This document shows positions 1 through 39,886 of a stretch of 39,886 nt of DNA, in pieces (position 1 is the first letter of the stretch; each line of letters begins with the position of its first letter). Source of the DNA: Methanothrix sp. (lineage in GTDB: Archaea; Halobacteriota; Methanosarcinia; Methanotrichales; Methanotrichaceae); the NCBI RefSeq assembly GCF_024518575.1, contig NZ_JANIHG010000013.1:1-39886 (forward strand), in the 5' to 3' direction. Made by a program: the position numbers and the translations under genes. The notes under the pieces are model-generated. The model saw nothing but the letters and a program-made list of their open reading frames with translations, ran no database searches and was not told where the DNA came from.

Positions 1-2
1 GC

Positions 3-128
3 ACAGAGCAGAGAGATGCTGAGACCAGCGAGCCCATCTGGGGGAGGGAGGCTGGATCACAACCATCCGGATTCGCGCTGGCACTCATTCTGCTCATCTC
101 TGCTCTGGTCTGGATGAGATCCCTTTGA
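3..128 (+). CDS. C-terminal end of a membrane-anchored protein (partial)
   Basis: An open frame enters from the left edge and stops at the TGA at 126-128. It ends with a polar Ser/Glu/Gly-rich stretch, then about 17 hydrophobic residues (GFALALILLISALVW) and the short basic tail MRSL. This is the layout of a surface protein held by a single C-terminal membrane helix. The rest of the gene lies outside the window, so the function cannot be read. The frame is short enough that chance is possible, but the hydrophobic anchor followed by a positive tail argues for a real gene end. Confidence 0.5.
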   Translation, partial: TEQRDAETSEPIWGREAGSQPSGFALALILLISALVWMRSL

Positions 129-147
129 TGGGAGATGCTCACGCATT

Positions 148-156
148 CTTAATATA
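148..156 (+). promoter_or_regulatory. TATA box for aroA
   Basis: The sequence CTTAATATA is centred about 27 nt before the ATG at 179, the usual archaeal TATA-to-start-site distance. The transcript should begin at or next to the start codon, giving a leaderless mRNA. This also argues against the longer frame beginning at 125. Confidence 0.6.
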
Positions 157-178
157 TCATACCGTGATTCTATCTCAC

Positions 179-1444
179 ATGATAGTATCTGTCTCACGCT
201 CCTCCATCTCTGGAACTGTATGCGCGCCGCCGTCGAAGAGCTACACGCACAGAGCTGTGCTGATCACAGCTCTCTCCGACTCTGGGCGCGTGCACAGGCC
301 GCTCATATCCGCAGACACCAAAGCGACGATATCAGCATGCGAGGCCTTCGGGGCTGATGTCAGTTTACATGGAGACTCTCTCGAGATCCAGGGGGTCTCC
401 GGCACACCGAGGACCCCTGAGAATGTCATAGATGTTCTGAACTCCGGGACGACGCTCAGGTTCATGGCGGCGGTTGCAGCGCTCACAGACGGAGCAGTCC
501 TCACCGGCGACAGCTCGATACGCAGCAGGCCGAACGGCCCGCTTCTCAAAGCGCTCAACGATCTCGGCGCTGAGGCGTTCTCCATTAGAGGGAACGATCG
601 TGCGCCTCTGGTCGTAAGAGGGCGGATCAGGGGCGGATCGACATCTCTGGATGGCAGCGTGAGCTCGCAGTTCCTCTCAGCCCTCCTGATAGCATGCCCG
701 CTATCCAGCGGCGATACGACGATCTCGATAAAGGGCGAGCTGAAGTCCAGGCCGTATGCTGAGATCACTCTGGACATTCTGAGGGAGGCGGGGGCTGAGA
801 TACACGTTGATGGGAATCTCTTCCGCATGTGTGGTGGTCAGAGATACAGGCTTCAGGAGTACACGGTGCCTGGAGATTTCTCATCCGCCTCGTATCCCCT
901 GGCAGCGGCCGCGCTTGCAGGCTCTGCGACCGTGAAGGGCCTGTTCCCGTCGAGGCAGGGCGATTCTGCGATAGTTGCGATTCTGAGAGAGATGGGTGCT
1001 GATATCTCATGGGATAGAGAGCGCGGAGAGGTAGCGGTATCTGAAGCGGATCTTAAGGGCACAGAGATAGATGCGAGCCTGACCCCGGATCTCGTGCCGA
1101 CCCTCGCGGTGCTGGGGGCGGTCGCCGAGGGGCATACAGTTATAAAAAACGCGGAGCATGTCCGCCACAAGGAGACCGACAGGATCCATGCGATGGCTGT
1201 CGAGCTGAAAAAGATGGGCGCAGACATAAGAGAGAGGCCTGACGGCCTGGAGATCGCTGGAGGAGAACTGCACGGAGCAGATCTCCACGGGTACCACGAC
1301 CACAGGATCGTGATGGCCCTGACCCTGGCGGGGATCGTGGCAGGAGATACGAGAATAGATACAGCGGAATCTGTCGATGTATCTTATCCAGGGTTCTTTG
1401 AGGATATGAGACGGCTTGGAGCTAATTTGAGCATATCTCCATGA
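179..1444 (+). CDS. aroA: 3-phosphoshikimate 1-carboxyvinyltransferase (EPSP synthase)
   Basis: The enzyme transfers the enolpyruvyl group of PEP to shikimate-3-phosphate in the shikimate pathway to aromatic amino acids. The 421-residue product has the family signatures in order: PPSKSYTHRAV near the N-terminus (substrate-binding Lys/Ser), NSGTTLRFM, SRPNGPLLKAL, SSQFLSALLIA, PGDFSSASYPLAAA, VRHKETDRI and GYHDHRIVMAL near the C-terminus. Length fits the family (about 420-430). The frame is open back to a TTG at 125, but ATG 179 (MIVSVSRSSISG) matches the usual start and a TATA box sits 27 nt before it. It is transcribed towards priL, from which it is separated by a short hairpin region. Confidence 0.97.
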   Translation: MIVSVSRSSISGTVCAPPSKSYTHRAVLITALSDSGRVHRPLISADTKATISACEAFGADVSLHGDSLEIQGVSGTPRTPENVIDVLNSGTTLRFMAAVAALTDGAVLTGDSSIRSRPNGPLLKALNDLGAEAFSIRGNDRAPLVVRGRIRGGSTSLDGSVSSQFLSALLIACPLSSGDTTISIKGELKSRPYAEITLDILREAGAEIHVDGNLFRMCGGQRYRLQEYTVPGDFSSASYPLAAAALAGSATVKGLFPSRQGDSAIVAILREMGADISWDRERGEVAVSEADLKGTEIDASLTPDLVPTLAVLGAVAEGHTVIKNAEHVRHKETDRIHAMAVELKKMGADIRERPDGLEIAGGELHGADLHGYHDHRIVMALTLAGIVAGDTRIDTAESVDVSYPGFFEDMRRLGANLSISP

Positions 1445-1466
1445 TGCTCTGATCGGAGCAGTCTGA

Positions 1467-1484
1467 CCTGGAGCGGACTCCAGG
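1467..1484. terminator. Hairpin between convergent aroA and priL
   Basis: CCTGGAG-CGGA-CTCCAGG is a perfect 7-bp stem with a 4-nt loop in the 75-bp gap between two convergent genes. It would fold in both transcripts. No strong T-tract follows, so it may mark or protect 3' ends rather than terminate transcription alone. Confidence 0.4.
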
Positions 1485-1519
1485 CAGGGTGCTCTCCTCT
1501 CACGACCGAATTCGCGAAA

Positions 1520-2527
1520 TCAGGAAGGAGTACTGGACTTCGACGCTTCCCTCACGCGACGCCTGTAGTAGCTTATCGGGTGCCGGATGCGCCTGCATAT
1601 CTCATCGCCCCCCGGGCAGTTTCCGTATGTGAGCATCGTGGAGCATGATGGGGGGGTGTATCTCGTCCCTGTGGATCCTGCTATGTGCTCTATCTGGTAT
1701 CTGGTCATCTCCTCGTCAAAGTCCGGACTGTTGTTGAAAACGCCCACGATCTCTTCAACAGACAGATTTATGTTGAGCAGGAAGCTTGTGAGCGCAAATC
1801 TTGCTGTGTGTGCCAGGTTTCTGCCTGAAGCTAGCTGCTCCAGCAGCGATCTCATGCAGGGCGGCAGAGCATCCCTTCTGAACTCTCCGAGATCCACGAT
1901 TGAGCTCTGCTTCGATGATTCGAGCTCATCTCTTATGGATTTCAGATGATCAGACAGGCTCTCGCATATGCTTCCAGCATCGAGCGGAAGCCCCTCTTGT
2001 ATCCTGTCCTTGATCCTCTCCTCCATGAGGCGGAGCAGCTCTTCACGGGTGACTGTGAGATACCCGCGGTCGAGGGTTCTGTTGATGAGCTTCCACTTCT
2101 GGCTCCTGAACCTTGCCGCGGCCATCACAAAATCAACAAAATGTATCCTGAAGTTCTCACCGTCATATAGAGGGCCCATCCCCAGGTCACTGGCGATCTC
2201 CAGCACCTCTTCTGTATCCGAGCTCTTCAACCTCCTGTGAGCTAGCTTCGCCTCCGCCAGGACATAGCGTCTCAGAAGATAGTCATCATCGATGCAGGAG
2301 ACTATCAGCCTGGCCAGAGGATACGAAAGGAGCTCGACGCTCTGCTTCACGGTGTCTGACGTGTCAGCATCCGGTATCTCTCCCTGGAGCGCTCCGCGGA
2401 CACGCTCAACTGCCCTGCGCCTTACAGGCTGGAACGCCCTGCTCCTTAGCACATCCTCTAACGGGGCGTCAATAAGCTTGATATCTTCTGCTGCTGCGTG
2501 GGTGAATGGATACCAGAACGTTCTCAT
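1520..2527 (-). CDS. priL: DNA primase large subunit PriL
   Basis: This is the regulatory, iron-sulfur subunit of the archaeal/eukaryotic-type primase; with PriS it makes replication primers. The 335-residue protein starts MRTFWYPFTHAAAEDI and ends in the conserved [4Fe-4S] region: a Cys in DALPPCMRSLLE, a Cys in PPSCSTMLTYGNCPG, and further Cys before RRIRHPISYYRRR. The start ATG overlaps the last bases of the PCNA gene by 4 nt (ATGA), so the two are translationally coupled and co-transcribed. PriS is not in the window. Confidence 0.93.
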   Translation of the reverse strand: MRTFWYPFTHAAAEDIKLIDAPLEDVLRSRAFQPVRRRAVERVRGALQGEIPDADTSDTVKQSVELLSYPLARLIVSCIDDDYLLRRYVLAEAKLAHRRLKSSDTEEVLEIASDLGMGPLYDGENFRIHFVDFVMAAARFRSQKWKLINRTLDRGYLTVTREELLRLMEERIKDRIQEGLPLDAGSICESLSDHLKSIRDELESSKQSSIVDLGEFRRDALPPCMRSLLEQLASGRNLAHTARFALTSFLLNINLSVEEIVGVFNNSPDFDEEMTRYQIEHIAGSTGTRYTPPSCSTMLTYGNCPGGDEICRRIRHPISYYRRRVREASKSSTPS

Positions 2528-3255
2528 TCCTGCTCTATTCTGGGCGCCAGCAGGTAGCTCACATGGACCTCATTCAGCCTGAAGCTGATCCGCAGCGGGT
2601 AGTCGATTCCTATCTCGAGCTTCACCTCTGGGGCCTTTCCTATCGATTTGCTCATGTCCGAGAGATAATCGAGCGAGAATAAGGACCTCGCCTCTCCGGG
2701 CTTCATGTCGAGAAGCTCTGAGCTCGGCATCGTGAGCTTCAGCGCATCTATGTCGCCCTTCGCCTCCATGTAGAAGACATCGTCCTTCACGCCCAGCACC
2801 ACATGGTCGCTCACCTTCTCCGCAGCCTTGATCGCCCTTCTGAACTCCGCCCCAGGGATCGTCACATGTGCCGGAAGATCCAGCTCCGGAATCCTCGGCT
2901 CCTTGCGTATCGCGCTCGGATCTATCAGGCTGAGTGTGTATGAGAGCGAGCCAACACCTATCTTCAGCTTCCGCTCCTCCTCCAGGAGCTCCAGACGCAC
3001 ACGCTCGCCCCGGTCAGCCATGCTCAGAAGATCGCTCAGACGCACCAGATCAACCCCGATCTCCCCAGGGGTCGCCTGATAGAACTCGAATGCAGATGCA
3101 TCGATCCTGAGTGAGACCATTGCGACGTTCGCCGGATCGACCGCCTTTAGCTCGAGTCCCCTCTCTGATATCGTAAACTTGACCTCATCGACCAAGGAAG
3201 ATACTGCCTCGATCGCATCCCGCAGGGTTTCTGCATCAATAACTGCCTTCAGCAT
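2524..3255 (-). CDS. pcn: DNA polymerase sliding clamp (PCNA)
   Basis: Homotrimeric DNA clamp that tethers replicative polymerases and other DNA enzymes. The 243-residue product is of normal PCNA length and has the characteristic start (MLKAVIDAETLRDAIEAVSSLVDE), the ERGLELKAVDPANVAMVSL segment, GDIDALKLTMPS, and a C-terminal VSYLLAPRIEQE tail. A GGAGGCG ribosome-binding site ends 6 nt before the ATG, and an A/T-rich TATA box lies about 36 nt upstream. It is the first gene of a pcn-priL operon; the upstream gene on the same strand is transcription factor TFS. Confidence 0.97.
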   Translation of the reverse strand: MLKAVIDAETLRDAIEAVSSLVDEVKFTISERGLELKAVDPANVAMVSLRIDASAFEFYQATPGEIGVDLVRLSDLLSMADRGERVRLELLEEERKLKIGVGSLSYTLSLIDPSAIRKEPRIPELDLPAHVTIPGAEFRRAIKAAEKVSDHVVLGVKDDVFYMEAKGDIDALKLTMPSSELLDMKPGEARSLFSLDYLSDMSKSIGKAPEVKLEIGIDYPLRISFRLNEVHVSYLLAPRIEQE

Positions 3256-3285
3256 CCTAGCGCCTCCAGAAAAGAAAGTATCTAG

Positions 3286-3296
3286 TATTTAATATA
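3286..3296 (-). promoter_or_regulatory. TATA box for pcn-priL
   Basis: On the minus strand this reads TATATTAAATA, centred about 36 nt before the PCNA ATG. That leaves a leader of about 10 nt that includes the GGAGGCG ribosome-binding site at 3261-3267. Confidence 0.6.
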
Positions 3297-3317
3297 GTTT
3301 TCCGTGTGATCCATCAT

Positions 3318-3626
3318 TCAGTCATACTCTCTCCAGGTATTACCACACTTTGTGCATCTGAAGAAGCGGACCTCGGACTCATCAGCGGCTCTCAGCTGTC
3401 TGAGCCACCAGTAGGCAGTATCGTTCCCGCACTCCGGGCATTTCGCTTTTGTTGTCGGCAGGCCTGCGGATTCCTGCTCGAGCACTGGCACAGACCTCTC
3501 GAGCTTGTTTGTCACCGAGACGATTGGGTTGTTAGAACTCTTCGGTATCTTCATACCGCACTTTCTGCAAACCATCATCCCCTCTTTGGGGACCATCATG
3601 CTCTTACACGCAGGGCAGAACTCCAT
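3318..3626 (-). CDS. Transcription elongation factor TFS (TFIIS/RPB9-like)
   Basis: TFS stimulates transcript cleavage by stalled archaeal RNA polymerase. The 102-residue product has two zinc ribbons: CPACKSMM...CRKCGM at the N-terminus, and CPECGND...FFRCTKCGNTWRE at the C-terminus. Between the C-terminal pairs lies the acidic tip, here RAADESEVRF, where the family usually has RSADEPET. Length matches archaeal TFS. A TATA box is 27 nt before the ATG, so the mRNA is probably leaderless. It is separate from, but upstream of, pcn-priL on the same strand. Confidence 0.93.
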   Translation of the reverse strand: MEFCPACKSMMVPKEGMMVCRKCGMKIPKSSNNPIVSVTNKLERSVPVLEQESAGLPTTKAKCPECGNDTAYWWLRQLRAADESEVRFFRCTKCGNTWREYD

Positions 3627-3648
3627 CGGCCAGCTGGTCGACCCGTGC

Positions 3649-3657
3649 TATATTAAA
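3649..3657 (-). promoter_or_regulatory. TATA box for TFS
   Basis: On the minus strand CCTTTAATATAGC is centred 27 nt before the TFS ATG at 3626, the spacing expected for a leaderless transcript. Confidence 0.6.
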
Positions 3658-3779
3658 GGTTGCGATTGTTGTTGTATCGGCCAGAATGCCAAGAACTGCC
3701 ATTTGTGTGATTGGCCATAGCAGCCACTGCTTCTGCGCTGGCGGCGTTGAAAAACGCTCACCTTGGACAGAGGGCAGGG

Positions 3780-3852
3780 GATGTGGTCACTTCATAGGAT
3801 CTCCTGGGGTGAAGGGGTAGCGGAAACCCAGGCCTTCAGGGCTGGGAGGAGC
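3780..3852 (+). mobile_element. Orphan TnpB-element right end (omega-RNA-like hairpin)
   Basis: The stretch GGTAGCGGAAACCCAGG continues into a hairpin at 3827-3846 (CCCAGGCCTTCAGGGCTGGG) followed by GAGGAG. This pattern, 'GAAACCC - stem - CTTCAGGG - stem - GAGGAG', is typical of the right end and 3' guide-RNA scaffold of IS200/IS605-group TnpB elements. No matching tnpB reading frame remains upstream of it, so it is probably the surviving end of an older element beside the decayed one that follows. The left boundary is not defined. Confidence 0.45.
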
Positions 3853-3898
3853 GTACCCAACCATAATTATTTGTCTCCTGAAGTTTATCTTCAATACG

Positions 3899-4681
3899 AT
3901 GCTTCAGACCTTGATGGTTAAGCTTGATCCCTCCCCGGAACAACATAAGATGCTCTGCGAAACGATGAAGAGGTTCAACGAAGCATGCAATGACATAGCA
4001 GAGATTGCTTTTGCTATGCACAGTGCCAACAAGATTGAAGTCCATAAAAAAGCCGGCTATACTGTCAGAGAGCGGTTCGGGCTTTCTTCCCAGCTTACAG
4101 TTAGAGCCATTTCCAAGGTCTGTGAAGCTTATGATAGAGATAAGTCCATCAAACCAGAGTTCAGGCTGGAGGAGCTATTGTCTATGACCAACATATCCTC
4201 TCCTGGAGAGGACTTGAGGAGGATTCTCTGGTTACACTCCAGGGCCGGCAAACTCAGAATCGGTGAATACCAGAAAGCGAGGCTCGAGAGAATTCGAGGA
4301 CAGGCAGATTTGATCCTGGTTAACGGAATCTTCTCTCTCTGTGCAGCGGCTGAGGTAGCCGATCCATCTCCTTATGGCCCTCTCGGTGTTCTTGGCGTAG
4401 ACCTCGGTATTAAGTATCTGGCCCTATACAGCGACGGAGAAATCCACTGTGGCGAGAAGCTCGCTCAAACCAGAGATGAATTCAGATGTGAGTCTTGCGG
4501 CTTCGCTGGGCGTGCTGACCACGCGATGAACATCGCGTTCAGGGCTGCTGTCAACCAGCCTGTTGTGGCGAGGGAACATATTACCTCAGCTGCAAGCTCC
4601 GGTCTTCAGGCCGGAGTAGTTGACGAAACCCAAGGTTTACCACGGTGTGAGGCATGCATCCAATCAGTAAATTTGCTATAG
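3899..4681 (+). pseudogene. Decayed TnpB (IS200/IS605 OrfB) nuclease
   Basis: A 260-residue frame is related to TnpB, the RNA-guided nuclease of IS200/IS605 elements, which is normally near 400 residues. Visible pieces are the N-terminal helix-turn-helix region (MLQTLMVKLDPSPEQHKML), the RuvC-I segment GVLGVDLGIKYLALYSDGE with its Asp, and then, after a missing block, a half zinc finger (CESCGFAGR) and the RuvC-III Asp (ADHAMNIAFRA). The RuvC-II Glu and the first Cys pair are gone. Between about 4165 and 4255 the conserved protein continues in another frame (GGAIVYDQHILSWRGLEED), so two compensating frameshifts are present. The normal stop is also lost: the frame runs through the right-end hairpin into znuA. 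It cannot be active. Confidence 0.85.
4597..4616 (+). mobile_element. Right-end hairpin of the TnpB element
   Basis: CTCCGG-TCTTCAGG-CCGGAG followed by TAGTTGAC is the hairpin and terminal motif of the right end of an IS200/IS605-type element. It lies 37 bp before the znuA start codon, so the element ends inside what must be the znu promoter region. Confidence 0.6.
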
Positions 4682-5499
4682 CAATGGTTCTTGCAGTATC
4701 TCTGATCCTCTCCGGCTGCATCGAGCAGCCCTCGAAAAGCGATAAGCTTCTTGTGGTCGCCACGATACAGCCGGTGGGCGAGTTCGTCAGGGCAGTCGGG
4801 GGGGATCGCGTCGATCTGATGGTGCTCGTCCCCCCCGGGGCTGAGCCGCACACGTTCGAACCCTCGCCGGCGCAGATGAAGCGTATAGAGAACGCAGATC
4901 TATATGTGAAGAACGGCGCAGGTCTGGAGCTCTGGCTGGAGAGGTTCTCGTCAAAGAGTCGGAGAGTTGTGGACAGCTCCGAGGGGGTCGACCTGATATA
5001 TTTGAATGGTACCCCGGATCCTCACATCTGGCTATCACCGAGATGCGCGATGATCCAGGTGGAGAACATCTGTCGAGCTCTGGTCGAGATCGATCCTGAG
5101 GGGAAGGAGATCTACGAGAATAACAGAGATGCGTACATCAAGGAGCTCAGAGGCCTCGACGAATATCTCAGGAGCAGGCTGTCCGGCGCAGGGGGGCGCA
5201 TCTTCGTCGTGGATCATCCAGCATGGAGCTACCTCGCCAGGGATTACGGTCTTGTGCAGGTTGCAATAGAGGAGGGAGAGAGGGAGCCCGGGCCGAGGCG
5301 CATCGGCTACATAGTAAAAACCGTGAAGGATAACAACATAAAGGCGATACTCGTCGAGCCGGAGTTCAACCCGAAGATGGCTGAGGTGATCGCATCAGAG
5401 GCTGGATGTCGGGTCGTGGAAATCGATCCCCTGGCAGGTGATTATATAAATAATATGAGAGCTGTAGGAGATCTCATAGCGGAATCAATCGGGGTATAA
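4654..5499 (+). CDS. znuA: Zn/Mn-type ABC transporter substrate-binding lipoprotein (ZnuA family)
   Basis: Cluster A-I metal-binding protein that captures Zn2+ or Mn2+ outside the membrane. Of 281 residues, the first 22 form a lipoprotein signal (hydrophobic core ending LSGC, lipidated Cys22). The metal ligands expected for the family are present: His66 (EPHTF), His124 (DPHIWLSP), His189 (VVDHPAWS) and Asp259 (EIDPLAG). The His-rich loop of many ZnuA proteins is absent, so manganese cannot be excluded. The ATG is preceded by GGTGTGAGG. Its stop overlaps the next start (TAATG). The start lies only 37 bp after a TnpB-element end, so the native upstream region has been altered. Confidence 0.92.
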   Translation: MHPISKFAIAMVLAVSLILSGCIEQPSKSDKLLVVATIQPVGEFVRAVGGDRVDLMVLVPPGAEPHTFEPSPAQMKRIENADLYVKNGAGLELWLERFSSKSRRVVDSSEGVDLIYLNGTPDPHIWLSPRCAMIQVENICRALVEIDPEGKEIYENNRDAYIKELRGLDEYLRSRLSGAGGRIFVVDHPAWSYLARDYGLVQVAIEEGEREPGPRRIGYIVKTVKDNNIKAILVEPEFNPKMAEVIASEAGCRVVEIDPLAGDYINNMRAVGDLIAESIGV

Positions 5500-6251
5500 T
5501 GTCAGCGGTCTCTATTGAGGGTCTCACAGTCAGGCTTGATGGCAGGGTAGTGCTGGAGGATGTCTGGCTGGAGGTGGGGGAGAGGGATTTTCTTGGACTT
5601 ATAGGACCGAACGGCGGCGGCAAATCAACGCTCCTGAAGGCGATCCTTGGGCTCGTAAGGCCCACCTCAGGCAGGATCATGGTCTTCGGCATGGATCCTG
5701 TTGCTGCAAGGCCTCTTGTCGGCTATCTGCCTCAGCACAGCATCTTCGATCAGAGGTTTCCTGTGAGAGTCCTTGATGTCGTTCTCATGGGAAGGTACCC
5801 GCGCGTGGGCATACTCAGACGGTACAGAACGGAGGATATAGAGGCCGCTAGGAGATCACTCGACGCTGTCGGCATGCTAGAGCTTGCTGATCGTGAGATC
5901 GGGGCTCTCTCAGGAGGCGAGCAGCAGAGGGTCTTCGTCGCCAGGGCGATCGTATCCGATCCGAAGCTGCTTCTGCTTGATGAGCCGACTGCTGGCGTTG
6001 ATGTCGCGCAGCAGGGGGAGTTCTACGATCTCTTGAAGCATCTGAACAGCAGAATGGCTATAATAATGGTATCCCACGATCTCTCCGCCATCTCAGCACA
6101 TGTCGAGAAGGTCGCGTGCTTGAACCAGAGGCTTTACTACCATGGATCCAAGGAGCTCACCGAGGAGGACCTCGTCCAGGCGTACGGATGCCCAATAGTC
6201 GATATAATCGCGCATGGGATTCCGCACAGGGTTTTGAGGGAGCACAGGTAG
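5499..6251 (+). CDS. znuC: Metal ABC transporter ATPase (ZnuC family)
   Basis: Cytoplasmic ATPase that powers metal uptake with the ZnuA and ZnuB homologues. The 250-residue product has all ABC motifs: Walker A GPNGGGKST (about residue 37), Q-loop YLPQHS, signature LSGGEQQR, Walker B LLLLDEPTAGVD, and the switch His in MVSHDLSA. The ATG overlaps the znuA stop by one base, and 6 bp separate it from znuB. This is a compact three-gene operon. Confidence 0.95.
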   Translation: MSAVSIEGLTVRLDGRVVLEDVWLEVGERDFLGLIGPNGGGKSTLLKAILGLVRPTSGRIMVFGMDPVAARPLVGYLPQHSIFDQRFPVRVLDVVLMGRYPRVGILRRYRTEDIEAARRSLDAVGMLELADREIGALSGGEQQRVFVARAIVSDPKLLLLDEPTAGVDVAQQGEFYDLLKHLNSRMAIIMVSHDLSAISAHVEKVACLNQRLYYHGSKELTEEDLVQAYGCPIVDIIAHGIPHRVLREHR

Positions 6252-6257
6252 GTTGTC

Positions 6258-7079
6258 ATGAACGCCTGGATGATAGGAGAGATGATGCAGTATGAGTTCA
6301 TGAAGACCGCCCTGGTCGCGGGGCTGATCCTCTCCGTGCTCTGCGGGGTTGTTGGTGTGTACATAGTTCTGAACAGGATCGTATTCATAGGCGATGGTGT
6401 CGCACATGCTGCCTTCGGAGGCATCGGCCTGGGATACCTCCTCGGGATAGATCCCTTCATCCTAGCCATTGTAGCAGCTGTTCTCTCCGCAGCGGGCATC
6501 GGTGCTGTGAGCAGATCTAAGGTCTCAGAGGACACCGCGATAGGCGTCTTCCTCGCAATGGGAATGGCGCTTGGCGTGCTCCTCATGAGCATGAGCACCG
6601 GCTATTCCAGAGACCTCTTCGACTACCTCTTCGGAAACATACTCGCGGTCTCCTGGATCGATGTGAAGATAATGATTGTATTGACGGTGATCATAACAGT
6701 GCTGGCGCTTGCGCTTTACAAGGAGTTCCTGATACTCTCATTCGATCCCCACTATGGAGAGGCGCTCGGGCTGCCGGTGAACAGGCTGAAGATGCTGCTT
6801 CTCTGCATGGTGGCGTTCACTGTTGTGATGCTGATAAAGATCGTGGGGATAATAATGGTGATCGCCATGCTCACGATACCGGCTGCCATAAGCAGGCAGT
6901 ATCTCTGTGACCTCAAGAAGATAATCGCGCTCTCGATCATCCTGGGCATGATATTTGTGACCTCGGGTCTTCTGATATCCTACACTTTTGATCTCCCGTC
7001 TGGTGCGACGACCATACTCATAGCATCTGCTGCGTTCTTCGCCAGCACCGCTGCATCACAAAGAAATACGTCTGTATGA
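6258..7079 (+). CDS. znuB: Metal ABC transporter permease (ZnuB family)
   Basis: Integral membrane subunit of the znu-type importer. The 273 residues form about eight hydrophobic segments. Typical ABC-3 permease features are GDGVAHAAFGGIGLGYLLGI in the second and third segments, and a cytoplasmic FDPHYGEALGLPV loop that contacts the ATPase. It follows znuC by 6 bp and ends the operon. The next gene has its own TATA box. Confidence 0.93.
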   Translation: MNAWMIGEMMQYEFMKTALVAGLILSVLCGVVGVYIVLNRIVFIGDGVAHAAFGGIGLGYLLGIDPFILAIVAAVLSAAGIGAVSRSKVSEDTAIGVFLAMGMALGVLLMSMSTGYSRDLFDYLFGNILAVSWIDVKIMIVLTVIITVLALALYKEFLILSFDPHYGEALGLPVNRLKMLLLCMVAFTVVMLIKIVGIIMVIAMLTIPAAISRQYLCDLKKIIALSIILGMIFVTSGLLISYTFDLPSGATTILIASAAFFASTAASQRNTSV

Positions 7080-7095
7080 GGCGGTTTGAGTGAAT

Positions 7096-7103
7096 CTTAT
7101 AAG
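7096..7103 (+). promoter_or_regulatory. TATA box for the gene at 7127
   Basis: CTTATAAG is centred 27 nt before the ATG at 7127, predicting a leaderless transcript independent of the znu operon. Confidence 0.6.
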
Positions 7104-7126
7104 TAGATGAAGTCTATACAACCAGG

Positions 7127-8101
7127 ATGCTCCGCTACCTGCTGGTCGCTGCATTGATTATCATACCCTCTGTATCATCTCAGGAGTTCATGCTATTTGC
7201 AGACGACTGCTACAAGGCTGCTGGATCTCCCGATATACAGATCTCGGCTGTTAATCCTGTCCTCGATGCTGGGGTGCCTTTTATCCTGAAACTCCTCGTT
7301 GCAAACGATGGGAGGATCGAGGCTCTCATCCCCACGGGCTTCTCCGGTTCCGAGGATCCGGAGGGGGAGATGATGGAGGAGATGAAGGCCGCGGATGCTC
7401 TGAATGTGGTTGTGGAGGTATCATCTGACGGAGCATTGTGGCCGGTTGTTCAGAGGAGAAGCATACCTCTGCTCCTGGCAGGATCAAATCTCATTCTCGA
7501 GTTCCCTGTGATCGCGGATTTCAATGCATCTAGTGGAATCCTGAATGTGAATGTCACATACGAGCATCAGATAGATGCCAAGATCTCAAAAGGAAAACCG
7601 GTACAGCTATACGTTCCGGGCAATGCGAACAGGAGCATACCTCTGGAGATTCGCAGGAGCGATAGGCTCAGAGTGTTTCATGTAGATGGAGAGCTCCGGG
7701 CCGGCTCCAACAGAAGCCTGGGGATCGTCATCAAAAACCAGTCGCCATGGCCGGTGAGGAACTGCACTGTGAGGCTTATCGCATCAAGTCCCATCAGATC
7801 GTCACAGCCTGCTGCATGGATTGGAGACCTGATGCCCGGCGAGCCAGCTCTGGTGAGGGTATGGGCAGATGTGGAGAAGAATGCCACCCTCGATCAGTAC
7901 AGGATCTCATGCCTGATAAACCACGATGAGGGAGCGGAGCGTCTGACAATCCCTGTGAGAATCTCCAGAGGTCGTCCATACGTCACATGGATCGCAGCGG
8001 CTGCGCTCCTCGCTTTGATTCTCATCGGAGCGAAGCGCATGCGCGCCGGTGGTCTGAGACGGAGATCTGGCCTCCGGGCCGCGAGGAGGCGGCGCAGGTG
8101 A
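7127..8101 (+). CDS. Secreted protein with C-terminal membrane anchor, unknown function
   Basis: The 324 residues open with a signal peptide (MLRYLLVAALIIIPSVSSQ). A long beta-rich extracellular part follows, built of CARDB/NEW3-like segments such as AGVPFILKLLVANDG and AGSNRSLGIVIKNQSPWPV, with several N-glycosylation sequons (NAS, NVT, NRS, NAT). Near residue 290 one transmembrane helix (VTWIAAAALLALILIGA) leads to a strongly basic cytoplasmic tail full of Arg. The pattern suggests a cell-surface or envelope protein with immunoglobulin-like domains. I do not recognise a specific family. Its own promoter separates it from znuB. Confidence 0.8.
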   Translation: MLRYLLVAALIIIPSVSSQEFMLFADDCYKAAGSPDIQISAVNPVLDAGVPFILKLLVANDGRIEALIPTGFSGSEDPEGEMMEEMKAADALNVVVEVSSDGALWPVVQRRSIPLLLAGSNLILEFPVIADFNASSGILNVNVTYEHQIDAKISKGKPVQLYVPGNANRSIPLEIRRSDRLRVFHVDGELRAGSNRSLGIVIKNQSPWPVRNCTVRLIASSPIRSSQPAAWIGDLMPGEPALVRVWADVEKNATLDQYRISCLINHDEGAERLTIPVRISRGRPYVTWIAAAALLALILIGAKRMRAGGLRRRSGLRAARRRRR

Positions 8102-8206
8102 CGCATGATCTTATTGCATGACGCCAGGCTGGATAAGCCTGCACGGCGTGGATCGTTGAGCGAATCATGGCAGAGGCATCCTGCAAGCACCAAAAACTAA
8201 GGGGGT

Positions 8207-8270
8207 GGCAAAAGTCGGGAGGGTGTAGAAGGGAGTAGCAGTGAGAAGAGTGTCGAGTTCGACTTTTGCC
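8207..8270. repeat. 11-bp inverted repeat pair
   Basis: GGCAAAAGTCG at 8207-8217 is exactly inverted as CGACTTTTGCC at 8260-8270, with 42 bp between. It could be a short miniature element or the fused ends of a deleted insertion sequence. No clear target duplication is visible, so it is left unclassified. Confidence 0.5.
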
Positions 8271-8279
8271 GTTTAACAC

Positions 8280-8570
8280 TTAGTCTTGAGTCGAATATAA
8301 AGTTTTCGGTATATCATGATGATGAATATTTCGGGAGATATGGACTTTGTCTGATTCAGATCGCTGTTCTGTTGATGAGATTGCTGATACGGCGGTAGGC
8401 TCATCTCCGAGAATCAGCAGACCCAGATCGATCCAGGTTTTCGGGTATCTGGCGTCTCTTTTCCATCCTTCTGTCAGCCGCTGATTCAATGGATGAGCCC
8501 AGAGGTAATGGGCAACCTCTGACTGGATATCCCATGGATCATGCAGGGCCGGCGATTGCCAGGCTGCGAC
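8280..8570 (-). pseudogene. Open frame without start codon, possible gene remnant
   Basis: On the minus strand a 96-codon frame runs from just after a TAG at 8571-8573 to a TAA at 8280-8282. It has no ATG; a TTG near 8489 begins NQRLTEGWKRDARYPKTWID. The composition (WDIQSEVAHYLWAHP, then YPKTWIDLGLLILGDEP) looks protein-like, but I do not recognise the family. It may be a fragment of a lost gene. Confidence 0.3.
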
Positions 8571-8576
8571 CTACAA

Positions 8577-8585
8577 GTTAAATAG
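8577..8585 (+). promoter_or_regulatory. TATA box for the gene at 8621
   Basis: GTTAAATAG is centred 40 nt before the ATG at 8621, giving a predicted leader of about 13 nt. Confidence 0.45.
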
Positions 8586-8620
8586 GCACGAAATCATAAC
8601 AAAGAATCGGATGTGGTCTC

Positions 8621-9193
8621 ATGGCTGTTAAAAAGACACCCGACGAGGTGCCGATCTATCAGCTCAAGATAACTCTGAGCAAGATCAGGCCGCCGATATG
8701 GCGCAGGGTGCTGGTCAGGGGAGACACCACGCTGCTGAAGCTGCATAAAATCGTCCAGGCTGTAATGCCGTGGGAGGATTATCATCTTCACCAGTTCATA
8801 GTCGGAGATGAGTGCTATTCGATCCCCCTGCCGGGAGACCCTCTGCATGGGGATGTTAAGAACGAAAGTCGCGTCAAACTCTCCCAGATTGCGCCCGCAG
8901 AGAAGGCCAGATTCATTTACGAGTACGATTTTGGAGATAGCTGGGTTCACGAGATATTGGTGGAGAAGATCCTGCCTCCAGATCCGGCGCTGAAGCATCC
9001 TGTTTGTGCGGCCGGGAAGCGCTCCAGCCCACCCGAAGACTGCGGTGGTGCCAATGGTTACTACATGTTTCTGAGCGCCATCAGCGATCCAGACCATCCG
9101 GAGCATGAGAGCATGCTGGAGTGGGTGGGGGACTTCGACCCGGAGAGGTTCGATATGGAGGAGGCAAACCGCCTGCTGAGCAGGATAAAGTAG
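8621..9193 (+). CDS. Plasmid pRiA4b ORF-3 family protein
   Basis: The 190-residue product belongs to the pRiA4b ORF-3 family, small cytosolic proteins of unknown biochemical role found in bacteria and archaea. Seen here: YQLKITLSKIRPPIWRRVLV near the N-terminus, LHKIVQAVMPWEDYHLHQF, the conserved FIYEYDFGDSWVHEI core, CAAGKRSSPPEDCGGANGY, and a C-terminal segment ending MEEANRLLSRIK. All are hallmark stretches. It has its own TATA box and no co-directional neighbour close enough to be an operon partner. Confidence 0.9.
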   Translation: MAVKKTPDEVPIYQLKITLSKIRPPIWRRVLVRGDTTLLKLHKIVQAVMPWEDYHLHQFIVGDECYSIPLPGDPLHGDVKNESRVKLSQIAPAEKARFIYEYDFGDSWVHEILVEKILPPDPALKHPVCAAGKRSSPPEDCGGANGYYMFLSAISDPDHPEHESMLEWVGDFDPERFDMEEANRLLSRIK

Positions 9194-9380
9194 CACTCCC
9201 AGCTAATGGCAGCCCGCGCTCCATGCGATTGGGGCATGGGCGGTATCAGGGGGCCGTGCATCTGCTGGATTCGGCTCTGCTCGTGCTGCATCAGTATCTG
9301 CAGATGCCTCTCACTTTTTCGGCAAGCAGGTAGTGGCGATGGCAGAAGGTTAATCGACAAGTGTACTCTAAAAATATGAA

Positions 9381-9390
9381 TCGAGCACAC
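9381..9390 (-). repeat. Recurring intergenic motif, copy 1
   Basis: TCGAGCACAC on the plus strand (GTGTGCTCGA on the minus strand) lies about 50 nt past the 3' end of aclA. The same 10-mer recurs at 26457-26466 and 33580-33589, each time downstream of a minus-strand gene end. Confidence 0.45.
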
Positions 9391-9410
9391 GACCAGGAAA
9401 TCCTCAAACC

Positions 9411-9417
9411 AAAAAAA
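9411..9417 (-). terminator. T-tract terminator after aclA
   Basis: Seven consecutive T on the minus strand, 15 nt past the aclA stop codon, fit the T-rich terminators of archaea. Confidence 0.55.
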
Positions 9418-9431
9418 GGAGACGGCCTGCC

Positions 9432-11276
9432 CTACAGCTCCGGCAGCATGAAGGCTATGTCCTCTGATGGGTGGCGGTACAGCCTTGCGCCCAGGCGCTT
9501 CTGGTCCAGGATGTGCCCTATTATACCGATCGTCCTGCCAAGCGCGAAGAGGCCGTTCAGGTATCCGTGCTTCAGGACATCATCGATATCCTGCTGAGTG
9601 AAGACTGGGCAGGATGCCATCAGGTCCAGGAAGAGTATGCCTATGCACCCATCGACGTTCAGGATCAGATTGCCCTTCTTCGCTGTCGTGATCGCCTCGA
9701 CCTGGAGTGCGTAGTTGAGTAGATCAGTCCTGGCGAAGTGCCGCTTTGCGTAATCGATCAGAAGCTGTACCCTCTTGTCAGGGTTCTTTACGCTCTTGAT
9801 CCTGTGCCCTATGCCCGGGATGTTCACGCCCTTCCGCTTCATCTCATTCACGAACTGCTCAGGGGTGAGACCGGAGTCGTAAGCCCTCTTGAACTCCCTC
9901 GCTGCATCATCGATCGCTCCTCCGAACCTCGGGCCTATCGTGAGAAGGCCGCTTGCCAGGGAGGATATGAGATCCTTGCCGGCGCAGGATGCGACGATCG
10001 CGTTGTGCGCTGCAGACACAGACGGCCCGTGATCCGCGACTATCTGGAGAACGATCTCTATGAACCGGGCAGCATAATCTGGGAGCACCTTCTTGAACCA
10101 GAGGAGTCCAATAACCCCGCCAATCCCCATGTTCTTCTCGAGCACCTCGCTCAGAGGTATTCCAGCGTAGAGAACCTCCTCGCCGCGATCGTCCGAGATC
10201 GTGCATATGAACGTTGTGGGCCTTCTTATCATGCCAGTTGAGAGAGCCTTGCTGTAATCCACGGGTATCCTCGGAACCTGCGGCTCGACGACCTCTCTGA
10301 CCTTTCCCTCGGCCAAGAGCTTCTCGTACACATTTCTTATCTCATCACCATATCCATCGAAGGACTCTGGCACATATGCTCCTGCCTCTTTCAGCGCGCG
10401 GTTCTTCTCCTGAGCGGTCTCCTTCGCTGTATCAGCCTTTGCGCCAGCATGCCCGAACTGGACGCTCGCCGGCAGGAACGGCGCGCATGTTCCTGTCACC
10501 CACGCGACAAGCGGCTTTGTTATCCTCCCATCATTCAGAGCGTCTACGATCCTGTACTCGTCCTCGCCTCCAAGCTCGCCCAGGCATGCGATCATCGCTA
10601 TATCCGGATTTGCCTCATATCTGAGTATGTGATCGAGCATGCTGGAGCCAGGGTACCTGTCTCCGCCGATCGCTATGCCCTCGTAAACGCCATTCGAGTT
10701 CCTGGAGATTATATTGAATGCCTCGTTGAGCATGCCTCCAGATTTTGAGACAAACCCAACACACCCAGGCCTGTAGAGCTTGCATGCGACGATGTTCTCT
10801 ATCGTTCCCGCGGTGTTCCCTATCCTGAAGGCGCCTGCTGTCAGCCCTCCAACAGTTGCAGGCCCGATTATCACCTTGCCTGCTCTCCTCGCGGTCGCCC
10901 CGATTATCCTGGCGTGCCTCTCCGGCACACCCTCTGCGATTATCGCCACAGTTCTTATCGTGCTCTCCCTCAAGGCATCCATCGTTGTATCGAACGCGGA
11001 TCTGTGAGATGCGAAGTTCACCATAACATCAGCGTCTGGATGCCTCTCAGCAGCCTCAGCAATGGTCCTGTACATCGGAAGGAGGATCTCCTTCGTACCC
11101 CAGAATGCCTTGTGTATCCCGGATCTGCTGGGGTTTATTATGGCAGCGATGCTGGGGGTCTCTCTCTGGCATACGTAATCAAAATCGAGCATCCTCTGGA
11201 TGGCGTTAACCTGGTAACCGTAAACGAAAGCCTTTGTGTTTCTGTCGAAGAGAATGTAATCTGGCCTAGAGCTCAT
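9432..11276 (-). CDS. aclA: ATP-citrate lyase large subunit
   Basis: With AclB this enzyme converts citrate, CoA and ATP to acetyl-CoA, oxaloacetate, ADP and phosphate. The 614 residues combine a succinyl-CoA-ligase alpha-like part (CoA binding, SKSGGMLNEAFNII, and the phospho-His loop QFGHAGAKAD with His276) and a C-terminal citrate-synthase-like part with the catalytic residues His416 (ADHGPSVSAAHN), His491 (GIGHRIKS) and Asp542 (LNVDGCIG). All key residues are present, and length matches bacterial AclA (about 610). The start ATG is 3 nt after the aclB stop. A structure of the homologous enzyme from Methanothrix concilii has been reported. In an acetate-using methanogen the physiological direction is open: it may make citrate for glutamate synthesis. 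Confidence 0.95.
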   Translation of the reverse strand: MSSRPDYILFDRNTKAFVYGYQVNAIQRMLDFDYVCQRETPSIAAIINPSRSGIHKAFWGTKEILLPMYRTIAEAAERHPDADVMVNFASHRSAFDTTMDALRESTIRTVAIIAEGVPERHARIIGATARRAGKVIIGPATVGGLTAGAFRIGNTAGTIENIVACKLYRPGCVGFVSKSGGMLNEAFNIISRNSNGVYEGIAIGGDRYPGSSMLDHILRYEANPDIAMIACLGELGGEDEYRIVDALNDGRITKPLVAWVTGTCAPFLPASVQFGHAGAKADTAKETAQEKNRALKEAGAYVPESFDGYGDEIRNVYEKLLAEGKVREVVEPQVPRIPVDYSKALSTGMIRRPTTFICTISDDRGEEVLYAGIPLSEVLEKNMGIGGVIGLLWFKKVLPDYAARFIEIVLQIVADHGPSVSAAHNAIVASCAGKDLISSLASGLLTIGPRFGGAIDDAAREFKRAYDSGLTPEQFVNEMKRKGVNIPGIGHRIKSVKNPDKRVQLLIDYAKRHFARTDLLNYALQVEAITTAKKGNLILNVDGCIGILFLDLMASCPVFTQQDIDDVLKHGYLNGLFALGRTIGIIGHILDQKRLGARLYRHPSEDIAFMLPEL

Positions 11277-11279
11277 AGC

Positions 11280-12536
11280 TCACTCCCCCTTGAGTGCCAG
11301 CGGCACTATCCTGGTCATGTGCGTCTCAGGACCGTAGACCTCTATGGGTATGCCAAGCTCGCTGCCGAGCTCGCGCATCATCCTCAGGCCCTCCTCGTAG
11401 TTCGGCCCACCTCTGCGCACATATATCTTGACATTGTTCTCCCTGAGCCTGTCTCGGTACTCCCTCAGGGCCATGACAACGCCCTTGAATGTGCTAGCGA
11501 CATCGGTGAAGTTCGCTATCGCGCCGCCGATGAGCAGCACCTTACCTCTTGGATCCTTCTCCCTGGTCATGAGGTCGAGTATCGTTTTTGTGTAATGGTA
11601 TGTGTCCTCTGTGCTCGGATCGCCGCTGTACTCGCCGTAGTTCGCCAGCTCTCCGGCAAAGCCGAGATCGCATATCGTATCGGTGTATATCACACTGGCT
11701 CCACCGCCTGCGACCATCGTCCACACCCTTCCCTTCGGATTCAGTATCGTGAGCTTCAGCGATGCGCCTGTCTTCGCATCTATCTCCTTTATGAACAGCT
11801 CTTCAGGCGTCAGACTCCTGCCAAAAGGCTCCGGGAATACGAGATCACCCCATCTCTTCCTGCACCAGAACTCCTCAGCATCATCCAGCTTCGCGACCAT
11901 GTCGAGCGGGATTATCTTTCCATTAACCAACGTGAAGGGATTTATCTCCAGGTAGGTGAACCCGAGATCGACGTAGAACCTGAAGAGGGCCTCGATGAAT
12001 CTCGCCATCCTTTCCGCATCTGGAGAGGCCGGGAGTTTCGATCTTATATCAGCGGCATCGATGCCATCCAGAATGCCGACATGCATCTGAATGACCTTAT
12101 CCCAGTTCTCCTCCACGCAGACGCCTCCCTGTGTAGAGAAGTAGATCGTGTCTCCGTCGCGATCCGAGCTTATTGCCACATAGAGCTCATTCTCATGAGG
12201 CACATAAGGCTCAACCAGAAAGTGGTCCAGGACGCCCCTGACGCCGCCTATTGTCACCTCTCTCTTCATGTTTTTGCTCAGGTACTCCCTGACATCATCC
12301 CAGGAGGCGTTAAGCAGGACAAGCCCGTGGACGCCTCTCTTTCCGAAGAGCTGATCAGGCTTCACCACAAGCCTCTTCTCGAGAATCCAGGGATTCTCGG
12401 AGACCGTGCGGTCCAGATCGGTCTCCGGCCCGATCAGGGCGACCTCTCCCCTGTAGTCGAAATCTTCGAGGTATTCCGGGAGGAACCTGGCCAGCAGCCT
12501 CTTAGCATCAAACTCCCTAATGCCTCTCTGCGCCAT
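11280..12536 (-). CDS. aclB: ATP-citrate lyase small subunit
   Basis: ATP-grasp/succinyl-CoA-ligase beta-like subunit of ATP-citrate lyase, 418 residues from the chosen start (bacterial AclB is about 400). Seen: KRLVVKPDQLFGKRGVHGLV (nucleotide-binding lysine and glycine loop), FLVEPYVPHENELYVAI, FTYLEINPFTLV (metal-binding Glu/Asn), and RVWTMVAGGGASVIYTDTI and LLIGGAIANFTDVASTF in the CoA-ligase part. The frame is open to 12803, but ATG 12536 (MAQRGIREFDAKR) is preceded by AAGGTGG and begins the conserved sequence. It is the first gene of the acl operon, divergent from the methyltransferase-like gene across a 99-bp region with an inverted repeat. Confidence 0.93.
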   Translation of the reverse strand: MAQRGIREFDAKRLLARFLPEYLEDFDYRGEVALIGPETDLDRTVSENPWILEKRLVVKPDQLFGKRGVHGLVLLNASWDDVREYLSKNMKREVTIGGVRGVLDHFLVEPYVPHENELYVAISSDRDGDTIYFSTQGGVCVEENWDKVIQMHVGILDGIDAADIRSKLPASPDAERMARFIEALFRFYVDLGFTYLEINPFTLVNGKIIPLDMVAKLDDAEEFWCRKRWGDLVFPEPFGRSLTPEELFIKEIDAKTGASLKLTILNPKGRVWTMVAGGGASVIYTDTICDLGFAGELANYGEYSGDPSTEDTYHYTKTILDLMTREKDPRGKVLLIGGAIANFTDVASTFKGVVMALREYRDRLRENNVKIYVRRGGPNYEEGLRMMRELGSELGIPIEVYGPETHMTRIVPLALKGE

Positions 12537-12582
12537 CTTACAACCACCTTCTGCGGGCCTAAGCGCTTCGTATTTACAAATC

Positions 12583-12601
12583 TTCTGGTCTGGCACCAGA
12601 A
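12583..12601. promoter_or_regulatory. Inverted repeat in the acl divergent promoter region
   Basis: TTCTGGT-CTGGC-ACCAGAA is a perfect 7-bp inverted repeat with a 5-bp spacer. It lies midway between the divergent starts of aclB (12536) and the gene at 12636, beside A/T-rich TATA-like stretches for both. It is a candidate repressor or activator site. Confidence 0.45.
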
Positions 12602-12635
12602 AAATGATACATATCTGCATCGATAATCTCTCACT

Positions 12636-13625
12636 ATGGACTGCCCATCCTGTGGAGGACGATGCGTAAGGCCGGCGGCACATGTTCTGAATTCCATCGA
12701 TTACGTTTACATGGCGTGTCGAAGCTGCAAAAATGAGCCACATATAGACAAGAACGCTCCACGGAGATCGCTGCAGACGGCAGGGCTGGAGAGGTGCGAG
12801 CATTGCGGAAAAGCTCCGCTGGATCTGGTCATGCTCGAGGCGATGGATCTTCTGGTGGAGGAGGGCCTTCGCGACGATCGCGAACCGCTCCGGAGCGTCG
12901 GCTCGCCGATGATAGAGATAGGTTATCCACTGCCTTATCCGCCGCGCCTCGGCAATTCTCAGCTCATACTGCTGATGGAGAGGGTGAACAGAAATGCTGC
13001 ATCAAGACTCATTGAGATCCCAGAGATCAAGGGCGTGATCAGACGCAGCAGACACATACCAGGCGTTGTTGATAAGAATGGGCACACATGGGAGCTGCTC
13101 GCCGGCTGTGACATGCGCTGTGACATCATCCAGAGCATCTACGGTGATCTGGTGATATACAAAAACCAGTCGAAGATACACATAGAGTTTCCGAGGGAGA
13201 GCTACCCGAAGATACGGATTCTGGAGGGCCTCAGGATTGCAGGGAGGAGCGTGATAGACGGTCTCTGCGGGCCAGGGACCCTGGGTCTGGTATGTGTCCT
13301 CGCTGGCGCGAAAAAGGTCGTGATGAACGACATATGGCTGCCTGCGATCGAGAACGTGCTCATAAACCTTGATGCCAACAGGGATCTTCTGGGCATAGAT
13401 AGCATAGAGCTCTTCGATCGTGGAGAAAAGCTGGTTGGAAGCTCTCCCAGGCTGGTCGGACGCGCGAAGGGCGCATGCGAGATAGATGTATTCCATGGAG
13501 ATATACGAGAGCTCTTCTCAGCTGTGAGCCCCTCAGATATATGCATCCTGGATCACTTTCCGGGCGCACCGCTAGACGAGATCAAAAGAGCAGGCAGCTC
13601 TTGCGATGAGATCGTGGTCATATGA
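12636..13625 (+). CDS. SAM-dependent methyltransferase-like protein with N-terminal Cys motifs
   Basis: The 329-residue product begins with CxxC pairs likely to bind zinc (CPSCGG, CRSC, CEHCGK) in the first 60 residues. A central region resembles archaeal RNA-modifying enzymes (YGDLVIYKNQSKIHIEFP), and residues 205-245 form a Rossmann methyltransferase motif I region (VIDGLCGPGTLGLVCVLAGA, then VVMNDIWLPAIENVL with an acidic residue for the SAM ribose). A post-core LDHFPG motif follows near residue 300. The substrate is not evident; RNA is a guess from similarity to Trm5-like proteins. It ends directly against the 3' end of tRNA-Pro on the other strand. Confidence 0.8.
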   Translation: MDCPSCGGRCVRPAAHVLNSIDYVYMACRSCKNEPHIDKNAPRRSLQTAGLERCEHCGKAPLDLVMLEAMDLLVEEGLRDDREPLRSVGSPMIEIGYPLPYPPRLGNSQLILLMERVNRNAASRLIEIPEIKGVIRRSRHIPGVVDKNGHTWELLAGCDMRCDIIQSIYGDLVIYKNQSKIHIEFPRESYPKIRILEGLRIAGRSVIDGLCGPGTLGLVCVLAGAKKVVMNDIWLPAIENVLINLDANRDLLGIDSIELFDRGEKLVGSSPRLVGRAKGACEIDVFHGDIRELFSAVSPSDICILDHFPGAPLDEIKRAGSSCDEIVVI

Positions 13626-13700
13626 TGGGACAGCGCGGATTCGAACCGCGGTCCAAGCGTCCCAAACGCTCGAGGATGGACCAGGCTACCCTACTGTCCC
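13626..13700 (-). tRNA. tRNA-Pro(TGG)
   Basis: A full cloverleaf on the minus strand: acceptor GGGACAG/CTGTCCC, D-arm starting GGGTAGCC, anticodon stem GAGCG/CGCTT with loop TTTGGGA (anticodon TGG), T-arm CGCGG-TTCGAAT-CCGCG and discriminator A. CCA is not encoded. There is no intron. A TATA box lies at 13733-13742. Confidence 0.95.
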
Positions 13701-13732
13701 GCAAAGGGCAACGCAGTATGAATCAAATCATG

Positions 13733-13742
13733 GATATATAGC
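13733..13742 (-). promoter_or_regulatory. TATA box for tRNA-Pro
   Basis: On the minus strand GCTATATATCC is centred about 37 nt before the tRNA 5' end, fitting a short leader before the mature tRNA. Confidence 0.6.
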
Positions 13743-14050
13743 TAATCCTAAAGCGACTGCAGAGCGAGGATGCATTGGCTCCTGGAAGAATGCTCATGAA
13801 ATGCAGGTGACTTCCTTCCAGCAAGAGGGGGCTTCCTTCGTTTCACAGATCCGGTCATCCAGCATCTCCACAGGCACTGCCCCACAGTCCAAGTGTGAGT
13901 ATGTTCAGCGCAGCGTTATGATCTCGATCCATTGCGATTCATCTCAGCGGGCATCTCTTCTATTTTCTCATCTATTTATGCAGGCTTTTAAGACAACACC
14001 CGCTCATGGCGACCACAACAGTGATCTGCACATAACACGAAGCAATACCC
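13743..14050. other. Intergenic region before the thioredoxin/NHL gene
   Basis: About 300 bp with no convincing gene. TATA-like stretches at about 13970-13993 (CTATTTATGC, CTTTTAAG) could serve the gene at 14051. Nothing else is recognisable. Confidence 0.4.
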
Positions 14051-15487
14051 ATGATCGCTCCTGAGTTTCCCAAGGATCTGATATGGCTCAACACCGACCG
14101 CAGGTACACACTGAGAGAGCTCCGCGGCAGATTCGTTCTGCTTGACTTCTGGACATACTGCTGCATAAACTGCATGCATGTCATTCCAGAGCTGAAAATG
14201 CTTGAGGAGAGGTACCCTGAGCTGGTGGTGATAGGAGTTCACAGCGCCAAGTTCGAGAACGAAATGAGATTGGAGAACATCGAGAGGGCGATAATGCGTT
14301 ATGGCATAGAGCACCCGGTTGTAGTCGACAACGATCAAATCCTCTGGCGCACATACGGCATAAGGGCCTGGCCGTCGTTTGTGCTGATAGCGCCGGACGG
14401 GGAGATCCTCGGGAGGACCTCTGGAGAGGGGATATTCTCGATCCTCGTGCCCATACTGGACCAGCTCATTCCGGAGTACGAGAAGCGCGGAAGCCTCAAT
14501 CGCGATGTGACGGTGCCAAGGAAAGCGCAGAAGAAGGTTTCCGGAACGCTCTCCTTCCCCGGAAAGGTCGTCTCGGATGGAGATAACATCTTCATCTCGG
14601 ACTCGAACAATAACAGGATACTGATTGTATCTCCTGATGGGAGTTATGTGGATGTCATAGGCTCTGGAGAGGAGGGATACAGAGATGGCGAATTTGGCGT
14701 GGCCCAGCTCTTCAGGCCCCAGGGGATCGCAGTTGTCGGGGATGTTGCTTACATAGCGGACACCGAAAACCACATGATCAGAGCGGCGGATCTGAGAAGA
14801 AGAACTCTTGTGAGGGTGGCAGGCACGGGAAGGTCAGGATATCCCAGCTTTGGGGGCAGAGGTGATGAGGCGTCCCTGAGCTCGCCTTGGGATATCGTTT
14901 TCTCCGGGGAGCATCTCTACATCGCGATGGCCGGATTCCATCAGATATGGAGGATGGATCTCGATGGAATGGTAGAGCCATTTGCAGGATCTGGAGCCGA
15001 GGGGATCGTAGATGGGCCTCTGGAGATGGCACGCCTGGCGCAGCCGTCCGGACTGACAACCGACGGGAAGAGGATATACTTCGTCGACAGCGAGTCTTCG
15101 TCCCTCAGGGTGATCGATGGAGAGGTGAGAACGCTCATAGGCAGAGACCTCTTTTACTTCGGGGACATCGATGGCGATTTCGGGAGAGCCAGGCTCCAGC
15201 ATCCTATGGGTCTGTTTTACCGGAATGGGTCCATTTATGTTGCGGATACATACAACCACAAGATCAAGAAAGCAGATCTCTCGAGCAGAACCATTCACAC
15301 CCTCGCCGGAACGGGTAGGCCAGGGTTCGCAGATGGTCCTGGTGGTTTGGCCGCGTTTTACGAGCCGTCCGGACTCACATTTCTGGGGGATTCGATCTTC
15401 ATAGCAGATACCAACAACCACGCTGTGAGGATATACGATTCGAGATCTGGAGAGGTCTCCACGATGAGAATCGACGTGAAGAAATAG
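14051..15487 (+). CDS. Thioredoxin-fold and NHL-repeat protein (NHLRC2-like)
   Basis: The 478-residue protein has an N-terminal TlpA/thioredoxin-like domain (residues 1-150) with the redox motif YCCINCMHVIPE in place of the common CxxC context. A six-bladed NHL beta-propeller follows (about 170-475), whose repeats show DGDNIFISDSNNNRI, GDVAYIADTENHMI, NGSIYVADTYNHKI and GDSIFIADTNNHAV. This architecture equals NHLRC2-type proteins. No signal peptide is visible, so it is probably cytosolic. The radical SAM gene begins 22 nt downstream on the same strand and may be co-transcribed. Confidence 0.9.
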   Translation: MIAPEFPKDLIWLNTDRRYTLRELRGRFVLLDFWTYCCINCMHVIPELKMLEERYPELVVIGVHSAKFENEMRLENIERAIMRYGIEHPVVVDNDQILWRTYGIRAWPSFVLIAPDGEILGRTSGEGIFSILVPILDQLIPEYEKRGSLNRDVTVPRKAQKKVSGTLSFPGKVVSDGDNIFISDSNNNRILIVSPDGSYVDVIGSGEEGYRDGEFGVAQLFRPQGIAVVGDVAYIADTENHMIRAADLRRRTLVRVAGTGRSGYPSFGGRGDEASLSSPWDIVFSGEHLYIAMAGFHQIWRMDLDGMVEPFAGSGAEGIVDGPLEMARLAQPSGLTTDGKRIYFVDSESSSLRVIDGEVRTLIGRDLFYFGDIDGDFGRARLQHPMGLFYRNGSIYVADTYNHKIKKADLSSRTIHTLAGTGRPGFADGPGGLAAFYEPSGLTFLGDSIFIADTNNHAVRIYDSRSGEVSTMRIDVKK

Positions 15488-15509
15488 TAGTGCGGAGCCG
15501 CTTGATGAG

Positions 15510-16376
15510 ATGATGATCCTCAGGCCATTCGATCCCTGGCGCAGCAGCCTCTGCACATGCCCGGCGAAGCTCAGCCTCAACCCCTACACAGGATGTGCGC
15601 ATGGCTGTCTGTACTGCTACGCATCCTCTTACATAAGAGGCTTCAGCGATTGCAGGCCAAAGGGCGGCATCACTCGTCTAAGCTCTCAGCTCGCGAGGCT
15701 GCGGGGGGACGAGCTCATATCGATCTCCAACAGCTCCGATCCATACCCACCGGTGGAGAGGGAACTCGGAATCACTAGATCGTGCATATCCCTGATAAAG
15801 AGAAGGGGTTTGAGGCTTCAGATCGTCACAAAATCCGATATCGTGCTCAGGGATGTGGATCTCCTTTCAGATATGAGGGCCGCAGTCTCGATGACGATCA
15901 CGTCACTGCGTCTGGATTCCAGGCTTGAGCCCGGGGCACCATCAAGCATTCAGAGGCTCAGAGCCATAAGAGGGCTCGCGGATAGCGGCGTTCCGGTGGC
16001 CGCGAGGATAGATCCGATAATACCTGGGATAAACGACTGCGAGATCGATGAGCTTGTGGAGAGCGTCGCAGATGCAGGCTCATCTTATGTCATATCATCC
16101 ACCTACAAGGCCAGACATGACAGCTGGCGCCGCATGTCTCTTGAGTTCCCTGAGGTAATGCAGAGCCTGAGGCCGATGTACTTCGAGCATGGAGAGCGTA
16201 TTGGCGGCTACCGCTACCTGCCATCTGAGATAAGACATGCAATAATCTCACGCGTGAGGGAGGCATGCCACGAACACGGAATCGGCTTTGGCTCCTGCAG
16301 GGAGGGTTTCGGAAGCGACGCTTCATGCGATGGATCTCATCTTACAGATGCCCAGACGCATCGTATTTTGCGATGA
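15510..16376 (+). CDS. Radical SAM protein, spore-photoproduct-lyase-like family
   Basis: The 288-residue protein carries the radical SAM cluster motif in YTGCAHGCLYCYASSY (CxxxCxxC, about residues 30-40) after KLSLNPYTGC, typical of the SPL-like group widespread in archaea and actinobacteria. The following pieces EIVTKSD-like (LQIVTKSDIVLRDVDLL) and VPVAARIDPIIPGIND also fit. True spore photoproduct lyase activity is not implied; the substrate is unknown. It follows the thioredoxin/NHL gene by 22 nt. Two ATGs in tandem (15510, 15513) make the exact start uncertain by one codon. Confidence 0.88.
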   Translation: MMILRPFDPWRSSLCTCPAKLSLNPYTGCAHGCLYCYASSYIRGFSDCRPKGGITRLSSQLARLRGDELISISNSSDPYPPVERELGITRSCISLIKRRGLRLQIVTKSDIVLRDVDLLSDMRAAVSMTITSLRLDSRLEPGAPSSIQRLRAIRGLADSGVPVAARIDPIIPGINDCEIDELVESVADAGSSYVISSTYKARHDSWRRMSLEFPEVMQSLRPMYFEHGERIGGYRYLPSEIRHAIISRVREACHEHGIGFGSCREGFGSDASCDGSHLTDAQTHRILR

Positions 16377-16380
16377 AAGT

Positions 16381-16390
16381 CTATATATAC
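16381..16390 (+). promoter_or_regulatory. TATA box for the surface-protein gene
   Basis: CTATATATAC directly after the end of the radical SAM gene gives a predicted start site near 16412 and an 80-nt leader. A strong GGAGGAGG ribosome-binding site lies at 16481-16488. Confidence 0.6.
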
Positions 16391-16493
16391 GAAGAATAAC
16401 GACTGTAGAGCCGAGTTCTTCTCGAAAGGGAGAATGTTTGGTAGTGGTCACGCAAAAGCGGATAATCGATAGACAAGATAGGAGGAGGATAAA

Positions 16494-17252
16494 TTGAAGA
16501 AGAGCATTTTGGTGATCTCTGTGATCCTGGCGGTGGCGGCATTTGCCATGACCTCTGCCATGGGATACACAATAAAGGATGATACCAGCCCGTACCCGTT
16601 CTCTAACAAGGCGGAGTCCAGGCCACCGTTCTCCATATCCACAGGAACCCCAGCTCACAATCTCACGAACGAGCAGGTTGTTGTGAAGAAGGAGGCACGC
16701 TTCTCGTTCAGCTCCGCGAAGCCAAAGGGCTTCTCGATTGAGACAGGAAAGCCCTATCAGTACACCTTCAAGCTTGGGAAGGTCCTTGCAGCTGTCACTA
16801 CAGAGAAGGCACCTGCAGAGGTGCCAGCAGAGGTGCCAGCTGTTGAGCCCAACGTCACAGCTGAGCAGAATGCAACTTCTGTGCCGGTGACCTACGCGAT
16901 CTCTGGCGTTGTCTATGAGGATGCGAATGAAAACGCTGTCAAGGATGAAAATGAGACAGGCCTCGCAGGATGGACGCTGGATCTGAGCGGTGTGACGACC
17001 ACGACAGCAGCGGATGGAACATACGTCTTTGCGGACCTCAGTGCAGGCGAGTATGTGCTGAGCCTGATCGTCCCGCCTGAGTACAAGCCGGTTGCGCCGG
17101 TGAATGTCACACTGGATTCCAACAAGACCATCGACTTCCCGGTCGTCAGGGTGCCTGTGGTTCTTCCGCCGGCCAATGAGACAACCGTCGCCACTAACGT
17201 GACTGAGAATGTGACCGCGGTGGCGCCACTCAACGTATCAACCCCGGCTTGA
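16494..17252 (+). CDS. Secreted SdrD-B-like surface protein
   Basis: The 252 residues begin at a TTG codon 5 nt after a strong GGAGGAGG site. A signal peptide (MKKSILVISVILAVAAFAM...) is followed by a Ser/Pro/Lys-rich region, a linker with PAEVPAEVPA repeats, and one SdrD B-like/Cna-B-type beta domain (ISGVVYEDANENAVKDENE...GLAGWTLDLSG...TAADGTYVFADLSAGEYVL). The tail is rich in Thr/Val/Pro. Many N-glycosylation sequons (NLT, NVT, NAT, NET, NKT, NVS) suggest heavy glycosylation. No C-terminal anchor is seen. The good promoter, long leader and T8 terminator suggest a well-expressed single-gene unit. Confidence 0.85.
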   Translation: MKKSILVISVILAVAAFAMTSAMGYTIKDDTSPYPFSNKAESRPPFSISTGTPAHNLTNEQVVVKKEARFSFSSAKPKGFSIETGKPYQYTFKLGKVLAAVTTEKAPAEVPAEVPAVEPNVTAEQNATSVPVTYAISGVVYEDANENAVKDENETGLAGWTLDLSGVTTTTAADGTYVFADLSAGEYVLSLIVPPEYKPVAPVNVTLDSNKTIDFPVVRVPVVLPPANETTVATNVTENVTAVAPLNVSTPA

Positions 17253-17278
17253 AGCTCCGGGAAACATCCTGAAACATC

Positions 17279-17286
17279 TTTTTTTT
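17279..17286 (+). terminator. T8 terminator
   Basis: Eight consecutive T, 27 nt after the stop of the surface-protein gene, fit an archaeal T-rich terminator. Confidence 0.65.
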
Positions 17287-17527
17287 GCGTGGGCACCGAT
17301 TAGGGCAGCATCCGCCCTGTGGAGGGTATCCAACAGTTTTGTTTGAGGCTCTGACTGCACGCATCCAGTTTGCGCATGCGATCATTCCTGAGAGCCGCAG
17401 TGGATCATCAGGGACACTGAATGATACGCAGATATCGTCGGGCTTGATGAGCCGGCGCCAAATCAGGCAAGAAGCCTCTGCGCCTGACCGAAAACTACTA
17501 AAGCGCAGAGGTAATCGAGCGGATAGC

Positions 17528-17602
17528 GCCTCGGTAGCAAAGCTCGGTTATTGCGCGTCCTTGGTAAGGACGAGGCCGCGGGTTCGAATCCCGCCCGAGG
17601 CT
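17528..17602 (+). tRNA. tRNA-Thr(GGT)
   Basis: Complete cloverleaf: acceptor GCCTCGG/CCGAGGC, D-stem GCAA/TTGC, anticodon stem CGTCC/GGACG with loop TTGGTAA (anticodon GGT), T-arm GCGGG-TTCGAAT-CCCGC, and discriminator T. CCA is not encoded and there is no intron. The 275 bp before it (17253-17527) hold only the T8 terminator and a weak TATA-like AAAACTACTAAAG. Confidence 0.95.
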
Positions 17603-17612
17603 CTGGCAGTGC

Positions 17613-17984
17613 TCATCTCTTGAGGATATATCTGACCTCGGATGTGTCAACCTCCCATGAGTCGAGGCTCTCATCCTTCTGGAACCCGAGGCTCAGCCAC
17701 ATGTAGCCTGGAAACACAAACTCCCCATGATGCATCTCGTCGAATGCCTGGAAGAGAGAGAATATCGTGTTCCAGCCGACCTCGCCTATATGTGGCCTAC
17801 CCTCCACGACATACTCTATTCTATCCCACTCAGGGAGCACCATTCTGTAGAGGCCCTCGAGAACATCGTCCTGATGAGAGCATCTCTCGAAGAGGCCTTT
17901 CACCTCGTTCGCATCAAGCTCCATCCTCATCAGGAGAACCTGCATCAGTATTGGTGATAATCTTTTCCCCACACCGAAAGCCAT
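17613..17984 (-). CDS. Small protein of unknown function
   Basis: The product from ATG 17984 is 123 residues (MAFGVGKRLSPILMQVLLM...); a GTG at 17996 would add four. It is soluble, with predicted helices, a Trp-rich middle (WDRIEYVVEG, GEVGWNTIFSLFQAF) and a basic end (RYILKR). I do not recognise the family. It lies about 57 nt after the DsrH-like gene on the same strand and may be the last gene of the arsenic/sulfur operon. Its 3' end faces tRNA-Thr. Confidence 0.65.
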   Translation of the reverse strand: MAFGVGKRLSPILMQVLLMRMELDANEVKGLFERCSHQDDVLEGLYRMVLPEWDRIEYVVEGRPHIGEVGWNTIFSLFQAFDEMHHGEFVFPGYMWLSLGFQKDESLDSWEVDTSEVRYILKR

Positions 17985-18041
17985 CTGATCGCACACTACC
18001 AGAATATGCCTGAGAATCTGAGCCGAGGGGCAGTATGCGAT

Positions 18042-18314
18042 TCAAAACGCAAAGACCCTCTCAGCGCCCATTATGTCATCTACCATCATGCCGTAATCGT
18101 CCAGCTCCTTTATCCCCGCGGGAAGAACGCCCCGAGCCCTCAGGTCCGATGTGAATGCAAAAACCTCTCCTGCGATCCCCTCAAGTCGCCCCGAGATTAT
18201 GTTGTAAACGCCATCACCCAGGAGGTAGAGTCTGAAGTTGCCGCTGAGCATCCTGAGGCACAGCTCTGCCCTCGGACTTTCCGGAGGCTTTGTCAGTATG
18301 AAGACCAGGCTCAT
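18042..18314 (-). CDS. DsrH/TusB-like sulfur-relay protein
   Basis: The 90-residue product resembles DsrH/TusB: start MSLVFILTKPPESPRAELCLRM, GNFRLYLLGDGVYNI in the middle, and a C-terminal half ending DDIMGAERVFAF. In TusBCD and DsrEFH complexes the three related subunits pass persulfide sulfur to a carrier. Cys19 could be the residue conserved in DsrH. The start overlaps the DsrF-like stop by 4 nt (ATGA). Tight linkage to E- and F-like genes supports the assignment. Confidence 0.82.
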   Translation of the reverse strand: MSLVFILTKPPESPRAELCLRMLSGNFRLYLLGDGVYNIISGRLEGIAGEVFAFTSDLRARGVLPAGIKELDDYGMMVDDIMGAERVFAF

Positions 18315-18634
18315 ATCACCACCATGGATCTGAATCCCCTGATGCGCTCCACAAACTCGATATCGTCCAGCATCTCGACCCTATCTGATAGATCATATGA
18401 GAGAAGCCCGCGCTCAGCCATCGACGGCTCATGCGCGAAGATATCGATCTCCGGATATGCATAGAGCAGCTCAGCCATGTATCCACGTTGATCTGCAAGC
18501 GCAAGGTATACTCCGTCTGCGTAAAGCGCAACTGCAGAGCCTATCGGGAGGCAGACAGCAGCTGCATTAAGCGCTCCAAATGCCCGCTCATAGCCGTATG
18601 GGGGTGAATCGACAAGAAACACCACCGGCCCCAT
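18311..18634 (-). CDS. DsrF/TusC-like sulfur-relay protein
   Basis: The product is about 107 residues from ATG 18634, which is preceded by GGTGA at good spacing; a GTG at 18643 overlapping the previous stop would add three. It has the DsrE/F fold pattern: VVFLVDSPPYGYERAFGALNAAAVCLP at the N-terminus, then ALYADGVYLALADQRG and a helix-rich end. As in DsrF/TusC there is no obvious catalytic CxxC, and a structural role in a heterohexamer with the flanking E- and H-like proteins is likely. Confidence 0.82.
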   Translation of the reverse strand: MGPVVFLVDSPPYGYERAFGALNAAAVCLPIGSAVALYADGVYLALADQRGYMAELLYAYPEIDIFAHEPSMAERGLLSYDLSDRVEMLDDIEFVERIRGFRSMVVI

Positions 18635-18639
18635 TATTT

Positions 18640-19005
18640 TCACCCTGAGAGCGATATCACCTTATCGCTTTCCCTTATCATGCGCTCCAGATCGTAGAGG
18701 CTCGTTATGCGCACACCCTCTATGTACTCCGGGCACACGCCGTTCTCTGCAGAATATCCACGCGATGATGCGCATCTTGGACACGCACGTATCGTGGCGC
18801 CCATCGATGCGAGCTCCTGAAAGAGAGCACCGATATTCATGAACTGCACCGGTCTCTGCCCCCTCTTCGGTATGTGAACCGCATCGAGGTAGAGAAATAC
18901 ATTCACTCTGTACCTCTCAAGGGCAGCTCTCGCTATCCTGTATGCGATCTCAGCGTTCTGATTTATGTATGGCCCATCTGTGAGCACTATCGTCAGCGTC
19001 TTCAT
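18640..19005 (-). CDS. DsrE/TusD-like sulfur-relay protein
   Basis: The 121-residue product begins MKTLTIVLTDGPYINQNAEIAYRIA, typical of the DsrE family. It carries a CPRCASSRG motif near residue 78, the place of the persulfide-carrying Cys of DsrE/TusD. A longer frame reaches 19140, but ATG 19005 overlaps the stop of the upstream gene by 4 nt (ATGA) and starts the conserved sequence. It probably receives sulfane sulfur and forms a complex with the next two products. The adjacent Fe-S regulator-like gene and the rhodanese in the same run suggest the donor side. Confidence 0.87.
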   Translation of the reverse strand: MKTLTIVLTDGPYINQNAEIAYRIARAALERYRVNVFLYLDAVHIPKRGQRPVQFMNIGALFQELASMGATIRACPRCASSRGYSAENGVCPEYIEGVRITSLYDLERMIRESDKVISLSG

Positions 19006-19790
19006 AGATACGCAAGAAGAGATCTCAGGTGCTCGAGCCTTGTCGCGTACTTCTCCTCCTGGAGTGGTCTGCATCTCTCCAGACCTACCTCTCCGCTGAC
19101 AAGCCTGATGGCAAATGAGTAGCAGCTCTGCTCGCCGCACTCCTTGCAGTTCGTGCCGGGAAGATACCTGTAGACCTCCATAGGATCCACCCGAACCTTC
19201 TCCTTGGGCGCAGGGGTGACTCCCTTCTCAATGGCATCGTTTATGGTCTTTTTTAGCTCCTCAAGAAGCTCCCTCGCATGCGCCTCGTCCTTTATCATGG
19301 TCATCGTCACGTTTCCCGTGCTGTAGAGCGTTATGAGCACAGTGCCCTTCTGTATTATCAGGGCTCCGATCCTCTCAGAGTATCTGCCCCTTGGAAAGAG
19401 CGGCTCCAGCGCCTTCAGAGCGCCTCCCAGCGGCGGATCCATGCGAGCTATTATCCTGAACTTGGTGGTATCCGCTATGCATGGAAGCAGCTGCCTGACC
19501 TCGACAACCTCCACCGGCTTCGCATCCTTTATCTCGATCCTCTCGCTCTTCTCTCCCTTCGACTCCAGAAAGTTCCTGCCGAAATCTGTCAGGCTTAAAA
19601 TATCATTCTCGATCTTTACAAGGCCCGCCTGCTGGAGTATCTGAAGGTGGTAGTCAAGCATGCTCTGGCCCACAGCATTTCCTATCTCCTCCCTTGAGAG
19701 GCTGTTCTCAAGAAGCATGTTCATTATCTTCCGCCTCGTGATGTTCGCCATGGCGTTGCTCACGAGCTTTACCTCAGCATGTCCTGCCAT
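19002..19790 (-). CDS. Winged-helix DNA-binding protein with [4Fe-4S] domain
   Basis: The 262-residue product combines an N-terminal ArsR-type winged helix (residues 8-80: NAMANITRRKIMNMLLENSLSREEIGNAVG, then LDYHLQILQQAGLV), a middle domain of unknown role, and a C-terminal Fe-S domain with GTNCKECGEQSCYSFAIRLV and a fourth Cys in LERCRPL, the pattern found in corrinoid and acetyl-CoA-pathway Fe-S proteins. ATG 19790 follows AGGTGAG with proper spacing. The acr3 stop is 9 nt before the start and the DsrE start overlaps the stop. It could be a redox- or metalloid-sensing regulator of this operon or of methanogenesis genes; the target is unknown. Confidence 0.85.
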   Translation of the reverse strand: MAGHAEVKLVSNAMANITRRKIMNMLLENSLSREEIGNAVGQSMLDYHLQILQQAGLVKIENDILSLTDFGRNFLESKGEKSERIEIKDAKPVEVVEVRQLLPCIADTTKFRIIARMDPPLGGALKALEPLFPRGRYSERIGALIIQKGTVLITLYSTGNVTMTMIKDEAHARELLEELKKTINDAIEKGVTPAPKEKVRVDPMEVYRYLPGTNCKECGEQSCYSFAIRLVSGEVGLERCRPLQEEKYATRLEHLRSLLAYL

Positions 19791-19798
19791 AATCTCAC

Positions 19799-20863
19799 CT
19801 AAGTCTCGCAAAATACCCTTTCCGGAGCTCCCGGATAGTAACGATCCCTGAGGCGCAGCGCGACGTTGACCAGGGATATCAGCACCGGCACCTCGATGAG
19901 TGGCCCTATCACAGCTGCAAATGCCTCCTGGGAGGCTATACCGAAGACAGCAACAGCAACCGCTATTGCGAGCTCGAAGTTGTTGCTGGCAGCAGTGAAC
20001 GAGATCGCAGCGGTGTTCTCATAGCTCACTCCCAGCTTGAAGGCCATGTAGAAGCTAACGAAGAACATCAGGAGGAAATATATGGTGAGAGGCACAGCGA
20101 CCCTTATCACATCCATCGGCAGCTGCACTATGTAATCGCCCTTGAGCGAGAACATCACTATGATGGTGAAGAGAAGTGCGATCAGCGTTATCGGGCTTAT
20201 CCTCGGGATGAAGCGACCATCGTACCAGTCCCTTCCTCTCGCCCGGATCAGCGTGAACCTGGTGATCACCCCTGCCAGAAACGGTATTCCGAGGTAGATG
20301 AAGACGCTCTCTGCGATCTGTGTTATTGTAACATCGACCACGGTCCCTTCAGCCACGCCAAGATATGCAGGGAGTACTGTGATGAAGATGTACGCATATA
20401 CCGAGTATAAGAGCACCTGGAAGACGGAGTTCAGTCCGACAAGAGCCGCGCAGTACTCTGTGCATCCGCAGGCCAGCTCGTTCCAGACTATGACCATTGC
20501 TATGCATCGGGCCAGCCCTATCAGAATAACGCCGTACATTAGGTGCGGCTGATCCCTGAGGAACATCACCGCCAGGGCAAACATCAGCATCGGCCCTATC
20601 ATCCAGTTCTGTATCAGCGAGAGGGCCATGACCTTCCTGTCCTTGAAGACCTCCCCCAGCTCCTCATACCTCACCTTCGCAAGAGGTGGGTACATCATGA
20701 GTATGAGGCCTATCGCTATCGGTATTGATGTCGTTCCGATCGACAGTCTGAGAATGCTCTCAGTGATCTGCGGCACGAAGTTACCTATCGCGATGCCCAG
20801 AACCATCGCCAGGAATATCCACAGCGTGAGAAACCTCGAGAGCAGCGGCAACCTTGCAGCCAT
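19799..20863 (-). CDS. acr3: Arsenite efflux permease (Acr3 family)
   Basis: Membrane exporter of As(III). The 354 residues form about ten hydrophobic segments with the Acr3 marks: essential Cys120 in [18 protein letters not shown], and the conserved Asn-Asn-Phe-Glu (Glu297) in [16 protein letters not shown]. The C-terminus reads [21 protein letters not shown], as in the family. AGGTGA precedes the ATG, and the start is 4 nt from the rhodanese stop. It sits inside an ArsR-led run of genes, consistent with arsenite-inducible expression. Confidence 0.95.
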
Positions 20864-20867
20864 TTTA

Positions 20868-21878
20868 TCACCTTCCCAGCTTTCTGTACCTGCTACCGGA
20901 CCCTGTGACCTCAGACCCAGTCACGGCGCTGGAGCTGCGGCCGAGCGCGCCGGGCGCGTTTTGATTCACTGTTGTGGTGTGCGAGATCCAGTCGCTCCAG
21001 GAGTAGATCGTGGCATTGTAGCCCATGAGCTGAAGGGCGAACCACACCAGAGATGATTGATCCGGGTTCTCGGAGTAAACGACCACAGGTCTTCCTCTCT
21101 GGAGGGGCGCAAACAGGCTCTCCAGGCTCGCGTTGTCCACGATCCTGTCCCCATCGATGAGCCTTTCAGAATCTATATGGATGGCCCCGGGAATCCTGGA
21201 GAGTCCGAAATCCCTGAAGGGCCTGGCATCGACGATCTGAGCCTCTCCGCTAATGACATAATCATATGTTGCCACAAGATCCTGTTTGTCCGGGATGTAA
21301 ACGCCCTCCGCCCTCACAGATGGGGTGCTCTGCACGGGAAGACCCATCGATCTCCATCTCTCGACACCTCCGTCAAGAAGGCTCACATCCCTGTGACCCA
21401 CATACTTCAGGGCAAGGAATCCCAGGGCAGCGTCGCCCAAATGGTCACCGTATACAACAATTCTGTCTGAAGGATCCACACCGATGCTTCCAAGAGCTCT
21501 CGCGATCTCCTCGGGGCTTTTCAGAGTGCCATTCTGATTCACCAGCGAGCCCCGACTTAGCCTAAGAGCGCCCTTCACGTAAACGCCCTCATCCGAGCCG
21601 TCTCCGGAGATAGTCAATACCGTATCAGAGCTGGAGACAGATGGCATTGGCCTGAGAAGATCTCCATTTGTGAATTCATCTGATCTGTAATCGTCCTGCA
21701 GAACGCTCCTGCCATCTGAGCTGGAGCTTACGCCCTGGCTGGGGTTGTAGTTCAGGAATGCGTAGGGATCCCATGTGCCTCCGGCAGAGCATGCGCAGCC
21801 CGCGAGCGCTGATGGCAGTGACAGCAGCATAGCGGATGCCATTAGAAGTGTTACAATCTTTACCGTCATCTTGATCAT
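20868..21878 (-). CDS. Tandem rhodanese-like lipoprotein lacking the active-site Cys
   Basis: The 336-residue product starts with a lipoprotein signal peptide ending in LAGC (Cys28) and is expected outside the membrane. Two rhodanese-like modules follow: [12 protein letters not shown]...[19 protein letters not shown], then [28 protein letters not shown]...[14 protein letters not shown]. In the second module the loop that should carry the catalytic Cys has Ser (VVYS), and in the first Gly (VVYG), so classical sulfurtransfer looks impossible. It may bind or sense an anion such as arsenate or thiosulfate. It lies between arsR (4 nt away) and acr3 (4 nt away). The tail after residue 310 is Ser/Gly-rich. 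Confidence 0.88.
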
Positions 21879-21882
21879 CTGG

Positions 21883-22272
21883 TCATTTCTGTAACCTGGA
21901 GAGCAAGCGTGCCTGGTTCATGATCTCAATCACGGCACCATCCGCAAGGCGGTAGTTCGACCACTTTCCAACCTTCCGCTCTTTTATGAGCCCTGCATCC
22001 TTCAGTATGGAGAGGTGATGGGATGTCGTCGATTGCGGCCGATCCAGCGCGATCATGATCTCGCAGACGCAGAACTCTCCATTCTGGAGGAGCTTGAGTA
22101 TTGCAAGCCTGCAGGGATCCGAGAGCGCCTTGAAGATACTCACCTCATCCTGTACATCACTCTCTATGAGGTCTGCCAGAGAGCGAAGCCTCTGGATCTT
22201 GAGCCTCGCACGCTCCTCATCACCGATCAGCCTTGCGAGCTTCTCCACAGATCGGTCAGTAATTTCAGGCAT
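21883..22272 (-). CDS. arsR: ArsR-family transcriptional repressor
   Basis: The 129-residue product has a basic helical N-terminal extension, then the ArsR winged helix (KALSDPCRLAILKLLQNGEF). The metalloid-binding CVC motif (FCVCEIMIALD) leads the recognition helix region RPQSTTSHHLSILKDAGLI. The frame is open to 22356, but ATG 22272 begins the protein-like sequence, and a TATA box at 22298-22305 predicts transcription starting only a few bases upstream. A perfect 6-bp inverted repeat covers the TATA-start interval, consistent with autoregulation. It leads the arsenic/sulfur operon. Confidence 0.93.
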   Translation of the reverse strand: MPEITDRSVEKLARLIGDEERARLKIQRLRSLADLIESDVQDEVSIFKALSDPCRLAILKLLQNGEFCVCEIMIALDRPQSTTSHHLSILKDAGLIKERKVGKWSNYRLADGAVIEIMNQARLLSRLQK

Positions 22273-22282
22273 TCTGCTTACG

Positions 22283-22300
22283 TATCGACATTTCTCGATA
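22283..22300. promoter_or_regulatory. Probable ArsR operator
   Basis: TATCGA-CATTTC-TCGATA is a perfect 6-bp inverted repeat with a 6-bp spacer, touching the TATA box and covering the start-site region of arsR. Its position is ideal for a repressor that blocks TBP/TFB or RNA polymerase. Confidence 0.6.
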
Positions 22301-22305
22301 TATAA
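22298..22305 (-). promoter_or_regulatory. TATA box of the arsR operon
   Basis: On the minus strand this reads TTATATAT, centred about 29 nt before the arsR ATG. It overlaps the last bases of the inverted repeat and lies 15 bp from the end of a 116-bp inverted-repeat element. Confidence 0.65.
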
Positions 22306-22320
22306 GAATTTCCACTGAGC

Positions 22321-22436
22321 TGCTGTGTTGAATAATGTTTGAGAATCCGATAGCATAGGCCGGATTCATACGAATTGCAATTCTAGTAAAAATCGATAGC
22401 TATCGACCTTAGAGCTCTTAATTATTCAACACGGCT
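22321..22436. mobile_element. 116-bp miniature inverted-repeat element, copy 1
   Basis: Begins TGCTGTGTTGAATAAT and ends ATTATTCAACACGGCT, so the ends are inverted repeats with two mismatches on the right. The inside holds the palindromes GAATTGCAATTC and TCGATAGCTATCGA. It is a near-identical, oppositely oriented copy of the element at 33261-33376 and encodes nothing. The flanks share only TGAGC, so the 8-bp target duplication seen for the other copies has decayed. It lies just upstream of the arsR promoter. Confidence 0.9.
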
Positions 22437-22485
22437 GAGCGAAAAACAGATAAAATCAGTTTTACGCAGTTAACACATCCCACTA

Positions 22486-23196
22486 TTAAAAGCTTGCGCC
22501 TGTGATATGTCTCGTCTGCATGTATCTGCAGAGTCCGCTCACCTCGCATTTCCCGCAGAGCGGATTCCTGGCCCTGCAGACGAGCCTGCCGTGGCGGATC
22601 AGGTTAATGTGAAGGGATAGATACTTCTCAGGCGGGGTGATCTCCTCCAGGATCCTCTGCGTCTCAGCGATGCTTGCGTTCTCTGGCACCAGTCCAATCC
22701 TTCTTGAGACGCGATATACGTGTGTGTCAACCGGCATCGCAGGCATGCCGAAGCCGAAGAGCATGAGCACAGATGCGGTCTTCGGTCCGATTCCTGGAAT
22801 CGATGTCAGATAACTCCTTGCCTCCTCAGGGCTCATCTTCTTAAGTGCAGAGAGATCCACGGAGCCGAAGTCCTCTCTCAGCCTCTCGAGAGTCCCCCGG
22901 ATCCTGGCGGCCTTTATATCGGCTAGGCCTCCCGGACGGATCGCATCAGCGATCTCCTTCTCGGAAGCATCCAGGAGCTCAGTATAGCTTCTGAATCTGC
23001 TCTTCAGCTGCTCAAACGCCCTGCCGGAGTTTATGTCAGACGTGTTCTGTGAGAGTATCGTCATCACCAGGAGATCGAGTGGATCCACGCTTCTGGCCTC
23101 AGGCACACCATAGACGCTCTCCAGGATCTCTATCACTCGAATAAGACGATCATCAGAGATTGAACAGCTGATAGACATCACTTCAGAGGGCTCCAT
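22486..23196 (-). CDS. nth: Endonuclease III (DNA glycosylase/AP lyase)
   Basis: Base-excision repair enzyme for oxidised pyrimidines. The 236-residue product has the helix-hairpin-helix/GPD core (LTSIPGIGPKTASVLMLFGF) with catalytic Lys139 and Asp157 (PVDTHVYRVSRR). The C-terminal [4Fe-4S] loop follows as C-x6-C-x2-C-x5-C (CRARNPLCGKCEVSGLC). The N-terminus is slightly longer than in most family members; ATG 23178 is an alternative start. It stands alone on the minus strand, separated from arsR by the inverted-repeat element. Confidence 0.95.
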   Translation of the reverse strand: MEPSEVMSISCSISDDRLIRVIEILESVYGVPEARSVDPLDLLVMTILSQNTSDINSGRAFEQLKSRFRSYTELLDASEKEIADAIRPGGLADIKAARIRGTLERLREDFGSVDLSALKKMSPEEARSYLTSIPGIGPKTASVLMLFGFGMPAMPVDTHVYRVSRRIGLVPENASIAETQRILEEITPPEKYLSLHINLIRHGRLVCRARNPLCGKCEVSGLCRYMQTRHITGASF

Positions 23197-23302
23197 TCCC
23201 AGATCTGCGTGATTCGTGGAAGCGTTGCAGTCTCTATCGCATCAGAACCCACAGGCTTCTAGCTCCTATCCAGAAATAAGATACAGACCTGTCAGCCAGG
23301 TA

Positions 23303-23659
23303 TCACAGGCTCTGCCAGGTCCCGTCCTTGAAGACTCTCAAGGAGGAGCTGCTCTTCGCTGTGAACATCGTCTTCGTCCAGTTCACCTCAAACGGCTCCC
23401 AGATAATCGTGGCCAGAGATCTGTTTCTGAAGTCCGACTGGACTGGAGTTAGAGGATATGGTAAGGCGCCGGTGTACGGCCTGTAAAAGCTCAGCGGCTG
23501 AGATACTGGAACCTTCGTATAGAAGATTGGGTCTGTGAAGTATTGCCTTATCTCGCTGTAGTCGGGCGAGCCTACGTACCCACCCTCAAGCCAGTCCGCT
23601 GCATCAGCACAGATCACGGATATGACAAGAGCCAAGAACAGAACTGATATTCGCGTCAT
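23303..23659 (-). CDS. Small secreted protein of unknown function
   Basis: The 118-residue product starts with a clear signal peptide (MTRISVLFLALVISVICADA). The mature part is rich in aromatic residues and prolines (WLEGGYVGSPDYSEIRQYF, FYRPYTGALPYPLTP, IIWEPFEVNW) with two N-glycosylation sequons. There is no membrane anchor. A TATA-like TTAAATATG lies about 35 nt before the ATG and a second, inside an inverted repeat, at 23729-23754. I do not recognise the family. Confidence 0.75.
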   Translation of the reverse strand: MTRISVLFLALVISVICADAADWLEGGYVGSPDYSEIRQYFTDPIFYTKVPVSQPLSFYRPYTGALPYPLTPVQSDFRNRSLATIIWEPFEVNWTKTMFTAKSSSSLRVFKDGTWQSL

Positions 23660-23728
23660 ACAGATCCTGTGTTAGATTTGTGGGGGATCATATTTAAGCA
23701 TGGTGTTTTTGCAGGGGCGATATACATG

Positions 23729-23754
23729 AGACAGCTATAAAATAGTAGCTGTCT
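23729..23754. promoter_or_regulatory. Inverted repeat enclosing a TATA-like core
   Basis: AGACAGCTA-TAAAATAG-TAGCTGTCT is a perfect 9-bp inverted repeat whose centre is a good TATA sequence on the plus strand and an acceptable one (CTATTTTATAG) on the minus strand. It may be an operator for the gene at 23659 or for an unrecognised short transcript. It could also act as a terminator hairpin for the gene ending at 23907. The rest of the 23660-23906 gap shows no gene. Confidence 0.4.
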
Positions 23755-23906
23755 TGAAAACATTTAAGCTGAGTGATGAGGGGTGCTTCACGTGAGTGGA
23801 GATACGCCAAACCGAATCGATATGCCTGGCGATTTTGAGACGACTTCTAAAATAATGCCTGGATGCAAGAGCGAAATGAGGGGCTGCACAAGGAGTTTGT
23901 AGGAGC

Positions 23907-24341
23907 TCATGGGCTGGCATTTATCAGCTCCTCATAGCCGATATAGCTCATGAGGTCATCCTTCTTGTCGCCTATCAGCTCCCTCTCTCTGCTAAGTATA
24001 TCGCGAATGAGCGGGATTACAGGCTCATCGCCGTCCCAGTTCTTAAGGAGTATCTCATCAGATCCTGTGGCCGTGCGCACCTGATCAGCGACCATGGCGC
24101 ACAGGAATATGTCGTCCACATAGCCCTCTGCCCCGTGCGATTCCTCGGGGATGATATCGGATGGCAGGATGAAATATGCTATCGCAGCTATGACCAGCTT
24201 CCACATGCGTCTGGGCAGCTCCGGATCCCCGAGCATGCGGCTCATTAGCCTGTAAAATGCGGGGGCGTATCTCACGAGATCGCTGTGCTTTCCCTCATAG
24301 CCCTCTATGTCCTTCTCGAGTATCTTGTCAAATCTATCCAA
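23907..24341 (-). CDS. YkvA/DUF1232-like protein
   Basis: The product from TTG 24341 is 144 residues; the frame is open to 24443. This start is chosen because GGAGGG stands about 8 nt before it and the conserved part begins only later. The core is a hydrophobic helix and short motif, MWKLVIAAIAYFILPSDIIPEE, followed by GYVDDIFLCAMVADQVRT, which matches DUF1232 (YkvA-like) proteins of unknown function, usually with one membrane-associated helix. A 21-bp palindrome lies 31 bp upstream of the start. It is not close to any co-directional gene. Confidence 0.78.
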   Translation of the reverse strand: MDRFDKILEKDIEGYEGKHSDLVRYAPAFYRLMSRMLGDPELPRRMWKLVIAAIAYFILPSDIIPEESHGAEGYVDDIFLCAMVADQVRTATGSDEILLKNWDGDEPVIPLIRDILSRERELIGDKKDDLMSYIGYEELINASP

Positions 24342-24371
24342 GGAGTGCCCTCCCTGAAGGCCCTTGATGGG

Positions 24372-24392
24372 AATTATCACCGGGTGATAATT
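24372..24392. promoter_or_regulatory. 21-bp perfect palindrome, likely operator
   Basis: AATTATCACC-G-GGTGATAATT is a perfect 10-bp inverted repeat around one base. Its A/T-rich arm (GTTAATTATC on the minus strand) could be the TATA box for the YkvA-like gene if that starts at TTG 24341, placing the palindrome exactly where a repressor would act. Confidence 0.5.
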
Positions 24393-24486
24393 AACCTTTC
24401 CGCCATGTCTCATGCGGTTTGATAGGCGCATGCGTGCAAGCAATCACGAAAGGTTTTTAATTGAGGCCATGGCTACCTCGGTGACC

Positions 24487-24663
24487 ATGGGAAAGACAGG
24501 AAGTGTAGTCTGGCAAAAGATAAAGGGCCGAAAGGGACAGGTCCGCATGGTACCGAGCTCAGAAGTATCCTACAAGAAGCCGGGGCCCCTTCACAAGTAC
24601 ACATCCAGCGGTTCCAGGCGCAGATGGATGAAGAGGTCTGAGAAGGCTGCAGCCACCAGATAA
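24487..24663 (+). CDS. Small basic archaeal protein (DUF5350-like)
   Basis: The 58-residue protein is strongly basic (MGKTGSVVWQKIKGRKGQVR...SYKKPGPLHKYTSSGSRRRWMKR) and looks like the small conserved methanogen family DUF5350; I recall this family but cannot check. A TATA-like GTTTTTAATTG at about 24452-24462 points to a start site near 24482, which favours ATG 24487 over ATG 24469. RNA or ribosome binding is plausible from the charge. It overlaps the beginning of thiI in another frame, suggesting translational coupling. Confidence 0.75.
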   Translation: MGKTGSVVWQKIKGRKGQVRMVPSSEVSYKKPGPLHKYTSSGSRRRWMKRSEKAAATR

Positions 24664-25813
24664 ACCCCAACTTGTTCTGGTTCGGTATGGAGAGGTCGCT
24701 CTCAAGGACAGATGGACCAGGTCGAGCTGGGAGAGGCTCCTGAGAGCGAACATATCCCACGATCTTCGCGCGGCCGGTATAGATTTCAGGATGACAGGGG
24801 AGGGCGGGAGGATATACGTCCATACTTCAGATGATAGAGCGCCCTCCACGATCTCCAGAGTTTTCGGCGTTGTCTCGGTCAGTCCAGCCTACAGTGTGAG
24901 GCCAGGGATAGCTGAGATCTCGGAGCTTGCGGTGAGCATCGCCATTATGCGCTCGCCGAAGAGCTTCGCGATACGCGCGAGGCGGGCCGGAGGCGACGTA
25001 TCCAGCGAGAGGATAGCGGTTGAGGTCGGAGCTGCAGTCCAGCGCGCCACTGGAGCAGATGTCGATCTTGAGAACCCCGATCTGGAGATATTCGTCGAGG
25101 CCCGCCCGGAGAGGGCGCTGGTCTTCACCGAGATCCTGCAGGGAGTTGGGGGCCTCCCTCTGGGATCGCAGTCCAGAATGCTCGCGCTGATCTCCGGCGG
25201 CATCGACTCTCCAGTGGCGGCATGGCTGATAATGCGTCGCGGATCTCCTGTATCGTTGCTCCACTTCGATGCTTCGCCATATTCTGACGCCAGGGAGCAG
25301 GTGATAAGACAGGCTGAGATACTTCAGGGCTGGATGTCCGGAAGGCGTCTCGATCTAATCATCGTGCGCAACGCACGTGCGATCGAGATGATCTCATCCA
25401 GATACCCAAGGGAGACCTGTGTTATTTGCAGAAGGTTGATGTACCACGTCTCCTCTCTCGTGATGAAACGGCTGAGAGCAAAGGGCGTCGTGACCGGATA
25501 CTCCCTTGGGCAGGTGGCATCCCAGACCCCTGAGAACATCATGGCAGAGCAGGTCGGGATCGAGGCGCCGGTATATCATCCGCTGATCGCGATGGACAAG
25601 ACCGAGATCGTAGATCTGGCGCGCAGGATCGGCACGTACGATGCATCCACAGGATCCAAGCAGTGCCGGGCAGCGCCGAGGCGGCCTGTGACGAAGGCAA
25701 AACTCGATGAGATCCTCGGAATCGAGAGGGAGCTGGGTCTGAAGGAGCTCGCGATGGAGCTCGCTGACGGCATGGAGATCGTGAGAATCAAGAGAGAGGA
25801 ACATCCTCTGTAA
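24647..25813 (+). CDS. thiI: tRNA 4-thiouridine sulfurtransferase ThiI (non-standard start)
   Basis: ThiI adenylates tRNA U8 and transfers sulfur to it; it may also serve thiazole synthesis. Domains: N-terminal ferredoxin-like (RYGEVALKDRW), THUMP (to about residue 160) and PP-loop ATPase with LISGGIDSPVAAW. Cys residues follow in CVICRRLM and SKQCRAAPRRP. There is no rhodanese domain, as usual in archaea. The first in-frame ATG (24791) would remove the conserved RYGEVALK segment. Upstream of it, back to the TGA at 24629-24631, no ATG, GTG or TTG exists in frame. CTG 24647, 9 nt after GAGGT, is my best guess for the start. A sequencing error is the alternative. Confidence 0.9.
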   Translation: MQPPDKPQLVLVRYGEVALKDRWTRSSWERLLRANISHDLRAAGIDFRMTGEGGRIYVHTSDDRAPSTISRVFGVVSVSPAYSVRPGIAEISELAVSIAIMRSPKSFAIRARRAGGDVSSERIAVEVGAAVQRATGADVDLENPDLEIFVEARPERALVFTEILQGVGGLPLGSQSRMLALISGGIDSPVAAWLIMRRGSPVSLLHFDASPYSDAREQVIRQAEILQGWMSGRRLDLIIVRNARAIEMISSRYPRETCVICRRLMYHVSSLVMKRLRAKGVVTGYSLGQVASQTPENIMAEQVGIEAPVYHPLIAMDKTEIVDLARRIGTYDASTGSKQCRAAPRRPVTKAKLDEILGIERELGLKELAMELADGMEIVRIKREEHPL

Positions 25814-26140
25814 TCAGGCAGATCGATGACCGCCTGCGTGGACGCATGCATGTGATCTCGCAGGAGTCATTAAGTGTTACGATGGTGGGCATTGATCCCT
25901 CTGGAGATCCGAGCACCGGCTCGAGCCTGCTGCCCGATGACATCTAGATGATGTCGATGGCTTTGTCGCTCTGTCATTCCATCTGTCTCTGCCACCATGT
26001 CTATTGATTTACAGGCGTGTTTCGGGACGCTCCTCTGTACGGTAGCATTTAGATGAATCATCTATAAGTACCTGGATTCGCAACCTGGCCTGCGGCTCTC
26101 TGAATCGAAGAGCTTGAAGCACACAGGAGCCAGTGGTTGT
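25814..26140. other. Intergenic region with palindromes
   Basis: No gene is convincing in these 327 bp. A 17-bp imperfectly spaced palindrome (GACATC-TAGAT-GATGTC, 25939-25955) and the palindrome at 26050-26064 share the half-site TCATCTA or its complement. Confidence 0.4.
26050..26067. promoter_or_regulatory. Palindrome overlapping a TATA box
   Basis: TAGATGA-A-TCATCTA (26050-26064) is a perfect 15-bp palindrome whose right arm runs into ATCTATAAG, a TATA box for the small gene starting at 26141. The arrangement suggests repression by a dimeric DNA-binding protein. Confidence 0.45.
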
Positions 26141-26344
26141 ATGGATATAAACAAAACCAGCAGCATTTACCTTGCCATGATGTATGTTTACATAAAGTCG
26201 TATGAGGAGGCCATAAACGACTTCGAAACTGCTGTCAAGGATACAGGATTTGCGGATCTTGCGATAGAGGCTGTCAGGGAGAAGTTTCGGGAGAGGATTG
26301 AGAGGGTCTCCAGAGAGCTGGATATGCTCTCCTCCAGCAGCTGA
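26141..26344 (+). CDS. Small helical protein of unknown function
   Basis: The 67-residue product from ATG 26141 (MDINKTSSIYLAMMYVYIKS...) is almost entirely predicted alpha-helical, with a charged C-terminal helix (AVREKFRERIERVSRELDML). GGAG stands 11 nt upstream. A TTG at 26114 would extend it by nine residues. It has its own promoter with a palindrome. I do not recognise a family. Confidence 0.6.
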   Translation: MDINKTSSIYLAMMYVYIKSYEEAINDFETAVKDTGFADLAIEAVREKFRERIERVSRELDMLSSSS

Positions 26345-26456
26345 TCCCTTCAATTCTATATCTTTTACGTGCATTGCTCTGAGTTGCGTTTTTACCCTCG
26401 TGTTGGTCCTGGCATGCGAAGAATCCTGCATGGCTTTAGGTTGCGATTTCAATCGT

Positions 26457-26466
26457 TCGAGCACAC
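26457..26466 (-). repeat. Recurring intergenic motif, copy 2
   Basis: TCGAGCACAC within CAATCGTTCGAGCACACAAA, about 55 nt past the 3' end of the minus-strand Fe-S gene. It is nearly identical over 17 nt to copy 3 at 33580. Confidence 0.45.
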
Positions 26467-26520
26467 AAACCAGAAATGGAAGACAGCTGTAGAAACAGCG
26501 CTTCTAATCCTTTCCGGGGC

Positions 26521-27501
26521 TTACCTGAAGATATCTGTCCTGTGCAGACCTGAGAAGCAGACCCTGTCGCATCTTCCGCATCCAACGCACCCGAGCAGTC
26601 CAGTGCGCACAGGCATGTGCTCCAGCTTCTCCATGTACCATGAGGATAGCCTCTCTTCAGCTCTCGCCTTCGGGTTGGCTCCGGATGCCATTCTGTGAAA
26701 TCCTGAGAGTATGCAGGAGTCCGCACACCTGATTCTCTCCCCGTCCGGCAGGCCGAGATCTGCGATTGTGAAGCAGTGGCACGTGGGGCATACGAAGCTG
26801 CATCCGCCGCAGGAGATGCATTCCTCTGAGAGTGATCTCCAGTCGATCTCTCTGAGCCTGGATCTCATGCGCTCCGGAGAGAGCCAGGGCCTGGCGCTCA
26901 TGATCCTGTCGCGGCTTTCCCTCATGAGCTTCCTCTTTTCCACATCATCGCCCCTCTCAAGAAGCTCCTCTGATGCCCTCGCGAGCATGATGCCTGCAGG
27001 CGACCCTGTCTCCAGGAGATAGCGCTCTCCCAGATCTGTGAGAAGGAGATCGAAGCCCTCATGCGCCTCTGGTCCGGCCCCCATCTGGGCACAGAAACAG
27101 CTCTCATCTGGCTCTGTGCAGTTCAGAGCGATGATTGCAGTTGATCTTCTGCGTTTTGAGTACAGCTCATCGAAAGGCTCGGCGAGCATTATTCTGTCCA
27201 GGAGGGAGAGGGCACGGAGATCGCATGGCCTCAATCCAAAGATCAGTCTATTCCTGACCTCCGGGACCTCGAACGTGTAAAGGCCGCTCTCCTGGAGGTA
27301 TGTGAAGAGCGTTTCACGCGGGGGGAGAAAGAGACGCGTGGGCGGAAGGAGCGGATTCGGAGCGCTGAGCGCGAGATCCTCTCCCCTCCATGAGACGAGC
27401 TGCGGCTCTCCGTTTATTAGAACAGGAGCGATGATCTCGAAGAACGCGCCCGCCCTTCTGAGCAGCTCAGGTAGATCCCTCTTTTCTAGGAAGAACATCA
27501 T
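26521..27501 (-). CDS. Fe-S electron-transfer subunit (sulfhydrogenase beta/AsrA-like)
   Basis: The 326-residue product resembles the beta subunit of archaeal sulfhydrogenases and AsrA of anaerobic sulfite reductase. An N-terminal domain carries FGLRPCDLRALSLLDR and ALNCTEPDESCFCAQMG, and two ferredoxin-type cluster motifs follow near residues 235 and 310: CISCGGCSFVCPTCHCF and CVGCGRCDRVCFSG. It probably carries electrons between the FAD subunit and a formate dehydrogenase subunit. The ATG overlaps the fdhA2 stop by 4 nt (ATGA), so it is the last gene of the operon. Confidence 0.87.
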   Translation of the reverse strand: MMFFLEKRDLPELLRRAGAFFEIIAPVLINGEPQLVSWRGEDLALSAPNPLLPPTRLFLPPRETLFTYLQESGLYTFEVPEVRNRLIFGLRPCDLRALSLLDRIMLAEPFDELYSKRRRSTAIIALNCTEPDESCFCAQMGAGPEAHEGFDLLLTDLGERYLLETGSPAGIMLARASEELLERGDDVEKRKLMRESRDRIMSARPWLSPERMRSRLREIDWRSLSEECISCGGCSFVCPTCHCFTIADLGLPDGERIRCADSCILSGFHRMASGANPKARAEERLSSWYMEKLEHMPVRTGLLGCVGCGRCDRVCFSGLHRTDIFR

Positions 27502-29510
27502 GCGTCTTCTCTCCTTATGCTAACCGATACCATCTTAAGAGCCGGGATCTTCGAGAATCGATCGAGCTGCCATTCTGTGAGCATATTCGCAGGCGATTCC
27601 CTGAAGTGGAATGGCATGAAGAGCATGCCCTCCCTGACGTCATCGCTCAGCCTGGCCCTCGCCCTTATGGTGCCGCTCTCAGACTCCAGGATCAGGCCGG
27701 TACCGTTTCTTATTCCAAGGGCTGCTGCATCTCTTGGATTCATATCAACAAACGCCTCAGGAACCTCGCGCTCCAGGATGCAGACCCTTCTGGTCATGCT
27801 ACCTGTGTGGAAGTGGTACTGGCTCCTGCCTATGATGAGCGTGAACCTCTCGTCCTCCATACCGCGCTGATCAACATGCCTGAATACAGCACGCCCGCGC
27901 GGAAAACCGTCCCTGTAAAGCACGGGCGTTCCATGGTGCTCCTGTGTCGGGCATGGCCAGTGGATGCCGCCGCGCTCCAGCCGCTCATGTGAGATGCCGC
28001 CATAGCTCGGTGTCAGCGCCGCTATCTCCCTCATCACATCAGCAGAGGTATCGTAACCTGATGAGATGCCGAAGATCTCGAGGAGCCTAGCTGCCACAAC
28101 CCACTCCGGCAGCGCATTACCTGGAGGATCGATCGCCTTTCTTATGAGCTGTACCTTTCTCTCTGTTGATGTCACGGTTCCGTACTTCTCTGCGAACGAT
28201 GCGATGGGAAGAACAACATCCGCCATCCTTGTCGTCTCCGTCGGGAATATCTCTGAGACCACCAGGAGATCGAGAGACTCCAGAGACTTTCTGATCCTTG
28301 AGCTGTCGGGGTAGCTCAGGGCCGGGTTCTCTCCTGAGATGTACATCCCCCTGATCTCAGATCCCGCGGAGCTCATGATCTCGACCGCCGTCATGCCCTG
28401 AGATGCGGGAAGCTCCACATCCCACGCACCCTCGAACTTCTCTCTGAACTCAGATATCTTCTGGTATCCGGTGTAGTAATCGGGAAGCGCGCCCATATCG
28501 CACGCGCCCTGCACGTTCTGGTGGCCCCGAAGCGGATATATGCCGGAGCCGTCCCTCCCGAGATTTCCGGTTGCGAGCGCGAGATTGACGATCGCCTGAA
28601 CGTTGTCCGTGCCGTGCGCATGCTGGGTTATTCCCATAGCGTACACGATCGCAGCAGCCTCTGCGCCACCATACATAACAGCAGCATCGTGTATGAGCCC
28701 TGCTGGCACACCGCATATCCGCTCCGCGACCTCAGGCGTGTATTCAGCGATATGATCGAGGATATCCACGAACCCCTCAGTCCTCGAGCGTATGAACTCC
28801 TCATCGATCATCCCCTCGCGAATCACGATGCTCAGGATCGCATTTAAAAGGGCTATATCTGTGCCAGGCCTCAGCTGGAGGTGGAGATCTGCGATCTTCG
28901 CCATCTTTGTCCTCCTCGGATCCACCGCTACGATCCTGGCACCGTTCCTCCTGGCCTCCATGATGTGAAGGGCGACCGCAGGATGCTGCTCGGTCGTGTT
29001 CGATCCGATGATCATTATCACATCAGAGTGGAGAAGGCTAGCTATCGGGTTCGTCATCGACCCGCTACCGAGAGATGAGCCGAGGGCGAAGAGCGTGGGC
29101 GCATGGCAGAGCCGCGCGACGTTGTCGATGTTGTTTGTTCCAAGTGCTGCACGGCAGAGCTTCATGAGGAGATAGTTCTCCTCGTTCGTCGCCTTCGCAG
29201 ATGTGAGAACCGCGAGTGCATCAGGTCCTGAATCCCTCTTTATCTCATCAAAAGATCTCGCTATGAATGAGAGCGCCTCGCTCCAGGATGTTTGAACATG
29301 ACGATCTCCCCTGCGCATCAGCGGCTCCCTGAGCCTGTCTGGATGGTTCGCGAAGCCGTGGAGGAGCCAGCCCTTTGCGCAGAGCCTTCCCCTGGCAGGT
29401 GGTTTCAGGGATGGGGTGACAGCGATTATCTTGTTGTTCTCCACATGCAGATAAAGACCACAGCCGCAGCCGCAGTAGACGCAGGTCGTCTCAATCGCAT
29501 CCAACGCCAT
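27498..29510 (-). CDS. fdhA: Formate dehydrogenase catalytic subunit, short form
   Basis: Mo/W-bis-pyranopterin oxidoreductase of about 670 residues. The N-terminal [4Fe-4S] motif is TTCVYCGCGCGLYL...RLCAKG; the active-site segment is NVARLCHAPTLFALGSS, where Cys replaces selenocysteine and is followed by the conserved His. Cofactor-binding stretches include SNTTEQHPAVALHI and GHQNVQGACDMGALPDYY. There is no N-terminal ferredoxin extension, unlike the paralogue upstream in the operon. The start is uncertain: ATG 29510 (MALDAIETTC), ATG 29519 and TTG 29558 (immediately after the upstream stop) are possible. It overlaps the next gene by 4 nt. Confidence 0.92.
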   Translation of the reverse strand: MALDAIETTCVYCGCGCGLYLHVENNKIIAVTPSLKPPARGRLCAKGWLLHGFANHPDRLREPLMRRGDRHVQTSWSEALSFIARSFDEIKRDSGPDALAVLTSAKATNEENYLLMKLCRAALGTNNIDNVARLCHAPTLFALGSSLGSGSMTNPIASLLHSDVIMIIGSNTTEQHPAVALHIMEARRNGARIVAVDPRRTKMAKIADLHLQLRPGTDIALLNAILSIVIREGMIDEEFIRSRTEGFVDILDHIAEYTPEVAERICGVPAGLIHDAAVMYGGAEAAAIVYAMGITQHAHGTDNVQAIVNLALATGNLGRDGSGIYPLRGHQNVQGACDMGALPDYYTGYQKISEFREKFEGAWDVELPASQGMTAVEIMSSAGSEIRGMYISGENPALSYPDSSRIRKSLESLDLLVVSEIFPTETTRMADVVLPIASFAEKYGTVTSTERKVQLIRKAIDPPGNALPEWVVAARLLEIFGISSGYDTSADVMREIAALTPSYGGISHERLERGGIHWPCPTQEHHGTPVLYRDGFPRGRAVFRHVDQRGMEDERFTLIIGRSQYHFHTGSMTRRVCILEREVPEAFVDMNPRDAAALGIRNGTGLILESESGTIRARARLSDDVREGMLFMPFHFRESPANMLTEWQLDRFSKIPALKMVSVSIRREDA

Positions 29511-29558
29511 CACCTGCATGCACAGCCATCTCGATTGCCCTCCGAGAGTTGAAGCCAA

Positions 29559-30443
29559 TCACCTGTAACACCGACCGTTCGTATTGCAGTTTGTCTGAAT
29601 ATGCACAAGCCTGTGCCAGTTCCGCCTCTCCCACAGCCGCTGGGAGAGATCCTCCTCATCAACAAGCTGACGCATCCTGTTTGTGAGCGTCCTCCAGTTC
29701 ACCAGATGGCCATCGAAGTCCGGCCCATCCACGCATGCGAACCTGGTCTCTCCACCCACCTCAACCCTGCATGCCCCGCACATACCAGTTCCATCGACCA
29801 TGAGGGGCGTGAGGCTGACCACGGTCTTGACGCCGAACGGCCTCGACGCCTCTGAGACGACCATCATCATGAAGGGGCAGCCGTGAACGAAGATCCTGTC
29901 AGCCCTGTTGCCCTCCTCCAAATATCTGGAGATGAACTTGTTCGCCCAGCCAGGCTCGCTGCAGCTCCCATCTCCAAAGACGACATGCAGCTCGTCGCTG
30001 AGATCCCTCAGCCTCTCCTCCCAGAATATGAAGCTCCTGCCGCGCCCCTCCACCACGGTCACAACACGGTTCCCCGCATCCTTCAGGGCTTTTATGAGAG
30101 GAATTGTAGGCCCGATCCCGAAGCATCCACAGGCGCATATCACCTCACCAAAACGAGATACCTCCGTCGGCTCGCCCAGCGGTCCTGCCAGATTGAGCAC
30201 GTTGTCCCCCACCTTCAGTGATGCTAGCTTCATCGTGCTCGTTCCGAGAACGTAAAATACGACGTCAACGGTGCCCAGTTCTGGATCCCATCCAGCCAGG
30301 CTCAGGGGCAGCCTCTCCCCCCGATCATCCACTCTGAGTATGAGGAACTGCCCCGGACGGGCAGCCTCGGCGATCCGCGGCGCCTCGAAGCGCATGTGTA
30401 TTATGTTGGGCGCAAGAACCTCTTTCTCACAAATTCTGTACAT
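29559..30443 (-). CDS. FAD/NAD(P)-binding subunit (NfnA/SudB/sulfhydrogenase gamma-like)
   Basis: The 294-residue flavoprotein is of the dihydroorotate dehydrogenase electron-transfer/NfnA type. FAD-binding ERLPLSLAGWD lies near residue 45, the nucleotide-binding glycine region is ACGCFGIGPTIPLIKAL, and a [2Fe-2S] site follows in GTGMCGACRVEVGGETRFAC near residue 225, then DGPDFDGHLVNW. It should exchange electrons between NAD(P)H and the Fe-S proteins of the formate dehydrogenase complex. Its start lies 17 nt inside the upstream gene's end, showing tight coupling. The glycine loop is slightly unusual (GCFGIGP where GGVGIAP is common). Confidence 0.9.
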   Translation of the reverse strand: MYRICEKEVLAPNIIHMRFEAPRIAEAARPGQFLILRVDDRGERLPLSLAGWDPELGTVDVVFYVLGTSTMKLASLKVGDNVLNLAGPLGEPTEVSRFGEVICACGCFGIGPTIPLIKALKDAGNRVVTVVEGRGRSFIFWEERLRDLSDELHVVFGDGSCSEPGWANKFISRYLEEGNRADRIFVHGCPFMMMVVSEASRPFGVKTVVSLTPLMVDGTGMCGACRVEVGGETRFACVDGPDFDGHLVNWRTLTNRMRQLVDEEDLSQRLWERRNWHRLVHIQTNCNTNGRCYR

Positions 30444-33192
30444 GCTGCGACCCCTGGATCTTTTTTATGCGAACCGCGCAGAACTTGAGCTCCGGTATCT
30501 TTGCCACAGGATCTAGGGACCTGGATGTTAATACATTTGTTGGGGTCTCGGAGAAGTGGAATGTCATGAACACAGTTCCTCTCGGGGATCTCTCTGTGAG
30601 CCTGGCCCTCGCCCGAACAGATCCACGCCTGGATGAGACCTCCACAAGATCGCTGTCATTTATTCCCAGGGCCATTCCGTCCTCCGGGTTTATCTCAACC
30701 ACCTCCTCTCCTCGCAGGTACTCCAGATCGTGAACCCTTCTGGTCATTGTACCAGTGTGGTAGTGATAGAGAATCCTCCCTGTGAGAAGCACCATCGGAT
30801 ACTCGCTGTCAGGAAGCTCCTCAGGTGGCCTGTATCTCAGGACCCTGAATCTGCCTCTTCCATTTGCAAAGCCATCCCTGTGCAGATACGGTGTCCCGGG
30901 GTGGCTTGAGTCAGGACACGGCCACTGTATTCCTCTTCCCTCGAGCCTCTCGTGGGATATTCCGCCGTAGATCCCTGCGACCCTGGAGATCTCGCGCATT
31001 ATCTCCGCGGTGGAGCTGAACGAGAATCCCTTTCTGTAGCCCATTCTGAGCGCCAGCTCCTGGAGAATCCACCAGTCCGGCCTTGCATCCCCCGGCGGAT
31101 CCAGGATCCTGCGAACCATCTGGACCCTTCGCTCTGTGGATGTGAAGGTCCCGTCCTTCTCCAGGGAGCATGCAGCTGGGAGCACGACATCGGCGAGCTG
31201 CGCTGTCTCTGTGAGGAATATGTCCTGCACGACGAGAAAATCCAGGCTCCTCAGAGCCTCGATGACATGCCCTCCATCAGGCTCGCTGAGCACAGGGTTC
31301 TCTCCTATGATGTACATCGCCTTTATTCTGCCGCTTCTCGCAGCATCGAACATCTCCACGAGCGTAAGACCGGGGCGCTCAGGTATACTCATCCCCCAGA
31401 TTCCCTCGATCATGGCCCTGGCCTCGGCGCTCAGAATGCTCCGGTATCCCGGTAGCATATTAGGGAGAGCTCCCATATCACATGCCCCCTGGACATTGTT
31501 CTGCCCGCGTAGCGGGTTTATCCCACCACCGGGCAAGCCTATGTTTCCTGTCATCATCGCCAGATTCGCGAGTGCGAGCACGTTATCGGTTCCAGAGGCG
31601 TGCTGTGTAATGCCCATCGAGTATATTATTGAGGATGGTTTGCCGTTCGCGTAGAAGAGCGCAGCCTCTTTGATGAGCGATTCCTCAACGCCAGTGATTT
31701 TGGAGATGACATCCATCTGAAGATCATCGAGAGATCTCGCAAAATCCTCGAAGCCCTCGGTGCGATCCCTGATGAATCCCATGTCTGCGAGCCCATCATC
31801 ATTTATCGATTTGCACATACCCAGGATGAGAGGGAGATCCGTCCCCGGACGGTTCCTGAGCCAGATGTCTGCGATATCGCACAGCTCGATCCAGCGCGGG
31901 TTTGCCACGATGATCCTGGCGCCCCTCCGCTTCGCCTCCTTTATGCGAAGGCCTATCACTGGGTGCTGCTCTGTGGTGTTCGATCCTATGACCAGTATGC
32001 ATCCAGCGCTCCTGATATCATCTATGGAGTTGGTCATCGCGCCGCTTCCTATCGCAATTGATAGACCCGATATCGTTGATGCGTGGCAGAGCCTTGCGCA
32101 GTTGTCTATGTTGTTCGTGCCCATGACGACCCTGGCGAATTTCTGAGCCAGATATGCCTCCTCGTTGGTGCACTTCGCAGATGCCACCATGCCGAACCCA
32201 TCGCCTCTGCATGAGCTGAGACGCTCTGCGATCAGATCCAGCGCCTCGTCCCAGGTGGCGCTAACGAGCACGCCGTCTCTTCTTATCATAGGGTTTCTGA
32301 GACGATCCGGGCTCTCTGCGAACTCCAGCCCGAACCTGCCCTTCACGCAGAGCTGTCCTTCATTAGCACCATCCCTGTGACCTCTGACCCTGACGATGTG
32401 GTTGTTTCTTGCACCGACTTCCATCTGGCAGCCGACCCCGCAGAAGGGGCATGTTGTCACCGCGCTCCTTTCAGCTCTCTCCCACTTCTCGATCCGCGCG
32501 TAAAGAGCGCCGGTCGGGCAGGCATCGACGCATGCCCCGCAGAACTTGCAGTTGCTCTCGATGAGCGACGCTGGTCCAATCCGGCTGCCTCTGTGGTAGT
32601 CCGCGATCATGTGCAGAACTCCCTCGCCCCTGAGCTCAGAGCATATCCTGGCGCATCTTCCGCACATTATGCAGAGATTGTAATCCCGATCGAAGAATGG
32701 CTCCCTGAGGACCGGCAATCCCTTGTATGAGACAGGGTACCTGATCCGCTCGAGACCGAGATACTCTGCGGCCCTTTGAATCTCGCACTCCCCGTCCTTC
32801 GGGCAGTACTTGCATCCCACAGTGGCGGGAAACTTGCGCATGCACTCCTTGAGCTCGGAGCAGTCGCGTTTGCGCTCGCAGATCAGGCAGCTCACGGGGT
32901 GGCTGGTGATCGCAAGCAGGAGCTCCAGCGTGTTCCTCCTGATCTCCTGTATCTCCGGGGTTACGGTGCGGACGACCATACCTCTCTCCGCATACGTGGT
33001 GCAGGATGTAGGATACGTCTCCCAGCCTGCGATCTCGACTATGCAGAGCTTGCACATGCCTATGGGCTTCAGATCCGGGTGATCGCAGAGCGCGGGGATG
33101 TAGATCCCGGCCTTCCGCGCTGCATTCAGGATCGTTGTCCCTCTCGGGACCATCACCTCAACACCGTCGATCGTAAGGCATATCTCGTCCAT
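30427..33192 (-). CDS. fdhA: Formate dehydrogenase catalytic subunit with N-terminal Fe-S domains
   Basis: The 921-residue protein begins with a [2Fe-2S] domain (PALCDHPDLKPIGMCKLC), a His-Cys [4Fe-4S] region (HPVSCLICERKRDC, CKYCPKDGEC) and two ferredoxin clusters (CIMCGRCARIC, CKFCGACVDACPTG), as in NuoG-like and NAD-dependent formate dehydrogenases. The molybdopterin part starts with TTCPFCGVGCQMEV and has the active-site segment NCARLCHASTISGLS with Cys, not selenocysteine. It shares long blocks with the short paralogue downstream (GTNNIDN, YSMGITQHASGTDNV, QNNVQGACDMGALPN). It is the first gene of the four-gene operon; an A/T-rich box is at 33236-33245 and an inverted-repeat element lies 16 bp further upstream. 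Confidence 0.93.
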   Translation of the reverse strand: MDEICLTIDGVEVMVPRGTTILNAARKAGIYIPALCDHPDLKPIGMCKLCIVEIAGWETYPTSCTTYAERGMVVRTVTPEIQEIRRNTLELLLAITSHPVSCLICERKRDCSELKECMRKFPATVGCKYCPKDGECEIQRAAEYLGLERIRYPVSYKGLPVLREPFFDRDYNLCIMCGRCARICSELRGEGVLHMIADYHRGSRIGPASLIESNCKFCGACVDACPTGALYARIEKWERAERSAVTTCPFCGVGCQMEVGARNNHIVRVRGHRDGANEGQLCVKGRFGLEFAESPDRLRNPMIRRDGVLVSATWDEALDLIAERLSSCRGDGFGMVASAKCTNEEAYLAQKFARVVMGTNNIDNCARLCHASTISGLSIAIGSGAMTNSIDDIRSAGCILVIGSNTTEQHPVIGLRIKEAKRRGARIIVANPRWIELCDIADIWLRNRPGTDLPLILGMCKSINDDGLADMGFIRDRTEGFEDFARSLDDLQMDVISKITGVEESLIKEAALFYANGKPSSIIYSMGITQHASGTDNVLALANLAMMTGNIGLPGGGINPLRGQNNVQGACDMGALPNMLPGYRSILSAEARAMIEGIWGMSIPERPGLTLVEMFDAARSGRIKAMYIIGENPVLSEPDGGHVIEALRSLDFLVVQDIFLTETAQLADVVLPAACSLEKDGTFTSTERRVQMVRRILDPPGDARPDWWILQELALRMGYRKGFSFSSTAEIMREISRVAGIYGGISHERLEGRGIQWPCPDSSHPGTPYLHRDGFANGRGRFRVLRYRPPEELPDSEYPMVLLTGRILYHYHTGTMTRRVHDLEYLRGEEVVEINPEDGMALGINDSDLVEVSSRRGSVRARARLTERSPRGTVFMTFHFSETPTNVLTSRSLDPVAKIPELKFCAVRIKKIQGSQHVQNL

Positions 33193-33260
33193 GTCAATAC
33201 CGCTCGCGAGATCACTCGCCGCGGGTTTGGGCTGATTGTATTAGAAGATTGCCGGTGAGC

Positions 33261-33376
33261 TGCTGTGTTGAATAATTAAGAGTTCTAAGGTCGAGAGCTA
33301 TCGATTTTTACTAGAATTGCAATTCGTATGAATCCAGCCTCTACTATCGGATTCTCAAACATTATTCAACACAGCA
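33261..33376. mobile_element. 116-bp miniature inverted-repeat element, copy 2
   Basis: TGCTGTGTTGAATAAT...ATTATTCAACACAGCA: perfect terminal inverted repeats, flanked by an 8-bp direct duplication CGGTGAGC (33253-33260 and 33377-33384). Read on the minus strand it is nearly identical to copy 1. It contains GAATTGCAATTC but no coding capacity. It lies upstream of the formate dehydrogenase operon promoter. Confidence 0.95.
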
Positions 33377-33687
33377 CGGTGAGCTGCTGTGGAGGCACAG
33401 ACTCAAGTTCACCGGATGGCCCACGGATATTTGGGACGCATCATCCATCGTACTCTCGAACAAATACGGTGCGTCAGAGATCGCTCCCCGGATTGATTTA
33501 GCTGAACCACAGGCCGTGAATCGACCGTCTATGATGGGAGCACGGCTTCAGCATGGAATTCGCTGTGCATCTCAATGGTTCGAGCACACGACACAAAATT
33601 GCCACTATTGGAAATTCATGCAGCGTGCAGGGATTGGCATATCGAAGATCACAGGATAAAAATTGGTGTGATGTGAAACCACAAGGC
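33377..33687. other. Intergenic region between the fdh operon and thermosome
   Basis: About 310 bp with no recognised gene. On the plus strand a frame of about 90 codons (ELLWRHRLKFTGWPTDIWDA...) without a clear start looks weakly protein-like and may be a remnant. It contains copy 3 of the TCGAGCACAC motif and a T5 tract (minus strand, near 33657-33661) that could end the thermosome transcript. Confidence 0.35.
33580..33589 (-). repeat. Recurring intergenic motif, copy 3
   Basis: TCGAGCACAC within CAATGGTTCGAGCACACGAC, about 100 nt past the 3' end of the thermosome gene. Confidence 0.45.
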
Positions 33688-35379
33688 TCACATCATCCCT
33701 GGTGGAAATCCTCCCATTCCGCCCATTCCACCCATTCCACCCATTTCGCCCATTCCGGGCATTCCGCCCTGCATCTGGCCCTCCTTCTCCTCGCCCTCCT
33801 TCTTCTTGGCGGCGATCACATCGTCTATTCTGAGTATGAGGTTGGCTGCATCCGTTGCAGAGTAGATCGCCTGGATCTTGACCCTGAGAGGCTCGACGAC
33901 CCCGATATCCCACATGTCCACGATCTCTCCTGTGTATGCGTTAAGTCCGTAAGTGCTGCCAAACTTTTCGTGTTTGCTTCTCAGAGCGACCATCTTGTCT
34001 ATCGGATTGAAGCCGGCGTTCTCTGCGAGCGTCTTCGGCACCACCTCGATCGCCTCGGCGAACTTCTCGACCGCGAGCTGCTCTCGCCCCTTCAGAGATG
34101 CTGCGTACTGCCTCAGCCTTATGCTCACAGCGGTCTCAGGTGCGCCGCCTCCGGCCAGCAGTTTGCCGCTCTCAATCGCTGTGGCAACAGCGTGTAGAGC
34201 ATCATCCAGCGCCCTCTCCAGGCTGTCTACGACCTGCTGTGTGCCACCGCGGAGTATCAGCGATAGGTATCCAGGATTCTTGCATCCTGTGACGAAGGTC
34301 ATCGGCCCTGCGCCCACGATCCTCTCCTCGACGAGAGCCGCCTCGCCGAGATCCTCCGGCTTCAGCTCATCCAGGTTTGTTATGAGCCTGCCACCTGTGG
34401 CGCGGGAGAGCTTCTCAAGATCGCTCTTTCTCATCCTGCGGTACGCCATGATCCCCGCCTTGGCCAGGAAGTGCTGTGCGAGATCATCGATGCCCTTCTG
34501 GCAGAAGACCACATTTGCGCCGCTTCTGATCACCTTATCCACGACCTTCCTGATCTCCTCCTTCTCATGGTCCATGAAGAGCTGGAACTGGTCGCCGGAT
34601 GTGATCGATATCTCCGCCTTCGTCTCTGTGTCCCTCCTCTCGATCGGGACGTTCAGCAGCGCTATCCTCGCGTTCTCCACCCTCTTCGGCATGTTCTGGT
34701 GGACCCTCTCCTTGTCTATGATCACTCCCCTGACAAGCTCCGAGTCCTCGATCCCGCCGCCGACCCTCTTCTCAACCATCACGTTGTCAAGATCGACGAC
34801 AGTCTTCCCATTGAACTTGTCAATTGTGGAGAGCACGAGATCGACAGCGTATCTGGCGACCTTGTGGCTTGGGGTCTCAGCGAGCTTTCCGGTCATCGCG
34901 GTTATGGCGACCTTCTCCAGAAGCTCCCTGTCCTTCTCCGAGACATCTCTCGCTATGCTGTTCAGGAACTCCACAGCCTTTCCTGCTGCCATTGCGTAGC
35001 CTCGCGCGATCACCGTCGGATGCAGACCCTTCTCCATGAGCTCTCTCGCATGTTTCAGCAGCTCGCCTATCAGTATGGCCACTGTTGTGGTGCCATCTCC
35101 GACCTCCTTGTCCTGGGTCTTCGATGCCTCAACCACCATCTTTGCAGCTGGATGCTGCACCTCCATCTCTTTGAGTATTGTGACTCCATCATTGGTTATC
35201 GTGACATCCCCAAGCGCATCAACAAGAAGCTTGTCCATCCCCTTCGGCCCCAGGGTTGTCTTCACGGCGTTTGCGACCGCACGTGCTGCCATTATGTTGT
35301 TCTCGATGGCCTCTCTGCCAGACTCCCTCTGGGTGCCCTCCTTGAGTATGATTACCGGTACTCCTCCTAATGCAGCCAT
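33688..35379 (-). CDS. thsA: Thermosome subunit (group II chaperonin)
   Basis: ATP-driven protein-folding chaperonin. The 563-residue subunit shows [22 protein letters not shown], the ATPase loop [16 protein letters not shown] near residue 90, the conserved [14 protein letters not shown] and [10 protein letters not shown] late in the protein, and a C-terminal Gly-Met tail ([16 protein letters not shown]). These are all diagnostic. GGAGGCGAG precedes the ATG, and a TATA box lies about 46 nt upstream. Whether it should be called alpha or beta cannot be decided from one subunit. Confidence 0.97.
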
Positions 35380-35420
35380 AAGCTCGCCTCCACTATCGCA
35401 GGATCACAGTATTTGATCTT

Positions 35421-35430
35421 CTATAAAAGA
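35421..35430 (-). promoter_or_regulatory. TATA box for the thermosome gene
   Basis: TCTTTTATAG on the minus strand, centred 46 nt before the ATG, predicts a leader of about 20 nt with the GGAGGCGAG ribosome-binding site. Heat-shock control is usual for this gene, but I see no specific operator. Confidence 0.65.
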
Positions 35431-35431
35431 A

Positions 35432-35515
35432 TTTCCAAGACCGCCTGCGTCGGGCGATTACAGAAGCGGGTTCGAGGAGATCGTTTGGTTGGTCTGTGTA
35501 TTCAGTTGGGTACAT
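35432..35515 (-). pseudogene. Possible N-terminal fragment of an IS5-type transposase
   Basis: The minus strand reads MYPTEYTDQPNDLLEPA and then an Arg-rich run. It resembles the N-terminus of many IS5-family transposases (MYPTDLTDEQW..IEPLLP..R.RGRPR). Only about 28 codons remain and the frame then merges into the thermosome promoter region. The remaining intergenic sequence to 35875 shows no gene. The match is by eye. Confidence 0.35.
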
Positions 35516-35875
35516 GTTCGACTGCTTTTGGTTGTGGGCTAGATTAACCGGATGAGCTTCAGGAATCAGCGTGCAATGACACAATAACACGCGCTCTTAT
35601 GACAGCTCGAATCAGAGGTAACCATCATTCGTGGCGAACATGTTTGATTCCAGCAGCCATAATAGCGTTTGTGGGCTCAAATCGATGAATGACTGCGCTC
35701 AATGACATGAAAGATAACGAATCCTGCGAGATCGCTTGCTGCAGATCTCAAGGATAAGAGTGCCTGACCAGATTGCCAACATCCAAGTTGGTAAACGCAA
35801 GCGATGCCGCCCATGAGGTCACGCGCGTCTGAGCTAAGGAGATATGACCAACAACTGGAAGCCATGTCAGGAAAA

Positions 35876-35963
35876 CGGACTCGCTGGGAATCGAACCCAG
35901 GTCAGCGGGTCTCCTCGATGAGATCTCCGAAGCCCGCTAGGATGTCCTCTACCCCACGAGCCC
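35876..35963 (-). tRNA. tRNA-Arg(TCG) with 16-nt intron
   Basis: The acceptor stem pairs GGGCTCG with CGAGTCC (one G-T), discriminator G. The T-arm is CTGGG-TTCGATT-CCCAG and the anticodon stem GCGGG/CCCGC. The stretch between the two stem strands is 23 nt and folds as CTTC-GGA-GAT-CTC-ATC-GAGG-AGA: a 4-bp central helix (CTTC/GAGG) flanked by two 3-nt bulges (GGA, AGA), the bulge-helix-bulge cut by archaeal splicing endonuclease. Cutting after the second base of each bulge removes 16 nt (35911-35926) and leaves the loop CTTCGGA with anticodon TCG, the intron being at position 37/38. The mature tRNA is 72 nt. A TATA box is at 35989-35998. Confidence 0.93.
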
Positions 35964-35988
35964 GCGTGGATCACCTCGTGCTCCCCCT

Positions 35989-35998
35989 GTTATTAACC
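35989..35998 (-). promoter_or_regulatory. TATA box for tRNA-Arg
   Basis: On the minus strand AAAGGTTAATAAC is centred about 30 nt before the tRNA 5' end. Confidence 0.6.
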
Positions 35999-36094
35999 TT
36001 TCCAGGCGTTACAAGATCTTCCAATATGTATAGGGCATTCAGACGATAATGCAGGATACGCATATTAACGATGGCGTGGCAGAATTGATCTGCA

Positions 36095-38557
36095 ATGAGT
36101 TTGAGAGGAAGGGATGCGATACCTGAGCTTCTGGCACCTGCTGGCTCATGGGATGCGCTGGTCGCGGCCGTTTCAGCTGGAGCGGATGCCGTCTACCTTG
36201 GAGGAAGGCGCTTCAGCGCGCGCATGTTCGCTGAGAACTTTCCCAGCCTGGAGAATGCAGTGGATTACGCTCATGCGAGAGGCGTGAGGGTCTACGTGAC
36301 CGTGAACACGCTCGTTCATGATGGAGAGATCGACGAGCTGGAGGATCACCTCACAGAGCTCTGCGAGATCGGCGCAGATGCTGTACTCGTGCAGGACCCC
36401 GGGGTCGTCCGCCTCGCCAGGGATATCGTCCCTGAGCTGGAGCTCCATGCCTCAACCCAGATGACGATCCACAGCACAGATGGGGTCGTCTGGGCTGCAA
36501 GGAATGGGCTGAAGCGGGTGGTGCTCGCCAGGGAGCTATCTCTTGATGAAATAAAAGATATAAAAAGAGCCTCCGATGATCGGGGCATCGGGCTTGAGGT
36601 CTTCGTGCACGGCGCTCTCTGCTACTCTTACTCAGGCCAGTGTCTCCTCTCCTCATCTATGGGCGGGAGGAGCGGAAACCGCGGGATGTGCGCCCAGCCG
36701 TGCAGGAAGCCCTACACGCTGCTCAGAGGCTCTGCAGACGGATATGGAAGACTGAGAGACCTGAGAAGGGCGGGATCTGAGTGCTATCTGCTCTCCACCC
36801 GCGATCTCTGCACGTATTCATCTCTTGATAAGATCGTCGCAGCTGGCGTCGATGCGGTCAAGATCGAGGGGAGGATGAAGTCACCAGAATATGTCGCGGT
36901 TGTGACTAGGGTATACAGAGATGCGCTTGATGGCATAGCGCGAGGCGATTGGGCACCTGATGAGATGGAGATCCAGAGGCTCGCGCTCGCGTTCAACAGG
37001 GGCTTTACAGAGGGATACATCCTGGGCGCAGCTGATATCATGGGAAGGGAGATGCCGGACAACAGGGGCGTCATGGTGGGCAGGATCCTTAGCTGCTCAG
37101 GCAGTGTTGCGGTTGTATCTACAACCGGCGGGATCCTTCCCGAGCCCGGAGACGGGGTTGTGCTCCGCTCCGGATCAGAGGAGATTGGATTCGTGGTCAG
37201 AGAGAAGGTCCATCCAAGGGACGGTGTGTTCAGGCTGAGGGTGCCTGAGGGGGCCAGCTCTGGGATGGATGTTTACATAACACGATCAGCCCGCCTGAAG
37301 GAGGATGCGGAGAGGATCATCAGAAAAGGGAGAGGGCCGATCCCACTCGATCTGCGGATATCCTTTGATGATGGGATGCCGGTTGCGGTTGTGTATCTTG
37401 ACGGGCCGTCAGGGAGGTTGGAGGCCTCTGTGAGGGGGGGCTTTGTCATGGAGGCTGCAAGAACGCTGCCCCTGAGCGCCTCACAGATAGAGTCCCACCT
37501 CCGGAGGACCGGCGGTACCCAGTTTGCCTTCAGGGATATAGTCATCGATTATCCAGGGGGTCTTTACACCACGCCGGCGAACCTAAACCAGCTCAGAAGG
37601 GATATTCTCAGAGCTGCAGAGACCGCTCTTTTGCGTGCGCACAGAAGGGTTTGCACCGGAAGAAGAACGCCAGCCTTTGATAGGAGTGATAGGAAAGCTG
37701 AACGGCTGGGGATATCAGTTTATGCCGACACCCTGGAGGTGGTCGAGGGCGCGCTGGCAGGCGGCGCGGAGAGGGTGTACTTCGAGCCGCTGATCTCAGA
37801 TGGACATGATCTGGCCTCTGCACTGGAGCGGGCCCGCGATCTCTGTGAGGGGCGCGCAGAGCTGGTCTGGAAGTGGCCCAGGATCAACAGGGATCGTTTT
37901 CTGCGCACTGCAGGAGATGTTTTGCGCGATGTTCCGGTCGACAAGATCATGGTAGAGAACCTGGGCGCTCTCGAGGCCGCAGAGAGATATGGAGGGGAGA
38001 TCTTCGGAGGACAGGGGCTGAACATCTGGAACTCACTGAGCGTGTGCATGCTCTCCGGAGTGAGATCCCTGACGCTCTCACCTGAGCTCTCCGCGCGCCA
38101 GATCTCCTCCATCGCAGCTCTCCGCGAGAGACCTGATCTCGAGCTGATCGCCCAGGGAAACATCGTGATCGCTGTTACAGAGGACCGTCTCATCTCAGGA
38201 AGAAGCGATATATGCGCAATCCGAGATCGCAGGCGCATCTTTCCTGTGCGGATGGATTCTACAGGCGTTACGAACATACTGAACAGCGTGGAGACCTGCC
38301 TCCTGGATCACATCCCGCGGATCGCGTCGCTCGGCGTGGATTCGGTGGCGATAGACGCCAGATGGAGGACTGGGAGGTACTCCAGGGAGATGGCTGAGAT
38401 ATACTCGAGGGCTGTGAGGGAGCCTTCAGCGATCCCTGAGCTCAAGAGAAGGGTGAGGCAGATTGCCATGGGCGGGATAACCACGGCCCACTTCCTCAAG
38501 GGTGTTGCAGACGCGGACGAATGTCTGGGCAGCTCCGCGTCCACAGCTCCAACGTGA
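36095..38557 (+). CDS. U32 family peptidase (long, two-barrel form)
   Basis: The 820-residue protein belongs to the U32 'collagenase-like' group, whose bacterial relatives act in rRNA or ubiquinone hydroxylation rather than proteolysis. The N-terminal barrel has PELLAPAGSWDALVAAVSAG, GADAVYLGGRRFSAR, ELHASTQMTIHS, and the signature HGALCYSYSGQCLLSS...NRGMCAQPCRKPY, with Cys that could hold an Fe-S cluster. DAVKIEGRMKSPEYVA follows near residue 255. The middle (about 330-520) is a beta-rich insert, and a second, weaker U32-like barrel (VYFEPLISDG, KIMVENLGALEAAE) forms the C-terminal third. This matches the DUF3656-containing long form. It stands alone. Confidence 0.93.
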   Translation: MSLRGRDAIPELLAPAGSWDALVAAVSAGADAVYLGGRRFSARMFAENFPSLENAVDYAHARGVRVYVTVNTLVHDGEIDELEDHLTELCEIGADAVLVQDPGVVRLARDIVPELELHASTQMTIHSTDGVVWAARNGLKRVVLARELSLDEIKDIKRASDDRGIGLEVFVHGALCYSYSGQCLLSSSMGGRSGNRGMCAQPCRKPYTLLRGSADGYGRLRDLRRAGSECYLLSTRDLCTYSSLDKIVAAGVDAVKIEGRMKSPEYVAVVTRVYRDALDGIARGDWAPDEMEIQRLALAFNRGFTEGYILGAADIMGREMPDNRGVMVGRILSCSGSVAVVSTTGGILPEPGDGVVLRSGSEEIGFVVREKVHPRDGVFRLRVPEGASSGMDVYITRSARLKEDAERIIRKGRGPIPLDLRISFDDGMPVAVVYLDGPSGRLEASVRGGFVMEAARTLPLSASQIESHLRRTGGTQFAFRDIVIDYPGGLYTTPANLNQLRRDILRAAETALLRAHRRVCTGRRTPAFDRSDRKAERLGISVYADTLEVVEGALAGGAERVYFEPLISDGHDLASALERARDLCEGRAELVWKWPRINRDRFLRTAGDVLRDVPVDKIMVENLGALEAAERYGGEIFGGQGLNIWNSLSVCMLSGVRSLTLSPELSARQISSIAALRERPDLELIAQGNIVIAVTEDRLISGRSDICAIRDRRRIFPVRMDSTGVTNILNSVETCLLDHIPRIASLGVDSVAIDARWRTGRYSREMAEIYSRAVREPSAIPELKRRVRQIAMGGITTAHFLKGVADADECLGSSASTAPT

Positions 38558-38682
38558 CCTCCTCCCTTCCACTGAGGGGCTTTTGTCGAAGTCGAAGCGG
38601 GTCGAAGGTTTCACAGATCCCTTGGTCTCAGAACAGGCTCTGCCCCATGAATATCCGTCGGTTTGATGGCCTGTCAGCGCTT

Positions 38683-38995
38683 TCAGCCAGACAAGCCACG
38701 TTTTCTCGATCTCAAGACGTTGCTTTTGGCAATCATTTCTGTCAGCGCAGGGCATTCGTCCCCTTTCAGGGGGTCTTCTGCCTTATCACTGCTGTGTCGG
38801 ATAACTTTTTCAGAATTCCATCTCTAGGCATCGATTCTTGGCTAATCTCCATCTTTACCCCTAATGGCATTCGGTTAAGAATTTTAGGACTTATCCAACA
38901 CAGCACTTATCACTAATAAGTGCCTGACCGTTATCGTCCAGAATGCGAAAATTACTGCGGAATGGGGTGATAATGCGGAATGTGGAATAAATCAT
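38683..38995 (-). pseudogene. Small reading frame split by the inverted-repeat element
   Basis: If the 116-bp element and one copy of its 8-bp duplication are removed, the minus strand reads continuously from ATG 38995 to TGA 38683 as about 62 codons: MIYSTFRIITPFRSNFRILD, then QALISDKAEDPLKGDEC, ending RSRKRGLSG. No such frame exists with the element in place. The family is unknown, and the first half contains a repeated FRI(I/L) pattern, so coding is not proven. Sequence from 38558 to 38683 shows nothing recognisable. Confidence 0.4.
38790..38905. mobile_element. 116-bp miniature inverted-repeat element, copy 3 (divergent)
   Basis: TGCTGTGTCGGATAA...TTATCCAACACAGCA, flanked by a perfect 8-bp duplication CTTATCAC (38782-38789 and 38906-38913). 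The length equals that of the other two copies and the ends match, but most of the inside differs (only short pieces such as ATCGATT are shared), so it is a separate subfamily. Confidence 0.93.
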
Positions 38996-39066
38996 ATAAC
39001 GGCTTACTCCAAAGATTGGAGCTTGCGCCCTGAAGATCTCTCACTCGAATGCAGCATGTGGCGATT

Positions 39067-39567
39067 TTAACCACGGTTTTCAGAGTCCTCTCTGTATCGA
39101 CATGCGTTATACACCTCTGAGATGATCTCGTGGCTCAGCCAGTATCCGCCCTGGATTCTGGGGATCTCCGGATAGCTCTCGACCGTCTCGATGCCCAGGC
39201 ACGACATGCCTGAATCGCGGATATCCTTCACGACAGACCATGGTATCAGATGAGCGATTTTCGATCTGCCTCTACCTCCACGGAACTCAACTGCCAGCAC
39301 CCCTGTGCGACCCGAGAGCTCTATGAACCTGCTCTCCCTCTCGATCTGATCGCAGGAGAAGTGCTGCTTGAAATAAAGAGGCCCCTCTGCGGCAAGGCTC
39401 TTGCACTCAATAGCGAGGTAGTACTCAGGGTACCTTGAGTCGACAAGCACATCCATGTGCTGTGCGGAGAACCTGGCCTGCCTGAGCCTGTATGCGATCG
39501 CCTCGATCTTCTCTCTCTCGAAGAATCTATTGAATGCCCTAACAAGCTCCCATTCGAACTCCGCCAA
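39067..39567 (-). CDS. PD-(D/E)XK nuclease-like protein (Holliday junction resolvase-like)
   Basis: The 166-residue product has an N-terminal helix (FEWELVRAFNRFFEREKIEAIAYRLRQ), then the nuclease core HMDVLVDSRYPEYYLAIECKSL, in which Asp and the ECK triad fit the D...ExK metal site, and KQHFSCDQIERESRFIELSGRTGVLAVEFR, which resembles archaeal Holliday-junction-resolvase-like proteins. TTG 39567 is the apparent start; a TATA box about 25 nt upstream suggests a leaderless or near-leaderless mRNA. It is divergent from the small SAP-like gene, sharing a 65-bp promoter region. Confidence 0.75.
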   Translation of the reverse strand: MAEFEWELVRAFNRFFEREKIEAIAYRLRQARFSAQHMDVLVDSRYPEYYLAIECKSLAAEGPLYFKQHFSCDQIERESRFIELSGRTGVLAVEFRGGRGRSKIAHLIPWSVVKDIRDSGMSCLGIETVESYPEIPRIQGGYWLSHEIISEVYNACRYREDSENRG

Positions 39568-39587
39568 GCAAACCCCTGTGAGATGAG

Positions 39588-39597
39588 AATATATATG
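39588..39597. promoter_or_regulatory. Shared A/T core of divergent promoters
   Basis: AATATATATG is readable as a TATA box on both strands: about 25 nt before the nuclease start on the minus strand and about 40 nt before TTG 39633 on the plus strand. Confidence 0.5.
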
Positions 39598-39632
39598 TTT
39601 ATGATTCTTGTGATCTCAGAGAGGTGGTTGTA

Positions 39633-39785
39633 TTGGATCCTGAGGAGATCGCGGCAAAGTACACCATGAAGGATCTTAGGCCGATAGCCAAGAAGTACGG
39701 GATCCCTACCCGGTGCGTGAAGAAGATAGATATCGTCAGGCAGCTCCCTCCCGAGGCGCTGGAGGAGCTGGAGAAGAAGGTCTGA
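39633..39785 (+). CDS. 50-residue SAP/LEM-like helical protein
   Basis: A short gene starting at TTG 39633, 6 nt after GAGGTG. The product is MDPEEIAAKYTMKDLRPIAK, then KYGIPTRCVKKIDIVRQL, then an acidic helix ending ELEKKV. The helix-turn-helix spacing 'MKDLRPIAKKYGIP....K.DIVRQL' resembles SAP domains that bind DNA. Codon bias and the ribosome-binding site support it despite its size. It is divergent from the nuclease-like gene, which may be a functional partner in DNA repair. Confidence 0.6.
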   Translation: MDPEEIAAKYTMKDLRPIAKKYGIPTRCVKKIDIVRQLPPEALEELEKKV

Positions 39786-39848
39786 GAGATCCATAGCGAA
39801 TCGCTGCCGTATCATTGAACCCCTGCTCCATCCGGTGGGCGATCTGAC

Positions 39849-39886
39849 ATGTGGGATGCATTGATATCTGCAATTATCGTTGAACC
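39849..39886 (+). CDS. Possible start of a gene running off the right edge
   Basis: ATG 39849 opens MWDALISAIIVE and continues to the end of the window; GGTGG stands 10 nt upstream. The beginning is hydrophobic, but too little is present to judge. Confidence 0.3.
   Translation, partial: MWDALISAIIVE

Follow-up and report, generated by a model that had tools for sequence, protein, structure and literature searches.

How is translation of a conserved gene begun if the codons ATG, GTG and TTG are all absent from the place where its protein has to start? This question is raised by the thiI gene of a Methanothrix sp., located on contig NZ_JANIHG010000013.1, of which positions 1 to 39,886 were analysed (this whole stretch of 39,886 nucleotides is called the window in the following). 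A sequence-only reading of the window had claimed that thiI lacks all three start codons, that its conserved N-terminus is encoded upstream of the first ATG and that it overlaps the end of a small basic gene. In addition it had suggested that initiation may depend on coupling and possibly occurs at a CTG following the sequence GAGGT. In this work the claims were examined by frame reading, comparison with relatives, substitution analysis and structure prediction.

Identity of thiI and Absence of a Canonical Start Codon

Codon-by-codon reading revealed a frame on the forward strand which is open from a TGA at 24629-24631 to a stop codon ending at 25813. The features of this frame and of its upstream neighbor are:

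24629-24631, forward strand: TGA closing the thiI frame upstream, unchanged in six genus members
24647-25813, forward strand: thiI, tRNA uracil 4-sulfurtransferase, as read from the candidate start CTG 24647 and with the stop codon included (TIGR00342, motifs, AlphaFold2)
24791-24793, forward strand: first ATG of the thiI frame, very probably an internal Met codon and not the working start (frame reading, pN/pS, alignment, model)
24487-24663, forward strand: DUF5350 gene for a small basic protein, with ATG 24487 and stop codon TAA 24661-24663 (PF17299, E 2.2e-22)

The encoded protein is a ThiI. It scored 279.4 bits with TIGR00342 (curated cut-off 264.5), covering positions 1-370 of the 373 profile positions, and the Pfam families ThiI_fer (PF22025, from about 24674), THUMP (PF02926) and ThiI (PF02568) were all matched in this order. 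The N-terminal ferredoxin-like, THUMP and PP-loop domains, which characterize members of the family, are consequently all present in the matches, and the structure model reached a mean pLDDT of 90.8. An amino acid sequence alignment was established from 28 ThiI sequences, comprising the window, five genus members and 22 outgroup loci (all those described below except L027). Within this alignment the SGGIDS motif at residues 183-188 and the cysteines C258 and C261 (CVIC) are invariant, so that both SGGxDS and CxxC are found in the protein. The CxxC pair is a feature of the archaeal enzymes.

Between TGA 24629-24631 and ATG 24791 the thiI frame comprises 53 codons, none of which is ATG, GTG or TTG. 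Codons for the conserved ThiI N-terminus LVLVRYGE begin at 24671 and hence upstream of the first ATG; in the same frame they are preceded by the codons AGA GGT CTG AGA AGG CTG CAG CCA CCA GAT AAA CCC CAA. CTG codons of the frame are situated at 24638 and 24647 before the motif and at 24677 and 24740 after its beginning. The absence of AUG, GUG and UUG before the conserved start of the protein, by which a non-AUG start is recognized, therefore applies to thiI, and the observation of a thiI gene without canonical start codon is confirmed. Readthrough of TGA 24629 was considered as well and dropped, with no feature pointing to it.

The small basic gene with which an overlap had been claimed is the DUF5350 gene, whose TAA at 24661-24663 indeed lies within the open thiI frame. 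It is located directly upstream of thiI in all six genomes of the genus; the two frames overlap from 24632 to 24660, and thiI is in the +1 frame relative to DUF5350. The closest relative of DUF5350 in the PDB is chain BZ of the entries 9znf, 9zng and 9zni. Because uL2 is part of the same entries, DUF5350 is very probably a ribosome-bound protein of archaea. A literature search covering open-access papers, mostly by titles and abstract openings, yielded no paper naming this protein, and a term search for DUF and 9ZNF in the ribosome papers PMC12605026 and PMC12918454 gave no match.

On the reverse strand of the window, two large genes at 26521-29558 encode proteins which, by the impression of their translations, resemble a molybdopterin oxidoreductase and an FrhB-like iron-sulfur partner.

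Selection on the Coding Region before the First ATG

24671-24790, forward strand: coding region of the N-terminal ferredoxin-like domain of ThiI, located before the first ATG (pN/pS 0.088)

Within the genus, the codons of this region show a mean pS of 0.166 and a mean pN of 0.015, resulting in the ratio of 0.088, and for 24791-25790 the ratio is 0.188. If 24671-24790 is read in either of the other frames, pN exceeds pS. The variable columns of the 40 codons are distributed 3/0/14 over codon positions 1, 2 and 3, i.e., 14 of 17 fall on third positions (binomial p 5e-5). Judging from these substitution patterns, the N-terminal stretch of ThiI is still under selection at the protein level and thiI is a functional gene in the genus.

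With residues counted from CTG 24647, the 28 aligned sequences agree without exception at V10, V12, R13, Y14, G15, E16, L19 and K20. In the AlphaFold2 model derived from this alignment, strand 1 comprises residues 9-14, helix 1 residues 22-42 and strand 2 residues 48-52. For the ThiI of Thermotoga, extracts of the structural report describe that the N-terminal domain binds the acceptor stem of the tRNA and that a loop of residues 12-21 reaches towards the active site of the partner subunit (PMC4041423).

These data bear on the simplest alternative, namely that ThiI starts at ATG 24791 and lacks the first 48 residues as counted from CTG 24647. No canonical start codon precedes this ATG in the frame, and automatic annotation is expected to favor it. 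A protein starting there, at residue 49, would however lose the invariant residues. In the predicted model, strand 1 and helix 1 of the tRNA-binding domain would be missing, as would the residue with which strand 2 begins. Since the 40 codons upstream still evolve as protein within this genus, where the upstream start codon is missing from all six genomes, we regard initiation at ATG 24791 as highly improbable. A start at this Met, which would have undermined the sequence-only reading, is thus opposed by both selection and domain loss.

As a control for other startless genes, 24 gene-like frames of at least 80 codons, from about 160 kb of the genome G003 and comparable with at least two other genus members, were evaluated. 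In this small sample, which allows few conclusions for the genome as a whole, six frames have at least 12 aligned codons before their first start codon, and thiI (ratio 0.22) is the sole clear case. Among the remaining frames, one has a ratio of 0.32 based on only two differences and three have ratios of 0.77-2.11. A smaller control with seven frames of the window agrees with this result. The DUF1232 neighbor was rejected as a second startless gene in spite of its ratio of 0.05; in four of the four genomes read, a TTG is found just after a site containing GGAGG. This divergent gene (23907-24443, reverse strand) probably starts at TTG 24341 and not at TTG 24443 of the longest ORF.

The DUF5350/thiI Junction in the Genus and in Related Genomes

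A search for thiI was conducted in 60 genomes including the one from which the window derives. Matches were obtained in 58 of them (none in G009 and G020), and 30 loci were read among the matching genomes. The genus is represented by six genomes, the window genome G000 and G001-G005, sampled as six species. The outgroup set consists of 23 loci with an intact N-terminus; left out were L030 (contig end), L001 and L003 (repeats of the window), L002 (not thiI) and five named public records, two of which are genus members and three of which apparently repeat outgroup loci. Two of the thiI matches were irregular. In L031 (genome G017) the match is split by an in-frame, low-complexity insertion rich in Ser, Pro and Tyr between the N-terminal and the THUMP part, and at G022:C14:3507-4433 it consists of two pieces with a stop codon inside, which may be due to a frameshift, to decay or to an assembly fault.

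The same startless DUF5350/thiI junction was found in all six genus genomes. One of them, G002, is a single contig of 1,879,471 bases. A junction pattern of 27 bases built from the genus matched exactly the six genus members among 50 family genomes, and the public records L033 and L034, probably duplicates of G005 and G004, respectively, carry the junction as well. The idea that a sequencing or assembly error hides a normal start draws on the fragmented state of the draft genome from which the window derives (72 contigs). With the identical junction recurring in six of six genomes, the single-contig genome included, and in both public records, the chance of such an error, named beforehand as a possible refutation, is practically negligible.

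The comparison with thiI starts of relatives, which the sequence-only reading had proposed as a check, showed that all 23 outgroup loci have an ATG 3-13 residues before the LVLVRYGE motif, and in the genus a canonical start is absent from six of six genomes; the missing start is therefore not a matter of chance. With the exception of L032, DUF5350 is located upstream of thiI in the outgroup too (22/23). At 15 of these 22 junctions the thiI ATG overlaps the DUF5350 stop codon (13 ATGA, one TAATG and one TGATG), and at the other seven the ATG follows the stop after a gap, with L012 and L016 showing the phase of the genus. Coupled initiation, as suggested for thiI beforehand, is plausible because stop and start overlap at these 15 junctions; for the genus, coupling would be carried over from this comparison.

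24664-24670, forward strand: shortened junction ACCCCAA, giving 10 nt from the DUF5350 stop to the motif (comparison of genus and outgroup)

The distance between the DUF5350 stop codon and the thiI motif is 10 nt in each of the six genus genomes, whereas it amounts to 14-17 nt at 12 of the 15 overlapping outgroup junctions. For ATGA junctions it is 14 nt in ten of 13 cases and 38 nt in the other three; in L010, the nearest outgroup, it is 17 nt. The shortfall of 7 or 4 bases in the genus is not a multiple of three and the relative frame has therefore moved. According to extracts of a study on coupled translation (PMC10666635), only one phase permits a stop and a start codon to overlap by 1 or 4 bases. 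A canonical start overlapping the upstream stop or lying a few bases from it, the hallmark of termination-reinitiation, is not found in the genus.

Candidate Start Codons

Taken together, the absent canonical start and the selected N-terminus suggest that thiI in the genus is probably started from an unusual codon, CTG being the likeliest. The following elements come into question:

24633-24637, forward strand: GAGGT, complementary over its five bases to the 3' end of 16S rRNA (CACCTCCT in G002), 9 nt before CTG 24647
24647-24649, forward strand: CTG, most likely start of thiI, eight residues before LVLVRYGE (3-13 range, Shine-Dalgarno energy)
24638-24640, forward strand: CTG, second-choice start, abutting GAGGT and thus without usable spacing (frame reading, energy)

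Read from CTG 24647, the ThiI N-terminus would be Met-QPPDKPQLVLVR, which varies by species, and eight residues would precede the motif. From CTG 24638 it would be Met-RRLQPP with 11 residues before the motif, and both values fall within the range of 3-13 of the relatives. The anti-Shine-Dalgarno sequence was taken from the relative G002, since a 16S rRNA search of the window's own genome G000 gave no match. The calculated duplex energies are -7.0 kcal/mol for CTG 24647, -4.1 kcal/mol for CTG 24638 and +0.1 kcal/mol for CTG 24677. The match is modest, since random positions of the window equal -7.0 kcal/mol in 9% of cases, and the neighboring non-CTG codons AGG 24644 and CAG 24650 score -7.0 kcal/mol as well. 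In the calibration, for which the row at 24490, one codon off the DUF5350 ATG, was not used, several large ORFs with putative starts had no Shine-Dalgarno match. With this and the 9% background, the energy was rejected as a weak discriminator among starts.

GAGGT and both upstream CTG codons are unchanged in the six species. This invariance supports the start weakly, because DUF5350 coding, with only 8 of 51 degenerate codons varying in the genus, explains it equally well and because GAGGT occurs at the same place in two of 22 outgroup DUF5350 tails (L028 and L031), both of which keep their ATG. In the two nearest outgroups, L009 and L010, it is absent there. The residues of the thiI frame within the overlap are not conserved (0 synonymous and 19 nonsynonymous differences summed over 15 pairs), which fits a free N-terminal tail and favors no particular codon.

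From its distances to the motif and to GAGGT we infer that CTG 24647 inside the DUF5350 tail is most likely the thiI start. The earlier suggestion of this codon after GAGGT stands insofar as it is the best-scoring CTG candidate; the Shine-Dalgarno match behind it is no more than modest, and its use as a start is deduced.

The Hairpin Downstream of the DUF5350 Stop Codon

24666-24731, forward strand: long hairpin, whose first base lies 3 nt past the DUF5350 stop and 19 nt past position 24647, where the CTG begins (predicted fold; putative role)

The hairpin comprises 25 pairs, 23 of which are intact in all six species. The MFE z-score for 24664-24735 ranges from -2.0 to -4.7 in the six species, and the excess stability varies with the limits chosen, with z of -1.2 to -2.6 for 24664-24760 and -0.83 for 24600-24740. 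A scan of 72-base windows along thiI found other places as low or lower, the best with z of -3.79 at 25330. None of the eight degenerate codons in the hairpin arms varies, whereas elsewhere in thiI 130 of 261 do (Fisher p 0.007). The mask of the arms, chosen after the fold had been seen, was compared with 314 slid masks, and none of these was equally conserved. Low variation near gene starts is common. Compensatory double changes were not found across the six genus sequences, which are too alike for covariation to appear. At the same place in six outgroup loci, a similar hairpin was found in L010 of the nearest genus (z -2.8) and not in the other five (z -1.65 to +1.85). As L010 keeps its ATG, the hairpin did not arise with the loss of the start. 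The fold in L010, the low scores elsewhere in thiI, the generally low variation near gene starts and the late choice of the mask all speak against a special role of the hairpin. Work on eukaryotic ribosomes suggests that a structure at such a distance could hold the subunit over a weak start codon, and the hairpin possibly helps initiation at CTG 24647 in this way.

The position of the hairpin would suit recoding, too. Near the end of DUF5350, the structure might cause a small share of the ribosomes to slip into the +1 frame or to bypass the stop, and these would produce a DUF5350-ThiI fusion with no second initiation. The +1 position of thiI and the frame overlap at 24632-24660 in all six genomes are consistent with such an event, and for other genes frameshifting in archaea has been put forward (PMC5009743). 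Assuming cognate anticodons, though, the P-site tRNA of the AGA or AGG codon at the stop re-pairs badly at +1, with 0-1 Watson-Crick pair, so that the re-pairing before a slow or stop codon that marks +1 frameshifting is missing at AGA/AGG-TAA. AAG 24643, the one codon for which full three-base re-pairing is feasible, is not followed by a stop, and the codon before the DUF5350 stop itself varies, both AGA and AGG occurring. A fusion would moreover join ThiI to a protein that is seen in structures of the ribosome, which is odd given that DUF5350 is very probably ribosome-bound. Recoding is quite unlikely for these reasons.

The second alternative is reinitiation just after the DUF5350 stop, at the near-cognate codons CTT 24671, GTT 24674 or CTG 24677, leading to a slightly shorter ThiI. 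The 15 of 22 outgroup junctions with a start at the stop are in keeping with it, and CTG 24677 begins 13 nt after the stop, a spacing (13-14 nt) at which Haloferax volcanii still reinitiates, less efficiently, according to portions of PMC10666635. The candidate codons are nevertheless situated within the hairpin stem and without a Shine-Dalgarno match (+0.1 kcal/mol for CTG 24677, as given above). A start at 24677 would also cost V10, invariant in 28 sequences, and two residues of the predicted strand 1, and the Met of all 23 outgroup loci lies 3-13 residues before the motif. We consider this alternative unlikely, and initiation at CTG 24647 is preferred.

Discussion

The account that best combines these observations, to which we assign a probability of roughly 55%, begins with the ancestor of the genus. 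Going by the spacing, a small deletion at the DUF5350/thiI junction would have taken away the thiI ATG, until then overlapping the DUF5350 stop or lying shortly behind it, and the same deletion would have shifted thiI to the other overlap phase. The gene would have kept its function, with initiation now taking place at a non-AUG codon in the last codons of DUF5350, likeliest CTG 24647. The small subunit would be positioned there by GAGGT (24633-24637), coupling would be supplied by the ribosomes translating DUF5350, and the hairpin (24666-24731) may keep the subunit close to the CTG. The rarity of the required step counts against a CTG start: extracts of a survey of 36 triplets of closely related prokaryote genomes give two AUG-to-CUG switches among 61,358 ancestral AUG starts (PMC5622118). 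In the text available from a review on archaeal initiation, AUG, GUG and UUG are named and no word begins with CUG (PMC7531240). Our literature search on archaeal CUG, CTG or non-AUG starts, covering open-access papers mostly by titles and abstract openings, found no report of this case.

Because the canonical start is absent in all six sampled genomes while the protein stays selected, the genus represents a natural experiment that asks if a conserved gene with a non-AUG or recoded start is tolerable for an archaeon, and the thiI junction offers a precise and cheap test of archaeal start-codon stringency. The comparison also suggests how a gene whose start overlaps the upstream stop may, through a deletion, become locked in a phase that rules out such an overlap with an AUG. 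Gene finders restricted to ATG, GTG and TTG are expected to clip the N-terminal domain of ThiI. Were the fusion to be real, it would link a tRNA thiolation enzyme with a small ribosome-bound protein.

Three known systems are comparable with the junction. It resembles the archaeal and bacterial termination-reinitiation pairs (ATGA, TAATG, TGATG), to which the 15 overlapping outgroup junctions correspond, in that the genus keeps the gene order and the tight spacing. It differs from them in lacking a canonical start and in its phase, in which overlaps of -1 and -4 cannot form. With programmed +1 frameshifting it shares overlapping +1 frames and a stable structure downstream of the stop, whereas a good +1 re-pairing site at the stop is lacking and the outgroup genes have their own stop and start. 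Like prokaryotic CUG initiation, the proposed start would use an in-frame single-base variant of AUG after a Shine-Dalgarno-like GAGGT; unlike it, the codon is part of the upstream gene's own coding sequence, the organism is an archaeon, and the junction is startless in every one of the six genomes sampled for the genus.
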